From: Oceaniovalibus guishaninsula JLT2003
GTDB lineage: Bacteria; Pseudomonadota; Alphaproteobacteria; Rhodobacterales; Rhodobacteraceae
Length of the DNA: 64,000 nt
Reading direction: 5' to 3'
NCBI RefSeq assembly: GCF_000299575.1
Contig: NZ_AMGO01000067.1
Location: 1 to 64,000, forward strand
Under the pieces are notes generated by a model. It was not told where the DNA came from, ran no database searches, and saw only the letters and a program-made list of their open reading frames with translations. Positions 1 to 64,000 of the stretch are shown here, one piece after another; within the stretch, counting starts at the first letter, position 1; every line of letters begins with the position of its first letter. Both the position numbers and the translations under genes were made by a program.

Positions 1-9
1 GGGATCCTC

Positions 10-1137
10 ATGCACGACATGGCAGAACGGTCCGAAGGGGGCTTTGCAGCCTATCACGCCACCCGCAGGTTCGGCAGCCTCGACGGGCTGCGCTTCCTTT
101 GCATCATGGCGGTGCTCTGGCATCACGCGCCCGTCTGGACCGGGCTGGCGGATCCGGCGCTGATCCTGACACGGGGCTTTGCCGGCGTCGATTTCTTCTT
201 CGTTCTCAGCGGCTTTTTGATCACGACGCTGCTGGTGCGCGAACGGCGTGCGAAGGGGCGGTTTTCGCTGCGGGGCTTCTACTGGCGGCGGTTCCTGAGG
301 ATCGTTCCGCTTTACTTCCTGATCGTCACGGCGGTCGCCGCCTATTACATCGGCGTGAAGAAGGAAATGCAGTACCTTGAATTCCTTCCTTTTTACTATC
401 TCTTTCTGTCGAACTTCCTGATCGGCGACATTCCCCTGCTGGCGCCGACATGGTCGCTGTCGGTCGAGGAACAGTATTATCTGGTCTGGCCGCTGCTGTT
501 GCTGGTGCTGCCGCGGCGGTGGGTGCTGCCTGCCCTGGTTCTGGGCGTGGTGCTGTGCCTTCTGGCCGTCACCGGATCGCTGGCGCCGCTGGGCATCCGC
601 GCGGTATCGGTGGGGCCGCTGGTTTTCTACATGTTCAACGCCACTTACGCGCCGATCCTCATCGGGTCCGCGCTGGCGATCCTGCTGGACGACGCACGCG
701 GATATGCCGTTCTGGCGCGCGTTCTGGGCCATCGCGCCGCCCCGCTGGCCACGTTCGGGCTGCTGCTGGTGCTGTGGCAGATCCTGCCGGGCAACCTGAT
801 CGGCTGGCCGAACCTGGTGATGCATCTGTCGATGGCGGCGTGCCTGGCCAGCATCGTGATCCGCGAGGATCATGTACTGCGCCCCGTGCTGGCCTTCCGG
901 CCCGTCGCCCGCGTGGGCGAGATCAGCTATGGCATCTATCTCTATCACCTGATCGGGCTGCATGTGACGAACGTGGCGCTGGGAACGACGCCGCAGGCGG
1001 GGCTGGCCGCGGACTGGGCGGTGTTCGTCGTCTATACCCTTGTCACCATCGCCATCTCCGAGGTCAGCTTCCGCACGTTCGAACAGGCGTTCCTGCGGTT
1101 GAAGCGCCGGCCGGTGGGGCTGGTCCGCGCGGCATGA
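10..1137 (+). CDS. Acyltransferase family 3 (OafA/YrhL type) integral membrane protein
   Basis: Multispanning membrane O-acyltransferase, 375 residues, typical for the family. It probably transfers acetyl or another acyl group to a sugar of the surface polysaccharide made by the neighbouring genes. After a short cytoplasmic start (residues 1-22) comes the family opening LDGLRFLCIMAVLWHH with the conserved His pair at about 38-39, then GVDFFFVLSGFLI (about 59-71), RRFLRIVPLYF (about 93-103) and roughly ten hydrophobic helices ending in a basic tail. The frame is open to the window edge, so the ATG at 10 is the first visible start rather than a proven one; ATG 19 is an alternative. The substrate cannot be read from sequence. 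Confidence 0.9.
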   Translation: MHDMAERSEGGFAAYHATRRFGSLDGLRFLCIMAVLWHHAPVWTGLADPALILTRGFAGVDFFFVLSGFLITTLLVRERRAKGRFSLRGFYWRRFLRIVPLYFLIVTAVAAYYIGVKKEMQYLEFLPFYYLFLSNFLIGDIPLLAPTWSLSVEEQYYLVWPLLLLVLPRRWVLPALVLGVVLCLLAVTGSLAPLGIRAVSVGPLVFYMFNATYAPILIGSALAILLDDARGYAVLARVLGHRAAPLATFGLLLVLWQILPGNLIGWPNLVMHLSMAACLASIVIREDHVLRPVLAFRPVARVGEISYGIYLYHLIGLHVTNVALGTTPQAGLAADWAVFVVYTLVTIAISEVSFRTFEQAFLRLKRRPVGLVRAA

Positions 1138-1238
1138 TATAGCCAGATCAACCGGTTACGGATGACTTTTAAGAACAAGGATGAAGGCGCGCGCGTAGGG
1201 TCCGATTGCGTCATGCGGGCCGAAAGGCCGCCGTCCGC

Positions 1239-2075
1239 TCAGCCGCGCCTTGCCCGCAGGGCCGACAGGGTCAGGCGCGGCAGCGTTCCGAAACACGCGG
1301 CATAGCGGCCCGCCAGCCGGCCCGGATCGCGGGCCATCCGCCAGGCCCATTCCATCGCCACGGCCCGCGTCCAGGCCGGTGCGCGGATCTGGCTGCCGGC
1401 GATGAAGTCGAGCCCCGCGCCGATCGACACGAACCCGCATCCCGGCAGCCGGGCCGCGGCATGGACGGCGAAGATCTCCTGCTTCGGGGCGCCGAGCGCC
1501 AGCAGGCAAAGCGCCGCCCCCGACGCGCCGATCCGGTCGATGGCCGCGTCCGCCCCGGCGCCCGCGGGATCGAACCCCATCGGCGGCGCGATGCGGCAGA
1601 CGATCCGCAATCCTTCATGCGCGGCTTCCAGCGCGTCGGCGGCCCGCGCCAGCGTGGCCTCGGTCGCGCCCAGCAGGGCCACGGGCGCGCCCGCTTGGGC
1701 GGCGACGGCGCAAAGCGGTGCGATCAGTTCCGATCCGGGGATCAGCTCGACCCGCCGTCCGGCCAGCCGCGACAGCCACACGACCGGATTGCCGTCGGCC
1801 ACGACATGGCTGTGCGCGGCATAGGCCGCGCGGAAGGCCGGATCGCGGTCCAGCTTGACCGCATGGTCGAGGTTCAGCGTCGCCAGCGTGAAGCCGCGCC
1901 CGTCGTGCAGATGCGCGGCGATGTCGTCCAGCAGCGCGGCGCGACCCGGATGGGTGATGCGCACGGTGCCCGCCTCGACCTGCGTATCGGCCTGCGTATC
2001 GGGCTGGCTGTTTGTCGGGGGGCCGCCGAAGCGGATGATGTCGGCCAAGTCGGTCTCCGGGTCGGTCGGAATCAA
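1239..2075 (-). CDS. WecG/TagA/CpsF family glycosyltransferase
   Basis: Inverting GT26-type transferase that adds a sugar (in characterised relatives N-acetylmannosamine or its uronate) to an undecaprenyl-diphosphate-linked intermediate at the cytoplasmic membrane. Seen: TLNLDHAVKL (about 66-75), VVADGNPVVW (about 91-100, with the family Asp), and LGAPKQE (about 194-200). The start is uncertain. The full frame begins with a TTG at 2075 without a clear ribosome site, and residues 22-36 come from a 12-bp tandem repeat. A GTG at 1964 has GAGG eight bases upstream and would give 241 residues, closer to the family length. It is convergent with the acyltransferase gene and divergent from the oxidoreductase at 2180. 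Confidence 0.85.
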   Translation of the reverse strand: MIPTDPETDLADIIRFGGPPTNSQPDTQADTQVEAGTVRITHPGRAALLDDIAAHLHDGRGFTLATLNLDHAVKLDRDPAFRAAYAAHSHVVADGNPVVWLSRLAGRRVELIPGSELIAPLCAVAAQAGAPVALLGATEATLARAADALEAAHEGLRIVCRIAPPMGFDPAGAGADAAIDRIGASGAALCLLALGAPKQEIFAVHAAARLPGCGFVSIGAGLDFIAGSQIRAPAWTRAVAMEWAWRMARDPGRLAGRYAACFGTLPRLTLSALRARRG

Positions 2076-2179
2076 GCGAGATCGGGCGGGATGGCGGGTT
2101 CCCTATACATGCCGCGCCGGAACGGGGTAAGGGTCCGCCCGTGGCCTCTTGCGGGTCGATCTTCTGACCGGAGAAACGG

Positions 2180-3343
2180 ATGGGGCGGACCCGTATCGCC
2201 ATGCTGGGCTGCGGCTATGTCGCCAATATGTACCGCCTGACGCTGGAGGGGCATCCCGACCTGACGCTGGTGGGCGTCCATGACCGCGAACGGTCGCGCT
2301 GCGAGACGATGGCGCGGCTGACGGGGGCGGACGCCTATCCCGATCTGGACGCGCTGCTGTCCGATCCGCGCCCGTCCATCGTTCTGAATCTCACCAACCC
2401 GTCCGAACATTACGCCACCACCCGCGCCCTTCTGGAGGCGGGCAAGCACGTCTATACCGAAAAGCCGTTGGCGATGCGGCTGGACCAGGCGCGCGCGCTC
2501 GCCGCGCTGTCGCAGGCCAGGGGGCTGCATCTGGTATCCGCGCCCTGCACGCTGCTGGGGCCGGTGGCGCGCACGCTGCACCGGACGCTGGCCGCGGGGA
2601 CGGCCGGCCGCATCCGTCTGGTCCATGCCGAGATGGAGGACGGGATGGTGCCGCGCGCGCCCGTCCATCGCTGGGTGAACGAGGCGGGCATGGCCTGGCC
2701 CGCGGTGGACGAATACGCCACCGGCTGCACGGTCGAGCATGCGGGCTATGTATTGAGCTGGCTCTGCGCGATGTTCGGTCCGGTGACGCGGCTGACCGCC
2801 CATGCCGAGGAACTGATGCCCGACAAGATCCCCGGCATCGCCCTGCCATCCGCGCCGGATCTGTCGGTGGCCGTGCTGCGGTTCGAGAACGGCGTCGTCG
2901 CGCGGATGACCAACGGCCTTTACGCGCGCCACGACCACCGGCTGACATTCTACGGCGACGAGGGCACGGTCGAGGTCGCCGATCCGCGCAGCGACGCCTC
3001 GGCCATCCGCCTGCGCCGCTATCGCCGCCTGCGCCGCCGCCGGTTCCTCGATCCGGTGGGGCGGCGGGTGCGGCTGATGGGCGGCGGCGAGCGCATCGCG
3101 CGCTATCGCGGATCGCAGGTGCGCGATTTCTGCCGCGCGGTGGCCGATATGGGCCAGGCCCTGCGGGAAGGGCGCGCGCCGCTGACCGGCGCCGATTTCG
3201 CCGCCCATATCGCCGAGGTGACGCTGGCCTGCCATTTCGCCACCCATCCCTCGGGGGCGGATGCGGGGTTCGAGGGCCGGCTCGACCGGATGCCCTATGC
3301 GCCGGTGACGCGGTTCGCGCCCATCGCGGGGTTCGCGGCATGA
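2180..3343 (+). CDS. Gfo/Idh/MocA family NAD(P)-dependent oxidoreductase
   Basis: Predicted sugar or nucleotide-sugar dehydrogenase (387 residues). The N-terminal Rossmann fold has AMLGCGYVANMY (about 7-18), and the family signature EKPLAM (Lys95) marks the catalytic entry; the C-terminal half is the GFO/IDH alpha/beta domain. Its stop overlaps the start of the epimerase gene by the four bases ATGA, and that gene overlaps the following glycosyltransferase in the same way, so the three are translationally coupled. This suggests that the oxidoreductase and epimerase modify a sugar precursor used by the adjacent transferases. The substrate is unknown. Confidence 0.85.
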   Translation: MGRTRIAMLGCGYVANMYRLTLEGHPDLTLVGVHDRERSRCETMARLTGADAYPDLDALLSDPRPSIVLNLTNPSEHYATTRALLEAGKHVYTEKPLAMRLDQARALAALSQARGLHLVSAPCTLLGPVARTLHRTLAAGTAGRIRLVHAEMEDGMVPRAPVHRWVNEAGMAWPAVDEYATGCTVEHAGYVLSWLCAMFGPVTRLTAHAEELMPDKIPGIALPSAPDLSVAVLRFENGVVARMTNGLYARHDHRLTFYGDEGTVEVADPRSDASAIRLRRYRRLRRRRFLDPVGRRVRLMGGGERIARYRGSQVRDFCRAVADMGQALREGRAPLTGADFAAHIAEVTLACHFATHPSGADAGFEGRLDRMPYAPVTRFAPIAGFAA

Positions 3344-4335
3344 GCCGGATCGCCATCACCGGGGCAGGCGGCTTTCTGGGCCGCGCCGCGGTCAGGGCGG
3401 CGCGCGCCGCGGGGCACGAGGTGACGGCGCTGGTCCGCCGCGACGGCGCGATCCTGCCGGACTGGCGGGACGATGGCGGCCTTTCGGTGCATGCGGCCGA
3501 TCTGGCGGGCGGGGGCGACGCGGCGGCGGCCCTTCGCGGGGCGGATGTGGTGATCCATGCCGCCGCCGGATCGGGCGGCGATGCGGCCCATGCCCGCGAT
3601 ACGCTGCAAGCGACCGATGCGCTGCTCGATGCCCTGCCGCAAGGCGCGCGGCTGGTGCTGGTCTCGTCGTTTTCGGTCTATGCGGTGACGGGGATGCCGG
3701 CGGGCGCCACGCTGGACGAAACGTCGCCCGTGGATCGCGACCCGCGGCACCGCGACGCCTATGCTCGCGCCAAGATCGCGCAGGAAGGGCTGGCCATCGC
3801 CCGCGCGCAGACCGGCGGGCTGGATTTGTGGATCATGCGGCCGGGGGCGATCTGGGGGCCGGGACGGACCTGGACGGCACGGCTGGGCTGGCGCCGGGGT
3901 GCGCGGGTCGTCTGTCCGGGCGGCGACGTGCCGGTGCCCGCCATCCATGTGGAGACCTGCGCGGCGGGCCTGGTCGCGGCCGCCTTCGCCAGCGATGCGG
4001 GCTGGCCCGACGATCTGCCGGTCCTGTCGGGCGGGGGCCGGATCCGCATCGTCAACCTGGTCGATCCCGATCCGCCCGCGCAATCGGACTGGCTGGCGGC
4101 GGCGGGGCATCGGCGCGTGCTGCGCCTGCCGCCGGGGCCGCTGATGAAGGGCGCGCGCGCGCTCGATCTGGCGGGCGATCTCTGGCCCGCTTTCGGCCGT
4201 CGCATCCCCACCGGCCTGCGCGAGGCGACGCTGGCCGCGCGGTTCCGCCCGCTGCGTTACAGCGCCGCGCGCGCGCAGGACCGTCTGGGACTGGCGGCCG
4301 GCGGGGATTTCGCCGCAAGGATGCGCGGCGCATGA
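3340..4335 (+). CDS. NAD-dependent epimerase/dehydratase (extended SDR)
   Basis: Short-chain-dehydrogenase-type nucleotide-sugar epimerase or dehydratase, 331 residues. The start MSRIAITGAGGFLG carries the GxxGxxG dinucleotide motif (8-14). The active-site Ser-Tyr-Lys is visible as VSSFSVY followed by AYARAKIA, and RPGAIWGPG is the usual extended-SDR loop. The ATG overlaps the upstream stop and the TGA overlaps the next ATG. It probably acts with the preceding oxidoreductase on one sugar; the exact reaction is not deducible. Confidence 0.85.
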   Translation: MSRIAITGAGGFLGRAAVRAARAAGHEVTALVRRDGAILPDWRDDGGLSVHAADLAGGGDAAAALRGADVVIHAAAGSGGDAAHARDTLQATDALLDALPQGARLVLVSSFSVYAVTGMPAGATLDETSPVDRDPRHRDAYARAKIAQEGLAIARAQTGGLDLWIMRPGAIWGPGRTWTARLGWRRGARVVCPGGDVPVPAIHVETCAAGLVAAAFASDAGWPDDLPVLSGGGRIRIVNLVDPDPPAQSDWLAAAGHRRVLRLPPGPLMKGARALDLAGDLWPAFGRRIPTGLREATLAARFRPLRYSAARAQDRLGLAAGGDFAARMRGA

Positions 4336-5606
4336 CGCGAATACCGGGTCCGGTCGCCTATCTGACCGGCGAGTATCCCCGCGCCACCGACACCTTCATC
4401 CAGCGCGAGGTGGCGGGCCTGCGCGCGCTGGGGATCGAGGTGCTGACCCATTCCGTCCGCCCCACCGCGGCCCATCACCATGTCGGCCCCGAACAGCGCG
4501 CCGAACATGCCGCCACCTTCCGGATCCAGCCCGCCGCCAAGCGTCCGCTGCACCTGCTGCGCGCGCATGGGGCGATGATGGGCCGGCGCTGGCTGTCGGC
4601 CCTGCGGCTGGCCTGGCGCACCCGGCCGCCGGGGATGAAGGCGGCGCTCTGGCAGGCGTTCTATTTCCTCGAGGCGGGGGTGCTGGCGCAGCGGCTGCGC
4701 GACAGGGGCGCGGTGCATCTGCACAACCATTTCGGCAATTCCAGCTGTTCGGTGGCGATGCTGGCGGCCGAGATGGCGGGCCTGCCCTTCAGCTATACGA
4801 TGCACGGCCCGATGGAGTTCTTCGCCCCCGAACACTGGCGCATCGACGAAAAGATCGCCCGCGCCGCCTTCGTCGCCTGCATCAGCCATTACGCCCGCGC
4901 GCAGGGCATGGTCTTTGCCGATCCCGTCCATTGGGACCGGATGCGGATCGTGCATTGCGGGGTGGCACCCGGCCTTTACGACGCGCCGCGCGGGGCGCCG
5001 GGCCAGCGGCTGCTGTTCGTCGGGCGGCTGGCGGCGATCAAGGGCGTGGCGCTGCTGCTGGACGCGGTGGCGCGGCTGCATGCCGACCGCCCCGGACTGC
5101 ACCTGACGCTGGTCGGCGACGGGGCCGAGCGGGCCGGGCTGGAAAGACGGGCGCGCGATCTGGGGATCGCGGATGCGGTGACGTTCACCGGCTATCTGGG
5201 GCAGGACGCGGTGGCCGGGCGGCTGGCGCAAACCGACATCTTCGTTCTGCCGTCCTTCGCCGAAGGCGTGCCCGTCGTGCTGATGGAGGCGATGGCCGCG
5301 GGCCTGCCGGTGATCGGTCCGCAGGTCGCGGGCGTGCCCGAACTGGTCGAGGAAGGGGTTTCGGGATACCTGGTGCCGCCCGGCGATACCGACACGCTGA
5401 CGGACCGCATCGCGCGGCTTCTGGACGATCCGGCCTTGCGCGCGCGGATGGGGCAGGCGGGCCGCGCCAGGGTGGCACGGGATTTCGACGCAGATCGCGA
5501 GGCCGCGTGGCTTGCCCGGCTTGTCGAGGGAAGCTTGCAAGGCGGATTGCCCCAGGGATTGCGGCCGGCGCAAGGCGGGGGCGAAACCCCGACCGCTAGT
5601 CATTAA
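4332..5606 (+). CDS. Glycosyltransferase family 4 (first of a tandem pair)
   Basis: Retaining GT-B glycosyltransferase of about 424 residues for polysaccharide assembly on the cytoplasmic face. The start chosen is the ATG in the ATGA overlap with the epimerase stop. The frame stays open upstream to 3828 only as a shadow. The N-terminal acceptor domain (AYLTGEYPRATDTFIQREV) is followed by the GT4 donor domain with LLFVGRLAAIKG, VGDG and the E-x7-E type stretch FAEGVPVVLMEAMAAG. The last third of the gene, from 5154 to 5566, is identical in DNA sequence to the next gene. Only the final residues after that block differ. Confidence 0.88.
   Translation: MTRIPGPVAYLTGEYPRATDTFIQREVAGLRALGIEVLTHSVRPTAAHHHVGPEQRAEHAATFRIQPAAKRPLHLLRAHGAMMGRRWLSALRLAWRTRPPGMKAALWQAFYFLEAGVLAQRLRDRGAVHLHNHFGNSSCSVAMLAAEMAGLPFSYTMHGPMEFFAPEHWRIDEKIARAAFVACISHYARAQGMVFADPVHWDRMRIVHCGVAPGLYDAPRGAPGQRLLFVGRLAAIKGVALLLDAVARLHADRPGLHLTLVGDGAERAGLERRARDLGIADAVTFTGYLGQDAVAGRLAQTDIFVLPSFAEGVPVVLMEAMAAGLPVIGPQVAGVPELVEEGVSGYLVPPGDTDTLTDRIARLLDDPALRARMGQAGRARVARDFDADREAAWLARLVEGSLQGGLPQGLRPAQGGGETPTASH
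5154..5566 (+). repeat. 413-bp perfect direct repeat, copy 1 (inside GT4 gene 4332-5606)
   Basis: By eye this block is base-for-base identical to 6605-7017, at an offset of 1451 bp. A second patch at the same offset (4942-5032 against 6393-6483) has two mismatches in about 91 bp. Between and before these patches the two genes are clearly diverged, which is the footprint of gene conversion or a recent recombination rather than simple duplication. Confidence 0.95.
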
Positions 5607-5716
5607 ACATCTGATAACAATAAGTTTTATACGCTATTTCTTTGCCACGCCGCGACCGGCGGGGCTATACGGACCGCATTCGGGTGGCCGGTTCGCCGCC
5701 AGGTCCGGGGGATGCG
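5607..5716 (+). promoter_or_regulatory. AT-rich intergenic segment upstream of second GT4 gene
   Basis: The run from about 5603 to 5645 is strikingly A/T-rich compared with the GC-rich genes around it and contains TTAAAC and TTTTATAC elements that could serve as a promoter. A GGGGGA ribosome site sits just before the ATG at 5717. This segment separates the two GT4 genes and lies immediately after the 413-bp repeat. Promoter activity is inferred only. Confidence 0.35.
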
Positions 5717-7036
5717 ATGGACGGCCAGTATATCCTGCAAGACGCCACGGCACTGGTCGGCAACGATGTCGCGGAACGGCCCGTCGCGGCCGGGGCCGGT
5801 CTGACCGTCGGCTATGTGATGAACACCTATCCGCTGGTCAGCACCACCTTCATCGGGCGCGAGATCCGCGCGATCGAGGCTATGGGCGCGACCGTGCGCC
5901 GCTATGCCATCCGGCACTGGACCGACGATCTGGTGGATGACGGCGACCGGCGCGAACGCGGGCTGACCCGCTATCTGCTGACCGGCCCCCGGCGCGACAT
6001 GCTGCGCGCCGTTCTGTCGGAAACCGCCGCCAATCCGCGCGGCATGGCGCGCGCCTTCGGTTGCGCGCTGCGGCTGATGCGGGCGGGCGGCGGCCCGGTG
6101 CGGCAGATGGCCTATCTGGCCGAGGCGATCGTCCTGCGCCGGGCGGCGGCGGCCGACGGGGTCATGCATCTGCATGCGCATTTTTCGTCCAACGCGACCA
6201 GCGTGGCGATGCTGGCGCGGGCGCTGGGGGGACCGCCCTACAGCTTTACCGTCCACGGACCGACCGAGTTCTTCAATCCGCACGAAAACGCCTTGGGCGC
6301 CAAGGTGGCCGGGGCGGCCTTCGTCGCCTGCATCAGCCATTTCGCCCGTGCGCAGGTAATGATCTTCGCCGCGCGCAAGGACTGGCCGAAGCTGCGGATC
6401 GTGCATTGCGGAGTGGCGCCCGGCCTTTACGACGCGCCGCGCGGGGCGCCGGGCCAGCGGCTGCTGTTCGTCGGGCGGCTGGCAAGGGTGAAGGGCGTGG
6501 CGGTCTTGCTCGACGCGTTCGCCGCGCTGCGCGCCGGCCATCCCGACGCGCATCTGACGCTGGCGGGCGACGGCCCCGAACGCGCGACGCTGGAAGGATA
6601 TGCCCGCGATCTGGGGATCGCGGATGCGGTGACGTTCACCGGCTATCTGGGGCAGGACGCGGTGGCCGGGCGGCTGGCGCAAACCGACATCTTCGTTCTG
6701 CCGTCCTTCGCCGAAGGCGTGCCCGTCGTGCTGATGGAGGCGATGGCCGCGGGCCTGCCGGTGATCGGTCCGCAGGTCGCGGGCGTGCCCGAACTGGTCG
6801 AGGAAGGGGTTTCGGGATACCTGGTGCCGCCCGGCGATACCGACACGCTGACGGACCGCATCGCGCGGCTTCTGGACGATCCGGCCTTGCGCGCGCGGAT
6901 GGGGCAGGCGGGCCGCGCCAGGGTGGCACGGGATTTCGACGCAGATCGCGAGGCCGCGTGGCTTGCCCGGCTTGTCGAGGGAAGCTTGCAAGGCGGATTG
7001 CCCCAGGGATTGCGGCCCGAGGCATCCTGCCGGTAA
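5717..7036 (+). CDS. Glycosyltransferase family 4 (second of a tandem pair)
   Basis: GT-B transferase of 439 residues, paralogous to the gene before it. ATG 5717 was chosen because a GGGGGA ribosome site precedes it and because the upstream in-frame extension to 5642 looks non-coding. The N-terminal half (VGYVMNTYPLVSTTFIGREI, then a diverged acceptor domain) differs from the paralog, so the acceptor is probably different. The donor half carries LLFVGRLARVKG and FAEGVPVVLMEAMAAG; its last 137 codons are identical in DNA to the paralog, so the two enzymes probably share the donor sugar class. Both copies are in the same codon phase. Confidence 0.88.
   Translation: MDGQYILQDATALVGNDVAERPVAAGAGLTVGYVMNTYPLVSTTFIGREIRAIEAMGATVRRYAIRHWTDDLVDDGDRRERGLTRYLLTGPRRDMLRAVLSETAANPRGMARAFGCALRLMRAGGGPVRQMAYLAEAIVLRRAAAADGVMHLHAHFSSNATSVAMLARALGGPPYSFTVHGPTEFFNPHENALGAKVAGAAFVACISHFARAQVMIFAARKDWPKLRIVHCGVAPGLYDAPRGAPGQRLLFVGRLARVKGVAVLLDAFAALRAGHPDAHLTLAGDGPERATLEGYARDLGIADAVTFTGYLGQDAVAGRLAQTDIFVLPSFAEGVPVVLMEAMAAGLPVIGPQVAGVPELVEEGVSGYLVPPGDTDTLTDRIARLLDDPALRARMGQAGRARVARDFDADREAAWLARLVEGSLQGGLPQGLRPEASCR
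6605..7017 (+). repeat. 413-bp perfect direct repeat, copy 2 (inside GT4 gene 5717-7036)
   Basis: Identical to 5154-5566. Because the copies are in the same reading phase, homologous recombination between them would delete 1451 bp and leave one intact hybrid GT4 gene with the N-terminal half of the first and the tail of the second. Confidence 0.95.
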
Positions 7037-7046
7037 CGTCGGCGGC

Positions 7047-8363
7047 ATGACCCGCCGCCGCATCCTGATCCTCGCTTCGGACTGCAACCCCGAATGGCCC
7101 TCGTTGCCGGTGGTGGGCTACAAATATGCCGTCGCGCTGTCGCGGGTCTGCGATGTGGTCGTGGCGACTCAGGTGCGCAACCGCCCCAACATCCTCAAGC
7201 TGCACCCCGATGCCGGAGAGGCCGTGCCGGGCGCGCCCTTGTCGTTCGTCTTCATCGACACCGAATACATCGCCGCGCCGCTGCACCGGCTGTCGCGGGT
7301 TCTGCGCGGCGGGACCGATGTGGCCTGGTCGACGGGGATGATCATGGCCTATCCGTCCTATGTCGAATTCGAACGGCAGGTCTGGAAGCGGTTCCGCGAA
7401 GCGCTGCGCGGCCGGTCCTTCGATATTGTCCACCGGATCACGCCGATGTCGCCGACGATGCCCAGCTACATGGCGGGGCGGGGCGGGCGGCCGTTCGTGC
7501 TGGGTCCACTCAACGGCAATCTCGACTGGCCGAAGGCCTTCGCCGCCGAGCAGAAACGCGAACGCGAAAGTCTTCGCCGGTTGCGCGCGCTTTACAGATA
7601 CATGCCCTTCGCCCGGCGCACCTTCGCCCGATCTGCCGCCGTGCTGGCCGCTTTCCGGCATACGATCGACGATCTGGACGCGGTGCCGCCGGACCGGATC
7701 GTGATGTTTCCCGAAGTCGGCTATGACGACGCGATCTTCCATCCCCCCGCCGATACGGAATCCGCGGGCGAAGGGCCGCTGCGGTTCCTGTTCGCCGGGC
7801 GGCTGGTGCCCTACAAGCTGCCCGAGGTCGCGGTGCGCGCCTTCGTCGGATCGCCGCATCTGGGCGATGCGGTGCTGCATGTCGTGGGCGACGGCCCCGA
7901 ACTGCCCCGGCTGCAACGGATGGTCGAGCAGGCGGGCGCCGCGGACCGGGTGATTTTCGAGGGCCGTCTCGATCAGGCCGGGGTGGCCGAAAAGATGCGC
8001 GGCGCGGACGTGTTCGTGTTTCCGTCGATCCGCGAACTGGGGGCGGGCGTCGTGGTCGAGGCGATGGCCTGCGGCATGCTGTGCATCGTCGTGGATTACG
8101 GCGGGCCGGCCGATCTGGTGGCGCCGGATCGCGGCGTCAAGGTGCCGATGGCGCCGCTGGAAGATCTGGTGACGTCCTTCCGGCACCGGATGGAGCAGGC
8201 CGCCGAGCGTCATGGAACCCCGGCGGAACGGGCCAGGCGCCGCGCCGCCGCCGATCATGCCCGCGACCGCTATCTCTGGGCGCGCAAGGCCGATCTGACG
8301 GCCGAGATCTACGAAGCGGTCCTGGCCGGCGAAGCGCTGCCTGCCCCTTACGCGCGGACCTGA
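7047..8363 (+). CDS. Glycosyltransferase family 4
   Basis: Predicted GT-B transferase of 438 residues starting MTRRRILILASDCNPEW. It carries the GT4 donor domain (FLFAGRLVPYKLPEVAV, VGDGPELPRL, FPSIRELGAGVVVEAMACG with the two Glu of the E-x7-E motif). Only ten bases separate it from the previous stop. It is a paralog of the gene at 8497: both begin with a PxxxSxPLVG-type segment and VVT/AQxRNR, so the pair probably arose by duplication and acts in the same polysaccharide pathway. The sugar added is unknown. Confidence 0.88.
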   Translation: MTRRRILILASDCNPEWPSLPVVGYKYAVALSRVCDVVVATQVRNRPNILKLHPDAGEAVPGAPLSFVFIDTEYIAAPLHRLSRVLRGGTDVAWSTGMIMAYPSYVEFERQVWKRFREALRGRSFDIVHRITPMSPTMPSYMAGRGGRPFVLGPLNGNLDWPKAFAAEQKRERESLRRLRALYRYMPFARRTFARSAAVLAAFRHTIDDLDAVPPDRIVMFPEVGYDDAIFHPPADTESAGEGPLRFLFAGRLVPYKLPEVAVRAFVGSPHLGDAVLHVVGDGPELPRLQRMVEQAGAADRVIFEGRLDQAGVAEKMRGADVFVFPSIRELGAGVVVEAMACGMLCIVVDYGGPADLVAPDRGVKVPMAPLEDLVTSFRHRMEQAAERHGTPAERARRRAAADHARDRYLWARKADLTAEIYEAVLAGEALPAPYART

Positions 8364-8380
8364 CGCCTTTCTGCCGCCAC

Positions 8381-8399
8381 GAAGGGCATCCGGCCCTTC
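8381..8399 (+). terminator. Possible hairpin terminator after GT4 gene
   Basis: GAAGGGC and GCCCTTC form a perfect 7-bp stem with a 5-base loop 17 bases after the stop at 8363, followed by TCAATCT, a weak T-tract. A second inverted repeat (TGCCGAAC / GTTCGGCA, 8419-8447) lies between it and the next gene. Either could be a terminator or an operator. Confidence 0.3.
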
Positions 8400-8496
8400 T
8401 CAATCTCGGGTTGCCACCTGCCGAACAGCATGCGATCCGGTTCGGCAAGGGTTTCGCGACGCAAGCCATCTTGCGCGGCCTCGAGGGCGACGGACG

Positions 8497-9816
8497 ATGC
8501 AGATGCCGCGCCACAGGGTTCTTCTGCTCGCCGAGGCCGCCAATCCCGACATGGTCAGCGTGCCGCTGGTCGGATGGTCGATCGCGCGGGCGCTGGCGGA
8601 TGTGGCCAATGTGCATGTCGTCACCCAGATCCGCAACCGCGCCGCCTTCCTCGAGGCCGGTCTGGTCGAGGGGCGCGATTTCAACGCCATCGATTCCGAG
8701 GCCGTGGCCCGGCCGATGCACCGGCTGAGCAGGGCGGTCAGCATGGGATCCGGCAAGGGCTGGACGACCGGGCAGGCCATCGGCGCCATATCCCATGCCT
8801 GGTTCGAACGGCTGGCCTGGCGCGTCTCCGGTGCCCGGATCGCGGCGCGCGAATGGGACGTGGTGCATCGCGTGACCCCCCTCAGCCCCACCAAGTCCAG
8901 CTTCGTCGCGCCGCGCGTGGCGGCGGCGGGCGTGCCCTTCGTGCTGGGCCCGCTGAATGGCGGCGTGCCCTGGCCCGCGGGCTTCGACGGCGAAAGGCGG
9001 CGCGAACGCGAATGGCTGTCCTATGTGCGGGGCGTCTATAAAATCCTGCCGGGCCGCGCGGGGACGCTGGCCGCCTCGGCGGCGATCCTGGTCGGGTCGC
9101 GCCATACCGAAGCCGAGATCCCCGCCCGCCACCGCGCCCGCACGCTCTATCTGCCCGAGAACGCGGTCGATCCCGCGCGCTTTTCGCGGCGCGCGGATCC
9201 GGGGGCGGGGATGCGCGCGGGCCGGCCCATGCGCGCCTGCTTCGTGGGCCGGATGGTGCCCTACAAGGGCCCCGACATGCTGCTGCAGGCGGCGGCCCCG
9301 CTGCTGCGCGGGGGGCGCATGACGCTGGATCTGATCGGCGACGGCCCGATGCTGGCGGGGCTGAAGGCGCAGGCCGGCACGCTGGGGATCGCCGAGGCGG
9401 TGACGTTCCACGGCTGGCTGGATCACCGGCTGGTGCAGGACGCGATGACGGGCTGCGATCTGATGGCGTTTCCGTCGATCCGCGAATTCGGCGGCGGCGT
9501 CGTGCTCGAGGCGATGGCGCTGGGGATCCCGCCGCTGGTGGTGGATTATGCCGGTCCGGGCGAACTGGTCCGGCCGGGGCTGGGCTATACCGTGCCGCTG
9601 GGGCCGCGGCAGCGCATCGTCGCCGATCTGGGCACGGCGCTGGACCGGCTGGCGGATGACCCGGACGGGCTGGCCGCCACCGGCGCGCGCGCCCGCGATC
9701 ACGTCGCCGCGCGGTTCACCTGGGCCGCCAAGGCGCGCCAGATCGGTCGCGTCTACGACTGGGTGACGGGCCGCGCGGACGGGCCGCCCGACCTGTCGTT
9801 GCCGGCTGGATCGTAG
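8497..9816 (+). CDS. Glycosyltransferase family 4
   Basis: 439-residue GT-B glycosyltransferase, paralog of the preceding gene. GAGGG nine bases before the ATG supports the start. Seen: LLLAEAANPDMVSVPLVGW at the N terminus, VVTQIRNRAAF, then the donor domain CFVGRMVPYKGPDMLLQ, IGDGPMLAGL and FPSIREFGGGVVLEAMALG. Its last 64 bases overlap the 3' end of the oppositely oriented glycosyltransferase gene (9753-10796). Confidence 0.88.
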   Translation: MQMPRHRVLLLAEAANPDMVSVPLVGWSIARALADVANVHVVTQIRNRAAFLEAGLVEGRDFNAIDSEAVARPMHRLSRAVSMGSGKGWTTGQAIGAISHAWFERLAWRVSGARIAAREWDVVHRVTPLSPTKSSFVAPRVAAAGVPFVLGPLNGGVPWPAGFDGERRREREWLSYVRGVYKILPGRAGTLAASAAILVGSRHTEAEIPARHRARTLYLPENAVDPARFSRRADPGAGMRAGRPMRACFVGRMVPYKGPDMLLQAAAPLLRGGRMTLDLIGDGPMLAGLKAQAGTLGIAEAVTFHGWLDHRLVQDAMTGCDLMAFPSIREFGGGVVLEAMALGIPPLVVDYAGPGELVRPGLGYTVPLGPRQRIVADLGTALDRLADDPDGLAATGARARDHVAARFTWAAKARQIGRVYDWVTGRADGPPDLSLPAGS

Positions 9817-10796
9817 CGCGCCAGCACCTTGTCCAGAAACGCGATCGCGCAATCCTGCGACAGATGCGCCGCCGCGAAGGCGCGGCACGACCCCGACAGG
9901 GCGGCCCGGCGCGCGGGATCGTCGCGCAAGGCCGCGATGGCGTCGGCCAGGGCCTGCGGCGATCCGCGCGGCACCGTCAGCCCGGTTTCGCCGTCGATGA
10001 CATAGTCCGACAGGATCGGACCCTGCGTGCCGATGACGGGCGTACCGTAATGCAGCGACGTCACCACCGTCATATGGCCCGCGCCGGTGGAATCGTCGAT
10101 CAGCGGCACGACCGATGCCAGCGCGCGGTCCAGAACGGCATCGCATTCGTCGAACGGCACATCGCTGCGCAGGACAAGGCCGGGCGGCAGATCCAGCCCG
10201 TCGGCCTGCCCCGCCCCGCAGATCAGCACCGCCGGGATCCGGGCCAGGCGCACGGCTTCGATGAAGGTCGGCAGGTCGCGGTTGTTGCGCCCGATGCAGC
10301 AGACGAACGGCCCCTGGGGCAGGTAGTCGGGTGCGGGCCGTTGGGGCGGGGGCGCCACGGCCCAATGCGTGAACGCGATCCGTTCGACCGGGATGCCGTA
10401 TTTCCGCGACAGCAGGCCGCGTTCGTGACGGGAATGGGTGACGAAAAGATCGGTGGCGGGCAGCACCCGGCGGGCCAGCGCCAGAAAGGGGCCGCGAAAG
10501 AAGATGCCGTTGCCGTGGTTGAAGGTGAAGGCCAGATGCGGCCTGCGCACCCGCAGGGCGCGCAAGGCGGCCGCGACGAACAGCGCGGTCCAGGGCCCGT
10601 GCGTCGCCACCACATCGTGCCCGCGCGCGGCGCGGGCGGCGCGCAGGGACAGCCGCATCAGGGCCGCCCGGCCCGTGCCTTCGCCGCAGGTCAGGAAGGT
10701 CCAGCGGAACCGGGCGGGATCGAAATGCCGCGACAGCCATGTCCAACGTTCCGACAGCGCCGAGACGACCAGAACCCGCAGCGGGGCCGCGCTCAT
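9753..10796 (-). CDS. Glycosyltransferase (GT4-like)
   Basis: 347-residue predicted glycosyltransferase. Seen: N-terminal LRVLVVSALSERWTWLSRHFD, a HGPWTALF segment, FVTHSRHERGLL, CCIGRNNRDLPTFIEAV (the donor-domain entry that replaces the usual GRL) and TSLHYGTPVIGTQGPILSDYVIDGETG, a GT4-type donor loop. Its ATG overlaps the stop of the upstream GT2 gene (ATGA at 10793-10796), so the two are translationally coupled. The 3' end overlaps the convergent GT4 gene by 64 bp. Specificity unknown. Confidence 0.8.
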   Translation of the reverse strand: MSAAPLRVLVVSALSERWTWLSRHFDPARFRWTFLTCGEGTGRAALMRLSLRAARAARGHDVVATHGPWTALFVAAALRALRVRRPHLAFTFNHGNGIFFRGPFLALARRVLPATDLFVTHSRHERGLLSRKYGIPVERIAFTHWAVAPPPQRPAPDYLPQGPFVCCIGRNNRDLPTFIEAVRLARIPAVLICGAGQADGLDLPPGLVLRSDVPFDECDAVLDRALASVVPLIDDSTGAGHMTVVTSLHYGTPVIGTQGPILSDYVIDGETGLTVPRGSPQALADAIAALRDDPARRAALSGSCRAFAAAHLSQDCAIAFLDKVLARYDPAGNDRSGGPSARPVTQS

Positions 10797-11809
10797 GCCC
10801 CGGCGCCCGTCCTGGCCGGGCGAGCCTGCCAGACGGGCGCGCGCGCCGCGACGATCTCGGACGTGGCGCGCGCCTTGCCCACCGCCAGCGCGCGGCGCTG
10901 ATAGGCGCGGATGAAGGCGGCAAGCGCGTCATCCTCCATCTGCGGACGGCGCAGCATCCAGGCCTTCACATAGCCCCACCAGCTGGCCAGCCCGCCCAGG
11001 ACGTAAGGCGGATGCGCCATCCGAAAGAGGCACGAGGCGGTGAAGAACGCGAAATCGGACCGCATGTAATACTGTCCGAACCCGTGCCGCGCGCGCCCCG
11101 TCAGCACGCCGGACTGGCTCGATCCCATGGGGCGCAGATGCTCGAACGCCAGATCGGGCGCGTCCCACGAACAGGCGATCCAGCCCAGTTGCCGCGCCTT
11201 GTGGCAGTCGATGGCGTCCCACATCACCTCGCGCACGAAGCCGCCGATCTCGGCGAAGCAGTCGGTGCGGTAGAACTTGGTCATGCCGACCGACATCTCG
11301 TCGCCGCATTTTTCGGAAATCATGCCGCTTGTGACGATGGCGTCCGCCGCGTCGCGGGGGGCCGAGCCGCCTTGCGCCGCCCCGCCCGGCCGGAACCAGG
11401 GCTTGCCCGACGCGGTGCCGATGCGCGGATCGGCGGCCATCCGGTCCATCAGCCCGGCGAAATATCCCGCCGGCAGGTCCAGATCGAGGTCGAGCTTGCA
11501 GATATAGTCGACGGCATCGGTATCGACGTGATCGAACCCGGCATAGAACGCCTCGATCACGCCGGGACCGACGGCGCGGTGGCCGCGGTCGGGCTTGGCC
11601 ACCACGCGGATCCAGTCGTGGCGCGCCGCGTATTCGGCCAGGATGCGCGGCGTGGCGTCGGTCGAGCCGTCGTCCACGATCACCCAAAGCGCGGGGCGCA
11701 CCGTCTGGGCCGCGACCGAATCCAGCGTGCGACGCATATAGTCCGCCTCGTTCCGGCAGGGCGTGACCAGCGCATAGCGGCGGCCGGGGGCGATGGGGAA
11801 ATCGGGCAA
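10793..11809 (-). CDS. Glycosyltransferase family 2
   Basis: Inverting GT-A transferase, 338 residues from a TTG at 11809 that has GAGG six bases upstream. The frame is open to 12094, but that extension overlaps the divergent gene and looks non-coding. Seen: RYALVTPCRNEADYMRRTLDS, WVIVDDGSTDATP (the DDGS nucleotide-sugar motif) and KLDLDLDLPAGYF, where the metal-binding DxD is expected. Codes in the same direction as, and overlaps, the next glycosyltransferase. Probably builds the same glycan. Confidence 0.82.
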   Translation of the reverse strand: MPDFPIAPGRRYALVTPCRNEADYMRRTLDSVAAQTVRPALWVIVDDGSTDATPRILAEYAARHDWIRVVAKPDRGHRAVGPGVIEAFYAGFDHVDTDAVDYICKLDLDLDLPAGYFAGLMDRMAADPRIGTASGKPWFRPGGAAQGGSAPRDAADAIVTSGMISEKCGDEMSVGMTKFYRTDCFAEIGGFVREVMWDAIDCHKARQLGWIACSWDAPDLAFEHLRPMGSSQSGVLTGRARHGFGQYYMRSDFAFFTASCLFRMAHPPYVLGGLASWWGYVKAWMLRRPQMEDDALAAFIRAYQRRALAVGKARATSEIVAARAPVWQARPARTGAGA

Positions 11810-11890
11810 GGCGGGCCTCGGCTGGGGCGGAATGCGTCTGCCTAGACCGGAACGGCGCGACGCTTCAACGGCCCTGTGGACGGCCTTCGA

Positions 11891-11911
11891 GGTAAATGCA
11901 CGCGATTTACC
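11891..11911. promoter_or_regulatory. Inverted repeat in divergent intergenic region
   Basis: Perfect 7-bp arms GGTAAAT and ATTTACC flank a 7-base spacer, in an A/T-richer stretch between the GT2 gene (minus) and the PP-loop gene (plus). The size and location suit an operator for a dimeric regulator; no regulator gene is adjacent. Function inferred. Confidence 0.35.
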
Positions 11912-11972
11912 GCCTGTTGTCTTTTCACCTATAGCCTGCGCAACCGTAACGACGCCACGGGACCGCGCCGCC

Positions 11973-13220
11973 ATGACCGACACCGCATTCCGCGCCCGCG
12001 TGGCCCGACCGCCCGAAACGGTCGGCACGCTGGATTGCGCGGCCTTCTGGCAGCGCCACGGCGCGCCGCTGGTCCGGGCGGACAATGTCGCCAATCCGCC
12101 CTTCTTCTATCCGGTCTATCGCTGGGGCGACCTTCATTCCTATTCGCCGCTGCCGCTGCTGATGGCCAAGGGGCATCTCGACCCCGATCCGACCGCGTTG
12201 CGCGATCTGGACCGGCGGGGCAACGATGTCAGCCGGCCCGCGCCCTTCATCGACCGCGACATCGTGCGGCTGGGCGGCCCGCCGCCGCTGCCCCGCACGC
12301 GGCGCGACCCGGACGCCTTCGTGCGCGACATCGCCGCCGCCATGACGGCCGACGCCGCCGCGATCGAGGCCGCCAATCCGGGGCGCGCCAACGTCATCCT
12401 GTGCGGCGGCCGCGACAGCCTGAACCTGCTGCTGATCCCCTGGAAAAACCCCGTCCTGGTGCTGAGCGCCGAGCCGAACCTGCCGCTGGTGCGCGATTTC
12501 GTACGCGACAACGCCCTGGGATTCGAGGTGCGCGAACTGCGCGACGATCCGCCGGACGACGCGATGCGCGCGCGCGAGATCGCCGAGGCCTGCACCCTGG
12601 TCGACATGCGCAACTGGAAATGGACGCCGCATCTGGCCGCCATCGCCGACGGTCTGGGGCACGAGGCGGTGTTCTGGAAAGGCCAGTTCGCCGATGCGTT
12701 CCTGACCGATTACTGGCGGTCCTACAGTGCGCGGCGGGACAGGGGCGTCAAGCTGGCGCGCAAGGTCTGGAAGCGCGGGGCGCGGCATCTGCCGGGCTGG
12801 GCCGCGGGGCCGGTGGACCGTGCCGTGATGGCCGATTTCCGCGCCGCGATCTGGAACCGGGGCGCGGTGGGCCAGGGCGCGCATATGGGGTTCCTGCGGT
12901 CGATCACCGATTGCCTGTGGGTATCGGCCTATCACGGGCCGCGCACCGCAAGCGTCTGGACAGAAGGGGATTTTCCCGCGCTGACCCGCACCGACCTGCG
13001 GCCCGCCATCGGCGCCGCGCTGGCGGGCGGGCCGGTGCGCTATCCGGGCACCAACCCCGCCCCGCCGGGATCGGACCTGCGGGCCGGATGGCGCGATCCC
13101 GCCCGGCTGAGTGCGGCGCTGCGCGATTTCGGGGTCGCGACGGGGACGGGAGCGACGGGGGCGGCAACCACGGGGGCGGCGGCAACCACGGGGGCCGCGA
13201 AAGCGCCCCGAACGCCATGA
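11973..13220 (+). CDS. Asparagine-synthase-like PP-loop protein, function unknown
   Basis: 415 residues from ATG 11973. The central segment NVILCGGRDSLNLLLIPWKNPVLVLSAEPN has the SGGxDS-like PP-loop (here CGGRDS) expected of the ATP-pyrophosphatase fold of asparagine synthetases and related adenylating amidotransferases. There is no N-terminal glutaminase domain. ALGFEVREL and GHEAVFWKGQFADAFLTDYW further support the alpha/beta hydrolase-type fold. The last 25 residues are a Gly/Ala/Thr tail encoded by short GC-rich repeats. Between sugar transferases and a 2OG oxygenase it could amidate or activate a sugar acid, but this is inference. Confidence 0.7.
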   Translation: MTDTAFRARVARPPETVGTLDCAAFWQRHGAPLVRADNVANPPFFYPVYRWGDLHSYSPLPLLMAKGHLDPDPTALRDLDRRGNDVSRPAPFIDRDIVRLGGPPPLPRTRRDPDAFVRDIAAAMTADAAAIEAANPGRANVILCGGRDSLNLLLIPWKNPVLVLSAEPNLPLVRDFVRDNALGFEVRELRDDPPDDAMRAREIAEACTLVDMRNWKWTPHLAAIADGLGHEAVFWKGQFADAFLTDYWRSYSARRDRGVKLARKVWKRGARHLPGWAAGPVDRAVMADFRAAIWNRGAVGQGAHMGFLRSITDCLWVSAYHGPRTASVWTEGDFPALTRTDLRPAIGAALAGGPVRYPGTNPAPPGSDLRAGWRDPARLSAALRDFGVATGTGATGAATTGAAATTGAAKAPRTP

Positions 13221-13353
13221 GATTTCCATGAGATTCGCGTAAGAATCCCGTAGGAGCGAACCCGCCGCCGAACCGCATCCGCCATGCCCGCCGCGTTGCC
13301 AAAACAGCGCGCCGGCCCTACCATGAGCGTCCTTTCATCCGTCGAGGTTCCCC

Positions 13354-14193
13354 ATGACATCCCCCACCTATCCGCTCGATGTCGAAGCCCTGACGATCGA
13401 CACCGAGACCGCGCGGGCCGCGGCGCGGCCGCTGGCCGCGGCCTATCAGTCGGCCCGGCCCTACAACCATATCTGCATCGACGATTTCCTGCCCGACGCG
13501 GTGCTGCGGCGGGTGCGCGCCGACCTGCGCGAACTGCCCGGTGCCGAAAGCGCCTTCGACAATGCGCGCGAACGGCTGAAGACCTCCTACAATCCCGAAC
13601 GGCTGCCCGATTACACGCGCCACCTGTTCCAGGCCTTCAATTCGCGGCCCTTCATCCTGTTTCTGGAGGAGCTGACCGGCATCAAGGGGCTGATCCCCGA
13701 TCCCTACTTCATCGGCGCGGGGATCCACCGGGTCGCCAATGGCGGGCATCTGGACATCCACGCCGATTTCAACCTGCACGGCCAGATGAAGCTGGAACGC
13801 CGGCTGAACGTGCTGATCTACCTCAACCCCGAATGGCGCGAGGAATGGGGCGGCTCGTTCGAGGTGTGGGACAAGCAGATGACCCGCAAGGAGGCCAGCT
13901 TCGTGCCGACCTACAACCGCATGGTCTGCTTTTCCACCGGGTCGGACACGTTCCACGGCAACCCCGAGCCGGTGAACCACCCCGAAGGCGAGCATCGCTT
14001 CTCGATCGCGCTCTATTACTACACCGCGACCTGGGACGAATCGCGCAAGGAGCATTCGACGCTGTTCAAGCCGCGCCCCGGCACCGTGGACCAGGCCGAC
14101 CGGGCAGGCGCGCGGCGGGCGATGACACGGGACATCCTGCCGCCGATCCTCTATCGCCGGCTGGCCGGGCCGCTGCGCCGACTGGGGCTTTGA
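13354..14193 (+). CDS. 2-oxoglutarate/Fe(II)-dependent oxygenase (prolyl-4-hydroxylase-like)
   Basis: 279-residue oxygenase. The double-stranded beta-helix iron site is readable: GHLDIHADFN supplies the H-x-D pair (His and Asp), TFHGNPEPV supplies the distal His, and HRFSIALYYYT supplies the Arg that binds 2-oxoglutarate. It hydroxylates or oxidises an unknown acceptor using O2. Homologous proteins in polysaccharide loci are presumed to modify glycans. An 11-bp tandem CATGAGATT-type repeat lies just upstream, at 13216-13235. Confidence 0.85.
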   Translation: MTSPTYPLDVEALTIDTETARAAARPLAAAYQSARPYNHICIDDFLPDAVLRRVRADLRELPGAESAFDNARERLKTSYNPERLPDYTRHLFQAFNSRPFILFLEELTGIKGLIPDPYFIGAGIHRVANGGHLDIHADFNLHGQMKLERRLNVLIYLNPEWREEWGGSFEVWDKQMTRKEASFVPTYNRMVCFSTGSDTFHGNPEPVNHPEGEHRFSIALYYYTATWDESRKEHSTLFKPRPGTVDQADRAGARRAMTRDILPPILYRRLAGPLRRLGL

Positions 14194-14228
14194 CGCGAGC
14201 CCCGCGACGGCCCGCGACGGCAAGACGG

Positions 14229-15242
14229 ATGGACATGCCCCAGGACAGCCCCATGCAGCGGATCGCGGCGATCGTCGTGAATTACGGCACCGCCGATCTG
14301 ACGATCGCCGCGGTGCAAAGCGTGCTGGCGCGCCATCATGGCGGCCGCGACGTCGCGGTGCATGTCGTCGACAACGCCTCGCCCGGCGGCGACGCGGCGG
14401 CGCTGGCGGCCGCGCACGAGGCGCATGGCTGGGGGGCGCGCGTCACGCTGTGGCCGCAGACGGTCAATCACGGCTTCGGCCGCGCCAACAACCTGGTGTC
14501 GCAGGCCCTGGCGGCGGGGGACGCGCCGCCCGACGCGGTGTTCCTTCTCAACCCCGATGCGCGGCTGGAGAACGAGGCGATCGACATCCTCGCCGCCAGC
14601 CTTGAGGCCGATCCGCGCCTGGGCTTCGCCGGGGCGGGCGTCCTGTCGCCCGAGGGCGTTCCCGTCACCGCGGCCTTCCGCTTTCCTTCCGCCCTGGGAG
14701 AGTTCGCGCAGGCGCTCGGCTTCGGGCCGGTGGCGCGGGCCTGCCGGTCGCGCCTCGTGCCGCTGCCGCCCGACCATCCCGAGGGGCGGGTGGACTGGGT
14801 GACGGGGGCGGCGGTGCTGATCCGCATGCAGGCGCTGCGCGAGATCGGCCATTTCGATCCGGCCTTCTTTCTTTACTACGAAGAGGTCGATCTGATGCGG
14901 CAGGGCGCGCGGCTGGGCTGGACCGCGCGCCATGTGCCACGCGCGCGCATCGTCCATGTCGAGGGCGCGGCGACCGGGTCGGGGCGGCCCGTCCGGGCGC
15001 GGCGGCCGGCCTATCGCTATCGGTCGTGGCGGCATTACTACACCAAGAACCACGGACGGGGCGGGGCGATCCTGGCGGGGCTGGCGCTGATGGCGGGCAT
15101 GGCGGGCAATCACGTCCTGTCGCGGCTGGCCCGGCGCGACCCCCCCCGCATCGAGCGGTTCTTCGGGGATTTCTGGGCCCATGCGATGGGCCCGGCCTTG
15201 GGGCTGCGCGCGGATTCGGTGAGCGATGACCACAAGGGATGA
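14229..15242 (+). CDS. Glycosyltransferase family 2 (rhamnosyltransferase-like)
   Basis: 337 residues from ATG 14229; the longer open frame back to 13284 is a shadow of the oxygenase gene. GT-A motifs: IVVNYGTADL, VVDNASPGGD, VNHGFGRANN, FLLNPDARL (DxD equivalent), DWVTGAAVLIR and DPAFFLYYEEVDLMRQ. The last motif, with FFxYxEExDL, is typical of rhamnosyl- and related GT2 enzymes. Overlaps the next GT2 gene by 17 bp. The rmlBDA genes elsewhere in the window make a dTDP-sugar donor plausible. Confidence 0.87.
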   Translation: MDMPQDSPMQRIAAIVVNYGTADLTIAAVQSVLARHHGGRDVAVHVVDNASPGGDAAALAAAHEAHGWGARVTLWPQTVNHGFGRANNLVSQALAAGDAPPDAVFLLNPDARLENEAIDILAASLEADPRLGFAGAGVLSPEGVPVTAAFRFPSALGEFAQALGFGPVARACRSRLVPLPPDHPEGRVDWVTGAAVLIRMQALREIGHFDPAFFLYYEEVDLMRQGARLGWTARHVPRARIVHVEGAATGSGRPVRARRPAYRYRSWRHYYTKNHGRGGAILAGLALMAGMAGNHVLSRLARRDPPRIERFFGDFWAHAMGPALGLRADSVSDDHKG

Positions 15243-16242
15243 CCGGGACGGGGCGGACGGCCCCATCGGCCCTATCGTCGGGGCGGTCGTCATCGGCCGC
15301 AACGAGGGCGCGCGGCTGGTGGCCTGTCTGGACGCGCTGCCCGAAGGGATGCGGGCGCGCAGCGTCTATGTCGATTCGGGATCGACCGACGGATCGGTCG
15401 CCGCGGCCCGCGCCGCCGGAACGCGGGTGGTCGAGCTGGACATGACGCGGCCCTTCACCGCGGCGCGGGCGCGCAATGCGGGGCTGGCGGCCCTGCGGGC
15501 GGGGCCGGACGCGCCGGATCTGGTCCAGTTCATCGACGGCGACTGCATGCTGCACCCGGACTGGATCCCGCGAGCGCGGGCGTTCATGGCCGCGCATCCG
15601 CAGGTGGCCGTGGTGGCGGGGCGGCTGCGCGAACGCTTTCCCGAGGCGTCGGTCTATAACCGGATGTGCGATGCCGAATGGGATCTGCCGGCCGGCCCGG
15701 CGCGCAATTGCGGCGGCATCGCGACGATGCGGATGGCGGCGCTGGACCGCGTGGGCGGTTTCGACGAACGCCTGATCGCCGGGGAGGAGCCCGAGCTTTG
15801 CGTGCGGCTGCGCGCCGATGGCTGGCGGATCTGGCGGCTGGACGCCGAGATGGCGCTGCACGACGCGGCGATGACGCGGTTCGGGCAGTTCTGGCGCCGC
15901 GCGCGGCGGGGCGGACATGCCTATGCCGAACGGGCCGCGCTGCACGGGCAGCCGCCCGAACGCGACGGCGTGGCGGGCCAGCGGCGCGCGATCCTGTGGG
16001 GGCTGGCGCTGCCGCTGGGGATCGCGGCGGCGCTGCCGGTCCTGGGCCCCTGGGGGCTGGCGCCGGCGCTGGCCTATCCCGCGCAGATCGCGCGGATGGC
16101 GCGGCGCGCGGGCGGCGGGACCGAGGCCTGGCAGCACGCCGCGCTGACGATGGCGGGCAATGTCGCGGCGGCGCGCGGCGTGCTGGACTATCGCCTGAAC
16201 CGCCGCCGGGGCCGGCGCACCGCGCTGATCGAATACAAGTGA
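15226..16242 (+). CDS. Glycosyltransferase family 2
   Basis: 338-residue GT-A enzyme: GAVVIGRNEGARLVACLDAL, SVYVDSGSTDGSV, FTAARARNAGL and FIDGDCMLHPDW (metal DxD) are all present. The C-terminal part has a hydrophobic hairpin (about 255-290) suggesting membrane association. Its start lies inside the preceding gene and its stop overlaps the GTG of the sulfotransferase gene, so three genes form one tightly coupled unit. Confidence 0.87.
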   Translation: MTTRDDRDGADGPIGPIVGAVVIGRNEGARLVACLDALPEGMRARSVYVDSGSTDGSVAAARAAGTRVVELDMTRPFTAARARNAGLAALRAGPDAPDLVQFIDGDCMLHPDWIPRARAFMAAHPQVAVVAGRLRERFPEASVYNRMCDAEWDLPAGPARNCGGIATMRMAALDRVGGFDERLIAGEEPELCVRLRADGWRIWRLDAEMALHDAAMTRFGQFWRRARRGGHAYAERAALHGQPPERDGVAGQRRAILWGLALPLGIAAALPVLGPWGLAPALAYPAQIARMARRAGGGTEAWQHAALTMAGNVAAARGVLDYRLNRRRGRRTALIEYK

Positions 16243-17195
16243 CGGGCCCGGCCCCGCGCCGCCACGTGCTGATCGTCGGCGCGATGAAGTCGGGCACGAC
16301 GACGCTGTTCTCGCTGCTGGCGGCGCATCCGCGGATCGCGGCGGCGCGCCCCAAGGAGCCGGGCTATTTCGCCTTCGATGACGTGGCCGCGCGGGGGGCC
16401 GACTGGTACGAGGGGCTGTTCGGGTTCGATCCCGCGCGCCACGACTGGCGGCTGGAGGCCAGCACCGACTATACCAAGGCGCCCTTCGCGGACGGGGTGC
16501 GGGCGCGCATGGCCGCGCATCCGGACGCGGCGTTCCGGCTGATCTACATCATGCGCCACCCGCTGCGGCGGATCGAGTCGCATGCCCGCCACACGCAGGT
16601 GACCGGCAAGGAAGTGGGGCAGATCCCGTCGCCGCGCGCCGATCACGGGCTGGACAGCGGCGTGTCGCTGCCGTCGCTGGCGGTGGCGCGCTATGCCGCG
16701 CAGATCGACGTCTATGCGGATCTCTGGGCGGCGGGCGAAATGCATCTGGTGGCGCTGGAGGATCTGCAGACGGATCCGGCGCGGGTCATGGCGGGGATCT
16801 GGACGTTTCTGGGGCTGGAGCCGCCGCCCCTGGCAGACGCGCTGCCGCAGGCCAACCGGGCGCGGACGGGGCGGATGCAGATGGTGCGGGGCTGGGACCG
16901 GCTGGCGCGCACGCCGCTGATGCCGCTGGGCCGGCGGCTGCTGCCCGAAAGGCTGCGCCGGGCGATCCGCGCCGGGCTGCACCGCCGGGTCGAGATCGAG
17001 GGCCGTTTCGCGCTGCACCCCGAGGAGGAGCGGCTGCTGCTGGGGCTGCTGGCGCCCGACCTTCTGCGGCTGCGCGACGTCTATGGCGTCGAGGTGGAGC
17101 GCCTGTGGGGGCTGCGGCCCGAGCGTCTGGCGGGGGCGGATGCCGATGCAGGGGCCGATGCGGGGGCGGGGGCGGATTTGCCGAACCGGGTGTAG
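16239..17195 (+). CDS. Sulfotransferase
   Basis: PAPS-dependent sulfotransferase of 318 residues, probably placing sulfate on the polysaccharide. GTG 16239 overlaps the preceding stop. The 5'-phosphosulfate-binding loop is GAMKSGTTTLFSLLAAHP, the acceptor segment PKEPGYF follows, and the 3'-phosphate-binding region is YIMRHPLRRIESH with the conserved Arg and Ser. The C-terminal end is an Ala/Asp/Gly-rich tail encoded within a 115-bp overlap with the convergent polymerase gene; the tail is probably dispensable. Confidence 0.88.
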   Translation: MTGPAPRRHVLIVGAMKSGTTTLFSLLAAHPRIAAARPKEPGYFAFDDVAARGADWYEGLFGFDPARHDWRLEASTDYTKAPFADGVRARMAAHPDAAFRLIYIMRHPLRRIESHARHTQVTGKEVGQIPSPRADHGLDSGVSLPSLAVARYAAQIDVYADLWAAGEMHLVALEDLQTDPARVMAGIWTFLGLEPPPLADALPQANRARTGRMQMVRGWDRLARTPLMPLGRRLLPERLRRAIRAGLHRRVEIEGRFALHPEEERLLLGLLAPDLLRLRDVYGVEVERLWGLRPERLAGADADAGADAGAGADLPNRV

Positions 17196-18607
17196 CGGGG
17201 GGCGCGCGCGGCATTGCGGGGCAGCGGCCGCGCCTCGGCGGGGGGGGCGGCGCGGACGAGGTCGAACTGCGCGAAACCCGCCAGCGCGCCGGCCATCATC
17301 CAGCCGATCGGGCTGAGCGTGGAATTGGGCACCATGTAGATGAAATTGCCCGCCATGATCAGCCCCAGCGCCGCCGTCTCGGGCGGCAGGGGCTTGCGCC
17401 GGGCGGTGCGCGGCAACGCGATGACCGGCATCGTCAGAAGGCCCAGAAGCGCGATGTAGCCGACCCAGCCCGAAGTGCCCAGGATCACGATCCAGTAGCC
17501 GTCGGTGGTCGAGATGTCGTTGCCCGTCTCGGGGTCGTAGACGCGGCTGCGCCCCCAGCCGCCCCAGCCCGCCACCGGCCGTTCGAGCGCGCGTTCGAGA
17601 AGCTGATCCTCGTTCCTGAAGCGGAATTGCAGCGATTGCGCGCGGTCCTGCGAAATGCTGGCGGCGATCCGGGTGATGCGGTCCATCGGGATCAGCCCGG
17701 CCTGGCGGACCGCCGGATAGAACAGCACCACCAGCGAGACGGCCATCGCCACCCGCGCCTGCCACAGCGCCGGCACCAGCAGCACCAGCGGCGCCAGCAT
17801 CAGCGCCAGCGCCATCGCCCCCAGATTGCGGCTGAGCGACAGGATCAGCAGCATCCACAGCGCGGCCCAGACATACCGCGTGCGCGTCGTCCCCTTGGGC
17901 GAGACGCGCACCAGCGCCACGGCGGCGACGACGACGCTGAACAGGAAGAACCCCACCCACAGCCCGTGCGGCAGGAACACGATGGGCCGATAGCCGCCCG
18001 CCCGCACATGCTGGGCGAAGGAATGCTGGAAATAGCCGTAGATCCAGACGTTGAGCTGCGGGCTCATGCGGATCTCGATCAGGATCAGCAGCGAATAGAC
18101 CAGCCCCATGACCAGCAGCGCCCGCAGCACCAGGCGGTGGGATTCCACCGTGACCAGATAGCGGCGCGCCACGAAGAAGGGCACGATGGGCGCCAGCAGC
18201 CCGGCCGACACGTTGAACACGTCCCACATGCGCAAGCCCGGAAGCCAGCGCGCGCCGACGCTGACGCCGTCCGCGTTCGACAGCACCGTCAGCAGCGGCG
18301 AGACCACCAGAAGCAGCGCCAGGCAGATCAGCACCCGCCCGACCCCCGGCCCGGCATCGACGAGGGGCGGCGCGTCCGGCACGCCCCGCCGGCCGCGCCG
18401 GCCGAAGATCAGCACCGCCACCACCAGCGTGACGGCCGGGATGCTGGTCTTGTCGAAGGCCGGGACGCCCGGAAAGTCGAAGGCGATGCCCTGGGGCAGG
18501 AACAGGTGCCCGACGATCACCGTCCAGACCAGCGCGCTGGCCACCGGCTGGCGGGCGAAGATCGCCAGCATCGCCAGGGGCCAGCCGAGCAGGGCGATGG
18601 TCGGCAT
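17081..18607 (-). CDS. O-antigen ligase/polymerase-type membrane protein (Wzy-like)
   Basis: 508 residues with about 11-12 hydrophobic helices, starting MPTIALLGWPLAMLAIFARQP. ATG 18607 has a strong AAGGAGG site seven bases upstream, which decides against the longer frame to 18697. A large polar loop before the last helices, with RFRNEDQLLERALERPVAGWGGWGRSRVY, is the kind of periplasmic segment seen in Wzy polymerases and WaaL-type ligases. Likely polymerises repeat units in the periplasm. The last ~70 residues are a Pro/Ala/Ser/Arg-rich tail, of which the final ~38 codons overlap the sulfotransferase gene on the other strand. Confidence 0.78.
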   Translation of the reverse strand: MPTIALLGWPLAMLAIFARQPVASALVWTVIVGHLFLPQGIAFDFPGVPAFDKTSIPAVTLVVAVLIFGRRGRRGVPDAPPLVDAGPGVGRVLICLALLLVVSPLLTVLSNADGVSVGARWLPGLRMWDVFNVSAGLLAPIVPFFVARRYLVTVESHRLVLRALLVMGLVYSLLILIEIRMSPQLNVWIYGYFQHSFAQHVRAGGYRPIVFLPHGLWVGFFLFSVVVAAVALVRVSPKGTTRTRYVWAALWMLLILSLSRNLGAMALALMLAPLVLLVPALWQARVAMAVSLVVLFYPAVRQAGLIPMDRITRIAASISQDRAQSLQFRFRNEDQLLERALERPVAGWGGWGRSRVYDPETGNDISTTDGYWIVILGTSGWVGYIALLGLLTMPVIALPRTARRKPLPPETAALGLIMAGNFIYMVPNSTLSPIGWMMAGALAGFAQFDLVRAAPPAEARPLPRNAARAPRYTRFGKSAPAPASAPASASAPARRSGRSPHRRSTSTP

Positions 18608-18822
18608 GTCGCGGCCTCCTTGAGGGGGGTGCCCCCGGACGTGTTCGGGCTTGTTCCAGATCGCGCGCGTCCGGTCCAGCCGGCACCCGGTCTGCACCCC
18701 CCGTCCGGCCGTGCCAAGGCCACATTCGGGCCATGTTGCGGCGCCAGGACAAAGCAGTTAGCAGGACACGCCCGGCAAAGATCCTCCACCCGTTCACCCC
18801 CCATCGTCAAGAGTACGGATTC

Positions 18823-20235
18823 ATGCGGAATGCCGGTCTTTCCCTTCCCCGACCGATCCTGCAGGGCGCGGCAGGGGCGGGTGCCGCGATGAGGCGGCAT
18901 CTGGCGGGCGACGGCGTCAAGGCGCGGGCGCTGCGCGGCACGATCGCGTCGCTGGGGCTGGCGGGAAGCGGCCATGTGCTGCGCTTCGTGTCGAACCTGG
19001 TGCTGACGCGGCTGCTGTTTCCCGAAGCGTTCGGCCTGATGGCGCTGGTGCAGGTCATCGTCACCGGCCTGTCGCTGATGACCACCTTCGGGCTGCACGT
19101 GTCGGTCATGCAGAACCCGCGTGGCGACGAGCCCAATTTCCTCAATACCGCGTGGACGCTTCAGGCGGCGCGCGGGGTGGTGGTCTGGCTGGCGGTCTGC
19201 GCGCTGGCCGTCCCGGCCGCGCAATTCTACGCCGAACCGCTGCTGGCGCAGCTTCTGCCGGTGGCGGCCTTCGGGCTGGTCATCGCGGGGCTGCATCCGA
19301 CCAAGGTGCTGAGCGCGCAGCGCCACCTTCGGCTGGGCCGCTACAGCGCGCTGAACCTGGCGATCCAGGTGATCAGCCTGATCGTGCTGGCGCTGATGGC
19401 CTGGTGGCTGCATTCGGTCTGGGCGCTGGTCCTGAACATGGTGTTCCAGCCGATCCTGGCGCTGGCCGTCTATACCCGCTTCCTGCCCGGCATCCGCAAC
19501 CGGTTCCGGCTGGAGCGGGACGCGCTGCGCGAGATCTTCGGGCTGGGCAAGTTCCTGTTCATCAGCACCATCGCCACCTATCTCATCAACCAGAGCGACC
19601 GGGCGGTGCTGGGGCGGCTGATCGACATCGAGATGCTGGGCATCTATTCGATCGGCTTCGCGCTGGCGACGCTGCCGCTGATGCTGGCCATGACGGTCTA
19701 TGGGTCGGTGGTGTTCCCGCTTTACCGGATGCGGCACCCGGCCGACGATCCGGCCAACCGGCCCAAGATCTTCGCCAGCCGGCGGATGGTCGCCGCGGGG
19801 GCGCTGGCGCTGTCGGGGATCATGGCCTTCGCGGGGCCGGTCCTGGTCGATGTGCTTTACGACGACCGCTATCTGCTGGCGGGGCCGATCGTGGCGCTGG
19901 TCAGCATGGCCGTCGTGCCGCAGGTCGTGCTGCACAGCACGATGCAGTCGGTGCTGGCCAAGGGCGATTCGCTGCGCTTCATGCTGGTGATCGTGGCGAC
20001 CGCCCTGATCCAGATCGCCGTTCTGGTGACGGCGGCGCCGGTCTTCGGCATTCCGGGGGCGGCGCTGGCCATCGGGACGGCGCAGCTGGGGGCCTATCCG
20101 CTGATGGCGCTGTTCGTGCGGCGCTACAAATCCTGGGATCCCCTGGGCGACGGGGCGCTGATCGCGGCGGGGTTCCTCGTGACCGGGGCGGCCTGCTGGC
20201 TGCACAGGGACGAGATCGCGCTGCTGCTGCCCTAG
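18823..20235 (+). CDS. Polysaccharide flippase (Wzx/MOP family)
   Basis: Lipid-linked oligosaccharide exporter with about 12 predicted membrane helices (470 residues from ATG 18823, which has AAGAG nine bases upstream; ATG 18889 would give a more typical family start). Family features: the N-terminal basic GVKARALRGT region leading into helix 1, LVLTRLLFPEAFGLMALVQV, and the repeated helix-pair pattern of the MOP superfamily. It would flip undecaprenyl-linked repeat units for the Wzy-like protein encoded divergently just upstream. Confidence 0.85.
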   Translation: MRNAGLSLPRPILQGAAGAGAAMRRHLAGDGVKARALRGTIASLGLAGSGHVLRFVSNLVLTRLLFPEAFGLMALVQVIVTGLSLMTTFGLHVSVMQNPRGDEPNFLNTAWTLQAARGVVVWLAVCALAVPAAQFYAEPLLAQLLPVAAFGLVIAGLHPTKVLSAQRHLRLGRYSALNLAIQVISLIVLALMAWWLHSVWALVLNMVFQPILALAVYTRFLPGIRNRFRLERDALREIFGLGKFLFISTIATYLINQSDRAVLGRLIDIEMLGIYSIGFALATLPLMLAMTVYGSVVFPLYRMRHPADDPANRPKIFASRRMVAAGALALSGIMAFAGPVLVDVLYDDRYLLAGPIVALVSMAVVPQVVLHSTMQSVLAKGDSLRFMLVIVATALIQIAVLVTAAPVFGIPGAALAIGTAQLGAYPLMALFVRRYKSWDPLGDGALIAAGFLVTGAACWLHRDEIALLLP

Positions 20236-21236
20236 GCGGCGGTCCGGGCGGTCCGGGCGGGCGCGGGGGCGGCGGGCAGGTCCGCCAGCGGGCTGCCGTC
20301 CAGCACCCGGTCGATCAGCCGCCGGCACGGACCTTCGTCGAGACGCGTCTCGTGCCCGCCGGCGAACAGGCGGTTCGGCATCCGCGCCACCGCGTCCCGG
20401 ATGCGGTCGTCGATCGGCAGGCCGGCGAAGGCGTAAAGGCGTTCGGCGGTGCCGACCGGATCGGCCTGCGTTCCGGCATAGGTCACGACCAGGCCGCGCG
20501 GCGATCCGTCGAGCGTGTCGTGAAGAAACTCGTTGGTATAGCGCCAGCGCCAGATCTCGATCTCGACCAGGCTTTCATGCGACAGATCGGCCAGCCGGTC
20601 GGCATCGTCGCGGCCGAAATAGGCGAGGATACGGGGAACGTCGCCGAAATGGCGGCGGAAATCCTCGGGGCGGGATCTGGCCAGAACGAAGCGGTTATAC
20701 CACGAATTGAGGTATTCGAACGGGTCGCGGATGTTGCGCACCACCCGCGCGCCCGCATCCTCGTGCAGCGCGGCCGCCCAGACCGGGCAGGCATTGAGCT
20801 TGAGCACCAGCGCCGCCCGGCCCAGCCTGTCCGCCCGGAGGCAGATCGGGGGCAGCGTCCATTCGCCCGCCGGATCGAGAAGGCGCGCCCTGCCGGCCAG
20901 CGCGCGGATCCGGGTCTTCGACAGCGGCCAGAGCAGCGGGCGCGCGGCGGGACGGAAGAACGCCTTGTCGAGCCGGTTCAGCCGGTCGCGGGCCGAGCGT
21001 CTGGCACGCGCCCGCGGAACGGCGCGCAGCAGGTCGCGGCGCATGGATCCGTCGAAGGCGCCGGGAAAGAGCTTGCCGCCGACGGACCCGAAATCGCCGC
21101 GCGCAATCTCGTCCGGTTCGCTGCGGCATACGACCAGGGGGCTGAGATCGACCATGTCGAGCAACCGGTTCGACCCCGAACGGCCCTGGCCGGAAATGAC
21201 GACGACCGGCGCCTTGTCTGCTTCAGGTTGTAGCAT
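20232..21236 (-). CDS. Sulfotransferase-like P-loop protein
   Basis: 334 residues. The N-terminal VVVISGQGRSGSNRLLDMVD resembles the phosphosulfate-binding loop of sulfotransferases, and VVRNIRDPFEYLNSWYNRF resembles the second, 3'-phosphate-binding segment with Arg-Asp-Pro. ERLYAFAGLPIDDRI is a common late segment of the family. It probably sulfates a sugar hydroxyl, but the family is divergent and activity is inferred. It is convergent with the flippase gene, sharing four bases at the stops. Confidence 0.7.
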   Translation of the reverse strand: MLQPEADKAPVVVISGQGRSGSNRLLDMVDLSPLVVCRSEPDEIARGDFGSVGGKLFPGAFDGSMRRDLLRAVPRARARRSARDRLNRLDKAFFRPAARPLLWPLSKTRIRALAGRARLLDPAGEWTLPPICLRADRLGRAALVLKLNACPVWAAALHEDAGARVVRNIRDPFEYLNSWYNRFVLARSRPEDFRRHFGDVPRILAYFGRDDADRLADLSHESLVEIEIWRWRYTNEFLHDTLDGSPRGLVVTYAGTQADPVGTAERLYAFAGLPIDDRIRDAVARMPNRLFAGGHETRLDEGPCRRLIDRVLDGSPLADLPAAPAPARTARTAA

Positions 21237-21328
21237 CGACCCAACTCCCCCTGCGTTGCTACCGCATAGCGCGTATTTCTGCTAGCGGTATCGGGCCGTT
21301 GTGGCAATGGCGGCGGGAGAAACAGTCG

Positions 21329-21869
21329 TTATGACATAACGATGATTCGCGGATTTTTGCGCAAGGACGCCCCCGCCGGGCCGGTTTCCGCCGGATCGGG
21401 CGGCGCCCCGGATCGGGAATGCCCCCCGCGCCCCGATCGGGACTGTTGTCCGCCGACCGGCATTTTGCGGCGCGGGTCCGGGTCGGGATCGAGGAAATCC
21501 GCGCCGACCGGCGCGCCGACCGCGTCGAAATACCGGCTGAGGATGTTGCGGAGCGCGGCTGCCAGGGCGATGCTGAGCCCCGCGTCGCGCAGGCGCCGGA
21601 TGTCCCGACCGGCGATCCTCGACGCGTCGCGGCCGATCTGTCCGGCATGGCAAAGCATCTCGGCCTGCTGACCGCCCAGGCCGACCGTGCGTGTGTGCAA
21701 CAGCTTGACGGAACGAGGCATGCCGCGACGAAGGCGATCGGCCTGAAATCCAGCAACCCGAGGGAAATCCGTCGCGTATCCGGTGCAGCAGATCCTCGAC
21801 CGGCAGGGCGATGTCGGGCCGCGCGGACCAGCACCGGGTCGCCTGCATCACGCGCCCCGTCGCGGCCAT
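21329..21869 (-). pseudogene. Possible frameshifted gene remnant, product unrecognised
   Basis: The 740-bp gap between 21237 and 21976 has no intact gene but shows coding-like composition on the minus strand in three successive frames. From 21869 a frame reads MAATGRVMQATRCWSARPDI with G/C-rich third positions until about 21770. A second frame then reads LLDFRPIAFVAACLVP, and a third reads SVKLLHTRTVGLGGQQAEML down to a stop at 21329. Third positions become random in each frame outside its segment. This is what two indels in one gene would give. The 130-codon third frame (21721-21329) could instead be a small intact gene. No family recognised. Confidence 0.35.
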
Positions 21870-21976
21870 CTTCGCCGGGCCTTCATGCGGGATAAACCGG
21901 CCGGGATGTTCCGGCGCCTTGCAGACCGGGCGCGCGGGGCCTATCGGACAGCGACGACCGACCGGAGACCGATGCC

Positions 21977-24886
21977 GTGACCGCCTTTCTCCGACCGCGC
22001 CAGACGGGCCAGACGGGCCAGACGGGCCGGGCCGGGTTCAGCCCGCGCAATCCCTGGGCGCGCCTTCTGGCCGCGATCGAGGGGCCGGGCGATCCCGCGG
22101 CCTTGCGCGAGACGCTGGACGCGCTGCGCTATCACCCCGCCTTGCCGAAAGAGGTCTTCGCCCTGCTGGAACGGCGTCTGGGGCTGCCCGCGCCGGATCC
22201 GGGCGGAGCGCGCGGCACGGCGCCGCTGCGCCGCATGGAAGCGGGGCGCGAGGTGCCGTTTCCCTATCCCGCGCTGATGGCGCTGCCGCGGATCACGGGC
22301 AGCGGCAACGACAGCCGCTTCATCGCGGACATGGCCGCGGGGCTGGCCGCGCAAGCGCGCCCTTCGCGGATGCGGCGGGTGCATGTGGCGCTGAGCGGGC
22401 CCGACATCGCGGCCACGGCCCGCAGCCTGGCTGCGCAGGATTTCGCCGGCACCATCCGGCTGACGGTATTCGCCGAACGGCCCGATCCCACCCTCGATCT
22501 GCCCGCCGCGCTGATGCCCGAAATCGTCGAGGGCGGCATCCTGGGGGCCGCGGCGGCAGACCGGCTGGCCCGGATCGCGGCCGAGGCGGACATGGTGCTG
22601 TTCGTGTCGGGCACGGCCCGGTTCGACGCGGGCGCCGTCGCGCGCGCGACACACCTGCTGGAGGCGTCGGACGCGCTGGCGCTGGGGCTGGTGCCCTTCG
22701 TCCCCGAAGCCCCGCTCGACACGCCGTTCGCGCCGCCGCAGTCCCGATTCTTCGCCTCGCGCCATCCGTTCCGGGAAATGCGCGGGCTGAACATGGCGGT
22801 GCCCGCGGCGCTGCTGCGGCGCGCGGGCCTGCCCGATACGCGGTTCTCGGGCACCCGGCGGGCGGGGATGGAGCTGGCCTTCCGCATGGTCAACGACGGC
22901 GCCTGGCTGGCGCCGCTGCGGGTGCCGGATCTGCGCCCCGAGGCAGACGACACGCCCGAGGACCGCGCCCTTTACACGGCGCTTTGCCCCAATGCCTGGG
23001 ACCGCAGCGGAAAAGGCGGGGACGGCCGGTTCGAGGTGCCGCGCGTCGGCGTTTATATCGCCGCCTTCAACGCGCGGCGGTATCTGTGCCGGGCCATCGA
23101 CAGCATCCTCGACCAGGACGTTGCCGATCTGGAGGTCTGCATCGCCGACGACGGATCGTGCGACGGGACCGCCGACATGCTGGAACGCCGCTATGGCGGG
23201 CTGGACCGGGTGCGCTGGCAAGGCGGACGCAACGGCGGCATCGGCCATGCGTCCAACCGCGCCATCGGCATGATCCGCGCGCCCTATATCGGCCAGCTCG
23301 ATGCCGACGACCGGCTGAAGCCCGGCGCGGTGCGCCGCCTGATGGAGGTGCTGGACGAAAATCCCGATGTCGTCTGCGCCTATGGATCGTGCGAACGCAT
23401 CGACGCCGCGGGCGGATACGTGCAGGACGAATACAGCTGGCCGGTCTTTTCGCGCGAGAAGATGATGGTCACCTCGATCGCGCATCACTTCCGCATGTTC
23501 CGCCGCACCGCCTGGGCGCGCAGCGGCAAGTTCCGCGAGGATATCGCCAACGCGGTCGATTACGACTTCTTCCTCAAGCTGTCGGAAACCGGAAAGATGC
23601 GGCATGTGGACGAGGTGCTGTATCAGCGCCGCTGGCACGGCCGCAACACGTCGAACGTGAACGAGACGTTCCAGACCGCCAACACCCACCGCGTCCAGCG
23701 CGAGGCGCTGGGGCGGCTGGGGCTGGCGCGGTTCTGGGACGTGAAGGTTCTCGACACCGCGCAGCCGCGGCGGATCACCTACATGCGCCGGCCCCGCGCG
23801 CCGCTGGTGCTGTTCTGGCCCGATTATTCGTGGTCGAACCCCTATCAGCCGCTGCTTTACGGCGGCCTTCGCCACAGGACCGAGGTCTGCGCGGGCGATA
23901 TCGACACCGCGCTGCAGGCGATCTGGATGATGGACGATCCCGCCGACCTGACGTTCCACCTGCACTGGGTGAACTTCCTGTTCCTCGACGCCGCCGACAG
24001 GACCGAGGCGCAGGCCCGCGCGGCGGCGTTCCTGGAACGGCTGGACCGGTTCCTGTCCATCGGCGGACGGCTGGTCTGGACCATCCACAACACCCTGTCG
24101 CATGACAGCCCCTTCGCAGATATCGAGGCCGGTCTGGCCGCGGGCATCGCGCGGCGCGCGCATGTGCTGCATGTCCATTCCGCCGGGCAGGTGGCCGAGA
24201 TCGCGCAACAATTCGACATTCCCGCGCACAAGGCGCGGGTATCGGCGCATGGCAACTATATCGGCGCCTATCCCGATATCGTCACCCGCGCCGAGGCGCG
24301 CCGCCAGCTTGGGCTGGACGACGCGGACGACGTGATCCTGATGTCGGGGCAGATCCGGCCCTACAAGGGAGCGGAGGATCTGGTCGCGGTGGTGCGGCGT
24401 CTGCTGGCCGAGCGTCCGCGGACGCTGCTGCTGCTGGCGGGGCGCGACAAGTTCGGCGCGCTGGACGGCCTGCTGGCAGAGCTGGCGCCGACCGAACGCG
24501 ACCGCATCCGCGCGACGGGACGGTTCGTCGCCGATTCCGAGATGCAGGTCTTCTTCCGCGCGGCGGATTTCGCCGTCTATCCCTATCGGGCGATCCTGAC
24601 ATCGGGCTCGATGCTGCTGGCGCTGAGCTTCGGTCTGCCGACGATCCTGCCCGACGTGGCGATGACGCGCGAAGTGCTGGAGGGCCGGGACGCGGGGCTG
24701 CTTTACGACGCGGCAGAGGGCCGGGATGCACTGGAAAAGGCCGTCAGGACGCTGCTGGCGCGCAAGGATGCGGGCGATCTGCCGCAGATCGCCGCCAATG
24801 CCCGGCAGACGGCCGAACGATGGCCCTGGCCCGATTTCGGCGCGGTGCTGGATTGGCGCGGCGGGGGTCAGGACGCGCGGAACTGA
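21977..24886 (+). CDS. Multidomain glycosyltransferase (degenerate GT-A, GT2, GT4)
   Basis: 969 residues, with a GTG start preceded by GGAG nine bases upstream; an ATG five bases earlier is closed at once by TGA. Residues 9-17 are three QTG units from a perfect 9-bp triplicate repeat (22001-22027). About 115-320 looks like a GT-A fold without clear DxD. About 345-560 is a complete GT2 domain (VGVYIAAFNARRYLCRAIDS, CIADDGSCDGT, IGQLDADDRLKPG). About 595-960 is a GT4-type GT-B domain (LMSGQIRPYKGAEDL, TSGSMLLALSFGLPTILPD). The fusion could add two successive sugars, as bifunctional capsule synthases do; sugars unknown. Confidence 0.85.
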   Translation: MTAFLRPRQTGQTGQTGRAGFSPRNPWARLLAAIEGPGDPAALRETLDALRYHPALPKEVFALLERRLGLPAPDPGGARGTAPLRRMEAGREVPFPYPALMALPRITGSGNDSRFIADMAAGLAAQARPSRMRRVHVALSGPDIAATARSLAAQDFAGTIRLTVFAERPDPTLDLPAALMPEIVEGGILGAAAADRLARIAAEADMVLFVSGTARFDAGAVARATHLLEASDALALGLVPFVPEAPLDTPFAPPQSRFFASRHPFREMRGLNMAVPAALLRRAGLPDTRFSGTRRAGMELAFRMVNDGAWLAPLRVPDLRPEADDTPEDRALYTALCPNAWDRSGKGGDGRFEVPRVGVYIAAFNARRYLCRAIDSILDQDVADLEVCIADDGSCDGTADMLERRYGGLDRVRWQGGRNGGIGHASNRAIGMIRAPYIGQLDADDRLKPGAVRRLMEVLDENPDVVCAYGSCERIDAAGGYVQDEYSWPVFSREKMMVTSIAHHFRMFRRTAWARSGKFREDIANAVDYDFFLKLSETGKMRHVDEVLYQRRWHGRNTSNVNETFQTANTHRVQREALGRLGLARFWDVKVLDTAQPRRITYMRRPRAPLVLFWPDYSWSNPYQPLLYGGLRHRTEVCAGDIDTALQAIWMMDDPADLTFHLHWVNFLFLDAADRTEAQARAAAFLERLDRFLSIGGRLVWTIHNTLSHDSPFADIEAGLAAGIARRAHVLHVHSAGQVAEIAQQFDIPAHKARVSAHGNYIGAYPDIVTRAEARRQLGLDDADDVILMSGQIRPYKGAEDLVAVVRRLLAERPRTLLLLAGRDKFGALDGLLAELAPTERDRIRATGRFVADSEMQVFFRAADFAVYPYRAILTSGSMLLALSFGLPTILPDVAMTREVLEGRDAGLLYDAAEGRDALEKAVRTLLARKDAGDLPQIAANARQTAERWPWPDFGAVLDWRGGGQDARN

Positions 24887-25893
24887 TCCACCGACCCGAT
24901 GCGCATGTTGCGGTATTTCCAGAGCTTGTTGGTCTCGGCCAGCCGCCCTTCGAGATAGCCGGGCGGCAGGGGCGCCTGCCCCAGCCGTTCCAGCGACGCC
25001 GAGATTTCGGCCGACAGCGTGCCGCGGAAGGCGGCCATCCGCGCCAGCGCCCCGGCGCGGATGCGCGCGGGATCGAAGGTGCCGTCCTTCAGCCGTCCGA
25101 CGGCCAGGGCCACGGCCAGGGCCACGGCCTTCGGCGTGGGGTCGCAGATGACGGAATTGTCCGCGTCGTAATATTCGTCGCGCCCCCCGCGCGAGGGCGT
25201 GCTGACGACGGGCAGGCCGCACAGAAGATATTCCAGCGACGCATAGCAGGCCCCTTCCTCGGCCGACAGGATCAGCCCCGTCCGCGCCTTGCCGATGGCC
25301 TGCGACACGCGCTCGCCCTTGAGGTTGCGGAAGATGCGGCGCGGCGACAGGCTTGCCAGATCGAGGTCGGCCCATTTCCAGTCGTAGCAGACGAAGATCT
25401 TGTCGGTGACGTCGCGCGTCAGCTCGTGCCGTTTGAAATCGTTGGCGCGCGCGTTGTAGACGGCATCGAAGCGCTGCGGCCCGGTGGCCAGGCCGAACTG
25501 GGCCTCGTTGAGAAGGGCCGCGTTGTTGAAGAACACGCAGGTCTCGGGCGGCAGGATTTGCCGGGCGCGGTCGTATTCGTCGGCGGAATTGAGCAGGAAC
25601 CGGATGCGCGCCGCCGCCGCCGCATCCCCCAGCGCGCGGCACGCCTCGTCGAAGCGGGCGCGGATGAACTTCAGGCTCTTGTCCGAGACGAACCACGAAA
25701 AGGTGAAACAGCACAACGCATCCGGCAGGATACCCTCGGCGCACAGGCCCGGAATGGCGCCGATCCCGTCATGCAGGAAGATCACGTCGAGATCGTCCGT
25801 CCGGTGGAAGACCTTGAGGCGCGGAAACCGCGCCTGCCGGTCGCGCACGCGCGCGGAGGCGGACGACGAGGGGGGCGGGAAGGCATCGTTCAT
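24868..25893 (-). CDS. Glycosyltransferase (GT4-like), divergent
   Basis: 341 residues from ATG 25893. Seen: HRTDDLDVIFLHDGIGAIPG, FVSDKSLKFIRARF, ICYDW-type strand IFVCYDWKWADLDLAS, a donor-type region GLILSAEEGACYASLEYLLCGLPVVSTPSRGGRDEYYD with the E-x7-E-like spacing, and a polar C terminus. It is convergent with the multidomain transferase, overlapping it by 19 bp. Glycosyltransferase activity is inferred from the C-terminal half; the N-terminal half is poorly conserved. Confidence 0.72.
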   Translation of the reverse strand: MNDAFPPPSSSASARVRDRQARFPRLKVFHRTDDLDVIFLHDGIGAIPGLCAEGILPDALCCFTFSWFVSDKSLKFIRARFDEACRALGDAAAAARIRFLLNSADEYDRARQILPPETCVFFNNAALLNEAQFGLATGPQRFDAVYNARANDFKRHELTRDVTDKIFVCYDWKWADLDLASLSPRRIFRNLKGERVSQAIGKARTGLILSAEEGACYASLEYLLCGLPVVSTPSRGGRDEYYDADNSVICDPTPKAVALAVALAVGRLKDGTFDPARIRAGALARMAAFRGTLSAEISASLERLGQAPLPPGYLEGRLAETNKLWKYRNMRIGSVDQFRAS

Positions 25894-26006
25894 GCGGGGC
25901 ACCTTGGGGTTGCGGGCCGGCGGGACCGGGACCGCGTCCGCGGCTTTGCGTTCGGTTCTGGCGCAGGCTAAGGCAGGCCGCAATGGCCGCAAGCAGGGAT
26001 CCGCGG

Positions 26007-26318
26007 ATGACCGACGCCCCCGATACCGTCCCCGACGCCATCCCGGACCCGGCGCGGGATGCCGACCTTCTGGCGCTGCTGCGATCCCTGCGCGACGCGC
26101 AGGAACGCGTGATCGTGCTGGAGGAACGGCTGGCCGCGACGCAGACCCTGAACGCCGCCCCGGCCGAGCTTGAGAGTCTGCAGGCCGAGCTGGAGGAGAT
26201 GCGCGCCAGGCTGGACGCCAGCGAGACGCATAACGCCGCCCTGCGCGCCAGCACCTCGTGGCGGATCACGGCGCCGCTGCGCCGCCTGCGGCTCGGCCTG
26301 CGGCGCGACCGGCCGTGA
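26007..26318 (+). CDS. Small coiled-coil protein with glycosyltransferase-tail motif
   Basis: 103 residues from ATG 26007 (AGGGA seven bases upstream; ATG 25983 is possible). About residues 18-80 are Leu/Glu-rich heptads that should form a coiled coil. The end ALRASTSWRITAPLRRLRLG matches a short segment often found at or near the end of long multidomain glycosyltransferases of surface-polysaccharide loci. Its stop overlaps the GTG of kdsD. It may be a detached tail or scaffold of a transferase; no function is established. Confidence 0.6.
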   Translation: MTDAPDTVPDAIPDPARDADLLALLRSLRDAQERVIVLEERLAATQTLNAAPAELESLQAELEEMRARLDASETHNAALRASTSWRITAPLRRLRLGLRRDRP

Positions 26319-27346
26319 CCGCCGCCCGCCCCGACCCTGCCCCCGATACCGGCCTCGATACTGCCCCCGATACCGGCGACGACACGGGCGACGACATCGC
26401 GATCCTGAAGGCGGCGCGGCGCACCTTGCGGATCGAGGCCGAGGCGCTGACGGCGCTGTCGGACGACCTGCCGGCCGATTTCGCGGGCGCGGTCCATGCG
26501 ATCCGGGCCGCGCGGGGCCGGGCGATCGTCGCGGGCATCGGCAAGTCCGGCCATGTGGCGCGCAAGATCGCGGCGACGCTGGCCTCGACCGGGACGCCCG
26601 CGCTTTTCGTGCATCCGACCGAGGCCAGCCACGGCGATCTGGGCATGATCGGGGCCGACGACATCGTCGTGCTGATCTCCAATTCCGGCGAGACGGCGGA
26701 GCTGGGCGACATCCTGGCCTATTGCCGGCGCTTCGACATTCCCCTGATCGGCATTTCGCGCGATCCCCGCTCGACGCTGATGGCGGCGGCGCGCTGGCGG
26801 CTGACGCTGCCCCCCACCCCCGAGGCGTGCCCGATGGGCATGGCGCCCACCACCTCGACCACGGCGGCGCTGGCCCTGGGCGACGCGCTGGCCGTGGCGC
26901 TGATGGAGCTGCGCGGATTCACCCGCGAGACCTATGCCACCTTCCATCCGGGCGGAAAGCTGGGGGCGCAACTGGCGCGGGTGGAAAAGCTGATGCATGG
27001 CGGCGACCGGCTGCCCGCCGTGGGCGCGGACACGCCCATGGCCGAGGTCCTGCTGACGATGACGTCGAAGGGATTCGGCATCGCCGCGGTGATCGGCGCG
27101 GACGGGCGGCTGGCCGGGGTCATCACCGACGGCGACCTGCGGCGCCACATGGCGGGGCTTCTGGACCGGCGCGCGGGCGAGATCGCCCATCACGATCCCG
27201 TGACCGTGCCCCCCGCCATGCTGGCCGTCGAAGCGCTGTCGCTGTTGCACGACCACCGCGTATCGGCATTGATCGTGACCGATCCCGAGGGCCGGCCGGT
27301 CGGGATCCTGCATGTCCACGACCTGCTGCGCGCAGGAGTGGTCTAG
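26315..27346 (+). CDS. kdsD: Arabinose-5-phosphate isomerase KdsD (KpsF/GutQ family)
   Basis: Converts D-ribulose 5-phosphate to D-arabinose 5-phosphate, the first step of Kdo synthesis. About 343 residues from the GTG that overlaps the previous stop (GTGA). The first ~20 residues are an Asp/Pro/Thr-rich extension. The SIS domain shows AGIGKSGHVARKIAATLASTG, HPTEASHGDLGM and ISNSGETAEL; two CBS modules follow (about 195-335) with KGFGIAAVIGADGRLAGVITDGDLRRH. In a capsule locus this usually signals Kdo in the polymer or its linker, as with KpsF. Confidence 0.92.
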   Translation: MTAARPDPAPDTGLDTAPDTGDDTGDDIAILKAARRTLRIEAEALTALSDDLPADFAGAVHAIRAARGRAIVAGIGKSGHVARKIAATLASTGTPALFVHPTEASHGDLGMIGADDIVVLISNSGETAELGDILAYCRRFDIPLIGISRDPRSTLMAAARWRLTLPPTPEACPMGMAPTTSTTAALALGDALAVALMELRGFTRETYATFHPGGKLGAQLARVEKLMHGGDRLPAVGADTPMAEVLLTMTSKGFGIAAVIGADGRLAGVITDGDLRRHMAGLLDRRAGEIAHHDPVTVPPAMLAVEALSLLHDHRVSALIVTDPEGRPVGILHVHDLLRAGVV

Positions 27347-27456
27347 AACCCGGTCCCCTGCCGTACAAAATATTTTTCCGGGCGAACCAAATACTGTTCC
27401 AGTTGTTCTGGCCTTGGGTTAAGGTAAGTTAACGACATCTTGCAGGGAGATTATGC

Positions 27457-28200
27457 ATGTATACGAAACTTTTCGGAGCGGCAGCGGCGGCGGCGGTCAT
27501 GGTATCGGGTGCCCAGGCATTCGCCGCGACGCTTTTGATCGACGATTTCAGCACCGTTCAATCGGTCAGCGACGTACCGTCGGCCGGCCTGACCAACGCC
27601 TCGCAGGCGGCCGGACCGGGCATCCTGGGCGGTTTCCGCGACCTTCAGGTGAGCAACACCGCCAATAACGGCAACCCCACCAACGCGACCGAACTGGAAG
27701 CGACGGGGACGTCGCTGGCGTTCAACAACAATGCGCAGGCCCGCGGCACCGGCACCGTCACCTATGACGGCGACGACGATCCGACCACGCTGAATCCGTT
27801 CGGCCTGGGCGGCGTGAACCTGAACATCGGCACCGACCCGTTCTTCGCCTTCGATGTCGATTCGGCGGCCTTCGACGGCAACGCCCTGTTCCGGCTGACC
27901 GCCTATGACATGCTGGGCAACCAGGTGTCGTATCAGGAAACGCTGGCCGGCGGCTTCGAGACCACGCTGGATTTCGGGTCGCTGACGGGCGATGCGGGCT
28001 TCGATTTCGGCCAGGTCGGCGCACTGGAATTCTTCATCAGCACCGAAGGCACCGCCATCAGCATCGACGGCGTTCTGAACTCGATCTCGGTCCAGGCCGG
28101 CGACACGCCCCCGGTCGTTCCGCTGCCGGCTTCGGCGCTGCTGCTGCTGGGCGGCATCGGCGGCCTGTCGGTCATGCGGGCCCGCCGCCGCAAGAGCTGA
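27457..28200 (+). CDS. VPLPA-CTERM sorting domain protein, secreted
   Basis: 247-residue exported protein. A signal peptide (MYTKLFGAAAAAAVMVSGAQAFA) is followed by an Asn/Gly/Thr-rich beta-strand body. The C-terminal sorting signal is VVPLPASALLLLGGIGGLSV followed by a basic RARRRKS tail, i.e. motif, hydrophobic helix, Arg cluster. Such tails are processed by exosortases (XrtD-type for VPLPA in Rhodobacteraceae) and the proteins accompany exopolysaccharide or biofilm matrix loci. GGGAGA before the ATG is the ribosome site, and an A/T-rich stretch with TTAAGGTAAGTTAAC (27419-27433) likely holds the promoter. The gene stands alone and is followed by a strong terminator. Confidence 0.9.
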   Translation: MYTKLFGAAAAAAVMVSGAQAFAATLLIDDFSTVQSVSDVPSAGLTNASQAAGPGILGGFRDLQVSNTANNGNPTNATELEATGTSLAFNNNAQARGTGTVTYDGDDDPTTLNPFGLGGVNLNIGTDPFFAFDVDSAAFDGNALFRLTAYDMLGNQVSYQETLAGGFETTLDFGSLTGDAGFDFGQVGALEFFISTEGTAISIDGVLNSISVQAGDTPPVVPLPASALLLLGGIGGLSVMRARRRKS

Positions 28201-28241
28201 GCGATAGCGCATCGGGCCCCTTCCGGGGGGCCCTGACGGAC

Positions 28242-28278
28242 AAGGGCCACGCGAGCGTTTCGCGTGGCCCTTTGCTTT
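28242..28278 (+). terminator. Rho-independent terminator of the VPLPA-CTERM gene
   Basis: A perfect 13-bp stem (AAGGGCCACGCGA at 28242-28254 with its complement at 28260-28272) and a 5-base loop are followed by TGCTTTT. It lies about 40 bases after the stop. A second short GC hairpin (28215-28232) precedes it. Confidence 0.85.
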
Positions 28279-28319
28279 TGCGCGGTGGCCTTGGAAGCGG
28301 CGCCCCGAACCGCGCCCGG

Positions 28320-30974
28320 TCAGATCTGCGCGCGCGGTGCCTGCTGGCCCCCGAACGTCCGATCCTCGGCGCCCCGGCGGGTCGCGGCGACGGCCCGTGC
28401 GAAACGGTCGAGTTCGCCATCGGTCCAGACATGGCCGTGCCATTGGGCGACGGCGGGCTCGAACCCGTGACGTTCGGCCAGTTCGGCGATCAGGTCGGCA
28501 TCCTTCAGCGACAGCCTGGAGCCGATGCTGTAATCCCCGTCCTGCCGCGCCAGCGCCAGAAGCATCGTCTCGCCCAGGCATCCCCAGCACAGATCCTGGG
28601 GCAATGTCTGGAACGCGCCCAGATCCACCGCGAAGGGCGGACTGACGAGGCCCCCGTCGAAGACCAGGATGCCGCGGTCGGAAATGTCGGCCTTGGCGAC
28701 GTTCTGCGGACGCGCCACGTCGCAGACCAGTGTGCCCGGCTTCAGCCGGTCGGTGTCGATGACGGCGGTTTCGGAACTGGTCGCGACAAGGACGATATCG
28801 GCATGGGCCATGGCCGCGTCGATATCGGTCGTCCAGTCGAGCGGCGCCTGACGGCCCGTGGTGCGGAAGGCGGTGTCGAACCGTTCGGCCAGACCCTTCA
28901 CGTCCGTTCCGGCCAGCCCGAACCGCGACGCGCCGCCGCGTATCGTGCCGGCCATCGCGCCATTCGCGCGGTCCGTATCGGCGACCGACAGGGTCGCGCA
29001 GATCTCGTCGGCGACATGCGCCAGAAGCTTGGGCGAGAAGGGGTTTTTCGCGTTGCCCACCAGCGTCATGCGACCGCAGAGGCGCGACAGCATCAGCGCC
29101 CCCAGCCGGCCGATGGCGCCCGAGGCCCCCACGACCGCGACATGCGCGTTCGCCATGTCCATCCCCGACCGTTCCGCCATCCGACCGATCGCGCGCACCG
29201 CCGAAACGGTGGTCAGGGTGTTGCCGCTGGTGATCGGCACGCCGCGCCCGGTCGCCATTTCGCCGCCGCGTGTGGCGATCGAGGTGAAGGCGCCCAGGCC
29301 CAGGCGCGACACGCCGGCATCCTGCGCCATGTCCACGGCGTCGCGGATCATCGCGGCGGCCACCGCGCGTTCGCGCCCGCGCATGTCGCGCGGCAGCATC
29401 GGCACCGACAGGATCCAGCCCTCGGCGGTCTGCCCGGTCAGCGAGGTGACGGGCGGGATGCGGCGTACATAGCCCGGCCCGAGCTGCTTGACCCAGTCGC
29501 ACCAATTGCCCAGCTCGGCCTCGTCGAACTGGCGGAACGAGGGATCCGAGCGAAAGATGTCCTCTTCCTCGGTATAGTGGATGAGGAAGGCGAACTTGCC
29601 CGGCACCGGGGTCGCGGCATCGACGGCGGCGGCGGCCGGACCGGCATCGGCGGGCGCGGCATCGGGCAGTTGCGGCGGCGTCGCCACCAGATGGCGCACC
29701 ATCCGGTAATAGTCGCGCCCGGCGACGATATCGCAGACGGCGCCGAGCGCATCGACGGCGCGGTCGATCTCGGCCCGGCCGGAAATCAGCGGCGGCTGCA
29801 GGCGCAGAACGTGGCTGTCGTTGAACAACGGCGCGGTGATCACGCCCTCGATATTCATCAGGTAGGAGCTGATCAGCGGCGTCACGCCGCCGTTGAGGCT
29901 GGAAAACGCCATCGTCGCCGAATCGATGCGGTCGTCGAAGCGGTGGAATTCGACACCCATCATGTAGCCCTGACCGCGCACCTCGCGGATGACTTCGGGA
30001 TAGGCGCGTTGCAGGTCGGTCAGGCGGTTTTCCAGATGGACGCCGTTCCAGGCCACGCTTTCGACCAGCGCGCCGTCGTCTTCCAGCAGCAGGTCGAGCG
30101 TGACGTTCGCCGCGCGGCAGGCCAGGTTGTTGTTGGCGAAGGTCGAGCTGTGCAGGCGGCCGAACCGGTCGTCCCAGACGGACGGGCGCACGATGCAGGC
30201 CCCGATCGCCATCATCCCGCCGCCGAGCGCCTTGGACAGCAGCAGCATGTCGGGCACTTCGCGGCCGCGCGAACAGGCGAACAGCGCGCCGGTGCGCCCC
30301 AGACCCGTCTGGATCTCGTCCAGGATCGTCAGCACGCCATGGGACCGGCACAGCGCGATCGCGCCGTCGATATAGCCTTCGGGCGGACGGACGACGCCGC
30401 CCTCGCCCTGGATCGGTTCGACGATGAAGGCCGCCAGACGGTCGGCGCCCGCTTCGAGCCGGGCGCGCAGCGCGTCGAGATCGCCGTAAGGCAGATAGCC
30501 GAAGCCGGGCGCGGGGGCCGCGAACCCCTTTTGATAGAGCGGCTTGCCGGTCGCCGACAGCGCGCCCAGCGTCTTGCCGTGAAAGCTGTTGGAGGTGGAC
30601 AGGATTTCGGTCCGGCCGGTGCGCACGCGCGCCAGCTTGATCGCCGCCTCGACCGTTTCGGCGCCGCTGTTGGTCAGCGTGGTGATGCCCAGATCGCCGG
30701 GCGCGATGTCGGCCAGACGCTGGGCCAGACGCTCGGCCTCGACCGCGTGCAGGGGCTGGACCAGCGATGGCAGCTCGTCGTGCTGCGCGGCCATCAGGCC
30801 GGACCAGAGCCGGGGATGGTTGTGGCCGAACGGCAGCGCACCGTATTGCGATAGGAAGTCCAGATATTGCCGCCCCTGATCGTCGAACAGGTGGCATCCC
30901 GAACCGCGCACAAGCCGCGTGTCGAGGGCGAAGGTACGCAGAAGTTCCGCGCGCGTTGGATTCAGGGCCGACAT
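28320..30974 (-). CDS. Fusion: class III aminotransferase + acyl-ACP-reductase-like domain
   Basis: 884 residues. Residues ~1-430 are a complete PLP class III aminotransferase: TNSGAETVEAAIKLAR, SFHGKT, ILDEIQTGLGRTG (Asp219) and LLLSKALGGG (Lys248, Schiff-base). An Ala/Pro linker (about 432-459) joins a second enzyme: FAFLIHYTEEEDIF, GLGAFTSI (559-566), ITSGNTLT (581-588), VAVVGASGAIGR (NADPH site, about 612-623), VFDGGLV and CWGCLGETMLL. These match, in order, the cyanobacterial long-chain acyl-ACP reductase, with Cys799 at the position of its catalytic cysteine. Inference: the reductase makes an aldehyde from an acyl thioester and the aminotransferase turns it into an amine, or the reverse direction of supply. 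Substrate unknown. Confidence 0.85.
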   Translation of the reverse strand: MSALNPTRAELLRTFALDTRLVRGSGCHLFDDQGRQYLDFLSQYGALPFGHNHPRLWSGLMAAQHDELPSLVQPLHAVEAERLAQRLADIAPGDLGITTLTNSGAETVEAAIKLARVRTGRTEILSTSNSFHGKTLGALSATGKPLYQKGFAAPAPGFGYLPYGDLDALRARLEAGADRLAAFIVEPIQGEGGVVRPPEGYIDGAIALCRSHGVLTILDEIQTGLGRTGALFACSRGREVPDMLLLSKALGGGMMAIGACIVRPSVWDDRFGRLHSSTFANNNLACRAANVTLDLLLEDDGALVESVAWNGVHLENRLTDLQRAYPEVIREVRGQGYMMGVEFHRFDDRIDSATMAFSSLNGGVTPLISSYLMNIEGVITAPLFNDSHVLRLQPPLISGRAEIDRAVDALGAVCDIVAGRDYYRMVRHLVATPPQLPDAAPADAGPAAAAVDAATPVPGKFAFLIHYTEEEDIFRSDPSFRQFDEAELGNWCDWVKQLGPGYVRRIPPVTSLTGQTAEGWILSVPMLPRDMRGRERAVAAAMIRDAVDMAQDAGVSRLGLGAFTSIATRGGEMATGRGVPITSGNTLTTVSAVRAIGRMAERSGMDMANAHVAVVGASGAIGRLGALMLSRLCGRMTLVGNAKNPFSPKLLAHVADEICATLSVADTDRANGAMAGTIRGGASRFGLAGTDVKGLAERFDTAFRTTGRQAPLDWTTDIDAAMAHADIVLVATSSETAVIDTDRLKPGTLVCDVARPQNVAKADISDRGILVFDGGLVSPPFAVDLGAFQTLPQDLCWGCLGETMLLALARQDGDYSIGSRLSLKDADLIAELAERHGFEPAVAQWHGHVWTDGELDRFARAVAATRRGAEDRTFGGQQAPRAQI

Positions 30975-31339
30975 CGAACCTCCGTGAAAAGCGGGGAGTC
31001 TCAGTTTTCCAGGAACGTCTGCATGATCCGAGATCGCTGTCAGAGCTACTCTCGGGACCTTAACGAATGGTTTACGGCCTCGCTTCGCCGCAAGGGTCCG
31101 TACGGAACGGGACGTCGATCATGCTGGGCCTGCTGGACATTGTCGCTTCAATGTGGACCAGCGGACCCCTTCCGACAACACCGTTGACGCCAAACCGCGC
31201 CGGGAGGGCCATTTCCTGCCGATGGGCTGCGATCCCAATGCGGCGGCGTGGCGATTCGCGGCGTCGGGACAGGGGTTTTCAGGGATTCGCCGGATCGGCG
31301 GAAATCCGTCGCGGCGGGCGGGACGGCGCCTGCCCGGTC
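30975..31339. other. Non-coding gap upstream of the fusion gene
   Basis: 365 bp between two minus-strand genes. It contains the leader of the fusion gene (GGAGGT-type site reading GGAGGTTCG before its ATG) and, nearer the lipoprotein stop, an imperfect inverted repeat (GGATTCGCC ... GGCGGAAATCC, 31283-31307) that may act as a terminator. The short open frames here have no coding character. Confidence 0.4.
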
Positions 31340-31825
31340 TCAGTTGCTGGGGGTGCAGTTCGGGTTCCGTCCCGTGCATCCCACGGTAAGCGCGTCGATA
31401 TCGCCCGCATCCCCGCCGCCCGTGGCCGTGTTTCCCGATGTCGCATAGCTGGCGTTGACGGTGGTGCCCCTGTCGTCGTTGTTGTTGGCCACCTCCGCGG
31501 CGACCACGATGGCCGCGGTGGAGATCGCGGCGCTGCCCAGGCCCTTCGCAAGCGATTGTCCGACGCCCGGCGAGGATGCCGTATCCCGCGCGATCACCCG
31601 CACCCCTTCGGACGCGCCGACATCGAACGTCGTCAGCGACGTGATGACCGGCGCGCCGCCCGACGGATCGGAGGCGACCGACACGACGTCCTGCAGCATC
31701 CGCCCGTTCGCAAGCTGATAGGGCGGCAGCACGGTCGTCCCTGTTTCGGCGCAGGCGCCGAGAAGCATTGCGGCCGATGCCAGACCGGCGGCCCCGCCGC
31801 GTCCGAGGAATGTCGCTCGTTCCAT
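31340..31825 (-). CDS. Small lipoprotein with C-terminal DIDAxTVxCTGR motif
   Basis: 161 residues, unrecognised family. The signal peptide ends in a lipobox, LLGAC, so it should be lipid-anchored in the envelope. The body is Ala/Gly/Thr/Ser-rich with a helix-like AISTAAIVVAAEVANNN segment. The C terminus reads DIDALTVGCTGRNPNCTPSN, nearly the same as the end of the next protein upstream. GAGGAGG precedes the ATG. Only 15 bases separate it from the stop of that gene, so they form an operon. Confidence 0.75.
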   Translation of the reverse strand: MERATFLGRGGAAGLASAAMLLGACAETGTTVLPPYQLANGRMLQDVVSVASDPSGGAPVITSLTTFDVGASEGVRVIARDTASSPGVGQSLAKGLGSAAISTAAIVVAAEVANNNDDRGTTVNASYATSGNTATGGGDAGDIDALTVGCTGRNPNCTPSN

Positions 31826-31840
31826 CCGCGCCTCCTCGTG

Positions 31841-32503
31841 TCAGTTGCTTGGCTTGCAGTCGGCCCCGCGTCCCGTGCAGACCACGGTCACGGCGTCGAT
31901 ATCCGCATCCCCGTCCGAGCGGTTGCCCATGTTGACATAGCGGATCGACAGGTTTTCGAGCCCCGCCAGAAGCGCCTCGGGATCGCTGATGCTCAGCAGG
32001 TCCGGGCGGAAGACCAGCGCGTTCAGATTCACCGCCTCGAGCCCGCCCACCGGCCCGAAGAAGGTATCCGCCTCTTCCTGAAGCCAGGTCGCGTAATCGG
32101 CCGGATCCTGGAAGACGAGCTTGCCGCTGGTGCCGATGGCCAGATCGGGATCGGTGTCGAGACGGGCCAGATGTTCGGACTGGGCCATCTGGGTCACGGC
32201 CGCGACGGGATCGATGTCGGCCCCGAGTTCGACGGTAAAATCCAGCACCGCCACGAAGGAGGGGCCGTCGGCGGGCGTCCGCACCGTCGTTTCGGTGTCG
32301 TTCGACGGGTCGGCATCCTGTCCGTCCTGGGGGGCCGGACCGCCCTGATCCTGCCCGGAACCGCCTTGCGACGCGGCGCTTCCCTGATTTTGCTGGCTGC
32401 CCTGATCCTGCTGGGCCGAGGCCGGCGACAGGCCGAGCAAGGCCGCCAGAAAGGCCGCGTGAACGGAAGTGGCGGGGAATGAAAGGAACGGGGTGCGGTT
32501 CAT
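31841..32503 (-). CDS. Secreted protein with C-terminal DIDAxTVxCTGR motif
   Basis: 220 residues from ATG 32503 (GAGGAG eight bases upstream). Signal peptide to about residue 32 (cleavage near PASAQ), then a Gln/Gly/Ser-rich linker (33-75), then a compact domain with FVAVLDFTVELGADIDPVAAV, LVFQDPADYATWLQEEAD and LNALVFRPDLLSISD. It ends DIDAVTVVCTGRGADCKPSN. The domain is not recognised. The shared tail with its operon partner and the two Cys in it suggest a disulfide-bonded or processed terminus. Confidence 0.75.
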   Translation of the reverse strand: MNRTPFLSFPATSVHAAFLAALLGLSPASAQQDQGSQQNQGSAASQGGSGQDQGGPAPQDGQDADPSNDTETTVRTPADGPSFVAVLDFTVELGADIDPVAAVTQMAQSEHLARLDTDPDLAIGTSGKLVFQDPADYATWLQEEADTFFGPVGGLEAVNLNALVFRPDLLSISDPEALLAGLENLSIRYVNMGNRSDGDADIDAVTVVCTGRGADCKPSN

Positions 32504-32726
32504 AGTGTCATCTCCTCGGCTGGAGCGGGCAATACGAAACGGAACGACGAAGATCGTGCTGTCAGGACAGGACCGGCACCGGGGATCCGGTTCCGAAAAA
32601 AGTGAAGGGTTCTGGAAATCGCCGGACGGGATTGTCGCGCAATCGCCGGGGCGGACGGGCGCCCGTGCCCCTGTGGCAGAGGGCCGGGGGCCGCAGATCG
32701 GGCGCCGCAATCCTGCGGCAGGGCGA

Positions 32727-32752
32727 CGGCGCGTCGGCTTTTCGACGCGCCG
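32727..32752 (-). terminator. Hairpin after puuD
   Basis: CGGCGCGTCG and CGACGCGCCG form a perfect 10-bp stem with a 6-base loop, 16 bases beyond the puuD stop in the direction of transcription. No T-tract follows on the minus strand, so it may work as a Rho-assisted end or an mRNA-protecting hairpin. Confidence 0.45.
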
Positions 32753-32768
32753 CCGGACAGGGCCGGGA

Positions 32769-34019
32769 TCAGCGGACGAGACCCGCGATCCGGCCTTCGT
32801 TGACGCCCTGGAACCAGTCGGCGATCGTCTCGCGGTCCGCGTCGGTCATGCCGGTGATGTTGGCCGGCGGCATGGCGTGGCTGACACCCGCCTGGAGGTA
32901 GATCTGGCGCGCCTCGCGGGCGATGTCGGCGGGGGTCTCGAGATAGACGCCCTTGGGGGCCCAGCGGACGCCCTCCCAGACGGGTTCGCGGGCATGGCAC
33001 ATCGAACAGCGGCCCATCACCACGTCGGCGGCGTCGGCGAAACCGGCGGCGGCGGCATATTCCTGTTCGTGCGGGGTCAGCGGCTTGGCCTCGAGCGCGC
33101 CGAAATCGCCGTCCCAGGTGTTGGCGGTGGACAGCCACGCCAGCGAGATGAACAGCACCGCCGTGACGGCCCAGGTCCAGGTCGGCACCTTCTGGCGCAT
33201 GTGCATGGTGTTGAAATAGTGCCGGATGCTGACCCCGATCAGGAAGACCAGCGCCGCGATGATCCAGCTATATTCGGTGCCGAAGGCCAGCGGATAGTGG
33301 TTGGACAGCATCAGGAACAGAACCGGCAGCGTCAGATAGTTGTTGTGCGTGCTGCGCAGCTTGGCGATCTTGCCGTATTTCGGATCGGGCTTGCGGCCGG
33401 CCTTGAGGTCGTCGACCACGATGCGCTGGTTCGGCATGATGACGAAGAACACGTTCGCCGTCATGATCGTGGCGGTCATCGCCCCCAGATGCAGCAGCGC
33501 CGCGCGGCCCGTGAAGATGTGGTTCAGCGCCCAGGACACCACCACGATGCCGAGAAACAGCACCAGCATCACCGCAGTCGGATATTCCCTGAGCGGCGAA
33601 CGGCACAGATAGTCGTAGCCGAGCCAGCCCACCGCGATGAAGCCCGCCGAGATCAGGATAGCCTGCCACAGCGCCAGATCGGCCTTTTCGGGGTCGATCA
33701 GGAACAGTTCCGCCCCGGCCCAGTAGACGATCATCAGCAGCGCCGCGCCCGACAGCCACGTGGCGTAGCTTTCCCATTTGAACCAGGTCAGATGCTCGGG
33801 CATCGTCTCGGGGGCGACGAGGTATTTCTGGATGTGATAGAAACCCCCGCCGTGGACCTGCCATTCCTCGCCGTCGGCGGGCCCCTTGATATTGCGGTTC
33901 AGCCCCAGGTCCAGGGCGACGAAATAGAACGACGAGCCGATCCAGGCTATCGCGGTGATGACATGCAACCAGCGCACCGCGAAGGCGAACCAATCCCACA
34001 GGATGGCGACGTCATACAT
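32769..34019 (-). CDS. puuD: Membrane urate oxidase PuuD with cytochrome c domain
   Basis: Oxidises urate to 5-hydroxyisourate and passes electrons to the respiratory chain through its own cytochrome c domain. 416 residues from ATG 34019, which follows GGAGGAG. About eight to nine membrane helices (VRWLHVITAIAWIGSSFYFVA first) carry several His; HHxFTGRAALLHLGA-type helices match the urate hydroxylase N domain. The C-terminal heme site is CSMCH (338-342) with the distal Met in SHAMPP (about 383). It is divergent from a LysR regulator and starts the purine-ureide block. Confidence 0.93.
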   Translation of the reverse strand: MYDVAILWDWFAFAVRWLHVITAIAWIGSSFYFVALDLGLNRNIKGPADGEEWQVHGGGFYHIQKYLVAPETMPEHLTWFKWESYATWLSGAALLMIVYWAGAELFLIDPEKADLALWQAILISAGFIAVGWLGYDYLCRSPLREYPTAVMLVLFLGIVVVSWALNHIFTGRAALLHLGAMTATIMTANVFFVIMPNQRIVVDDLKAGRKPDPKYGKIAKLRSTHNNYLTLPVLFLMLSNHYPLAFGTEYSWIIAALVFLIGVSIRHYFNTMHMRQKVPTWTWAVTAVLFISLAWLSTANTWDGDFGALEAKPLTPHEQEYAAAAGFADAADVVMGRCSMCHAREPVWEGVRWAPKGVYLETPADIAREARQIYLQAGVSHAMPPANITGMTDADRETIADWFQGVNEGRIAGLVR

Positions 34020-34126
34020 CGAGGACTCCTCCCGAATCCGATTTGAGCTATGCGTCCAGGCTATCGCAGGGTTGATTATCCCGGTAGGCTGGTGCTTGAC
34101 CAAGCAGCGTCAAAAAAGTCCGAATA

Positions 34127-35062
34127 ATGTCCTACCTCGACAATGTCAGGACCTTCGTGCGCGTCTTCGAGTTGGGCAGCATGTCGGCGGCGGCCCGCGA
34201 CCAGCGGATTTCGCCCGCCGTCGCGTCGGCGCGGATCTCGCAATTGGAGGGGCATCTGGGGGTGCGGCTGTTCCAGCGCACGACCCGCAGCCTGAACGCG
34301 ACCGAGCACGGGCATCTGTTCTACGAAGGGGCCTGCGCGGTGCTGGCATCGGTCGACGCGGCCGAGGCGGCGGTGGTGGACGCCACCGAAAATCCGCGCG
34401 GCACGCTGTTCGTCGCGGCGCCGCTGGGGCTGGGGCGGCGGCTGATCGCGCCGCAGATCCCCGCCTTCGCCGAAACCTATCCGCTGATCACCCTGCGCCT
34501 GCGGCTCAGCGACCGGCGGATCGACCTGACGACCGAAGGGCTGGACGTGGCGTTCTTCCTGGGCCGGCCCGAAGACAGCGACATGCGCATCCGCAATATC
34601 GCCGAATGCCGCCGGGTGCTGTGCGCCAGTCCCGATTACGTGGCGCGCTGCGGCATGCCGCGCACCGGCCACGACATCGCGGGGGGACGGCACAATTGCC
34701 TGAATCTGCGCTTTCCGGGCGCGGCCGAGTTCCAGTGGGAATTGCGCACCTCCGAAGGTCCGCGCAAGTTCGCCGTATCGGGCCGGTTCGAGACCGACGA
34801 CGGCGACGTGCTGACCGACTGGGCGCTGGCCGGGCACGGCATCGCGCTCAAGCCCGTCTTCGAGGTGGCGGCGCATCTGCGCGCGGGGCGGCTGGTGGCG
34901 GTGGCCGAGGACACGCCCCCCCTGCCCGTGCAGATGGCATGCCTTTACACCCATCGCCGCCATCAGGATCCCAAGACGCGATTGTTCATGGATTTCATGA
35001 TCGCGCGGATCGGCACCGCCCTGAAAGAGACCGGATCGGGGCCGGATCAGCTGCCGCGATAG
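34127..35062 (+). CDS. LysR family transcriptional regulator
   Basis: 311 residues: N-terminal winged helix-turn-helix ([41 protein letters not shown]...), linker helix and a periplasmic-binding-type effector domain (about 90-300). It is divergent from puuD over a 107-bp gap, the usual arrangement for a LysR activator of the neighbouring operon, and its 3' end overlaps uraH. A urate- or ureide-related effector is inferred from context. A GCTATCGCAGGGTTGATTATC stretch in the gap is a candidate site but no clean T-N11-A was confirmed. Confidence 0.88.
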
Positions 35063-35400
35063 GTGGAATAGCCGAAAGGCGACAGCAGCAGCGGCACATG
35101 GTAATGCGACGCCTGCGACATGCCGAAGCGCAGCGGCACGGCATCGAGGAACCGCGGGTTTTCGGGCGGCGTGCCGGTCCGGTCCAGATAGGCCCCGGCC
35201 TGGAACACCAGTTCGTAGGTGCCGGCGGCGAAATCGTCCTGGCTCAGGATGGGGGCGTCGGTGCGCCCGTCCGCGTTGGTGGTCATCGTGACCAGATGCC
35301 GGCGCGTTTCGCCCTTGATCCGGTAAAGCGCGATTTCCAGTCCTTCGGCGGGGCAACCGCGCGCCGTGTCCAGAACATGCGTGGTGAGGTATCCTGCCAT
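35047..35400 (-). CDS. uraH: 5-hydroxyisourate hydrolase (transthyretin-like)
   Basis: 117 residues, hydrolyses 5-hydroxyisourate (the PuuD product) to [26 protein letters not shown] at the N terminus (catalytic His8) and the C-terminal tetrapeptide YRGS are the family signatures. The ATG at 35400 gives the normal length; a longer frame to 35526 runs into the promoter of puuE-uraD. The stop region overlaps the LysR gene by 16 bp on the opposite strand. Confidence 0.95.
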
Positions 35401-35489
35401 GACGCGTCCCTTTTGCCGATCGTCCCGAAGAATAGGGATGGCGGCGGAAAACGACAGCCTTCGTTGCCCGAGGCTGCTTCTCGTTTTTC

Positions 35490-35519
35490 TTGAAAGAAGC
35501 GGGCGTCTTTCGGGTATAT
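35490..35519 (+). promoter_or_regulatory. Candidate promoter of puuE-uraD/allA
   Basis: TTGAAA (35490-35495) and GTATAT (35514-35519) are separated by 18 bases and lie 27 bases before the start at 35547. The spacing fits a housekeeping sigma promoter; activity is inferred. Confidence 0.4.
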
Positions 35520-35546
35520 CCGGCAACGCAAAATGAGGAGGGTTCG

Positions 35547-36941
35547 ATGCGCTATTCCCGCGACATGCACGGCTATGGTGCCAATCCGCCCGATCCGCAC
35601 TGGCCCGGCGGCGCGCGCACGGCCGTGCAGATCGTGCTGAACTACGAAGAGGGCGGCGAGAACAACATCCTGCACGGCGACGCCGCGTCCGAGGCGTTCC
35701 TGTCCGAGATCGTGGGCGCGGCAGCCTGGCCGGGACAACGGAACGCCAACATGGAATCCATCTATGAATACGGGGCGCGTGCCGGGTTCTGGCGGCTGCA
35801 CCGGATGCTGCGCGACCTGCCCGTCACCGTCTATGGCGTGGCCACCGCGCTGGCGCGCAGCCCCGCCCAGGTCGCTGCGATGAAAGAGGCGGACTGGGAG
35901 ATCGCCAGCCACGGCCTGAAATGGATCGAGCACAAGGACATGCCCGAGGACGAGGAACGCGCGGCCATCGCCGAGGCGATCCGCCTGCATACGCAAGTGA
36001 CGGGCCGCGCCCCACGCGGCTGGTATACCGGCCGGTCGTCCGAACGCACGATCCGCCTGGCCGCCGAAACGGGGCAATTCGCCTATGTCGCGGACGCCTA
36101 TGCCGACGATCTGCCCTACTGGACGGAATTCGGCGACCGCGACCAGCTGATCGTGCCCTATACGCTGGATTGCAACGACATGCGCTTCGCCACGCCGCAG
36201 GGCTTCAATTCGGGCGACCAGTTCCTTTGCTACCTGCGCGACAGTTTCGACTGCCTGCACGAAGAAGGCGGGCGGATGCTGTCGGTGGGGCTGCATTGCC
36301 GGCTGGTGGGCCGTCCGGGCCGGGCGCTGGCGCTGCGACGCTTCCTCGACCATGTGCGCGCGCAGGAGGGCGTATGGTTCGCCACGCGCGAGCAGATCGC
36401 CGATCACTGGGCGCGGACCCATCCCCACAAGCGCCGCGAACGGCCGAGCGCGATGGACCGCGACACCTTCGTCGCGCGCTTCGGCGGCGTGTTCGAGCAC
36501 AGCCCCTGGATCGCCGAGCGCGCCCATGGCCTGGAACTGGGACCGGCCCACGACACCGCAGCGGGCATGCACAACGCGCTGGTCCGCGTCTTTCGCAGCG
36601 CCACCGACGAGGAACGCCTGGGCGTTCTGACCGCCCACCCCGACCTGGCGGGCAAGCTGGCGGCGGCCAGGCAGCTGACGGCGGAATCGACGTCCGAACA
36701 GGCGGGGGCGGGGCTGGACGCGCTGACCGACGAGGAACGCAGCACCTTCACCCGGCTGAACGACGCCTATGTCGCCAAGCACGGATTCCCGTTCATCATC
36801 GCGGTGCGCGACAACGACAAGCCGGGCATCCTGGCCGCGTTCGAGCGGCGCATCGACAACGACCGCGACACCGAATTCGCCGCCGCCTGCGCGCAGGTGG
36901 AACGCATCGCCGAACTGCGTCTGAAGGACATGATGCCATGA
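35547..36941 (+). CDS. puuE-uraD: Allantoinase PuuE fused to OHCU decarboxylase UraD
   Basis: 464-residue bifunctional enzyme. GAGGAGGG before ATG 35547 sets the start. Residues ~1-305 are the cofactor-light polysaccharide-deacetylase-type allantoinase ([24 protein letters not shown]..., [37 protein letters not shown]). Residues ~310-464 are 2-oxo-4-hydroxy-4-carboxy-5-ureidoimidazoline decarboxylase ([60 protein letters not shown]). It takes OHCU to S-allantoin and allantoin to allantoate. Note that the decarboxylase acts before the hydrolase although it is second in the chain. Confidence 0.95.
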
Positions 36942-37426
36942 ACCGCACCCTTATCGCCCGCCCGCTGGACGCCGCGTCCTTCGCCCCCTTCGGCGACGTT
37001 CTGGAAGCCGCGGGCGCGCCCGACAGGCTGATCAACGAAGGCATGTGCGGGCGCTTTCACGACCGCGCGCGGCTGGATTTCGCCGACGGACGCGCGGGCA
37101 TCAGCATCTTTCAGGCGCAGGCCCGCGCCCTGCCCTATCGGCTGGATCTGCTGGAACGGCACCCCGAAGGGAGCCAGGCCTTCATGCCGATGCACGAAAA
37201 TCCCTGGCTGGTGATCGCCGCCCCCGACGAGGACGGCACGCCCGGCACGCCGGTGGCCTTCCTTGCCGGCCCCGGACAGGCGGTCAACCTGCACCGGGGC
37301 GTCTGGCACGGGGTGCTTTGCCCGCTGGCCGATCCCGGCCTTTTCGCGGTGGTGGACCGGATCGGCACGGGCGCCAATCTGGAAGAACACAAGCTGGCCG
37401 ATCCCTGGACGGTGCGCGCGCCCTAA
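36938..37426 (+). CDS. allA: Ureidoglycolate lyase
   Basis: 162 residues, cupin-like. Cleaves S-ureidoglycolate to glyoxylate and urea. Starts with an ATGA overlap with the puuE-uraD stop. Family features: RPLDAASFAPFGDVLE, FHDRARLDF, HPEGSQAFMPM and VNLHRGVWHGVLCPL. The products link this block to two neighbours: glyoxylate is the substrate of the bhc cycle and urea may pass the channel encoded convergently next door. Confidence 0.93.
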   Translation: MNRTLIARPLDAASFAPFGDVLEAAGAPDRLINEGMCGRFHDRARLDFADGRAGISIFQAQARALPYRLDLLERHPEGSQAFMPMHENPWLVIAAPDEDGTPGTPVAFLAGPGQAVNLHRGVWHGVLCPLADPGLFAVVDRIGTGANLEEHKLADPWTVRAP

Positions 37427-37935
37427 AGCGCGCCGTTCAGCAGCAGCAGGCCCGGCAGCCAGCCGGTGAAGATGCCCGACAGCAGCGTGACCCAGGCGGT
37501 GGCGCGCCGGATCGGGACATGCAGCGCCAGAAGCGCGAAATACATCGCCCAGAGCACCGCCCAGACCGCCCAATTGAGGCCCAGCCAGACGCTGCGCAGG
37601 TCGTGGGCGGCCAACAGGCTCTGGACGGCGACGGGCACGACGGTGATGGCCACCAGCAGGCTGAACCAGCCCAGCCCCCGCCCGTCGGCGCCGATGATCC
37701 GGTTCACCGCGACCCACAGATAGGTGGTGCTGAACAGCAGCGTCAGCGCCGCCGATTTCACCGCCGCCATGTCCGCCCCGAACCCCAGCGCCGAGGACAG
37801 CGCCACGACCAGCGTGACGAAGGCCGCGGCCAGGTTGACGAGGACGATCTCGCGATCCTCGATCCGGTCCATCATCCACAGACCGTTGATGTAGAGGACC
37901 ACGCCCACGTAAAGCAGTGCCAGACCCAGCAGCAT
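37423..37935 (-). CDS. AmiS/UreI family urea/amide channel
   Basis: 170-residue protein with about six or seven hydrophobic helices: MLLGLALLYVGVVLYINGLWMM at the start and TTYLWVAVNRIIGADGRGLGWFSL in the middle are characteristic of the UreI/AmiS channel family. It probably moves urea (the AllA product) or short amides across the inner membrane. It shares four bases with the allA stop on the other strand and is the last gene of the minus-strand series that begins at bhcA. Confidence 0.85.
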   Translation of the reverse strand: MLLGLALLYVGVVLYINGLWMMDRIEDREIVLVNLAAAFVTLVVALSSALGFGADMAAVKSAALTLLFSTTYLWVAVNRIIGADGRGLGWFSLLVAITVVPVAVQSLLAAHDLRSVWLGLNWAVWAVLWAMYFALLALHVPIRRATAWVTLLSGIFTGWLPGLLLLNGAL

Positions 37936-38026
37936 GTCGTCTCTCCGAACGGGAACGGGCGGCGCCGGAATGGCACCGCCCGGAAAATGGGGGTCCGGCG
38001 GGGATGCCGCCGGATCCGTCGTCAGG

Positions 38027-39530
38027 TCAGTGGCCGCCGTCCGACGCCATGGCCGCCCGACGCGCCTCGGCCTCGGCCTCGGCGCGCGAGGTGCCGTTGA
38101 AGACGGCGTTGAGCAGCACCGCCGAGATCGAGGCCAGCAGGATGCCGCTGTCGATCAGCGGATGGATCGAATGGGGCAGGTGCATTACGAAGTCCGGCGC
38201 GATCAGCGGGATCATCCCCATGCCGAGCGAGATCGCGACGATCAGGCCGTTATAGCGGTTCACCTTGAAGTCCACGCCGCCCAGGATGCGTACGCCCGTG
38301 GCCGCGACCATCCCGAACATCACCAGACCCGCGCCGCCCAGCACCGCCACCGGCAGCGCCTCGACCAGCGCGCCCATCTTGGGCGTCAGGCCCAGCACGA
38401 TCATGATCGCACCGCCCATCACGCAGACATAGCGCGACCGGATGCCGGTCACGCCGACAAGGCCCACGTTCTGGCTGAACGAGGTGTAGGGGAAGGTGTT
38501 GAATATGCCGCCGATCAGCGTGCCCAGACCGTCGGTGCGCAGCCCCGCCGACAGCGACGGCCGCTCCAGCTTCTTGCCGCACATTTCCGACAGCGCCAGG
38601 AACATGCCGGTCGATTCGATCATCACCACGATCATCACCAGCGTCATGGTCAGGATCATGATCGGATCGAAGATCGGCAATCCGAAGTGGAAGGGCGCGA
38701 TCAGCGCGAACCACTTCGCCTCGTCCACGTGGTCGAAGTGCATCAGACCCAGGAAACCGGCCAGCAGACCACCCACCACGATGCCGCACAGCACCGAGAT
38801 ATTGGCCCAGAAGCCGCGCGCGAACTTCATCACCAGGATGATCGTCAGCAGCACGATGCCCGAGATGGTCATGTTCTGCACGGTCGCATAGGCCGGATTC
38901 TCGGCCGAGGGGGCCAGCGCCAGGCCGCCGGGAATGGCGGGCGCGTCGGTCAACGCACGAACCTGTTCCAGCCAAGCGGCGTGCTGGGGATCGACCAGCT
39001 TGGGCGCGGTGGGACCGACGGGCAGGCCGAAGATCCAGTTGATGCCGATCCGCATCAGCGTGACGCCGATGACCAGGATGATCGTTCCGGTCACGACCGG
39101 CGGAAAGAACCGCAGCATGCGGCTGACCAGGGGCGCGATCAGCATGGCGATGATGCCCGCGCCGATGATCGCGCCGAAGATCATGCGCGCGCCTTCGGCA
39201 CCGGGATTGGACGCCGCGATCGACACCATCGGGCCGACGGAGGCGAAGGTCACGCCCATCATCACCGGCAGCTTGACGCCGATACCACTTGGAGGCGCCC
39301 AGCGACTGGATGATGGTGACAACCCCGCAGACGAAGAGGTCGGCCGAGATCAGGAAGGCCACATCGACGGGCGCAAGCCCCAAGACGCGCCCGACGATCA
39401 GCGGCACGGCGATGGCGCCGGCATACATCACCAGCACGTGCTGCAACCCGAGCGTGAAGAGTTTCGGCGCCGCGATCCGTTCGTTCACCGGATCGTTATA
39501 CGGCGTGGTTTCATCGTAGGTCACTGACAT
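38027..39530 (-). pseudogene. NCS2 nucleobase (urate/xanthine) permease, frameshifted
   Basis: Two frames together give one ~500-residue NCS2 permease. From ATG 39530 the frame reads MSVTYDETTPYNDPVNERIA then KLFTLGLQHVLVMYAGAIAV and VTIIQSLGASKW. It is lost at 39284, where one extra base (A on the + strand) breaks the frame. Removing that base joins SLGASKW to IGVKLPVMMGVTFASVGPM and an uninterrupted run of helices to 38027, including FPYTSFSQNVGLVGVTG. The gene lies among urate catabolism genes, so urate or xanthine uptake is the likely role. Either a true inactivating mutation or a sequencing error. Confidence 0.85.
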
Positions 39531-39565
39531 TTCTTGGTTTCCTCCCTCATGTCCCTGTTGATGTC

Positions 39566-41845
39566 TCAGCCGTAGCTCGCCACCGGCATTCCGGCGAGTG
39601 CGGCGATGTTCAGAAGTCCCCGCACCGTGACGCCGGGGGTGACGATATGCGCACGGTTGCCCATGCCCATCAGGATCGGCCCGACCTCCAGCCCGTCGGC
39701 CACCGATTTCAGCAGGTTGCGCGCGGCCCCCGCAGCGTCGGTATTGGTATAGACCAGCACGTTGGCGCGGCCCGTCAGGCGGTTGCCCGGCATCAGCCGT
39801 TCGCGCAATTCGGGATCGAGGGCGGCGTCGGTATGCATCTCGCCTTCGTATTCGAAATCGGGCGACAAGGTGTCGAGGATCGCCAGCGCGCCGCGCGCGA
39901 CCCGGCCCGAGCGGCTGTCGAGGTTGCCGAACTGCGACCCCGAACAGAGCGCGAGCTTGGGCTCGATCCCGAAGCGGCGCACATGGCGCGCGGCCGCCAC
40001 CATGGTCTGGGCCACGTCGTCGGGCGAGGGTTCGGCGTTGACATGGGTGTCGGCGACGAACAGCGGCCCCTTGTCCAGCAGCACCAGCGACAGCGCGCCC
40101 ACGGGATGCAGGTCGTCGTTGGCCAGCACCTGCCGGATATAGTCCAGATGCCACAGATACTGCCCGACCGTGCCGCAGATCATGCTGTCGGCCTCGCCGC
40201 GCTGGACCATCACGCCGGCGATGGCGGTGGTGTTGGTGCGCAGGATCGCGCGCGCCAGATCGGGCGTCACGCCGCGCCGGTCCATGATGCCGTGATAGGT
40301 CGTCCAGTAATCGCGATAACGCGTGTCGCTTTCGGGATTGACCAGTTCGAAATCCTGACCCGCGACCAGCGACAGGCCCTCGCGCTCGATCCGGGCCTCG
40401 ACCACTTCGGGTCGGCCGATCAGCACGGGACGGCCGACGCCCTCGTCGTTGATGGCCTGCGCGGCGCGCAGCACGCGCGGTTCCTCGCCTTCGGCGAAGA
40501 CGATGCGCCGCTTGGCCTGCCGCGCGGCGATCAGCACCGGGCGCATCACCAGCGCCGAGCGATAGACCTGGCCTTGCAGCCCGCGCGCGTATTCCTCGAG
40601 GTCGAGCTGCCGCGTCGCCACGCCGCTTTCCATCGCGGCCTTGGCCACCGCGACGGCCACGGTCGGCAGAAGGCGCGGATCGAAGGGCTTGGGGATCAGG
40701 TATTCGGGACCGAAGCTGAGCCGCTCGCCCTGATAGGCCGCGCCCAGCTCGGCGCTGGCGGTGGCGCGGGCCAGCCCGGCGATGGCCTCGACGCAGGCGA
40801 CCTTCATCTCGTCGTTGATCTGCGTCGCCCCCACATCGAGCGCGCCGCGGAAGATGAACGGGAAGCACAGGACGTTGTTGACCTGGTTGGGATAGTCCGA
40901 CCGGCCGGTGGCGATCAGCGCGTCGGGCGAGGCTTCGCGCGCCAGTTCCGGCATGATCTCGGGGGTGGGGTTGGCCAGCGCGAAGATGATCGGATGCGCC
41001 GCCATCTTGCGGACCATGTCCTGCGTCAGCAGGCCGGGGCCCGACACGCCCAGGAACAGATCCGCCCCCTCCATCGCGTCCGAGGTGGTGCGCATCTCGG
41101 TGGCGCGGGCGAATTCGGCCTTTTCGGGGGTCAGGTTGTTGCGCTGGTCATGCACGACGCCCTTGCTGTCCAGCATGGTGATATTGTCCTTCTGGACCCC
41201 CATCACCATCAACATCTTGAGGCAGGCAATGCCGGCGGCCCCTGCCCCTAGCGCTACCACCTTGATATCCTCGAACCGCTTGCCGGCCACGCGCAGGGCG
41301 TTGGTGGCGGCGGCGGCGGCGACGATGGCGGTGCCGTGCTGGTCGTCGTGAAAGACCGGAATGCCCATCCGCTCGCGGCAGAGGCGTTCGACGATGAAGC
41401 AGTCGGGCGCCTTGATGTCTTCGAGGTTGACGGCGCCGAAGGTCGGCTCCAGCCGGCAGACGAGATCGGCCAGACGTTCGGGATCGGTCTCGTTCACCTC
41501 GATGTCGAAGCAGTCGATGCCGGCGAACTTCTTGAACAGGACCGCCTTGCCCTCCATCACCGGCTTGGAGGCCTGCGCACCGATATCGCCCAGACCCAGC
41601 ACCGCCGTGCCGTTCGAGATGACGGCCACCAGATTGCCCTTGGCGGTATAGCGAAAGGCGTCCTTGGCGTTCTTCTCGATCTCGAGGCAGGCATCGGCGA
41701 CGCCGGGTGAATAGGCGCGGGACAGGTCGCGGCCCGTGGCCATCGGCTTGGTCGCCCGGATTTCCAGCTTACCGGGGCGGGGAAATTCGTGATAGTTCAG
41801 CGCCGCCTGCTTCTCGGCGGTCTTCTTGGTGTCATCCAGCGACAT
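39566..41845 (-). CDS. maeB: Malic enzyme, MaeB type with phosphotransacetylase-like C-terminal domain
   Basis: 759-residue NADP-malic enzyme of the large proteobacterial type, decarboxylating malate to pyruvate. N domain about 20-150 ([30 protein letters not shown]), NAD(P) domain about 165-400 ([28 protein letters not shown]), then a C-terminal PTA-like regulatory domain (about 430-755, [23 protein letters not shown]). Its ATG follows the gap stop directly. In the bhc gene series it would convert cycle-derived C4 acids to pyruvate. Confidence 0.94.
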
Positions 41846-42841
41846 TCATAATCCTCCCTGCGGCACGGCGCCCATGCGCAGCGCCATGTCGATCATCCTA
41901 TTGGAAAATCCCCATTCGTTGTCATACCAACCGAACAGGCGGGTGAAATCGCGTCCGTGCACCGTCTCGGATTCGGCCAGAACCAGCGATTCCGGCCGGC
42001 CCCGCAGGTCGGTCGAGACCAGCGGCCGCGCCGTGCGGCCCATCACCGGGGACGCATCGACGGCCGCGCGCAGCCGCGCGTCGAAATCCGCCCGGTCGCG
42101 CAGGCGCACCGTCAGATCCACCGCCGAGACGCTGGGCACCGGCACCCGCACCGCGCGCGCCGTGACCCGGCCCGCCAGATCGGGCAGCACCGTGTCGATC
42201 AGCCGCCCGGCACTGGTGCCGGTGGGGACCATCGACAGCGCGGCGGCCCGGCTGCGCGCGGCGTCGCCCCTGGGCGCGTCGATGGTGGGCTGGCTGCCGG
42301 TATAGCAATGGATGGTGGTCATGTGGCCGCTTTCCACGCCGAACGCATCCTCCAGCAGGCGCAGCAGCGGCGCCAGCGCGTTGGTGGTGCAGGACGCGGC
42401 CGATACGATGCGTTGCGTATCCAGCACGGCGTCGTTGGCGCCCGGCACGACCGTGACATCGGCGGCATCGGACGGGCCCGAGATCAGGACGCGCGCCGCA
42501 CCCGCCGCTAGCCCCAGTTCGGCCACGTCGCGCGTGCCGGCATGGCCGGTGCATTCCAGCACCACGCCGACGCCCGACAGATCGAGATCGGCCAGCGATC
42601 CGGCACGGTGGAAGGGAATGGTGCGGCCATCGACGATCAGGCTGCCGGCGCCGGTTTCGACCCGGCCCGGAAAGGGGCCGAACACGCTGTCGAATTCGAA
42701 CAGATACGCGCAGACATCCAGCGGCGCGATGTCGTTGATCGCGACGACATCCACGCCCGCGTCCTTGCGCGCCGTCGCCAGCGCGCGCAGCACGGTGCGC
42801 CCGATGCGGCCGAAGCCGTTGATGGCGACGCGCAGGCTCAT
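41846..42841 (-). CDS. gap: Glyceraldehyde-3-phosphate dehydrogenase (type I)
   Basis: 331 residues: Rossmann start MSLRVAINGFGRIGRTVLRAL, catalytic SAASCTTNALAPL (Cys151), HCYTGSQPTIDAP, and the C-terminal WYDNEWGFSNRMID, all diagnostic of GAPDH or erythrose-4-phosphate dehydrogenase. It starts five bases after the bhcD stop and ends directly before maeB. In this context a gluconeogenic role during growth on glyoxylate-yielding substrates is plausible. It is probably a second copy, since central GAPDH is normally chromosomal. Confidence 0.9.
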   Translation of the reverse strand: MSLRVAINGFGRIGRTVLRALATARKDAGVDVVAINDIAPLDVCAYLFEFDSVFGPFPGRVETGAGSLIVDGRTIPFHRAGSLADLDLSGVGVVLECTGHAGTRDVAELGLAAGAARVLISGPSDAADVTVVPGANDAVLDTQRIVSAASCTTNALAPLLRLLEDAFGVESGHMTTIHCYTGSQPTIDAPRGDAARSRAAALSMVPTGTSAGRLIDTVLPDLAGRVTARAVRVPVPSVSAVDLTVRLRDRADFDARLRAAVDASPVMGRTARPLVSTDLRGRPESLVLAESETVHGRDFTRLFGWYDNEWGFSNRMIDMALRMGAVPQGGL

Positions 42842-42846
42842 CAAGA

Positions 42847-43812
42847 CTAGAACTCCACCTCGGTGGCGACGCCGCGTTCCACGGCCAGATCGACGACCGC
42901 CGCGGCCACGGCCAGATCCTGAAGGCCCACGCCGGTGCCGTCGAACAGCGTGATCTCGTCGTCCGAGCTGCGGCCGGGGTGATCGCCGTTGATGACGGCG
43001 CCCAGTTCGACGATGTCTTCCAGGCGCAGGGTCAGGTCGGCGATGGCGTGCTGCGCCTCGCCGATGGTGGTCGATTGGGCGATCTCGTCGGTGAAGACGG
43101 TGGCGCGGCCCAGCAGGGCGGCGTCGACCTCCTGCTTGCCCTTGGTGTCGGTGCCCATGCAGGCCAGATGCGTGCCGGGGCGGACCTGATCCGCGCCCAG
43201 GATCGCGTCGAAGCTGGAGGTGATGGTCACGATCACGTCCGCCTGCGCGCCCAGATCGTCGAGGCTGACCGTCTCGAACGCCAGGCCCAGCCCTTCGGCG
43301 ACCTCGCGCAACCCCGACAGCTTTTCGGGCGAGCGGTTCCAGGCGACGACGCGCTCGAACGGGCGCTGCGCGGCCACGGCGCGCAACTGGAACGCGGCCT
43401 GATGGCCCGCGCCGACGATGCCCAGAACCTTGGCGTCGCGCCGCGCCAGATGCGCCACGCTGACGGCGGCGGCGGCGGCGGTGCGCAGCGCGGTCAGCAG
43501 GTTGCCGCCCACCACGGCCCGGCAGCGCCCGGTATCGGCGTCGAAGAGGAACACGGTGGACTGGTGGTTCGTCAGCCCCTTGTCCGCGTTGCCCGGCCAG
43601 TAGCCGCCCGATTTCAGCCCCAGGTTCAGCGCCGCGCGATCGAACCCCGACTTGAAGCCGTAAAGCGCGTCGGCATGGCCGATCGCCTCGCGGATGACCG
43701 GAAAGTTGTAGGCGGATTTCGCGGCCATCGACGCAAAGACCTTCTCGACCGCCGCAAAGCTGGCTTCGGGCGTGACGAGGTTGGCGATCGCGGCTTCGGG
43801 AACGATGATCAT
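42847..43812 (-). CDS. bhcD: Iminosuccinate reductase BhcD (ornithine cyclodeaminase family)
   Basis: Fourth enzyme of the beta-hydroxyaspartate cycle: reduces iminosuccinate to L-aspartate with NADH. 321 residues of the ornithine cyclodeaminase/mu-crystallin family. Seen: LNLGLKSGGYWPGN (Lys67), GGNLLTALRTAAAAAVSV, and the dinucleotide site VLGIVGAGHQAAFQL (GxGxxA at 134-139). It is assigned to bhcD rather than a generic family member by its place after bhcA, bhcB and bhcC. AAGGAAC precedes the ATG, and a large folded inverted repeat lies just upstream. Confidence 0.93.
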   Translation of the reverse strand: MIIVPEAAIANLVTPEASFAAVEKVFASMAAKSAYNFPVIREAIGHADALYGFKSGFDRAALNLGLKSGGYWPGNADKGLTNHQSTVFLFDADTGRCRAVVGGNLLTALRTAAAAAVSVAHLARRDAKVLGIVGAGHQAAFQLRAVAAQRPFERVVAWNRSPEKLSGLREVAEGLGLAFETVSLDDLGAQADVIVTITSSFDAILGADQVRPGTHLACMGTDTKGKQEVDAALLGRATVFTDEIAQSTTIGEAQHAIADLTLRLEDIVELGAVINGDHPGRSSDDEITLFDGTGVGLQDLAVAAAVVDLAVERGVATEVEF

Positions 43813-43832
43813 GGCGGTTCCTTTTTAATGGC

Positions 43833-43885
43833 GCAGGCGCCCCCGCCCCTTTCGGGGCCTCCTCCCGAGGATCGGGGGCGCCTGC
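43833..43885 (-). promoter_or_regulatory. Structured intercistronic element between bhcC and bhcD
   Basis: A perfect 13-bp outer stem (43833-43845 with 43873-43885) encloses two inner hairpins in the transcript: CCCC-GAAA-GGGG, a GNRA tetraloop hairpin, and CCTC/GAGG. The result is a compact branched fold that ends about 20 bases before the bhcD start. It could be a processing or stability element, or could attenuate bhcD relative to bhcABC. Function inferred from structure only. Confidence 0.6.
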
Positions 43886-43901
43886 CTTGAAGTGGACGCG
43901 C

Positions 43902-45062
43902 TCAGTACGCCTTGCCGCGGGCCGAGACCGGCCAGAGCGTTTCCACCTTTCCGTTCCGCACGCCGACATACCAGTCGTGCACGTTGCAGGTCGGATCGCA
44001 GTGACCCGGCACCAGACGCAGCTTGTCGTTGACCTTCAGCACGCCCTGGGGATCGGCGACCACGCCGTGTTCGTCCGAGCACTTGACGTATTGTACGTCG
44101 TCGCGCCCGTAGACGAAGGGCAGGCCGCTATCGACCGACTGCGCCTTGAGGCCGGCATCGACGATGGCCTTGTCGGACTTGGCGTGGGACATGACGCTGG
44201 TCAGGATGAACAGCGCGTTTTCCCATTCGCCCTGGTCGATGCGCTTGCCGTCCTTGTCGTGGATGCGGCCGTAATCGGCATCCATGAAGGCATAGGATCC
44301 GCACTGAAGCTCGTTGTAGACGCCGGAATTGCTTTCGAAGTAATAGCTGCCGGTGCCGCCGCCCGAGACGAATTCGGGCTTGAGGCCCTCGTCGGTCAGC
44401 GCGTCCACGGCATCCTTCACCTGCGCCACGGCCGCGTCGATCTTGGCCTTGCGCTCGTCATAGCTGTCGATGTGCTGCATCGCGCCCTGATAGGCCTGGA
44501 TGCCGGTGAACTTCAGCCCCTCGGCCGCGTCGATGGCCTTTGCGATCTCGACCACGGCGGGCGTCGTCGTCACGCCGCAGCGTCCCGCGCCACAATCGAT
44601 CTCGATGAAGCAATGGATCGTGGTGCCGTGCTTCACCGCCGCCGCAGACAGATCCGCCACGTTGGCCACGTCGTCGATGCAGACGGTGATCTTCGAGCCC
44701 AGCTTGGGCAGCGCGGCCAGCCGGTCGATCTTCTTGGGATCGCGGACCTGGTTGGAGACCAGCACGTCCTTGATGCCGCCGCGCACGAAAACCTCGGCCT
44801 CGGAGACCTTCTGGCAGCAGACGCCGACCGAACCGCCCAGTTCCTCCTGCAACTTCTGCACGTCCACGGACTTGTGCATCTTGCCGTGGCTGCGGTGGCG
44901 CATGCCGTGGGCCTTGGCATAGTCGCCCATCTTCTTGATGTTGCGCTCCAGCGCGTCCAGATCGAGGATCAGGCACGGCGTCTGGATGTCGGCCTCGTCC
45001 ATGCCGGGGATCGCGGGAACGTCGAAGCCGACATCCAGATCCGAATAATCCATGTCTTTCAT
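43902..45062 (-). CDS. bhcC: beta-Hydroxyaspartate aldolase BhcC
   Basis: First condensing enzyme of the cycle: glycine plus glyoxylate to (2R,3S)-beta-hydroxyaspartate. 386 residues, D-threonine-aldolase/alanine-racemase fold with PLP. Seen: IQTPCLILDLDALERNIKKM, RHRSHGKMHKS (Lys61 as the probable PLP lysine), EIDCGAGRCGV, SGGGTGSYYFES and the C-terminal GHCDPTCNVHDWYVGVRNGK. ATG 45062 has AAGGAC seven bases upstream. ATG 45077 overlaps the bhcB stop and is an alternative giving five more residues. Confidence 0.95.
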   Translation of the reverse strand: MKDMDYSDLDVGFDVPAIPGMDEADIQTPCLILDLDALERNIKKMGDYAKAHGMRHRSHGKMHKSVDVQKLQEELGGSVGVCCQKVSEAEVFVRGGIKDVLVSNQVRDPKKIDRLAALPKLGSKITVCIDDVANVADLSAAAVKHGTTIHCFIEIDCGAGRCGVTTTPAVVEIAKAIDAAEGLKFTGIQAYQGAMQHIDSYDERKAKIDAAVAQVKDAVDALTDEGLKPEFVSGGGTGSYYFESNSGVYNELQCGSYAFMDADYGRIHDKDGKRIDQGEWENALFILTSVMSHAKSDKAIVDAGLKAQSVDSGLPFVYGRDDVQYVKCSDEHGVVADPQGVLKVNDKLRLVPGHCDPTCNVHDWYVGVRNGKVETLWPVSARGKAY

Positions 45063-45073
45063 GTTCGTGTCCT

Positions 45074-46027
45074 TCATTTCTGCATCCAGGGCAGCTTGTC
45101 GAGGTCGACATTGCCGCCGGTGACGACGACGCCGACGCGGCGGCCTGCGAAGATTTCGGGGTTCTTGAGGATGACCGCCAGCGGCACGGCGCAGCTGGGC
45201 TCCATCACGATGCGCAGGTGCTTCCATGTCAGCTTCATGGCGTCGATGATCTCCTGCTCGGAGGCGGTGAAGATCTCGGTGACGTGATTGCTGACGAAAT
45301 GCCAGGTCAGGTCCTTCAGCGGCACCAGCAGGCCATCGGCGATGGTCTTGGGTGCGTCGTCGGCGATGATGTGACCGGTCTTGAAGCTGCGATAGGCGTC
45401 GTCGGCCTGCTCGGGTTCGGCAGCGATGACCTGCGTTTCGGGAGCCAGCGTCGACAGCGTCAGGCAGGTGCCTGAAATCATGCCGCCGCCGCCGATGGGA
45501 GCCACGACAATGTCGAGGCCATCGGTCTGCTCGATCATCTCCTTGGCGCAGGTGCCCTGCCCGGCGATGACGCGCGGATCGTTATAGGGGTGGACGAAGT
45601 CGCCACCCGTCTCGGCCTGCACCTTGGCGAAGGTCGCCTCGCGCGAGCTGGTCGAGGGATCGCATTCGGTGATCCTGCCGCCATAGCGCGCGACCGTGTC
45701 CTTCTTGGCCTGCGGCGCCGTGCGCGGCATCACCACGTTGCAAGGGATGCCGCGGCGCATCGCGGCATAGCTGAGACACGAAGCATGGTTGCCGCTGGAA
45801 TGGGTGGCCACGCCCAGCTTCGCCTGCTCCTCGCTCAGACCGAAGACCGCGTTAGAGGCGCCGCGCACCTTGAAGGCGCCCGGCTCCTGAAAGTTCTCGC
45901 ACTTGAAGAACAGCTGCGCGCCGGTCAGCTCGTTCAGGTAATCCGAGGTGCGGATCGGCGTGCGGCGGATGTACGGCTTGATCCGCTCATGCGCCGCCAG
46001 CATGTCGTCATAGGTGGGGATCTGCAT
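45074..46027 (-). CDS. bhcB: beta-Hydroxyaspartate dehydratase BhcB
   Basis: Dehydrates beta-hydroxyaspartate to iminosuccinate. 317 residues of the PLP fold type II (threonine/serine dehydratase) family. Seen: TPIRTSDYLNELTGAQLFFK, NFQEPGAFKVRGA (Lys53), THSSGNHASCLSYAA, the phosphate loop APIGGGGMISGTCL, and GVVVTGGNVDLDKLP at the end. ATG 46027 has AAGGAC upstream; ATG 46042 overlaps the bhcA stop (TGATG) and is an alternative. It is coupled to bhcA and bhcC on either side. Confidence 0.94.
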   Translation of the reverse strand: MQIPTYDDMLAAHERIKPYIRRTPIRTSDYLNELTGAQLFFKCENFQEPGAFKVRGASNAVFGLSEEQAKLGVATHSSGNHASCLSYAAMRRGIPCNVVMPRTAPQAKKDTVARYGGRITECDPSTSSREATFAKVQAETGGDFVHPYNDPRVIAGQGTCAKEMIEQTDGLDIVVAPIGGGGMISGTCLTLSTLAPETQVIAAEPEQADDAYRSFKTGHIIADDAPKTIADGLLVPLKDLTWHFVSNHVTEIFTASEQEIIDAMKLTWKHLRIVMEPSCAVPLAVILKNPEIFAGRRVGVVVTGGNVDLDKLPWMQK

Positions 46028-46041
46028 CTCCGCGTCCTTCA

Positions 46042-47229
46042 TCACGCGGCCGCCTTCCTGGCTTCGCCGCCGCGGCGATAGACGTCCTGCGCCGCGGCCA
46101 CGCCCGAGCCCAGCTTGATGGGCAGGCCCAGATCGACCATCACCATCTCGGCGGTGCCGAGGCCCGACAGCATCATCGCGTCGGTCAGGCTGCCCAGATG
46201 GCCGATGCGGAAGACCTTGCCCGCGACCTCGCCCAGGCCCACGCCGAAGGCCATGCCATAGTCGCGCGCGGCGACGGTGACGATGTCGGTGGCGTTGAAC
46301 CCTTCGGGCGTGCGGATGGCCGACACGGTGTCGGACTGCACGTCGGGCGATACGGCGCACAGTTCCAGCCCCCAGGCATCGACGGCGCGGCGCACGCCCG
46401 TCGCGATGCGGCGATGGCGGGCGAAGACGTTCTCCAGTCCCTCGTCCTCGATCATCTGAAGCGACAGCTTGAGGCCGTTCATCAGGCCGACGGGGGGCGT
46501 ATAGGGGAAGGCGTTGTTGGCATAGCCCCTGGCCATGTCGCGCACGTCGAAGAAGGTGCGCGGCAGCCTGGCGGTCTCGACCGCGTTCATCGCTTTTTCG
46601 CTGAAGCCGACGATGGCCAGGCCCGCGGGCAGCATGAAGCCCTTCTGGCTGCCGGTCACGGCCACGTCCACGCCCCATTCGTCGAAGCGGAAATCCATCG
46701 ACGCGATCGAGCTGACGCCGTCCACGAACAGCATCGCGGGATGGCCTGCTGCATCGAGCGCGCGACGGACGGCGGCGATGTCGGACTTCACACCGGTCGC
46801 CGTCTCGTTATGGGTGGCCAGCACGACCTTGATCGCGCGGTCCTTGTCGGCGCGCAGCGCCTCCTCCATCTTGCCGGCGGGAATGCCTTCGCCCCAAGGC
46901 GTCTCGATCACCTGCACGGTCAGACCGTGGCGCTGGCACATGTCGATCCAGCGATGGGAGAACATGCCGTTGCGCGCGGCCAGCACCGTGTCGCCGGGCG
47001 ACAGCGTGTTGGTCAGCGCCGTTTCCCAGCCGCCGGTGCCGGTCGAGGGGAAGATGAAGATATGGGCGGATTCCGATTTCAGCACCCGGCGCACACCGTC
47101 GAGGCAGGGATGCAGGATGCGGCCGAAGACGGGCGAGCGGTGGTCGATCGTCGGCATGTAGCAGGCCTGGCGGATCGCCTCGGGCATGTTGGTCGGACCG
47201 GGGATGAAGACCGGGTTCTGAAAGCTCAT
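46042..47229 (-). CDS. bhcA: Aspartate-glyoxylate aminotransferase BhcA
   Basis: Transfers the amino group from L-aspartate to glyoxylate, giving glycine for BhcC and releasing oxaloacetate as the cycle product. 395 residues of the class V (serine-glyoxylate type) aminotransferases. Seen: FIPGPTNMPEAIRQA, PSTGTGGWETAL, LFVDGVSSIASMDFRFDEWG and VTGSQKGFMLPAGLA (Lys196, PLP). GGAGG six bases before ATG 47229 sets the start. First gene of the bhc operon, divergent from bhcR across a 170-bp region with a symmetrical operator candidate. Confidence 0.95.
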   Translation of the reverse strand: MSFQNPVFIPGPTNMPEAIRQACYMPTIDHRSPVFGRILHPCLDGVRRVLKSESAHIFIFPSTGTGGWETALTNTLSPGDTVLAARNGMFSHRWIDMCQRHGLTVQVIETPWGEGIPAGKMEEALRADKDRAIKVVLATHNETATGVKSDIAAVRRALDAAGHPAMLFVDGVSSIASMDFRFDEWGVDVAVTGSQKGFMLPAGLAIVGFSEKAMNAVETARLPRTFFDVRDMARGYANNAFPYTPPVGLMNGLKLSLQMIEDEGLENVFARHRRIATGVRRAVDAWGLELCAVSPDVQSDTVSAIRTPEGFNATDIVTVAARDYGMAFGVGLGEVAGKVFRIGHLGSLTDAMMLSGLGTAEMVMVDLGLPIKLGSGVAAAQDVYRRGGEARKAAA

Positions 47230-47294
47230 GGGATCCTCCGTCGGATATGTTCCGGTCGACCCTACAGACGCCGCCGCCTTGGGCATATTTTTTT

Positions 47295-47313
47295 GAAAAC
47301 GTTTTTTGTTTTC
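47295..47313. promoter_or_regulatory. Candidate BhcR operator between bhcA and bhcR
   Basis: Perfect inverted repeat GAAAAC-N7-GTTTTC in the divergent gap, with an inner 10-bp palindrome AAAACGTTTT at 47296-47305. It lies 66 bases upstream of bhcA and 87 bases upstream of bhcR in an A/T-rich island. IclR-family regulators bind such symmetrical sites. In Paracoccus denitrificans BhcR is reported to bind this intergenic region and to respond to glyoxylate. The exact site here is inferred. Confidence 0.6.
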
Positions 47314-47399
47314 GAGTCTCGGCGGATAGGCTAGTCTTTCCAGACCCTTGGGTTTTTCACTCGGCTTTGGGCAGTTTCAGGTTTCGGAGGCAGCAGCTT

Positions 47400-48236
47400 A
47401 TGGATTCCCCGAACAATGGCGCGCCGGAGCCGACCGGCCGCCGCCCCCGCGGCCGTCCCCGCGCCTTCGACGAAAAGACCGAGCAGAACACCATCAAGGC
47501 GCTGGACCGGGCGATGGACATCCTGCGGGCGCTGTCGCGGATGGACGGCGCGACGCTGACCGCCCTGGCGCAGGAAACGGGCGACGTGCCGGCCACGGTC
47601 TACCGTGTGCTGGTGACGCTGCAAGCCCACGGCATCGTCGAGGCGGACGAGGCCGCGCAGACCTGGCATGTCGGACCGGGCGCTTTCCTGATCGGATCGG
47701 CCTTCCTGCGCCGCACCAGCCTGGTCGAGCGCAGCCGCCCCGCCTTGCGCCGGCTGATGGAGCAAAGCGGCGAGACCGCCAATCTGGGCATCGCCAGCGA
47801 CGACCGGGTGCTGTTCGTCAGCCAGGTCGAGACCCACGCCCCGATCCGCGCCTTCTTTCCGCCCGGCACGCGATCGGCGATGCATGCGTCGGGGATCGGC
47901 AAGGTTCTGATGGCCGCGATGGACGCCCCGCGGCTGGAACGGATCGTCGCGGCGGGGCTGACGCGCTATACGCCGCGCACCCTGACCGAGCCGAATGCGC
48001 TGCTGGCCGATCTGGAAGCGATCCGCAAACGCGGCTATGCCATTGACGACGAGGAGCGCAATCTGGGCATGCGCTGCATCGCCGCCCCCATCCGCAACGC
48101 CCATCAGGAGGTGATTGCCGGGCTGTCCGTCTCGGGTCCGATCAGCCGGATGACCCCCGACAAGACCGAAGCGCTTGCCGTGCGGGTGATGACGGCAGCG
48201 GCGTCGGTCTCGGCGGGGATGGGCGCGCGGGACTGA
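47400..48236 (+). CDS. bhcR: IclR family regulator BhcR
   Basis: 278 residues from ATG 47400 (GGAGG about ten bases upstream). A basic, Pro-rich N terminus (RRPRGRPRAFDEK) precedes the winged helix-turn-helix (IKALDRAMDILRALSRMDGATLTALAQETGDVPATVYRVLVTLQ...) and a C-terminal GAF-like effector domain with GTRSAMHASGIGKVLMA and RGYAIDDEERNLGMRCIAAPI. Divergent from bhcABCD, as in other BHAC clusters, where it acts as the glyoxylate-sensing regulator of the operon. Ends six bases from the convergent allE gene. Confidence 0.93.
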   Translation: MDSPNNGAPEPTGRRPRGRPRAFDEKTEQNTIKALDRAMDILRALSRMDGATLTALAQETGDVPATVYRVLVTLQAHGIVEADEAAQTWHVGPGAFLIGSAFLRRTSLVERSRPALRRLMEQSGETANLGIASDDRVLFVSQVETHAPIRAFFPPGTRSAMHASGIGKVLMAAMDAPRLERIVAAGLTRYTPRTLTEPNALLADLEAIRKRGYAIDDEERNLGMRCIAAPIRNAHQEVIAGLSVSGPISRMTPDKTEALAVRVMTAAASVSAGMGARD

Positions 48237-48242
48237 CGGGGA

Positions 48243-49070
48243 TCAGCGCCCCAGAAAGGCCGCGTGGCGGTTCACGTCCTTGTAAAGCAGGTAGCGGAAC
48301 GGCCCCGGACCGCCCGCATAGCAGGCCTGCGGGCAGAATCCGCGCAGCCACATGAAATCGCCCGCCTCGACCTCGACCCAGTCGCGGTTCAGGCGATAGG
48401 CCGCCTTGCCTTCCAGCACGTAAAGCCCGTGTTCCATCACATGCGTTTCCAGGAACGGGATGACGCCGCCCGGCTGAAAGGTGACGATGGTGACATGCAT
48501 GTCGTGGCGCAGGTCGTTCGGGTCGACGAAGCGCGTCGTGGCCCAGGCGCCGTTGGTGCCGGGCATGACCGACGGCGCGATGTCGGCCTCGTTCAGGACC
48601 AGCGGATCGGGGCGGTCCAACCCTTCCACGGCTTCATAGGCCTTGCGGATCCAGTGAAACCGGGCGACCGCGCCGGTGCGGTTGCGCAAGGTCCAGTCCA
48701 TCCCCGCGGGAAGATAGGCATAGCCGCCCTCGCCCAGATCGTGGGTCTGCCCACCGATCGTCAGGGTGAAGCCGCCCTCGACCACGAAGAGCACGCCCTC
48801 GGCCGCCGGGTCGGTTTCGGGTCGGTCCGATCCGCCGCCCGGCTGCACTTCCATGATGTATTGCGAGAACGTCTCGGCGAAGCCGGTCATAGGACGGGCC
48901 AGGATCCACAGGCGGGTATCGTCCCAGAAAGGCAGGAAGCTGGTGACGATGTCGCGCATCGTGCCCTTGGGCAGAACCGCATAGCTTTCGGTGAAGACCG
49001 CGCGGTCGGTCAGCAGATCGGTCTGCGGCGGATGGCCCCCGGTCGGGGCATAGTAACGGGAAGACGACAT
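48243..49070 (-). CDS. allE: (S)-ureidoglycine aminohydrolase (bicupin)
   Basis: 275 residues with two cupin modules. Releases ammonia from S-ureidoglycine to give S-ureidoglycolate, the AllA substrate. Family features: RYYAPTGGHPPQT at the start, MEVQPGGGSDRPE, EGVLFVVEGGFTLTIGG, GGYAYLPAG, then VTIVTFQPGGVIPFLETHVMEHGLYVLEGK with the metal-binding His and Glu, and GDFMWLRGFCPQACYAGG. Its presence means the allantoate route runs through AllC and ureidoglycine rather than through allantoicase; allC itself is not in the window. Confidence 0.92.
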   Translation of the reverse strand: MSSSRYYAPTGGHPPQTDLLTDRAVFTESYAVLPKGTMRDIVTSFLPFWDDTRLWILARPMTGFAETFSQYIMEVQPGGGSDRPETDPAAEGVLFVVEGGFTLTIGGQTHDLGEGGYAYLPAGMDWTLRNRTGAVARFHWIRKAYEAVEGLDRPDPLVLNEADIAPSVMPGTNGAWATTRFVDPNDLRHDMHVTIVTFQPGGVIPFLETHVMEHGLYVLEGKAAYRLNRDWVEVEAGDFMWLRGFCPQACYAGGPGPFRYLLYKDVNRHAAFLGR

Positions 49071-49129
49071 CGGAACGCTCCGCTGGTTCGGTTGGGCCCT
49101 AGGATGGCGCTTCGCGATTGCATGGGAAG

Positions 49130-49157
49130 CCCGAAGAACGCGAAAGGTTCTTTCGGG
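49130..49157 (-). terminator. Hairpin after rmlA
   Basis: CCCGAAGAAC and GTTCTTTCGGG pair over ten bases with a single bulge and a 7-base loop, 15 bases past the rmlA stop in the direction of transcription. It probably ends the rml operon and insulates allE. No clear T-tract follows on the minus strand. Confidence 0.5.
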
Positions 49158-49172
49158 ATTATTTGACAGCGC

Positions 49173-50051
49173 TCAGGATCCGTCGAGCAATCCCGCCAGA
49201 TAGGTGCCATAGGCGTTCTTGGCGAACATCTCGGCCCGCGCCCGAAGCGCCGCCCGGTCGATCCAGCCCGCGTCATAGGCGATCTCCTCGGGGCAGCCGG
49301 TCTGCATGCCCTGGCGCGATTGCAGCGTGCGCACGAAATTGCCCGCATCCAGCAGGCTGCCATGCGTCCCGGTATCGAGCCAGGCGAATCCGCGGCCCAT
49401 CCTTTCGACGTTGAGCGTACCGTCCGCCAGATAGCTTTCCAGCAGCGTCGTGATCTCGAGTTCGCCGCGCGCCGAGGGCGTGACGGCGCGCGCGCGTTCG
49501 GGCGCGGTGCCGTCGAGGAAGTAAAGCCCCGTCACCGCATAGTTCGAAGGCGGGCGGTCGGGCTTCTCGACGATGCCGGTCACGCGGCCCGCGCCGTCCA
49601 TCGCCACCACGCCATAGCGTTCGGGATCGGCCACGCGGTAGCCGAAGACGGTGCCGCCCGCATCCCGCGCGCCCGCCCGCGCCAGTAATTCGGGCAGGCC
49701 GTGACCGAAGAAGATGTTGTCGCCCAGTACCATCGCCGAGGGTGCGCCGTCGAGGAAATCTTCGCCCACCAGATAGGCCTGCGCCAGACCTTCGGGGCGC
49801 GGCTGCACCAGCCAGGCGATCGACAGGCCCCATTGCGACCCGTCCCCCAGCAGGTGGCGGAACTGGGCCTGATCCTCGGGGGTGGTGATGATCCCGATCT
49901 CGCGGATGCCGGCCAGCATCAGCACCGACAGCGGATAGTAGATCATCGGCTTGTCGTAGATCGGCATCAGCTGCTTGGACAGCCCCATCGTGATCGGATA
50001 GAGCCGCGACCCCGTGCCGCCGGCCAGGATCAATCCCTTGCGTGTGCGCAT
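49173..50051 (-). CDS. rmlA: Glucose-1-phosphate thymidylyltransferase RmlA
   Basis: 292 residues. Makes dTDP-glucose from dTTP and glucose 1-phosphate. Seen: [79 protein letters not shown] and FAWLDTGTHGSLLDAGNFV, all classic RmlA. ATG 50051 lies inside the end of rmlD (22-bp overlap). Last gene of an rmlB-rmlD-rmlA operon. Confidence 0.96.
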   Translation of the reverse strand: MRTRKGLILAGGTGSRLYPITMGLSKQLMPIYDKPMIYYPLSVLMLAGIREIGIITTPEDQAQFRHLLGDGSQWGLSIAWLVQPRPEGLAQAYLVGEDFLDGAPSAMVLGDNIFFGHGLPELLARAGARDAGGTVFGYRVADPERYGVVAMDGAGRVTGIVEKPDRPPSNYAVTGLYFLDGTAPERARAVTPSARGELEITTLLESYLADGTLNVERMGRGFAWLDTGTHGSLLDAGNFVRTLQSRQGMQTGCPEEIAYDAGWIDRAALRARAEMFAKNAYGTYLAGLLDGS

Positions 50052-50905
50052 CTTGCATCCTCGATCATGGAAGGAAGGACCGCGCGCCAGTCGGGCCGGC
50101 CGATCCCAAAAGCCGCGGCGAGACCCGAACAGTCGAGCCGCGAATTGGCCGGTCGCGGCGCGGGGGTAGGCCAGGCGGCGGTGGGAATGCCGGTAACGGC
50201 CACCCGGTCGCCGCTGACGGCGAAGATCGCGCGGGCGAAATCCGCCCAGCTGACATCGGGGGCGCCCGACAGATGGTGGATGCCCCCCTGCCCTTCCCTG
50301 CGCACAAGGCGGTCCGCGATGGTCAGGCAGGCATCGGCAATGGCGGGTGCGGGCGTCGGGCCGCCCACCTGATCCTCGACCACATCCAGCGCGTCGCGGG
50401 TCCGGGCCAGACGCAGCATGGTGGTCAGGAAATTGGCCCCCTGCCCCGAAAAGACCCACGACGTGCGCAGGACGACCGCGCGACCGCCGGCTTCCAGCAC
50501 GCCCTGCTCGCCCGCGCGCTTGGTGCGGCCATAGGCATTGACGGGGGCGGTGGCATCATCGGGCCGCCAGGGATCGGTGCCCGTGCCCGCGAATACGTAA
50601 TCGGTCGAGATATGGACGAAAGGCAGATCGCGCGCGGCGCAGGCGCGGGCCATCGCGGCGGGGGCGTCGGCATTGACGATGCGCGCGGCATCCTCGTCCG
50701 CCTCGGCCGCGTCCACCGCCGTCCAGGCGGCGGCGTTGACGACGGCATCGGCATCCGTTCGCGCGATCCGCGCGGCGCAGGCGGCGGGATCGGACAGATC
50801 CGCGGCATCGCGTCCCAGCGCCGCGACCGCGATGCCGCGACCGGGGCCTCGGTCGATCAGCGCGCGCGCGACCTGTCCCGTCCGTCCGAAGACCAGCACC
50901 TTCAC
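50030..50905 (-). CDS. rmlD: dTDP-4-dehydrorhamnose reductase RmlD
   Basis: 291 residues from GTG 50905, which overlaps the rmlB stop (GTGA). Reduces dTDP-4-keto-rhamnose to dTDP-L-rhamnose. Seen: [14 protein letters not shown] (dinucleotide loop GxxGQ), [35 protein letters not shown] (catalytic Tyr-Lys) and [18 protein letters not shown]. The longer frame to 50959 is inside rmlB. Confidence 0.95.
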
Positions 50906-51942
50906 GAGGCGCGGCCCAGCCGTTCGCCCACGCCCTGACGCGTCTGCAACGGACGCCACCAGGCTTCGTTGGCCAGATACCAGTCCACCGTCCGTTCCAG
51001 CCCCTCGTCCAGCGTCACCGAAGGCCGCCAGCCCAGTTCGTCGCGGATGCGCGCGGGGTCGATGGCATAGCGGCGGTCATGGCCGGGCCGGTCGGTCACA
51101 TGCTCGATGAGATCGGCGTGAGGGGCGCCCTGAGGCCGGCGATCGTCGAGGATGGCGCAAAGCTTGCGCACGATGTCGATATTGCGCGCTTCGGCCTGCC
51201 CGCCGATGGCATAGGTGGTGCCGGGGGCCGCGCGGGTCAGCACGGTCAGCAGCGCGTCGGCATGATCCTCGACATGCAGCCAGTCGCGCACGTTGTCGCC
51301 CGCCCCGTAGATCGGCAGCTTCCGGCCGGCCAGCGCGTTCAGGATCGTGACCGGGATCAGCTTTTCGGGGAATTGCCGCGGTCCGTAATTGTTCGAGCAA
51401 TTGGTCAGCACCACCGGCAGGCCATAGGTTTCGCCCCAGGCGCGCACCAGATGGTCGCTGCCCGCCTTGCTGGCCGAATAGGGCGACCGCGGATCGTAGC
51501 GCGTCGTCTCGTCGAAGCGGCCCGTCTCGCCCAGCGATCCGAACACCTCGTCGGTGGAAATATGGTGGAAGCGGAAGCCGTCCGGGCGCCCTGCCCCGGT
51601 CCACCAGGCACGCGCGGCCTCCAGCAGGTGAAACGTGCCCAGCACGTTCGTCTCGACGAAGGCGGCGGGGCCGTCGATGGACCTGTCCACATGGCTTTCG
51701 GCAGCCAGATGCATCACCGCATCGGGGGCATGGGCGGCGAATATCTGGTCCAGCGCGGCACGGTCGCGAATATCGGCCTGTTCGAACCGGTAATCGGGAT
51801 CGCCTTGCAGATCCGCCAGGCTGGCAGGGCTGGCCGCATAGGTCATCGCGTCGAGATTGACGATCCGGTGGCCGCGCGCGCGGGCCAGATGCACCACGGC
51901 GGATCCGATGAAGCCCGATCCGCCGGTCACAAGGATTTTCAT
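50902..51942 (-). CDS. rmlB: dTDP-glucose 4,6-dehydratase RmlB
   Basis: 346 residues. Converts dTDP-glucose to dTDP-4-keto-6-deoxyglucose. Seen: [49 protein letters not shown] (active-site Asp-Glu), [15 protein letters not shown] (Tyr-xxx-Lys) and [18 protein letters not shown]. First gene of the operon, on the flank of the plasmid origin. The usual fourth gene rmlC is absent here. Confidence 0.96.
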
Positions 51943-52300
51943 GGCGTCCCCTGCCTGTCCGTCCGGCGCCAGGGCCGGTGATGTGCGTCCTCTATGGAAA
52001 GGACCGCGCCAGATCTATCCCCCGCGCCCATCCCGGTCGCCCCCCGTGTCTGTTCCCCATGTCTGTTCCCTATGTCGGGCCAATCGGCAAATCCGTCCTT
52101 TTCGCCGCCGATTCGGATTGTCATTCCCTGCAAGCCGAATCGGCCGATTTCATGTCCGAAGGTGGATCGTTTCATGGTCCATTCCGTGCCATCCCGACTT
52201 TGCGGGTGTTTTTATGTGTTTGAATATAGTGTTTAGGGATCCGAACCTTCCGAATAATCCTTGGGCGACAAGGGGTTGGAAGGCAATTTCCGACCTTGCC
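51943..52300. other. Non-coding region between rmlB and the iterons
   Basis: No gene seen. It contains two and a half tandem 13-bp units of the type TGTCTGTTCCCCA (52047-52075) and an A/T-rich stretch (52203-52239, TTTTTATGTGTTTGAATATA) just before the iterons that is a reasonable unwinding element for the origin. The rmlB promoter should also lie here. Confidence 0.5.
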
Positions 52301-52556
52301 CGTGTGTGAATCCCGACTCGGGCGTGTGTGAATCCCGAAATTGCGTGTGTAAATCCCGATTCGTCCCCTGATCGAATCCGATTCGCTTTGTCGGCGGGGT
52401 CCGATTCGGTTTCGCACGATCCAGGCGACCCTCCGGTCGCTCTGTATCCCTGCCGGCAGAGATCGAACCGCCGACTCCATGTGTAAATCCCGAGTTTTTC
52501 CTTGCCAACCGTGTGTGATTCCCGAATGGTAATGGCAGGGTGTGTGTGTTTCCCGA
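52301..52556 (+). repeat. Iterons of the replication origin (six copies)
   Basis: Six direct repeats of consensus CGTGTGTRAWTCCCGA begin at 52301, 52323, 52344, about 52478, 52510 and about 52541. The first three are spaced 21-22 bp, two helical turns, so a protein would contact one face. They lie directly upstream of repA and next to an A/T-rich stretch. This is the usual design of an iteron-controlled origin and copy-number region. Confidence 0.9.
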
Positions 52557-52612
52557 ACACTTGCACACACCCCTGCCCTTGCGGGCGAAGCGGCGCAAAA
52601 CCGGAGAACGCC

Positions 52613-53653
52613 ATGAGCGAGCACCTCAAGCCCATCAAGCATCCGCAGGGGGATCTTTTCGTCTGCGACATCACCGACGTCATCCTGAAGGACGACCTCG
52701 CCTCGATGGAGCACCCGTTCTATTCTCTGTCCAAGAAGCCCGACCGCGATCCGCGCCGCTATGAATGGAAGGGCCAGTGGATCGAGTTCCGCCCGTCCAT
52801 CAAGGGCATGCCGACGATCTACGACAAGGATCTCATCATCTATGCCATCAGCCAGCTGATCGCCGGCATGAAGGAAGGGCGCGCCATCTCGAAGCGCGTC
52901 CTGATCGACCCCTATGCCTTCCTGGTCTTCACCCAGCGCGGCGTGGGCGGCCGCGATTACGACGCGCTTTGCGACAGTCTGGACCGGATCGACGGCACGC
53001 GCTTTCGCACCAACATCCTGTTCGAGGGCACGCGCACCGACGAATGGATGGGTCTGATCGACGGCGCCAAGATGAAGACCGACGACCGCACCGGCAAGGT
53101 CAAGTCGCTAGAGCTGAAGCTGAGCGACATGGTCGTCAGCTCGGTCGAGGAGATGAACGTTCTGACGCTGCATCGCGACTATTTCCGCCTGTCCCGCCCC
53201 ATCGAGCGGCGGATCTACGAGATCGCGCGCAAGGCGGTGGGCCAGGACGAAAGCTGGGCCTTCCTGATGACCACGCTGCATCACAAGTCGGGATCGAAAG
53301 GCACTTTGCGCGAGTTCCGCCGCCAGATGAAGCCGATCATCGAGGGCGATTATCTGCCCGATTACATGATCGTCTACGACGAGACGGCGGATCTGGTGAC
53401 GTTCATCAACCGCAACACTATGCCCCGCAACCGCGACAAGGCCGAGGCCGACGCCCGCGCGATCCTGCAACGGCTGTCGCCCGACAGCTTCGATGCCGCG
53501 CGCGATGCTGCGCCGGGCTGGGACGTGCACCACCTGGCCGATACCTTCGCCGCCTGGTGGGGCCGCATCGGCAAGCCGGTGCCGCGCAATCCCGACGCGC
53601 TGTTTCTGAAGTTCTGCACGACCTGGCAAAGCCGCAACGGAAACCCGTCCTAG
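52613..53653 (+). CDS. repA: Plasmid replication initiator RepA
   Basis: 346 residues from ATG 52613 (GGAGAA six bases upstream). Belongs to the RPA-type replication initiators (the DnaA-like/RepA group of Rhodobacteraceae plasmids). Seen: N-terminal DLFVCDITDVILKDDLASMEHPFYSLSKKPD, RRYEWKGQWIEFRPS, a winged-helix stretch LSRPIERRIYEIARKAVG, and GTLREFRRQMKPIIEGDYLPDY. It would bind the iterons upstream and open the origin. Followed by a palindrome array and parA. Confidence 0.9.
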   Translation: MSEHLKPIKHPQGDLFVCDITDVILKDDLASMEHPFYSLSKKPDRDPRRYEWKGQWIEFRPSIKGMPTIYDKDLIIYAISQLIAGMKEGRAISKRVLIDPYAFLVFTQRGVGGRDYDALCDSLDRIDGTRFRTNILFEGTRTDEWMGLIDGAKMKTDDRTGKVKSLELKLSDMVVSSVEEMNVLTLHRDYFRLSRPIERRIYEIARKAVGQDESWAFLMTTLHHKSGSKGTLREFRRQMKPIIEGDYLPDYMIVYDETADLVTFINRNTMPRNRDKAEADARAILQRLSPDSFDAARDAAPGWDVHHLADTFAAWWGRIGKPVPRNPDALFLKFCTTWQSRNGNPS

Positions 53654-53657
53654 CCGG

Positions 53658-53833
53658 CTACCCGATAGCTATCGGGTAGCTCTGGGATATCCGGATAGCT
53701 ATCGGATAGCATTCCACTAGCTAACGGATAGCTAGCTGTTAGCTAGCGAGGCATTTCAGTTGTTTCCGGCAGATCGGCAACAGTCTGGCGCCAAGACCGC
53801 GGCCATAGCGGATAGCTACCCGCTAGCTATCCG
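53658..53833. promoter_or_regulatory. Palindrome array, candidate partition site and parA operator
   Basis: At least four symmetrical elements built on the core GATAGCTATC. They are a perfect 22-bp palindrome at 53658-53679 (half-site CTACCCGATAG), a GATAGCTATC core at 53694-53703, GCTAGCT-GTT-AGCTAGC at 53731-53747, and CGGATAGCT-N7-AGCTATCCG at 53809-53833. The last ends 48 bases before parA. Such an array between repA and parA is the expected place for parS and for autoregulation by the small ParB-like protein. Assignment inferred. Confidence 0.75.
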
Positions 53834-53881
53834 TTCGTGCCAGAATGACGAAAAAACCGCACCATCGAGCAGGAGTGCATC

Positions 53882-54571
53882 ATGCCCGTCATCGCTTTCG
53901 CGAACCCCAAGGGGGGCGCAGGCAAGACGACCGCCGCCTTGTTGCTGGCCTCGGAACTGGCCAGCAAGGGCGCGCGCGTCACCATCATCGACGCCGATCC
54001 CGAACGCTGGATCTCGCAATGGGGCCGCCTGCCCGGCAAGCCCGACACGATCCGCATCGTCGAGGGCGTGGGCGAGGAGGACATCGTCGATGTCATCGCC
54101 GACGAGGCAGCCGCGACGCAATTCGTCATCATCGACCTGGAAGGCACGGCTAGCCTGATGGTCGCCAATGCCGTCGGCATGTCCGATCTGGTGGTCATCC
54201 CCACGCAGGGCGGGTCGATGGATGCCAAGGGGGCGGCCAAGATGATCAAGCTGATCCGCAACCAGGAACGGATGACGCGCCGGCCCATCGCGCATGCGGT
54301 GCTGATGACCCGCATCTCGGCCGCCGTCGCCAGCCGGGCACTGCGCAATGTGCGCGCGCAACTCGACGCGGCGGGCATCCCGATGTTTGCCAACGGCATC
54401 GTCGAGCGCGCGGCCTTCCGCGACATCTTCGATTACGGCGGATTGCTGGCCGATCTTCCCAGTGCCGAGGTCAGCAACGTGGACAAGGCCCGCGCCAATG
54501 CCCGCGCCTATACCGCCGAGGTCGTGGCCCGTCTGCGCGACGCGGCCGAACCCGCCAAGGGGGTCGCGTGA
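53882..54571 (+). CDS. parA: Partition ATPase ParA
   Basis: 229 residues, Walker-type partition ATPase of the short form without an N-terminal DNA-binding extension. Deviant Walker A KGGAGKTT (10-17) follows MPVIAFANP; Walker B-like [12 protein letters not shown] is at about 82-93. AGGAG lies a few bases before the ATG. The stop overlaps the start of the next small gene. It segregates the replicon, acting on complexes formed at the nearby palindromes. Confidence 0.93.
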
Positions 54572-54987
54572 TGGCACGCGAACGGGCGGATCTGGGCTTC
54601 GGCGACGCGCTGGACGCGTTCGATCCCGCGGAATGGGCGCCCGATCCGGCGGCGCGCGCCAGGCCCGAGGCGGCACAGACCCGCGAGATCGCGGCGCGGA
54701 CCGGCTTTCGCAGCCGGGAGGCGGGGCAGGGGGCCGCGCCGGTGCCGCCGCCTGCGCCCATGTCCGGCCCCGTATCCGCACCCGTGCCCGGCCCTGCACC
54801 CGAAGGCCAGCCGCGCCGCCGCCGGACGGGCCGCAACGCGCAGTTCAACCTCAAGGCGCGCCCCGAGACGATCGCCGCCTTCTGCGCCGTGGCCGACGCG
54901 CAGGGCTGGGGGCTGGGCGAGACGCTGGAAAAGGCCGTGGCGCTTTTGCAGGACGCCTACGGGACGGACACCGCGGGCCGAGGCTGA
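54571..54987 (+). CDS. Small ParB-like / ribbon-helix-helix partner of ParA
   Basis: 138 residues. The start is ATG 54571, which shares a base with the parA stop (GTG 54568 is possible). The first ~80 residues are acidic then Pro/Ala-rich and probably disordered. The C-terminal part (RRRRTGRNAQFNLKARPETI... to VALLQDAY) looks like a ribbon-helix-helix or short helical DNA-binding domain. The position after a short-form ParA is that of the small centromere-binding proteins of type Ib-like systems. The family itself is not recognised from sequence alone. Confidence 0.7.
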   Translation: MARERADLGFGDALDAFDPAEWAPDPAARARPEAAQTREIAARTGFRSREAGQGAAPVPPPAPMSGPVSAPVPGPAPEGQPRRRRTGRNAQFNLKARPETIAAFCAVADAQGWGLGETLEKAVALLQDAYGTDTAGRG

Positions 54988-54990
54988 TCT

Positions 54991-55773
54991 TCAGGCGGTC
55001 GCCTGCAGGAACCGAAGTCCGTCCGCGTCGAACCAAGCCGCGCTCAGCACGCCGTGCTTCCATGCGCCGGTATCGACCGCGACGCGGCCGGGCGACAGCT
55101 GCGGCGCCGCGACGACCGTATGGCCATGCACCACCCACAGGCCGTCCGGGCGCGGCCGACGCATGCGGTCGGGCCGCGCCCAGAGCAGCGTGGCCTCGTC
55201 CTGATGCGGCAGGGGCAGGCGCGGGTCGGCGGCGGCATGGATCGCGGCGATCCCGTCCGCCTGCCACCAGAGCGGTCGCGCGGCGATCCAGGCTTCCGTC
55301 CCGGCGGGCAGGGCGGCGCGCAGGGCGCGCGCCGTCTTTTCGGGACCGTCCGCCGCCACGCCGAAGGCGGCCAGCACCTGCCGGCCTGCCGCGTGCGGCC
55401 AGCCGGCATGGGCGTCGGGCGATGTCAGGAAATCCAGCAGCATCCGTTCGTGATTGCCCATGAGGCAGATCGTCCGCACGGGATCGGCCTGCTGCCTGTC
55501 GCGCAGCAGCGCCAGAACCGCGTCCGAGGCCGGCCCCCGGCCGATCATGTCGCCCAGCGTGACGACGCGCGCCTGCGCCGCGCCGGGCTGCGCTTCGATC
55601 AGCGCCAGCATCCGCAGCAGAAGATCGGCGCGCCCGTGGATATCGCCGATCAGGCAGACCGGATCCCCAGGGCGGGGCAGGGCAGGGCCGCCGGCGATCC
55701 GCCGCGTCAGCCGCCGCCAGAGGGCGGACAATCCGCCGCCCGCCCTGTTGCCCGGAGCCGTTCCGTCCTGCAT
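54991..55773 (-). CDS. Metallophosphoesterase (serine/threonine phosphatase-like)
   Basis: 260-residue PPP-family metallophosphatase with a complete dimetal site: CLIGDIHGRADLL (GDxHG), VTLGDMIGRGP (GDxxxRG), LMGNHERMLLDF (GNHE), then VVHGHT. The first ~35 residues are a basic leader. Substrate could be phosphoprotein or a small phosphate ester. It ends three bases from the convergent ParB-like gene and has no clear link to replication. Confidence 0.88.
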   Translation of the reverse strand: MQDGTAPGNRAGGGLSALWRRLTRRIAGGPALPRPGDPVCLIGDIHGRADLLLRMLALIEAQPGAAQARVVTLGDMIGRGPASDAVLALLRDRQQADPVRTICLMGNHERMLLDFLTSPDAHAGWPHAAGRQVLAAFGVAADGPEKTARALRAALPAGTEAWIAARPLWWQADGIAAIHAAADPRLPLPHQDEATLLWARPDRMRRPRPDGLWVVHGHTVVAAPQLSPGRVAVDTGAWKHGVLSAAWFDADGLRFLQATA

Positions 55774-55833
55774 CCCGACACCCCGTCGATGCGTCCGGTC
55801 TAGCGGCGCGGGGTCGGGGCGGCAAACCCGGCT

Positions 55834-56040
55834 TCAGCCGGCGGCCTGCGCCGCGGCGATGGCGCTTTGCCCCGTCCGGGGACCGCCCGACAGCAGAAAG
55901 GCGATGGCCAGCCCCATCCCCAGCAGCCCGCCCGCAGGATAGGCCAGCAGGCAAAGCGCGATGCCGAACCCCGCCAGCGCCGCGGCCATGCTGCTGGCCA
56001 GTCCGCTGACGATACCGATGATGACGAGTGCGATGATCAT
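55834..56040 (-). CDS. Small hydrophobic protein, unknown
   Basis: 68 residues with GGAGGAAC six bases before the ATG, a strong ribosome site for such a short gene. Two hydrophobic helices (IIALVIIGIVSGLASSMAAAL and LCLLAYPAGGLLGMGLAIAFLL) with a short polar tail indicate an inner-membrane protein. No family recognised. It lies between the phosphatase and the rhomboid gene on the same strand. Confidence 0.6.
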   Translation of the reverse strand: MIIALVIIGIVSGLASSMAAALAGFGIALCLLAYPAGGLLGMGLAIAFLLSGGPRTGQSAIAAAQAAG

Positions 56041-56093
56041 GCCGTTCCTCCGGGTCTTGCCCAAAGGGATGAAAGACAATCGTAAAGCGTTTC

Positions 56094-56753
56094 TTACCGC
56101 CCGAAATCCGAATGCCACTCATCTTCGTCGAATTGTCGGTAAGTCAGTCTCGCCCCCGCTAGCAGCCCGCCCAGATACCCGCCCAGATGCGTTTCCCAGG
56201 CCAGGATGCCGCCCTGCGCGATCAACGTCACCAGGTTCAGCAGCACCAGCCCCCCGCTGGCCCAGGCGACCCGGCGCCAGTCGCGGTCGGTCCGCCAGCG
56301 CAGCGCGACCAGCGCGCCGATGACCCCGAAAAGCGCCCCGGACGCCCCCACCATGGGCGAAAGCGATGCCGACAGAAGCGCGAAGGCCACGGCCCCGCCC
56401 AGCAGCGAGACCAGCCAGACCAGTCCGAACCGGGCCTGTCCCACCCGGTCGGCCAGTTGCGGACCGATCCAGGCCAGCACCAGCATGTTGCCCAGCAGAT
56501 GCAGCGGTCCGCCATGCAGGAACGCATAGGTGACGAACATCGCCTGGGGCTGGCCGGGATAGTTCGGTTTCCAGTTCAGCAACAATCCGCGCCAGAAGGC
56601 CCCGTATTCCAGCGACATCACGCGCCAGCGATAGGGACCGAACAGGCCCCAATCGGCCAGCCACAGCGTTCCTTCGATTCCGCAGCACACGATCGCAATG
56701 GCGATCAGCATGCCGCGGCCGGCGACGGGCGCTGGCGGGGTGTCCGTTCTCAT
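56094..56753 (-). CDS. Rhomboid family intramembrane serine protease
   Basis: 219 residues from ATG 56753. Six membrane helices with the rhomboid catalytic pair: FLHGGPLHLLGNMLVLAWIGP (oxyanion-side His and Asn), GASGALFGVIGALVAL (Ser in GASG) and ETHLGGYLGGLLAG (His). Cleaves transmembrane segments of envelope proteins. It is downstream of nothing obvious, but its neighbourhood to the exosortase-associated locus raises the possibility of a role in processing membrane-anchored matrix proteins. Confidence 0.9.
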   Translation of the reverse strand: MRTDTPPAPVAGRGMLIAIAIVCCGIEGTLWLADWGLFGPYRWRVMSLEYGAFWRGLLLNWKPNYPGQPQAMFVTYAFLHGGPLHLLGNMLVLAWIGPQLADRVGQARFGLVWLVSLLGGAVAFALLSASLSPMVGASGALFGVIGALVALRWRTDRDWRRVAWASGGLVLLNLVTLIAQGGILAWETHLGGYLGGLLAGARLTYRQFDEDEWHSDFGR

Positions 56754-56817
56754 GGATGCGGATGTCCGGGTGGACGGCGGCAGGGCACGGCGGATGCCGC
56801 CCATCCCCGCGCGCCCG

Positions 56818-58107
56818 TCAGAACCTGAATTCGAAACCCCGGCGCAGGTTGACCGAGATGGTGTTGCCGGTGGCGGTATCCTCGGTTCCCTCGTCCGAGA
56901 TGCGGTGGCGCAGCGCCATGTCGAGCCGCCAATCCTCGGTCAGGCGGCGTTGCAGGCCGACCCCGACCGATCCGAAACTCTCGCTCGCCGCGCCGTCGCC
57001 CGTCGGATCGCTGGCAATATAGGACAGGTCGAAATTCGCGCTGGTCAGGGCGTTCACCTGATGACTGTAGCCCAGCGAAGCCGCGGTAATGTCGCGTTCC
57101 TCGTCGTCGCTGCCCGACTGGACCGACCGGCGCAGATCGGCCGACAGCGATCCGGTCGGCAGATCCCGCGTCACCGACAGCGCCCCGGTCGTGAACAGGT
57201 CGCCATCGACCGATTGCGTCGCGCCCAGTTCGCCCGCGATGGACCACAAGGGCAGCGTCAGGCTGCGTTCGATGCGGATCGAATAACGCTCGCCGTCCTC
57301 GGTCGAGGTCGCCCCGAGGTCGAGGCCCACCGCCCCCGTCCGAAGCCGCTGCGATATGCCGGCATTCAGCGCATAGGTGTCGCGCCGGCCCTCGTCGCGC
57401 CCCTCGTCGTCGAAGCTGGAATAGTCGAGGCCCAGGGTGGCCTGGCGGGTCGGGGTCAGCACGAAGCGCAGGCCGACGCCCGCGCGCACCCGCGTCTCGT
57501 CCGTCAATGTGCTGGTATCGGTGGTGTCGCTGTAGCGCTGGCCGTCGAGGCCCGCCGACAGGGTGATGCCGATGGGCGCGCGGCGCCGCAGTTCCAGTTC
57601 GGTGCCCAGCCCGAAGGCCAGCCGCGTGCCTCTTTCGCCCCGATCGTCGAGATCGTCCAGCACCAGCGGATCGTCCAGCCCGCCCTCGAGCGGATCGAGG
57701 AACGCGACCCGGCTGCGCCGCACGAAGCCGGTCACGCCGATCCTGCTGTCGGGAACCGTCCGTTCATAGGCCAGCCGCAGCGTCGGCGTGGCGACGAAAT
57801 CGTCGCGGTTCGACTCTTCAGGGTTGTCCAGCGCCCGCAGACCCACATCGCCCGACAGCGCGAAGGTCTGTAGCGGCGTGCTGTAGAGCAGTTCGAAATC
57901 GAGGCCCGTCACCGCCTCCAGCGTGGTGCCCTTGCTGTCGGGATCAAGCGCCAGGTTGTCGTCCGCGACCAGCCCGAACCGGGTTCCGAAAGACAGCAGG
58001 CGGCCGGTATCTTGCGCGGCGACGGCCCCCGCCCCCAGGATCAGTCCCGCCCCGCCGATCGCGGAAAGCGCGCGGCGCAGGCGCGGCCTGTCAGACGGTT
58101 GCGTCAT
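56818..58107 (-). CDS. Outer-membrane beta-barrel protein of the exopolysaccharide locus
   Basis: 429 residues. Signal peptide (about 1-32, cleavage at VAAQ), then alternating polar/hydrophobic strands throughout, rich in Asp, Gly, Thr and Leu, ending in FEFRF: the terminal aromatic Phe is the usual outer-membrane insertion signal. It resembles the beta-barrel proteins that accompany PEP-CTERM/exosortase-type exopolysaccharide clusters and would form or assist the export pore. Fifteen bases separate it from the Wza-like gene upstream on the same strand. Confidence 0.8.
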   Translation of the reverse strand: MTQPSDRPRLRRALSAIGGAGLILGAGAVAAQDTGRLLSFGTRFGLVADDNLALDPDSKGTTLEAVTGLDFELLYSTPLQTFALSGDVGLRALDNPEESNRDDFVATPTLRLAYERTVPDSRIGVTGFVRRSRVAFLDPLEGGLDDPLVLDDLDDRGERGTRLAFGLGTELELRRRAPIGITLSAGLDGQRYSDTTDTSTLTDETRVRAGVGLRFVLTPTRQATLGLDYSSFDDEGRDEGRRDTYALNAGISQRLRTGAVGLDLGATSTEDGERYSIRIERSLTLPLWSIAGELGATQSVDGDLFTTGALSVTRDLPTGSLSADLRRSVQSGSDDEERDITAASLGYSHQVNALTSANFDLSYIASDPTGDGAASESFGSVGVGLQRRLTEDWRLDMALRHRISDEGTEDTATGNTISVNLRRGFEFRF

Positions 58108-58122
58108 GCCGTCCTGCCCGCG

Positions 58123-58776
58123 TCATTCGAACAGGCGGCGGGTGGGGACCAGAATGACGTCGCCATCCTGCATCGTCACCGACCCGTTGGGACTGCGCCC
58201 CTGCATGATCGCGTTGTAGTTCAGCGCATAGACCCGTTCGATCCCGGTCGCCGGATCCTTGCGGCGCAGCTGCACCCGCTTCAGCGCGGCGAAATCCGAA
58301 AACCCGCCCATCTCGGCAAAGGCCTGCAACAGGGTCGTGCCCGGTTCCAGTTCCAGCCGCCCCGACTTGGCGGCCTCGCCCAGGACGAACACGGTGATCG
58401 TGTCGGCTTCTTCGGGAAGGTCCAGCGGCGGTGCGGCCAGCCGTTCCAGAGACACGAAGACGGTCGGCGGGTTGCTGAAGGACGGGGATAGCTGCTGCAC
58501 CAGATCGGACTGGACCGCGCCCAGTGTCCGGCCGCCCGCCTGGATGGCGCCCGCCAGCGGGAAGGTGAACTGTCCGTCCGGCGTCACCAGCACGCTGCGG
58601 TTCAGCGTGCTGTCCTCGATCACCTCGATCTTCAGCACGTCGCCGGGCCCGATCCGATAGGCGTTCTGCGCCGCCAGAGGCGCGGGCAGCATCAGCAGGA
58701 AGGCAGCCAGCAGGGCGAACAATGCCGGCGGGACAGCCGCGAACCGAAAGGTCCGGATCGGATGGGAATGGGTCAT
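58123..58776 (-). CDS. Polysaccharide export protein (Wza-like, SLBB)
   Basis: 217 residues from ATG 58776. Signal peptide to about residue 37 without a lipobox. The Poly_export domain reads YRIGPGDVLKIEVIEDSTLNRSVLVTPDGQFTFPLAGAIQAGGRT, then an SLBB-type segment ITVFVLGEAAKSGRLELEPGTTLLQAFAEMGGFSDF, ending in DGDVILVPTRRLFE. It would form the periplasmic/outer-membrane conduit for the exopolysaccharide, together with the adjacent beta-barrel protein. Confidence 0.92.
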   Translation of the reverse strand: MTHSHPIRTFRFAAVPPALFALLAAFLLMLPAPLAAQNAYRIGPGDVLKIEVIEDSTLNRSVLVTPDGQFTFPLAGAIQAGGRTLGAVQSDLVQQLSPSFSNPPTVFVSLERLAAPPLDLPEEADTITVFVLGEAAKSGRLELEPGTTLLQAFAEMGGFSDFAALKRVQLRRKDPATGIERVYALNYNAIMQGRSPNGSVTMQDGDVILVPTRRLFE

Positions 58777-58884
58777 GTCGGGTTCCGGTGTTGTCGCAAG
58801 GCCGTCGCCACCTTGGGCGCCGCCGTCGGGGGGGACAAGGAAAGGATGGGTCCGCAAGGGGTTCTGGGGCGCAATGACAGCGAA

Positions 58885-58906
58885 GTGTGGCGAAATCTCG
58901 CCACAC
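58885..58906 (-). terminator. Hairpin between TPR lipoprotein and export genes
   Basis: GTGTGGCGA and TCGCCACAC form a perfect 9-bp stem with a 4-base loop, 36 bases past the stop of the TPR lipoprotein gene. No T-tract follows. It may terminate or attenuate transcription into the export genes. Confidence 0.45.
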
Positions 58907-58941
58907 CTTGTCCGTTCGGTGCGATGCGCCCCCGTGCCGCC

Positions 58942-61515
58942 TCAGCGGTCGGGCGCGGAAACCGGATCGGCGGTGCCGGGTCCGGCATCCGGGTCGGGCG
59001 CGGTATCCGCCGCGGCAGGGATATCGGAATCGGCCCCATCGGAATCCGGCCCATCGGAATCGGGGGCGGCGGAAAGGGCCGCCAGCGTCTCGCGCGCGGT
59101 CTCGAACTGGGGCAGGGGGCTGTCGCCGGCCATGTCGAGCGTGCGGCGCAGCGTCTCGGCCGCTTCGGCATCGCGCCCCAGCGCGGCATAGGTCATGCCG
59201 AGGTGATACTGCACCAGCGGATCCTGCGGCAGACCGGCCGCGGCGGGTTCGAGATAATCCAGCGCCTCGTCGAAGCGGCCGTCGCGATAGGCGATCCAGC
59301 CATAGGTGTCCTGGAAGGGCGGCACGTCCGTTCCGCGAAGGCGCCGCGCGACGGCCGTGGCGCGCGCCAGGCTTTCGTCGGTCTGCCGATGGGTGCTGAG
59401 CATGCTGGCCAGGTTGTTGGCCACCACCACGTCGCCGCTGTTCTGCGCATAAAGGTCTTCGTAAATGGCGATCGCATCGTCGAAGCGGCCGTCACGCTCC
59501 AGCTCGCCGGCCTTGAAGAGGCGCAGCAGACGCGATTCCGGCTGGGCGGCGATCGCGGCGTCCAGAACCGCTTCGGCCTCGTCGGGGCGTGCGGTGGCGT
59601 TCAGCAGGCGGTAAAGCTGCTGGGCGGGCGCCTCGGCGGCGGGATCGGCCGCCACCAGATCGCGCAAGATCGATTCGGCGCGCTCCACGTCGCCCTCGGC
59701 CGCGGCCAGGCTGGCATCGACCTGCCGCAGGCCCGGATCGTCGGGCGACTGGACGAGCAGCGTATCGAGATAGCGGCGCGCCTCCTCGGTCCGGCCGTTG
59801 CGCAACTGCGTCTCGACCACTGCGATGACGGCCTGGATGTTGCCGCCATCCGATCCGGCCTGTTCCTCCAGCATGGCCAGGCCGTCCTCGACCCGGTCGG
59901 CCTGCAGCAGCAGCGCCGTTTCCAGCGACCGCGCGCCCCTGGCCGCCCGCGGATCGTCGAGCAGTTGCAGATCCCCGATGATGCCGCGAACCAGCCCCTC
60001 CGATCCTTCCTCGAGCGCCAGCCGCGCGGATTGCAGCAGGATGTCGATATTGCCCGGATTGGCCCGCCGCGCATCGGCCAGCACGGACCGGGCCGGCGCC
60101 AGCCGCCCCTGATCGACCAGGAAGGCCGCATAGCGCAGCGATTCGTCCGGCCCCGAGCCCGAGACCTCGACCGCCGTGGCCAGCCGTTCGCCCTGAAGAT
60201 CGGTGTCGCCGCCGCGGGCATGGGCATCGGCCAGCAGCAGGATCGTGCCGGTATCGCGCGGGTTCTGGTCCAGCGCGCGGCGCAGGTCGATGATCGCGGC
60301 ATCGGGTTCGTCCGCCTCGATCAGCATGGCGCCGCGCAGCTTGAGCGCGGGCACGTTGGCCGGATCCTCGGTCAGGATCTCCTCGACCAGGGCGCGGGCG
60401 CCCACCTGGTTGTCGGTGGTCAGCAGCATCTGCGCCAGCATCGCCTTGATCCGCCGCGTCTGGTCGGACGGTTCGGCATCGGCCAGCACGTCCTGAAGTT
60501 CGGCGATCGCCTGCGTCCTGTCGCCGTCCTGGAAGGCATAGGTCGCCTTGACGGCGCGATAGGCCGCGATGTTGGCCGGGTTCCCGGCATTGGCGGCGAT
60601 CAGGCGGTCCACCTCGGCTGTGGCGGCCTCGCGGCCGCGGGCCTGCTCGATCAGGGCGATGACCGGCGCGTGCTTTTCGGGTTCGGACGTGTCGCCGCCG
60701 GCGCGGTCGCGCAGGAAGCTTTCGGCCGAATCGAAATCCTCGCGGTCGAGGAACCAGGCGATCAGCGTCTGCTGCACTTCCTCGTTGTCGGGAAAGAGTT
60801 CGTACATGCGGCGCAGCTGCGCATCGGCGGCATCGGTATCGCCCAGGCCGACCAAAAGCTGGAACTTCAGCACGTTGAATTCCAGCACGGTCGGGTCGGT
60901 TTCCAGCGCGCCGTTCAGCAGTTCCAGCGCTTCGGTCAGTTGTTCGGTGTCCAGAAGCTGCGCCAGCAGGACGCGCTGCGCGACGATCTCGTCGGGGTTT
61001 TCGTTCAGGATGTCGCGGGCCGTATCCGCCAGGATCACGCGTTCGGCCGCGTCCTCGTCCTCGACCGCCTTGCGGAAATCGAGGGCGAGGCCGATCACCC
61101 GCGCCTCGGGATGGTCGGGGTCGAGCGAGAGCGCGGCGCGGCCGTGGCGCTCGGCTTCGGCCCACTGGCCCTGCTCGATGGCGATGCGCGCCAGCGCGCG
61201 GCGGATGTCGGGCGTGTCGGGATATTGTTCTGCCAAACGCAGGTATTCGCTGTAGGCGCGGCTGATATCGCCGCGCTCCAGCAGGATCCGGGCAAGCTGG
61301 CGGCGCGCGTCCTGATGGGCGCCGTCGAAGCGGAAGACGTTGCGGAACTCGACCATCGCGCGGTCCGTGTCGCCGGCTTCCAGCAGCGCCATGCCCGACT
61401 GATAGAAGCGTTCGGCCTTGTCGGCCGAGCTTTCGCAAGCCGTCAGGGCAAGACTGGCCGCGAGAACGGCACCGAGAAGGGGGCGGGGGGGAAGGAAAAA
61501 TGACATGACCGGCAT
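58942..61515 (-). CDS. TPR-repeat lipoprotein of exosortase-type EPS system (PrsT-like)
   Basis: 857 residues. Lipobox LTAC with Cys27, so an envelope lipoprotein. The rest is a long array of tetratricopeptide helices (e.g. AERFYQSGMALLEAGDTDRAMVEF, RYLDTLLVQSPDDPGLRQVDASLAAAEGDVERA, DTYGWIAYRDGRFDEALDYLEPA). The length, lipobox and TPR content match the large TPR lipoproteins of PEP-CTERM/exosortase polysaccharide loci. The last ~40 residues are Asp/Ser/Pro-rich and repetitive. Probably a scaffold for export. ATG 61506 is an alternative start. Confidence 0.88.
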   Translation of the reverse strand: MPVMSFFLPPRPLLGAVLAASLALTACESSADKAERFYQSGMALLEAGDTDRAMVEFRNVFRFDGAHQDARRQLARILLERGDISRAYSEYLRLAEQYPDTPDIRRALARIAIEQGQWAEAERHGRAALSLDPDHPEARVIGLALDFRKAVEDEDAAERVILADTARDILNENPDEIVAQRVLLAQLLDTEQLTEALELLNGALETDPTVLEFNVLKFQLLVGLGDTDAADAQLRRMYELFPDNEEVQQTLIAWFLDREDFDSAESFLRDRAGGDTSEPEKHAPVIALIEQARGREAATAEVDRLIAANAGNPANIAAYRAVKATYAFQDGDRTQAIAELQDVLADAEPSDQTRRIKAMLAQMLLTTDNQVGARALVEEILTEDPANVPALKLRGAMLIEADEPDAAIIDLRRALDQNPRDTGTILLLADAHARGGDTDLQGERLATAVEVSGSGPDESLRYAAFLVDQGRLAPARSVLADARRANPGNIDILLQSARLALEEGSEGLVRGIIGDLQLLDDPRAARGARSLETALLLQADRVEDGLAMLEEQAGSDGGNIQAVIAVVETQLRNGRTEEARRYLDTLLVQSPDDPGLRQVDASLAAAEGDVERAESILRDLVAADPAAEAPAQQLYRLLNATARPDEAEAVLDAAIAAQPESRLLRLFKAGELERDGRFDDAIAIYEDLYAQNSGDVVVANNLASMLSTHRQTDESLARATAVARRLRGTDVPPFQDTYGWIAYRDGRFDEALDYLEPAAAGLPQDPLVQYHLGMTYAALGRDAEAAETLRRTLDMAGDSPLPQFETARETLAALSAAPDSDGPDSDGADSDIPAAADTAPDPDAGPGTADPVSAPDR

Positions 61516-61622
61516 TCTATCTGGTCCGGGGTCCCGGATTATGGCGTTTTTCGATCATTATCGGGATGGGCGCCGGATGTCACAGACGAACTTGCCGCTT
61601 CACCGGGGGAAAGCGCGGCCGG

Positions 61623-62333
61623 TCAGCAGCCGGTGCCGCGCAGCACGACCCGCACCGTCGCCGCCAGGATCTTCAGGTCGGTCCACAGCGACAGGTCGCG
61701 GTTATAGTGCAGGTCGAATTCGGCGCGCGCCGCGAAGGTCGACCGGTTGCGGTCCGAAATCTGCCACAGGCCGGTGATGCCGGGGCGCAGGTCGTAGTAA
61801 TCCGTCCCCGGATAGAGAGCCTTCTGCGACACCATCATCGGGCGCGGCCCCACAAGGCTCATCTGGCCGACCAGCACGTTGAAAAGCTGCGGCAGCTCGT
61901 CCATCGAGGTCTTGCGCAGGATCCGGCCCATGCGGGTGATGCGCGGATCGTCGGTCAGCTTCTGCTTGCTGTCCCATTCCCGGCGCAGCGGCGGGTTGGC
62001 GTCCAGATGGCGTTCCAGATGCGCATCGGCGTCGCGGATCATCGTGCGCAGCTTCCAGATGCGATAGATGCGTCCGCCGCGTCCGATGCGGTCCTGCGAA
62101 TAGAAGGGATGCCCGCCGTCCAGCGCCACCAGAAGCGCCAGCAGGGCGATCAGCGGCAGGATCAGCGGCAGCGCCAGAACGATCGCCAGGATGTCGAAGG
62201 CGCGCTTGACGCCCTCGCGGTAAAGACCGGAACGCGGCTCGGACCGGGCCGGGACGACGGACAGAAGCGGGGGTTCGCGATGCGGTACGACGATCTCGGC
62301 CGCCTCGGTGATCCATGTATCGTAAGCCGTCAT
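61623..62333 (-). CDS. Undecaprenyl-phosphate sugar-1-phosphate transferase (initiating)
   Basis: 236 residues from ATG 62333 (upstream in-frame codons look non-coding). Starts the polymer by moving a hexose-1-phosphate to undecaprenyl phosphate. Seen: GVKRAFDILAIVLALPLILPLIALLALLVALDG (re-entrant membrane helix), FYSQDRIGRGGRIYRIWKLRTM, DPRITRMGRILRKTSMDELPQLFNVLVGQMSLVGPRP and RPGITGLWQISDRN: all core motifs of the WbaP/ExoY catalytic domain, in the short, one-helix form. Confidence 0.94.
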   Translation of the reverse strand: MTAYDTWITEAAEIVVPHREPPLLSVVPARSEPRSGLYREGVKRAFDILAIVLALPLILPLIALLALLVALDGGHPFYSQDRIGRGGRIYRIWKLRTMIRDADAHLERHLDANPPLRREWDSKQKLTDDPRITRMGRILRKTSMDELPQLFNVLVGQMSLVGPRPMMVSQKALYPGTDYYDLRPGITGLWQISDRNRSTFAARAEFDLHYNRDLSLWTDLKILAATVRVVLRGTGC

Positions 62334-62850
62334 TCTCGCATCCAATGAATAGGGCCGGACCGGATCGTCCTTGGGTTGAATTTCACCCTGGGATTTCAAA
62401 CTGCGGGTGCCCTGACTTTCGGAATATCTGCAGGCGGCCAGCATGGTCGGTTCAAGTTATCTCGTATTGTTTGAATTGCTATCGAACGATTGGGAGCAAT
62501 GCCAGTTCAACTTTTTCCAAATTATATATAACTTATTGGAAAGGTTTAAGTATTTAAGATCGGATTGTCAACCGGTCCCGGTCGGACGGCAAGGATTGTT
62601 TCACACCTGCATGAAATATCGGCGGAAGGTCGCGTCACTGTTGAGGAAAACATGCCAAGGTCACTTGCCGCGGGCGTCCTGGCGCCCCGTTCCGCCCGCT
62701 CTGCCAACTGATTCTGCGGTTGTCTTGCCGCCGTCCGCCCTTCGCGGTATCACGTCCCGGCGAGAGGACGTTTTTCCCGTCGTCACATTTCCGGCGCGGG
62801 GTTGCCGCATGTTTCCGCACCAGTCAGCATAGATCATGCGGGATGGAACC
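62334..62850. other. Divergent regulatory region, with an AT-rich island
   Basis: 517 bp between the sugar transferase (minus) and the ATPase gene (plus). From about 62455 to 62575 the sequence is strongly A/T-rich, with TTCCAAATTATATATAACTT and CCAA/TTGG ends (62517-62541) that could form a promoter or a binding site for an H-NS-like or MucR-type silencer. The 129-codon open frame from 62443 has no coding character. Both EPS transcripts probably begin here. Confidence 0.5.
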
Positions 62851-63735
62851 ATGGCCAGCACGATAGAAATCTATACGGATCATTTCGGCCTGCGCGAGCG
62901 TCCGTTTTCCCTCGTTCCCGATCCCGGCTTCCTGTTCTGGGGCCCCGCCCACAAGCGGGCCTTCGCCATTCTCGAATACGGAATCATGACGCGCGCGCCG
63001 ATCACCCTGATCACCGGCGAAATCGGGTCGGGCAAGACCACGCTGCTGCACCACATGCTGCAATCGCTGGAAGACGACGTGCGTATCGGCCTGATCGCCA
63101 ACACCCAGGGCCGCGAGCGGGGCGAATTGCTGCGCTGGGTGATGTCCTCGCTCGACCAGCCGACCCGCGCGGATGACAGCTATGTCGATCTGTTCGAGAA
63201 GTTCCAGACCTTCCTGATCGACGAATACGCCCAGGGCCGCCGGGTGGTGCTGGTGCTGGACGAGGCGCAGAACCTCAACCGCGACTCGCTGGAAGAGCTG
63301 CGGATGCTGACCAACATCAACGCCAACAAGGACGAGTTGCTGCAACTCGTTCTGGTCGGACAGCCCGAGCTGCGCGACATGGTGCTGGCCCCCGACCTGC
63401 GTCAGTTCGCGCAGCGCGTGACGGCGAACTTCCACCTGACGGCCATGGACGGCCCCACGGTCGCGGCCTATATCGGCCACCGCCTGGAAGTCGCGGGCGG
63501 CAGTCCCGACATCTTCACGCCCGAAGCCTGCGCGCTGGTCCACGAACGGACGGGGGGCGTGCCGCGGCTGGTCAACCAGCTATGCGACCTGTCGCTGGTC
63601 TACGGCTTTCTGGACGATGCCACACGGATCGGCCCGCAGATCGTGCAGCAGGTTCTCGACGACGGGGTCTTCTTCGGCGGCGGCGTCCGGCCCGAACCCG
63701 TGCGTCTTCTCAATCCCATCGCGAGGGCGACATGA
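62851..63735 (+). CDS. ExeA-like AAA ATPase of exosortase-type EPS locus
   Basis: 294 residues from ATG 62851 (ATG 62836 possible). The start IEIYTDHFGLRERPFSLVPDPGFLFWGPAHKRAFAILEYG... is typical of the ATPases tied to XrtA-type exosortase polysaccharide clusters. Walker A GEIGSGKT (56-63), Walker B VVLVLDEAQNLNRDSLEELRML, sensor-like FAQRV, and ERTGGVPRLVNQLCDLSLVYGF. Its TGA overlaps the ATG of the chain-length gene. Probably regulates or energises polymer assembly. Confidence 0.9.
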   Translation: MASTIEIYTDHFGLRERPFSLVPDPGFLFWGPAHKRAFAILEYGIMTRAPITLITGEIGSGKTTLLHHMLQSLEDDVRIGLIANTQGRERGELLRWVMSSLDQPTRADDSYVDLFEKFQTFLIDEYAQGRRVVLVLDEAQNLNRDSLEELRMLTNINANKDELLQLVLVGQPELRDMVLAPDLRQFAQRVTANFHLTAMDGPTVAAYIGHRLEVAGGSPDIFTPEACALVHERTGGVPRLVNQLCDLSLVYGFLDDATRIGPQIVQQVLDDGVFFGGGVRPEPVRLLNPIARAT

Positions 63736-64000
63736 TCCCGGATATCCGTTTCTATCTGTCGCTGTTCTTTCGCCGGATCCACTATTTCCTGCTGCTGGTG
63801 GTGCTGGGCGGCGCGATCGGCATCGCCTTCGCGCTGATCCTGCCGCCCCGCTACGTGGCGCAGGCCCGGCTGGTCGTCGAATCCGAACAGATCCCCGACG
63901 ATCTGGCCGCCTCGACCGTCCGCACCGAAGCGACCGAGCAGTTGCAGATCATCCAGCAGCGCATCCTGACCCGCAACAACCTGCTGGAAATGGCCAACCG
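63732..64000 (+). CDS. Polysaccharide chain-length determinant (Wzz/GNVR), 3' end outside window
   Basis: Partial gene: 89 codons visible before the window ends. ATG 63732 overlaps the ATPase stop (ATGA). MIPDIRFYLSLFFRRIHYFL leads into a first membrane helix (LLLVVLGGAIGIAFALILP) and PPRYVAQARLVVESEQIPDDL, the standard start of Wzz/PCP proteins, followed by the helical periplasmic domain. It should control chain length or couple to the ATPase. The remainder, and possibly the exosortase gene, lie beyond 64000. Confidence 0.9.
   Translation, partial: MIPDIRFYLSLFFRRIHYFLLLVVLGGAIGIAFALILPPRYVAQARLVVESEQIPDDLAASTVRTEATEQLQIIQQRILTRNNLLEMAN

Follow-up and report, generated by a model that had tools for sequence, protein, structure and literature searches.

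On balance, we favour the reading that a fusion gene of Oceaniovalibus guishaninsula JLT2003 encodes a TamH-like and probably fatty amine synthase acting together with one exosortase-sorted surface protein. The gene lies within the first 64,000 nucleotides of contig NZ_AMGO01000067.1 (hereafter the window), and its product joins a class III PLP aminotransferase to an acyl-ACP reductase (AAR)-type thioester reductase (TA-AAR). From its sequence, TA-AAR is assigned to the TamH-type aminotransferase/thioester reductase fusions. This class of enzyme is already known; what is new is its genomic setting, with one family of VPLPA-CTERM proteins and exosortase D (XrtD).

The TA-AAR gene occupies positions 28320-30974 on the minus strand and is a real gene of 884 residues with an ATG start. 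Its GC content is 70/50/87% at the three codon positions, and 22 of the 25 other loci keep the frame open from end to end, while the remaining three end at contig ends. The aminotransferase domain (29742-30914, minus strand; PF00202, E 4.2e-86 in a search of its own genome) covers residues 21-411 in the Pfam Aminotran_3 match to the protein (E 4.7e-85). Lys248 sits in the motif SKALGGG and is invariant in all 23 full-length rows of the alignment, the three rows that end at contig ends being excluded from this count.

The thioester reductase domain (residues 459-884; 28323-29600, minus strand) was delimited from sequence matches of residues 440-884 and from a structural model. In phmmer searches, residues 440-884 alone matched PigE 4PPM at E 2e-31 and the AAR of cyanobacteria (sequence of 6JZQ/6JZY) at E 1.3e-21; they scored 92.3 bits with NCBIfam TIGR04058 AcACP_reductase and 170.3 bits with NF053554 PigE, under the respective cut-offs of 449.7 and 850. 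The next Rossmann folds after AAR and the carmabin TAD domains scored E 1.8e-7 or worse. Cys799, within WGCLGET, aligns with the cysteine of SeAAR and is identical in 26/26 alignment rows, across which the AAR motifs show little or no variation; the corresponding Cys294 of SeAAR is described as catalytic in the available sections of PMC9594044. The model of residues 459-884, built from the same 26-row alignment, has a pLDDT of 88.9 and finds 6JZY, at 23% identity, as its top PDB match (TM 0.65 when normalised to the length of the query, 0.79 to that of the target), so that the C-terminal half, as modelled, has the AAR fold with a catalytic-type cysteine. A sequence-only reading of the window had already described the 884-residue chain with its complete aminotransferase, the AAR motifs, Cys799 at the catalytic position and an acyl-ACP reductase-like C-terminal half, all of which is borne out by the present searches and model; the aldehyde-to-amine chemistry that it suggested is well supported by these and by the likeness to PtTamH and PigE. 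The lipid or polysaccharide decoration that it proposed is a conceivable use of the amine. Its view that the architecture has no characterised example does not hold: PtTamH, with an identical order of domains, has been assayed (PMC9594044), and PigE has the reversed order (PMC8341465), according to the sections of these papers available to us.

Convergent with TA-AAR, and about 120 bp from it, is a gene for a 247-aa secreted-type protein (27457-28200, plus strand) that is conserved near TA-AAR. Its N-terminus is signal-peptide-like by eye, and residues 221-245 form a VPLPA-CTERM sorting signal (TIGR03370, 38.9 bits against a cut-off of 25.35). The model of this partner is all-beta (pLDDT 81.9) and gives a weak CBM11/CIA30-like match (TM about 0.5, rmsd about 9 A), from which the protein is possibly sugar-binding. 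The 2.9-Mb genome holds 14 VPLPA-CTERM matches, one of them tied to TA-AAR. Neither the partner gene nor the link to exosortase D had appeared in the sequence-only reading.

The partner family is inherited together with TA-AAR across genomes. A survey of genomes carrying the fusion, as the earlier reading had proposed, gave 26 carriers (the genome under study and 25 database genomes, one locus each), and their common feature is the partner family, encoded in 26/26. The partner lies within about 1.3 kb of TA-AAR in 21/26 carriers. At 20 of these loci it falls inside the retrieved stretch, about 60-1230 bp from TA-AAR, and at L064 it stands ~550 bp before the N-terminal piece of TA-AAR, at the opposite end of the contig. 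At L069 the two are about 8 kb apart with XrtD between them. The partner is not beside TA-AAR within the contigs of L050, L051, L067 and L070, those of L051 and L070 ending near TA-AAR; these four genomes and that of L064 each encode it, with E-values of 1.2e-53 to 1.7e-70. The partner was also adjacent at 3/3 plasmid loci identified later (at least 51% identity). When five loci of one genus are compared, no other neighbour of note is common to them, apart from a generic ABC-ATPase match (31-33%) between two of the five.

Outside the carriers, the partner family is much rarer at high similarity: 29 of 293 sampled family genomes without TA-AAR have a match at E<=1e-10, and only 3/293 at E<=1e-29, the best being 2.5e-36. 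Inspection by eye of the neighbours of partner-family genes in three genomes without TA-AAR (G119, G244 and G020) revealed no second amine route. TA-AAR itself was counted in 2/295 family genomes, by a scan whose patterns came from five close relatives and which detects this subfamily only. Reductase-profile matches occurred in 17 genomes; 14 of them (about 19-24 bits over a short Rossmann stretch) were not counted, and neither was G163, in which a distant TA-AAR relative lies within a 3237-residue frame. The distribution is patchy, and partly plasmid-borne.

Two further explanations of the linkage were considered. A chance neighbour is rejected, since the 14 VPLPA-CTERM matches in 2.9 Mb would, by a rough Poisson estimate, place any VPLPA gene within 1.3 kb of TA-AAR in 2.5% of cases, against the 20/26 found with this single partner family. 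Inherited gene order is disfavoured because the other neighbours differ among the five loci of one genus, and because the arrangement varies by group while carriers of the window's genus are scattered over the tree. On this tree, from which the fragmentary L051 and L064 were omitted, the relative arrangement of enzyme and partner has changed at least twice. The two proteins co-diverge moderately (23 loci, r 0.54, Mantel p 0.0001), as kinship alone could also bring about; L071 was omitted from the test, and L060 and L061, whose starts are unclear, from the partner alignment. The carriers are related to each other and do not represent independent cases.

Exosortase D of the genome under study (G000:C67:67383-68849) scores 643 bits, over the cut-off of 400, and lies 3.4 kb outside the window. 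Two further genes of the exosortase/EPS locus are found within the window, for a rhomboid-family membrane protein (56094-56804, minus strand; PF01694, E 3.7e-30) and a PrsT-like TPR protein (58942-61515, minus strand; TIGR02917, E 2.8e-69, 234 bits, below the cut-off of 312.2). VPLPA-specific XrtD exceeds its cut-off in 23/26 TA-AAR carriers versus 66/293 sampled other genomes (Fisher p about 2e-11, computed as if genomes were unrelated), and within the window's genus in 5/5 carriers and 1/9 non-carriers. The carrier genomes of L057, L061 and L071, one of which is a 2.8-Mb MAG, gave neither an XrtD nor an exosortase-signature match. On the Rhodovulum plasmid pRGUI04, TA-AAR, a VPLPA protein and an annotated xrtD lie within 9 kb amid polysaccharide genes. 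TA-AAR as a general component of exosortase D systems is ruled out because 66/68 sampled XrtD genomes are without it.

We propose that the AAR-type domain would load Cys799 with an acyl group whose donor is a carrier, most likely acyl-ACP, and would use NAD(P)H to reduce this thioester to an aldehyde. From the aldehyde, the PLP aminotransferase (Lys248) would form a primary amine, which is probably a fatty one of medium or long chain. Sequence, fold and the two characterised relatives give good support to this predicted course from thioester through aldehyde to amine; we infer the chain length and the acyl donor as well as the reaction itself, the last from TamH and PigE. TA-AAR would share one pathway with the convergent, secreted and possibly sugar-binding partner, whose VPLPA-CTERM tail would be processed by the exosortase D encoded elsewhere in the genome. 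The amine or a derivative may then serve, along with the partner, at the cell surface or beyond it, and its target most likely belongs to the extracellular or envelope parts of the exopolysaccharide/exosortase system, by comparison with N-acyl amino acids. The co-inheritance of enzyme and partner hints that these bacteria make the amine for use at their surface.

Alternatively, the product may be a diffusible amphiphile, that is, a free or acylated fatty amine serving as antimicrobial, signal or surfactant, which the partner binds, exports or protects against at the surface. We regard this as rather unlikely. The patchy and partly plasmid-borne distribution fits it, as do the synthesis of parts of diffusible antibiotics by TamH and PigE (available sections of PMC9594044 and PMC8341465) and the reported association between N-acyl amino acid synthases and PEP-CTERM/exosortase genes (Craig et al. 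2011, as described in part in PMC7293339). However, no transporter, acyltransferase or resistance gene is common to the five compared loci, and the partner model weakly resembles sugar-binding modules.

The linkage of TA-AAR, partner and XrtD could also suggest that the fatty amine is the nucleophile resolving the exosortase D acyl-enzyme; the partner, or every VPLPA protein, would then leave the enzyme with a C-terminal N-alkyl amide as membrane tether. An amine-bearing lipid nucleophile is a speculative published model for archaeosortase ArtA, with rhombosortase cited as an analogue (PMC7157517, in part). We think this quite improbable for TA-AAR, given the near-absence of TA-AAR from the sampled XrtD genomes, the single TA-AAR-linked protein among 14 VPLPA-CTERM matches and the three carriers without detected XrtD; as an anchor it could hold only as a special one for one protein. 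Moreover, the sortase is membrane-bound and faces outward, and since TA-AAR would be cytoplasmic, its amine would need to cross the membrane. The narrower proposal has exosortase D attach the product of a dedicated fatty-amine synthase to its cognate VPLPA-CTERM surface protein at the C-terminus, and is in our judgement slightly more doubtful still.

Transaminases are reversible, and the two domains might run in reverse, turning an amine into an acyl thioester by oxidation. In L036 and L050, a flavoprotein whose start looks amine-oxidase-like by eye adjoins TA-AAR, but it is absent from the other loci of the five-locus comparison, and the link to a surface-protein/exopolysaccharide system and the characterised relatives, which work as reductases, make a catabolic role very improbable. 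That the C-terminal half is another Rossmann oxidoreductase, reducing no thioester, is scarcely credible: short THF_DHG_CYH_C and Shikimate_DH Pfam matches and the low TIGR04058 score speak for it, but AAR and PigE rank first by sequence and fold, with Cys799 and the AAR motifs conserved as described.

To our knowledge, what bacterial exosortases attach their substrates to is still open. The amine enzyme of predictable chemistry and the sorted protein form a two-gene unit, found in genomes of cultured Rhodobacterales, and would be a small system for asking how a sorted protein relates to a lipid-like amine: by being modified with it, by binding it or by mere co-occurrence. Palleronia aestuarii, Loktanella atrilutea and Rhodovulum sp. 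P5 are among the cultured environmental carriers. An N-alkyl-amide anchor, if true, would amount to a new kind of protein lipidation in bacteria and would show concretely what an exosortase attaches. TA-AAR also adds members to the few natural catalysts that turn thioesters into amines, a group of practical interest.

Known systems resemble TA-AAR in different respects. The cyanobacterial AAR (TIGR04058; 6JZQ/6JZY) shares the fold, motifs and catalytic-type cysteine of the C-terminal half, at the 23% identity of the fold alignment and 92 bits against a cut-off of 449.7, but is a stand-alone enzyme that feeds an oxygenase. PigE of the prodigiosin MAP branch (PDB 4PPM; NF053554), for which thioester reduction is supported by evidence (PMC8341465, in part), has both domains, but with the reductase first, whereas TA-AAR has the aminotransferase first. 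The whole of TA-AAR matches PigE at phmmer E 1.5e-107, most strongly over the aminotransferase, and its 539.4 bits with NF053554 are below the cut-off of 850 that defines PigE equivalogs. In the retrievable part of the open-licence PMC literature, we found no report of an exosortase-linked aminotransferase/reductase. In Haloferax, archaeosortase ArtA with PssA/PssD similarly links a sortase-like enzyme to predicted amine-lipid makers (PMC7157517, in part), although that system is archaeal, concerns a phospholipid amine and was studied with deletion mutants, while the TA-AAR link is known from genomes alone. Exosortase-linked N-acyl amino acid synthases, as PMC7293339 describes them in the available part, are likewise lipid-like small-molecule enzymes adjoining genes for sorted proteins and exopolysaccharide, but with N-acylation chemistry and PEP-CTERM instead of VPLPA-CTERM. 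The closest parallel in domain order is PtTamH (941 aa) of the tambjamine YP1 pathway in Pseudoalteromonas tunicata, which in a 2022 assay converted C12-ACP to the C12 amine with NADH and L-Glu (PMC9594044, in part). By its published description, PtTamH likewise has a class III aminotransferase first and an AAR-type thioester reductase second, GxxGxxG, a catalytic-type cysteine and a similar length. A motif scan of 18-42 kb around 29 TA-AAR loci found no ACP-like small frame, though other ACPs may escape the motif, and by eye no conserved acyl ligase stands beside TA-AAR and its called neighbours appear unrelated to tambjamine genes. At locus L072, a ligase-like gene lies ~5 kb from TA-AAR. 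Whereas PtTamH belongs to a tambjamine cluster in which TamA supplies acyl-ACP, TA-AAR is accompanied by a VPLPA-CTERM protein and exosortase D.

The gene at 28320-30974 on the minus strand is a single open frame of 884 codons with an ATG start. A class III aminotransferase occupies residues 21-411 of its product (Pfam, E 4.7e-85), and the C-terminal half matches both cyanobacterial acyl-ACP reductase (AAR) structures (E 1.3e-21) and PigE (E 2e-31). Cys799, within WGCLGET, lies opposite the SeAAR cysteine in the alignment and is invariant in all 26 rows (our copy and 25 related loci), and Lys248 is invariant in all 23 full-length rows. These results bear out the proposal of the sequence-only reading that an aminotransferase and an AAR-type reductase are joined in one chain. 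That reading had also asked for a structure prediction of the C-terminal half. The predicted model of residues 459-884 (pLDDT 88.9, 26-row alignment) has 6JZY as its top PDB chain, at 23% identity and a target-length TM of 0.79, followed by carmabin TAD domains, and other Rossmann folds appear only at E 1.8e-7 and worse.

Also on the minus strand near the fusion, two predicted proteins (31340-31825 and 31841-32710) have, by eye, similar Cys-containing C-terminal tails, TVGCTGRNPNCTPSN and TVVCTGRGADCKPSN; neither has a Pfam or NCBIfam match, the latter having been searched as 31841-32548. At two related loci a flavoprotein with an amine-oxidase-like N-terminus, judged by eye, adjoins the fusion (L036, 11367-12851; L050, 4842-6215).

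The fusion is present in five of the 14 genomes of the genus (our own, G002, G005, G010 and G011). Besides the fusion itself, the flanks of all five loci have only a VPLPA-CTERM secreted-type protein in common (BLASTP, 1e-8); one further match, a generic ABC ATPase at 31-33%, links two of the five. In the window this partner is encoded at 27457-28200 and bears the VPLPA-CTERM tail (TIGR03370, 38.9 bits). A reductase-profile scan of genome contigs, whose two patterns were derived from five close relatives and reach this subfamily only, gave 64 pattern matches, which yielded 25 loci, four of these being G002, G005, G010 and G011 again. All but one (24/25) are labelled Rhodobacterales; the remaining copy, on a metagenome-assembled contig labelled Verrucomicrobia, nests inside Rhodobacterales in the fusion tree, and its label is therefore probably a binning error.

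Using a partner profile built without the sorting tail, we found the partner in the retrieved stretch at 20 of the 26 loci, about 60-1230 bp from the fusion. At L064 it lies about 550 bp before the fusion's N-terminal piece, at the other end of the same contig, and at L069 (same contig as genome G211) about 8 kb off, beyond exosortase D (XrtD). At L050, L051, L067 and L070 it is on a different contig from the fusion, the contigs of L051 and L070 ending near the fusion, where adjacency could not show. The partner is therefore encoded in all 26 fusion carriers. The copies of L050, L051, L064, L067 and L070 match at E 1.2e-53 to 1.7e-70, though they are outside the profile's building set.

The fusion itself is rare, being detected by the reductase profile in two of 295 sampled family genomes (our own and G211). 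With at most nine candidates scored per genome, the partner profile matched at E<=1e-10 in 29 of the 293 without the fusion and at E<=1e-29 in three (G244, 2.5e-36; G119, 1.2e-32; G020, 2.1e-30). The matches in G045 and G168 are full-length yet weaker, and those of the other fusion-less genomes cover the profile partially, mostly towards the sorting tail. By eye, the fusion-less partner-family genes of G119 (L100) and G244 (L101) are flanked on one side by a gene of roughly 680 residues and on the other by genes resembling parts of a branched-chain amino acid ABC transporter. Sixteen plasmid records were inspected after the partner idea was formed. Three have at least 51% identity, from Pseudorhodobacter turbinis, Haematobacter massiliensis (plasmid pOT1-1) and Rhodovulum sp. 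P5 (plasmid pRGUI04), and in each of them the partner adjoins the fusion; the remaining 13, whose identity is 25-30%, appear to be part of other pathways, going by H5, H13 and H11, the last annotated beside PigD.

XrtD (TIGR04152) is over its cut-off in six of the 14 genus genomes, namely all five carriers and G006, and in 22 of the 25 scan genomes (23/26 including our own), against 68 of 295 family genomes (66/293 leaving out our own and G211; Fisher p about 2e-11, not corrected for kinship). A search of the three remaining carriers for an exosortase/archaeosortase signature gave no match. In eight loci XrtD shares the fusion's contig and is no more than 25 kb away (0.2-24.9 kb), and at L064 the distance is 83 kb in linear coordinates. 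A 9-kb stretch of pRGUI04, amid polysaccharide genes, holds the fusion, the VPLPA gene and an annotated xrtD. In our genome XrtD (G000:C67:67383-68849) is 36 kb from the fusion and 3.4 kb past the window's right edge, and the right end of the window (about 56-64 kb; 56094-64000) is an exopolysaccharide/exosortase-type locus with a rhomboid protein, an AAA ATPase and a PrsT-like TPR protein; XrtD and this locus are both on the fusion's own contig. Several related loci have a rhomboid gene divergent to the partner, as seen by Pfam in L068 and L172 and by eye in L169 and L173.

A quick likelihood tree was made from 27 fusion rows plus two outgroup rows. Ten of the rows group as a single clade (SH-aLRT 100), in which the partner, where seen near the fusion, is upstream on the same strand. 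Outside it the partner is mostly convergent, and divergent in two (L062, L152), so that at least two arrangement changes are required. The genus carriers scatter over three positions: our copy stands with L049, L054 groups with L059, and L073 belongs to the ten-row clade. This scatter suggests that fusion and partner move together as a unit. Fusion and partner identities correlate at r 0.54 over 23 loci.

The partner model is all-beta (pLDDT 81.9, 19 rows). Its best fold matches are CBM11 modules (best E 5.8e-6, with a target-length TM of about 0.5 and an rmsd of about 9 A). Entries for complex I assembly factors also matched, as did a viral turret protein and a flagellar sheath protein; from the model, sugar binding is plausible.

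Based on TamH and PigE, an acyl thioester would be transferred to Cys799, hydride transfer would release an aldehyde, and transamination on Lys248 would yield a primary amine. A motif scan found no ACP near the fusion loci, and the acyl group therefore probably comes from fatty acid synthesis. The predicted amine might be an envelope or matrix component. It might also be a diffusible amphiphile, by comparison with the N-acyl amino acid synthases that adjoin PEP-CTERM/exosortase genes (excerpts of PMC7293339). The boldest reading, that it might be a nucleophile accepted by XrtD, as an amine lipid has been proposed to be for archaeosortase ArtA (excerpts of PMC7157517), could hold at best for one special substrate, since 66 of the 68 sampled XrtD genomes are without the fusion, our genome has 14 VPLPA-CTERM matches, and no XrtD was seen in three carriers.

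In the searched listings of open-licence papers we found no report of this fusion paired with one exosortase-sorted protein family, and the pairing bears, in a way that can be tested, on what exosortases attach. The enzyme type itself is already known. The sequence-only reading knew of no characterised example of the architecture; two are published, PtTamH and PigE (PMC9594044, PMC8341465, in the excerpts consulted). Among 398 sampled phylum genomes, architectures judged by eye include an aminotransferase-reductase chain of another lineage (L105), PigE-order chains of other lineages (L106, L107), chains with a different N-terminal part (L108, L109) and a reductase alone (L110). Within the same family, L076 (G163:C54, about 108890-109909) holds an aminotransferase-reductase pair, again from a different lineage, inside a 3237-residue open frame. 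Distant aminotransferase-reductase genes with different surroundings occur on a Leisingera sp. M527 plasmid (L155, 7597-11784) and on Thioclava plasmid p2 (L156, 6842-9376), the latter having an AMP-binding protein as well as an acyl carrier protein close by.

In PigE the reductase domain comes first, and a pigD mutant regained pigment with a synthetic thioester (excerpts of PMC8341465). PtTamH has the aminotransferase followed by the AAR-type reductase; according to the excerpted text of PMC9594044, it converted TamA-bound C12-ACP with NADH and L-Glu to the C12 amine, aldehyde was detected without L-Glu, and free C12-CoA gave no amine. The fusion falls short of both the PigE equivalog (539 bits against a curated cut-off of 850) and the AAR equivalog (92 against 450), and appears to be an enzyme of the TamH type located outside a tambjamine cluster.
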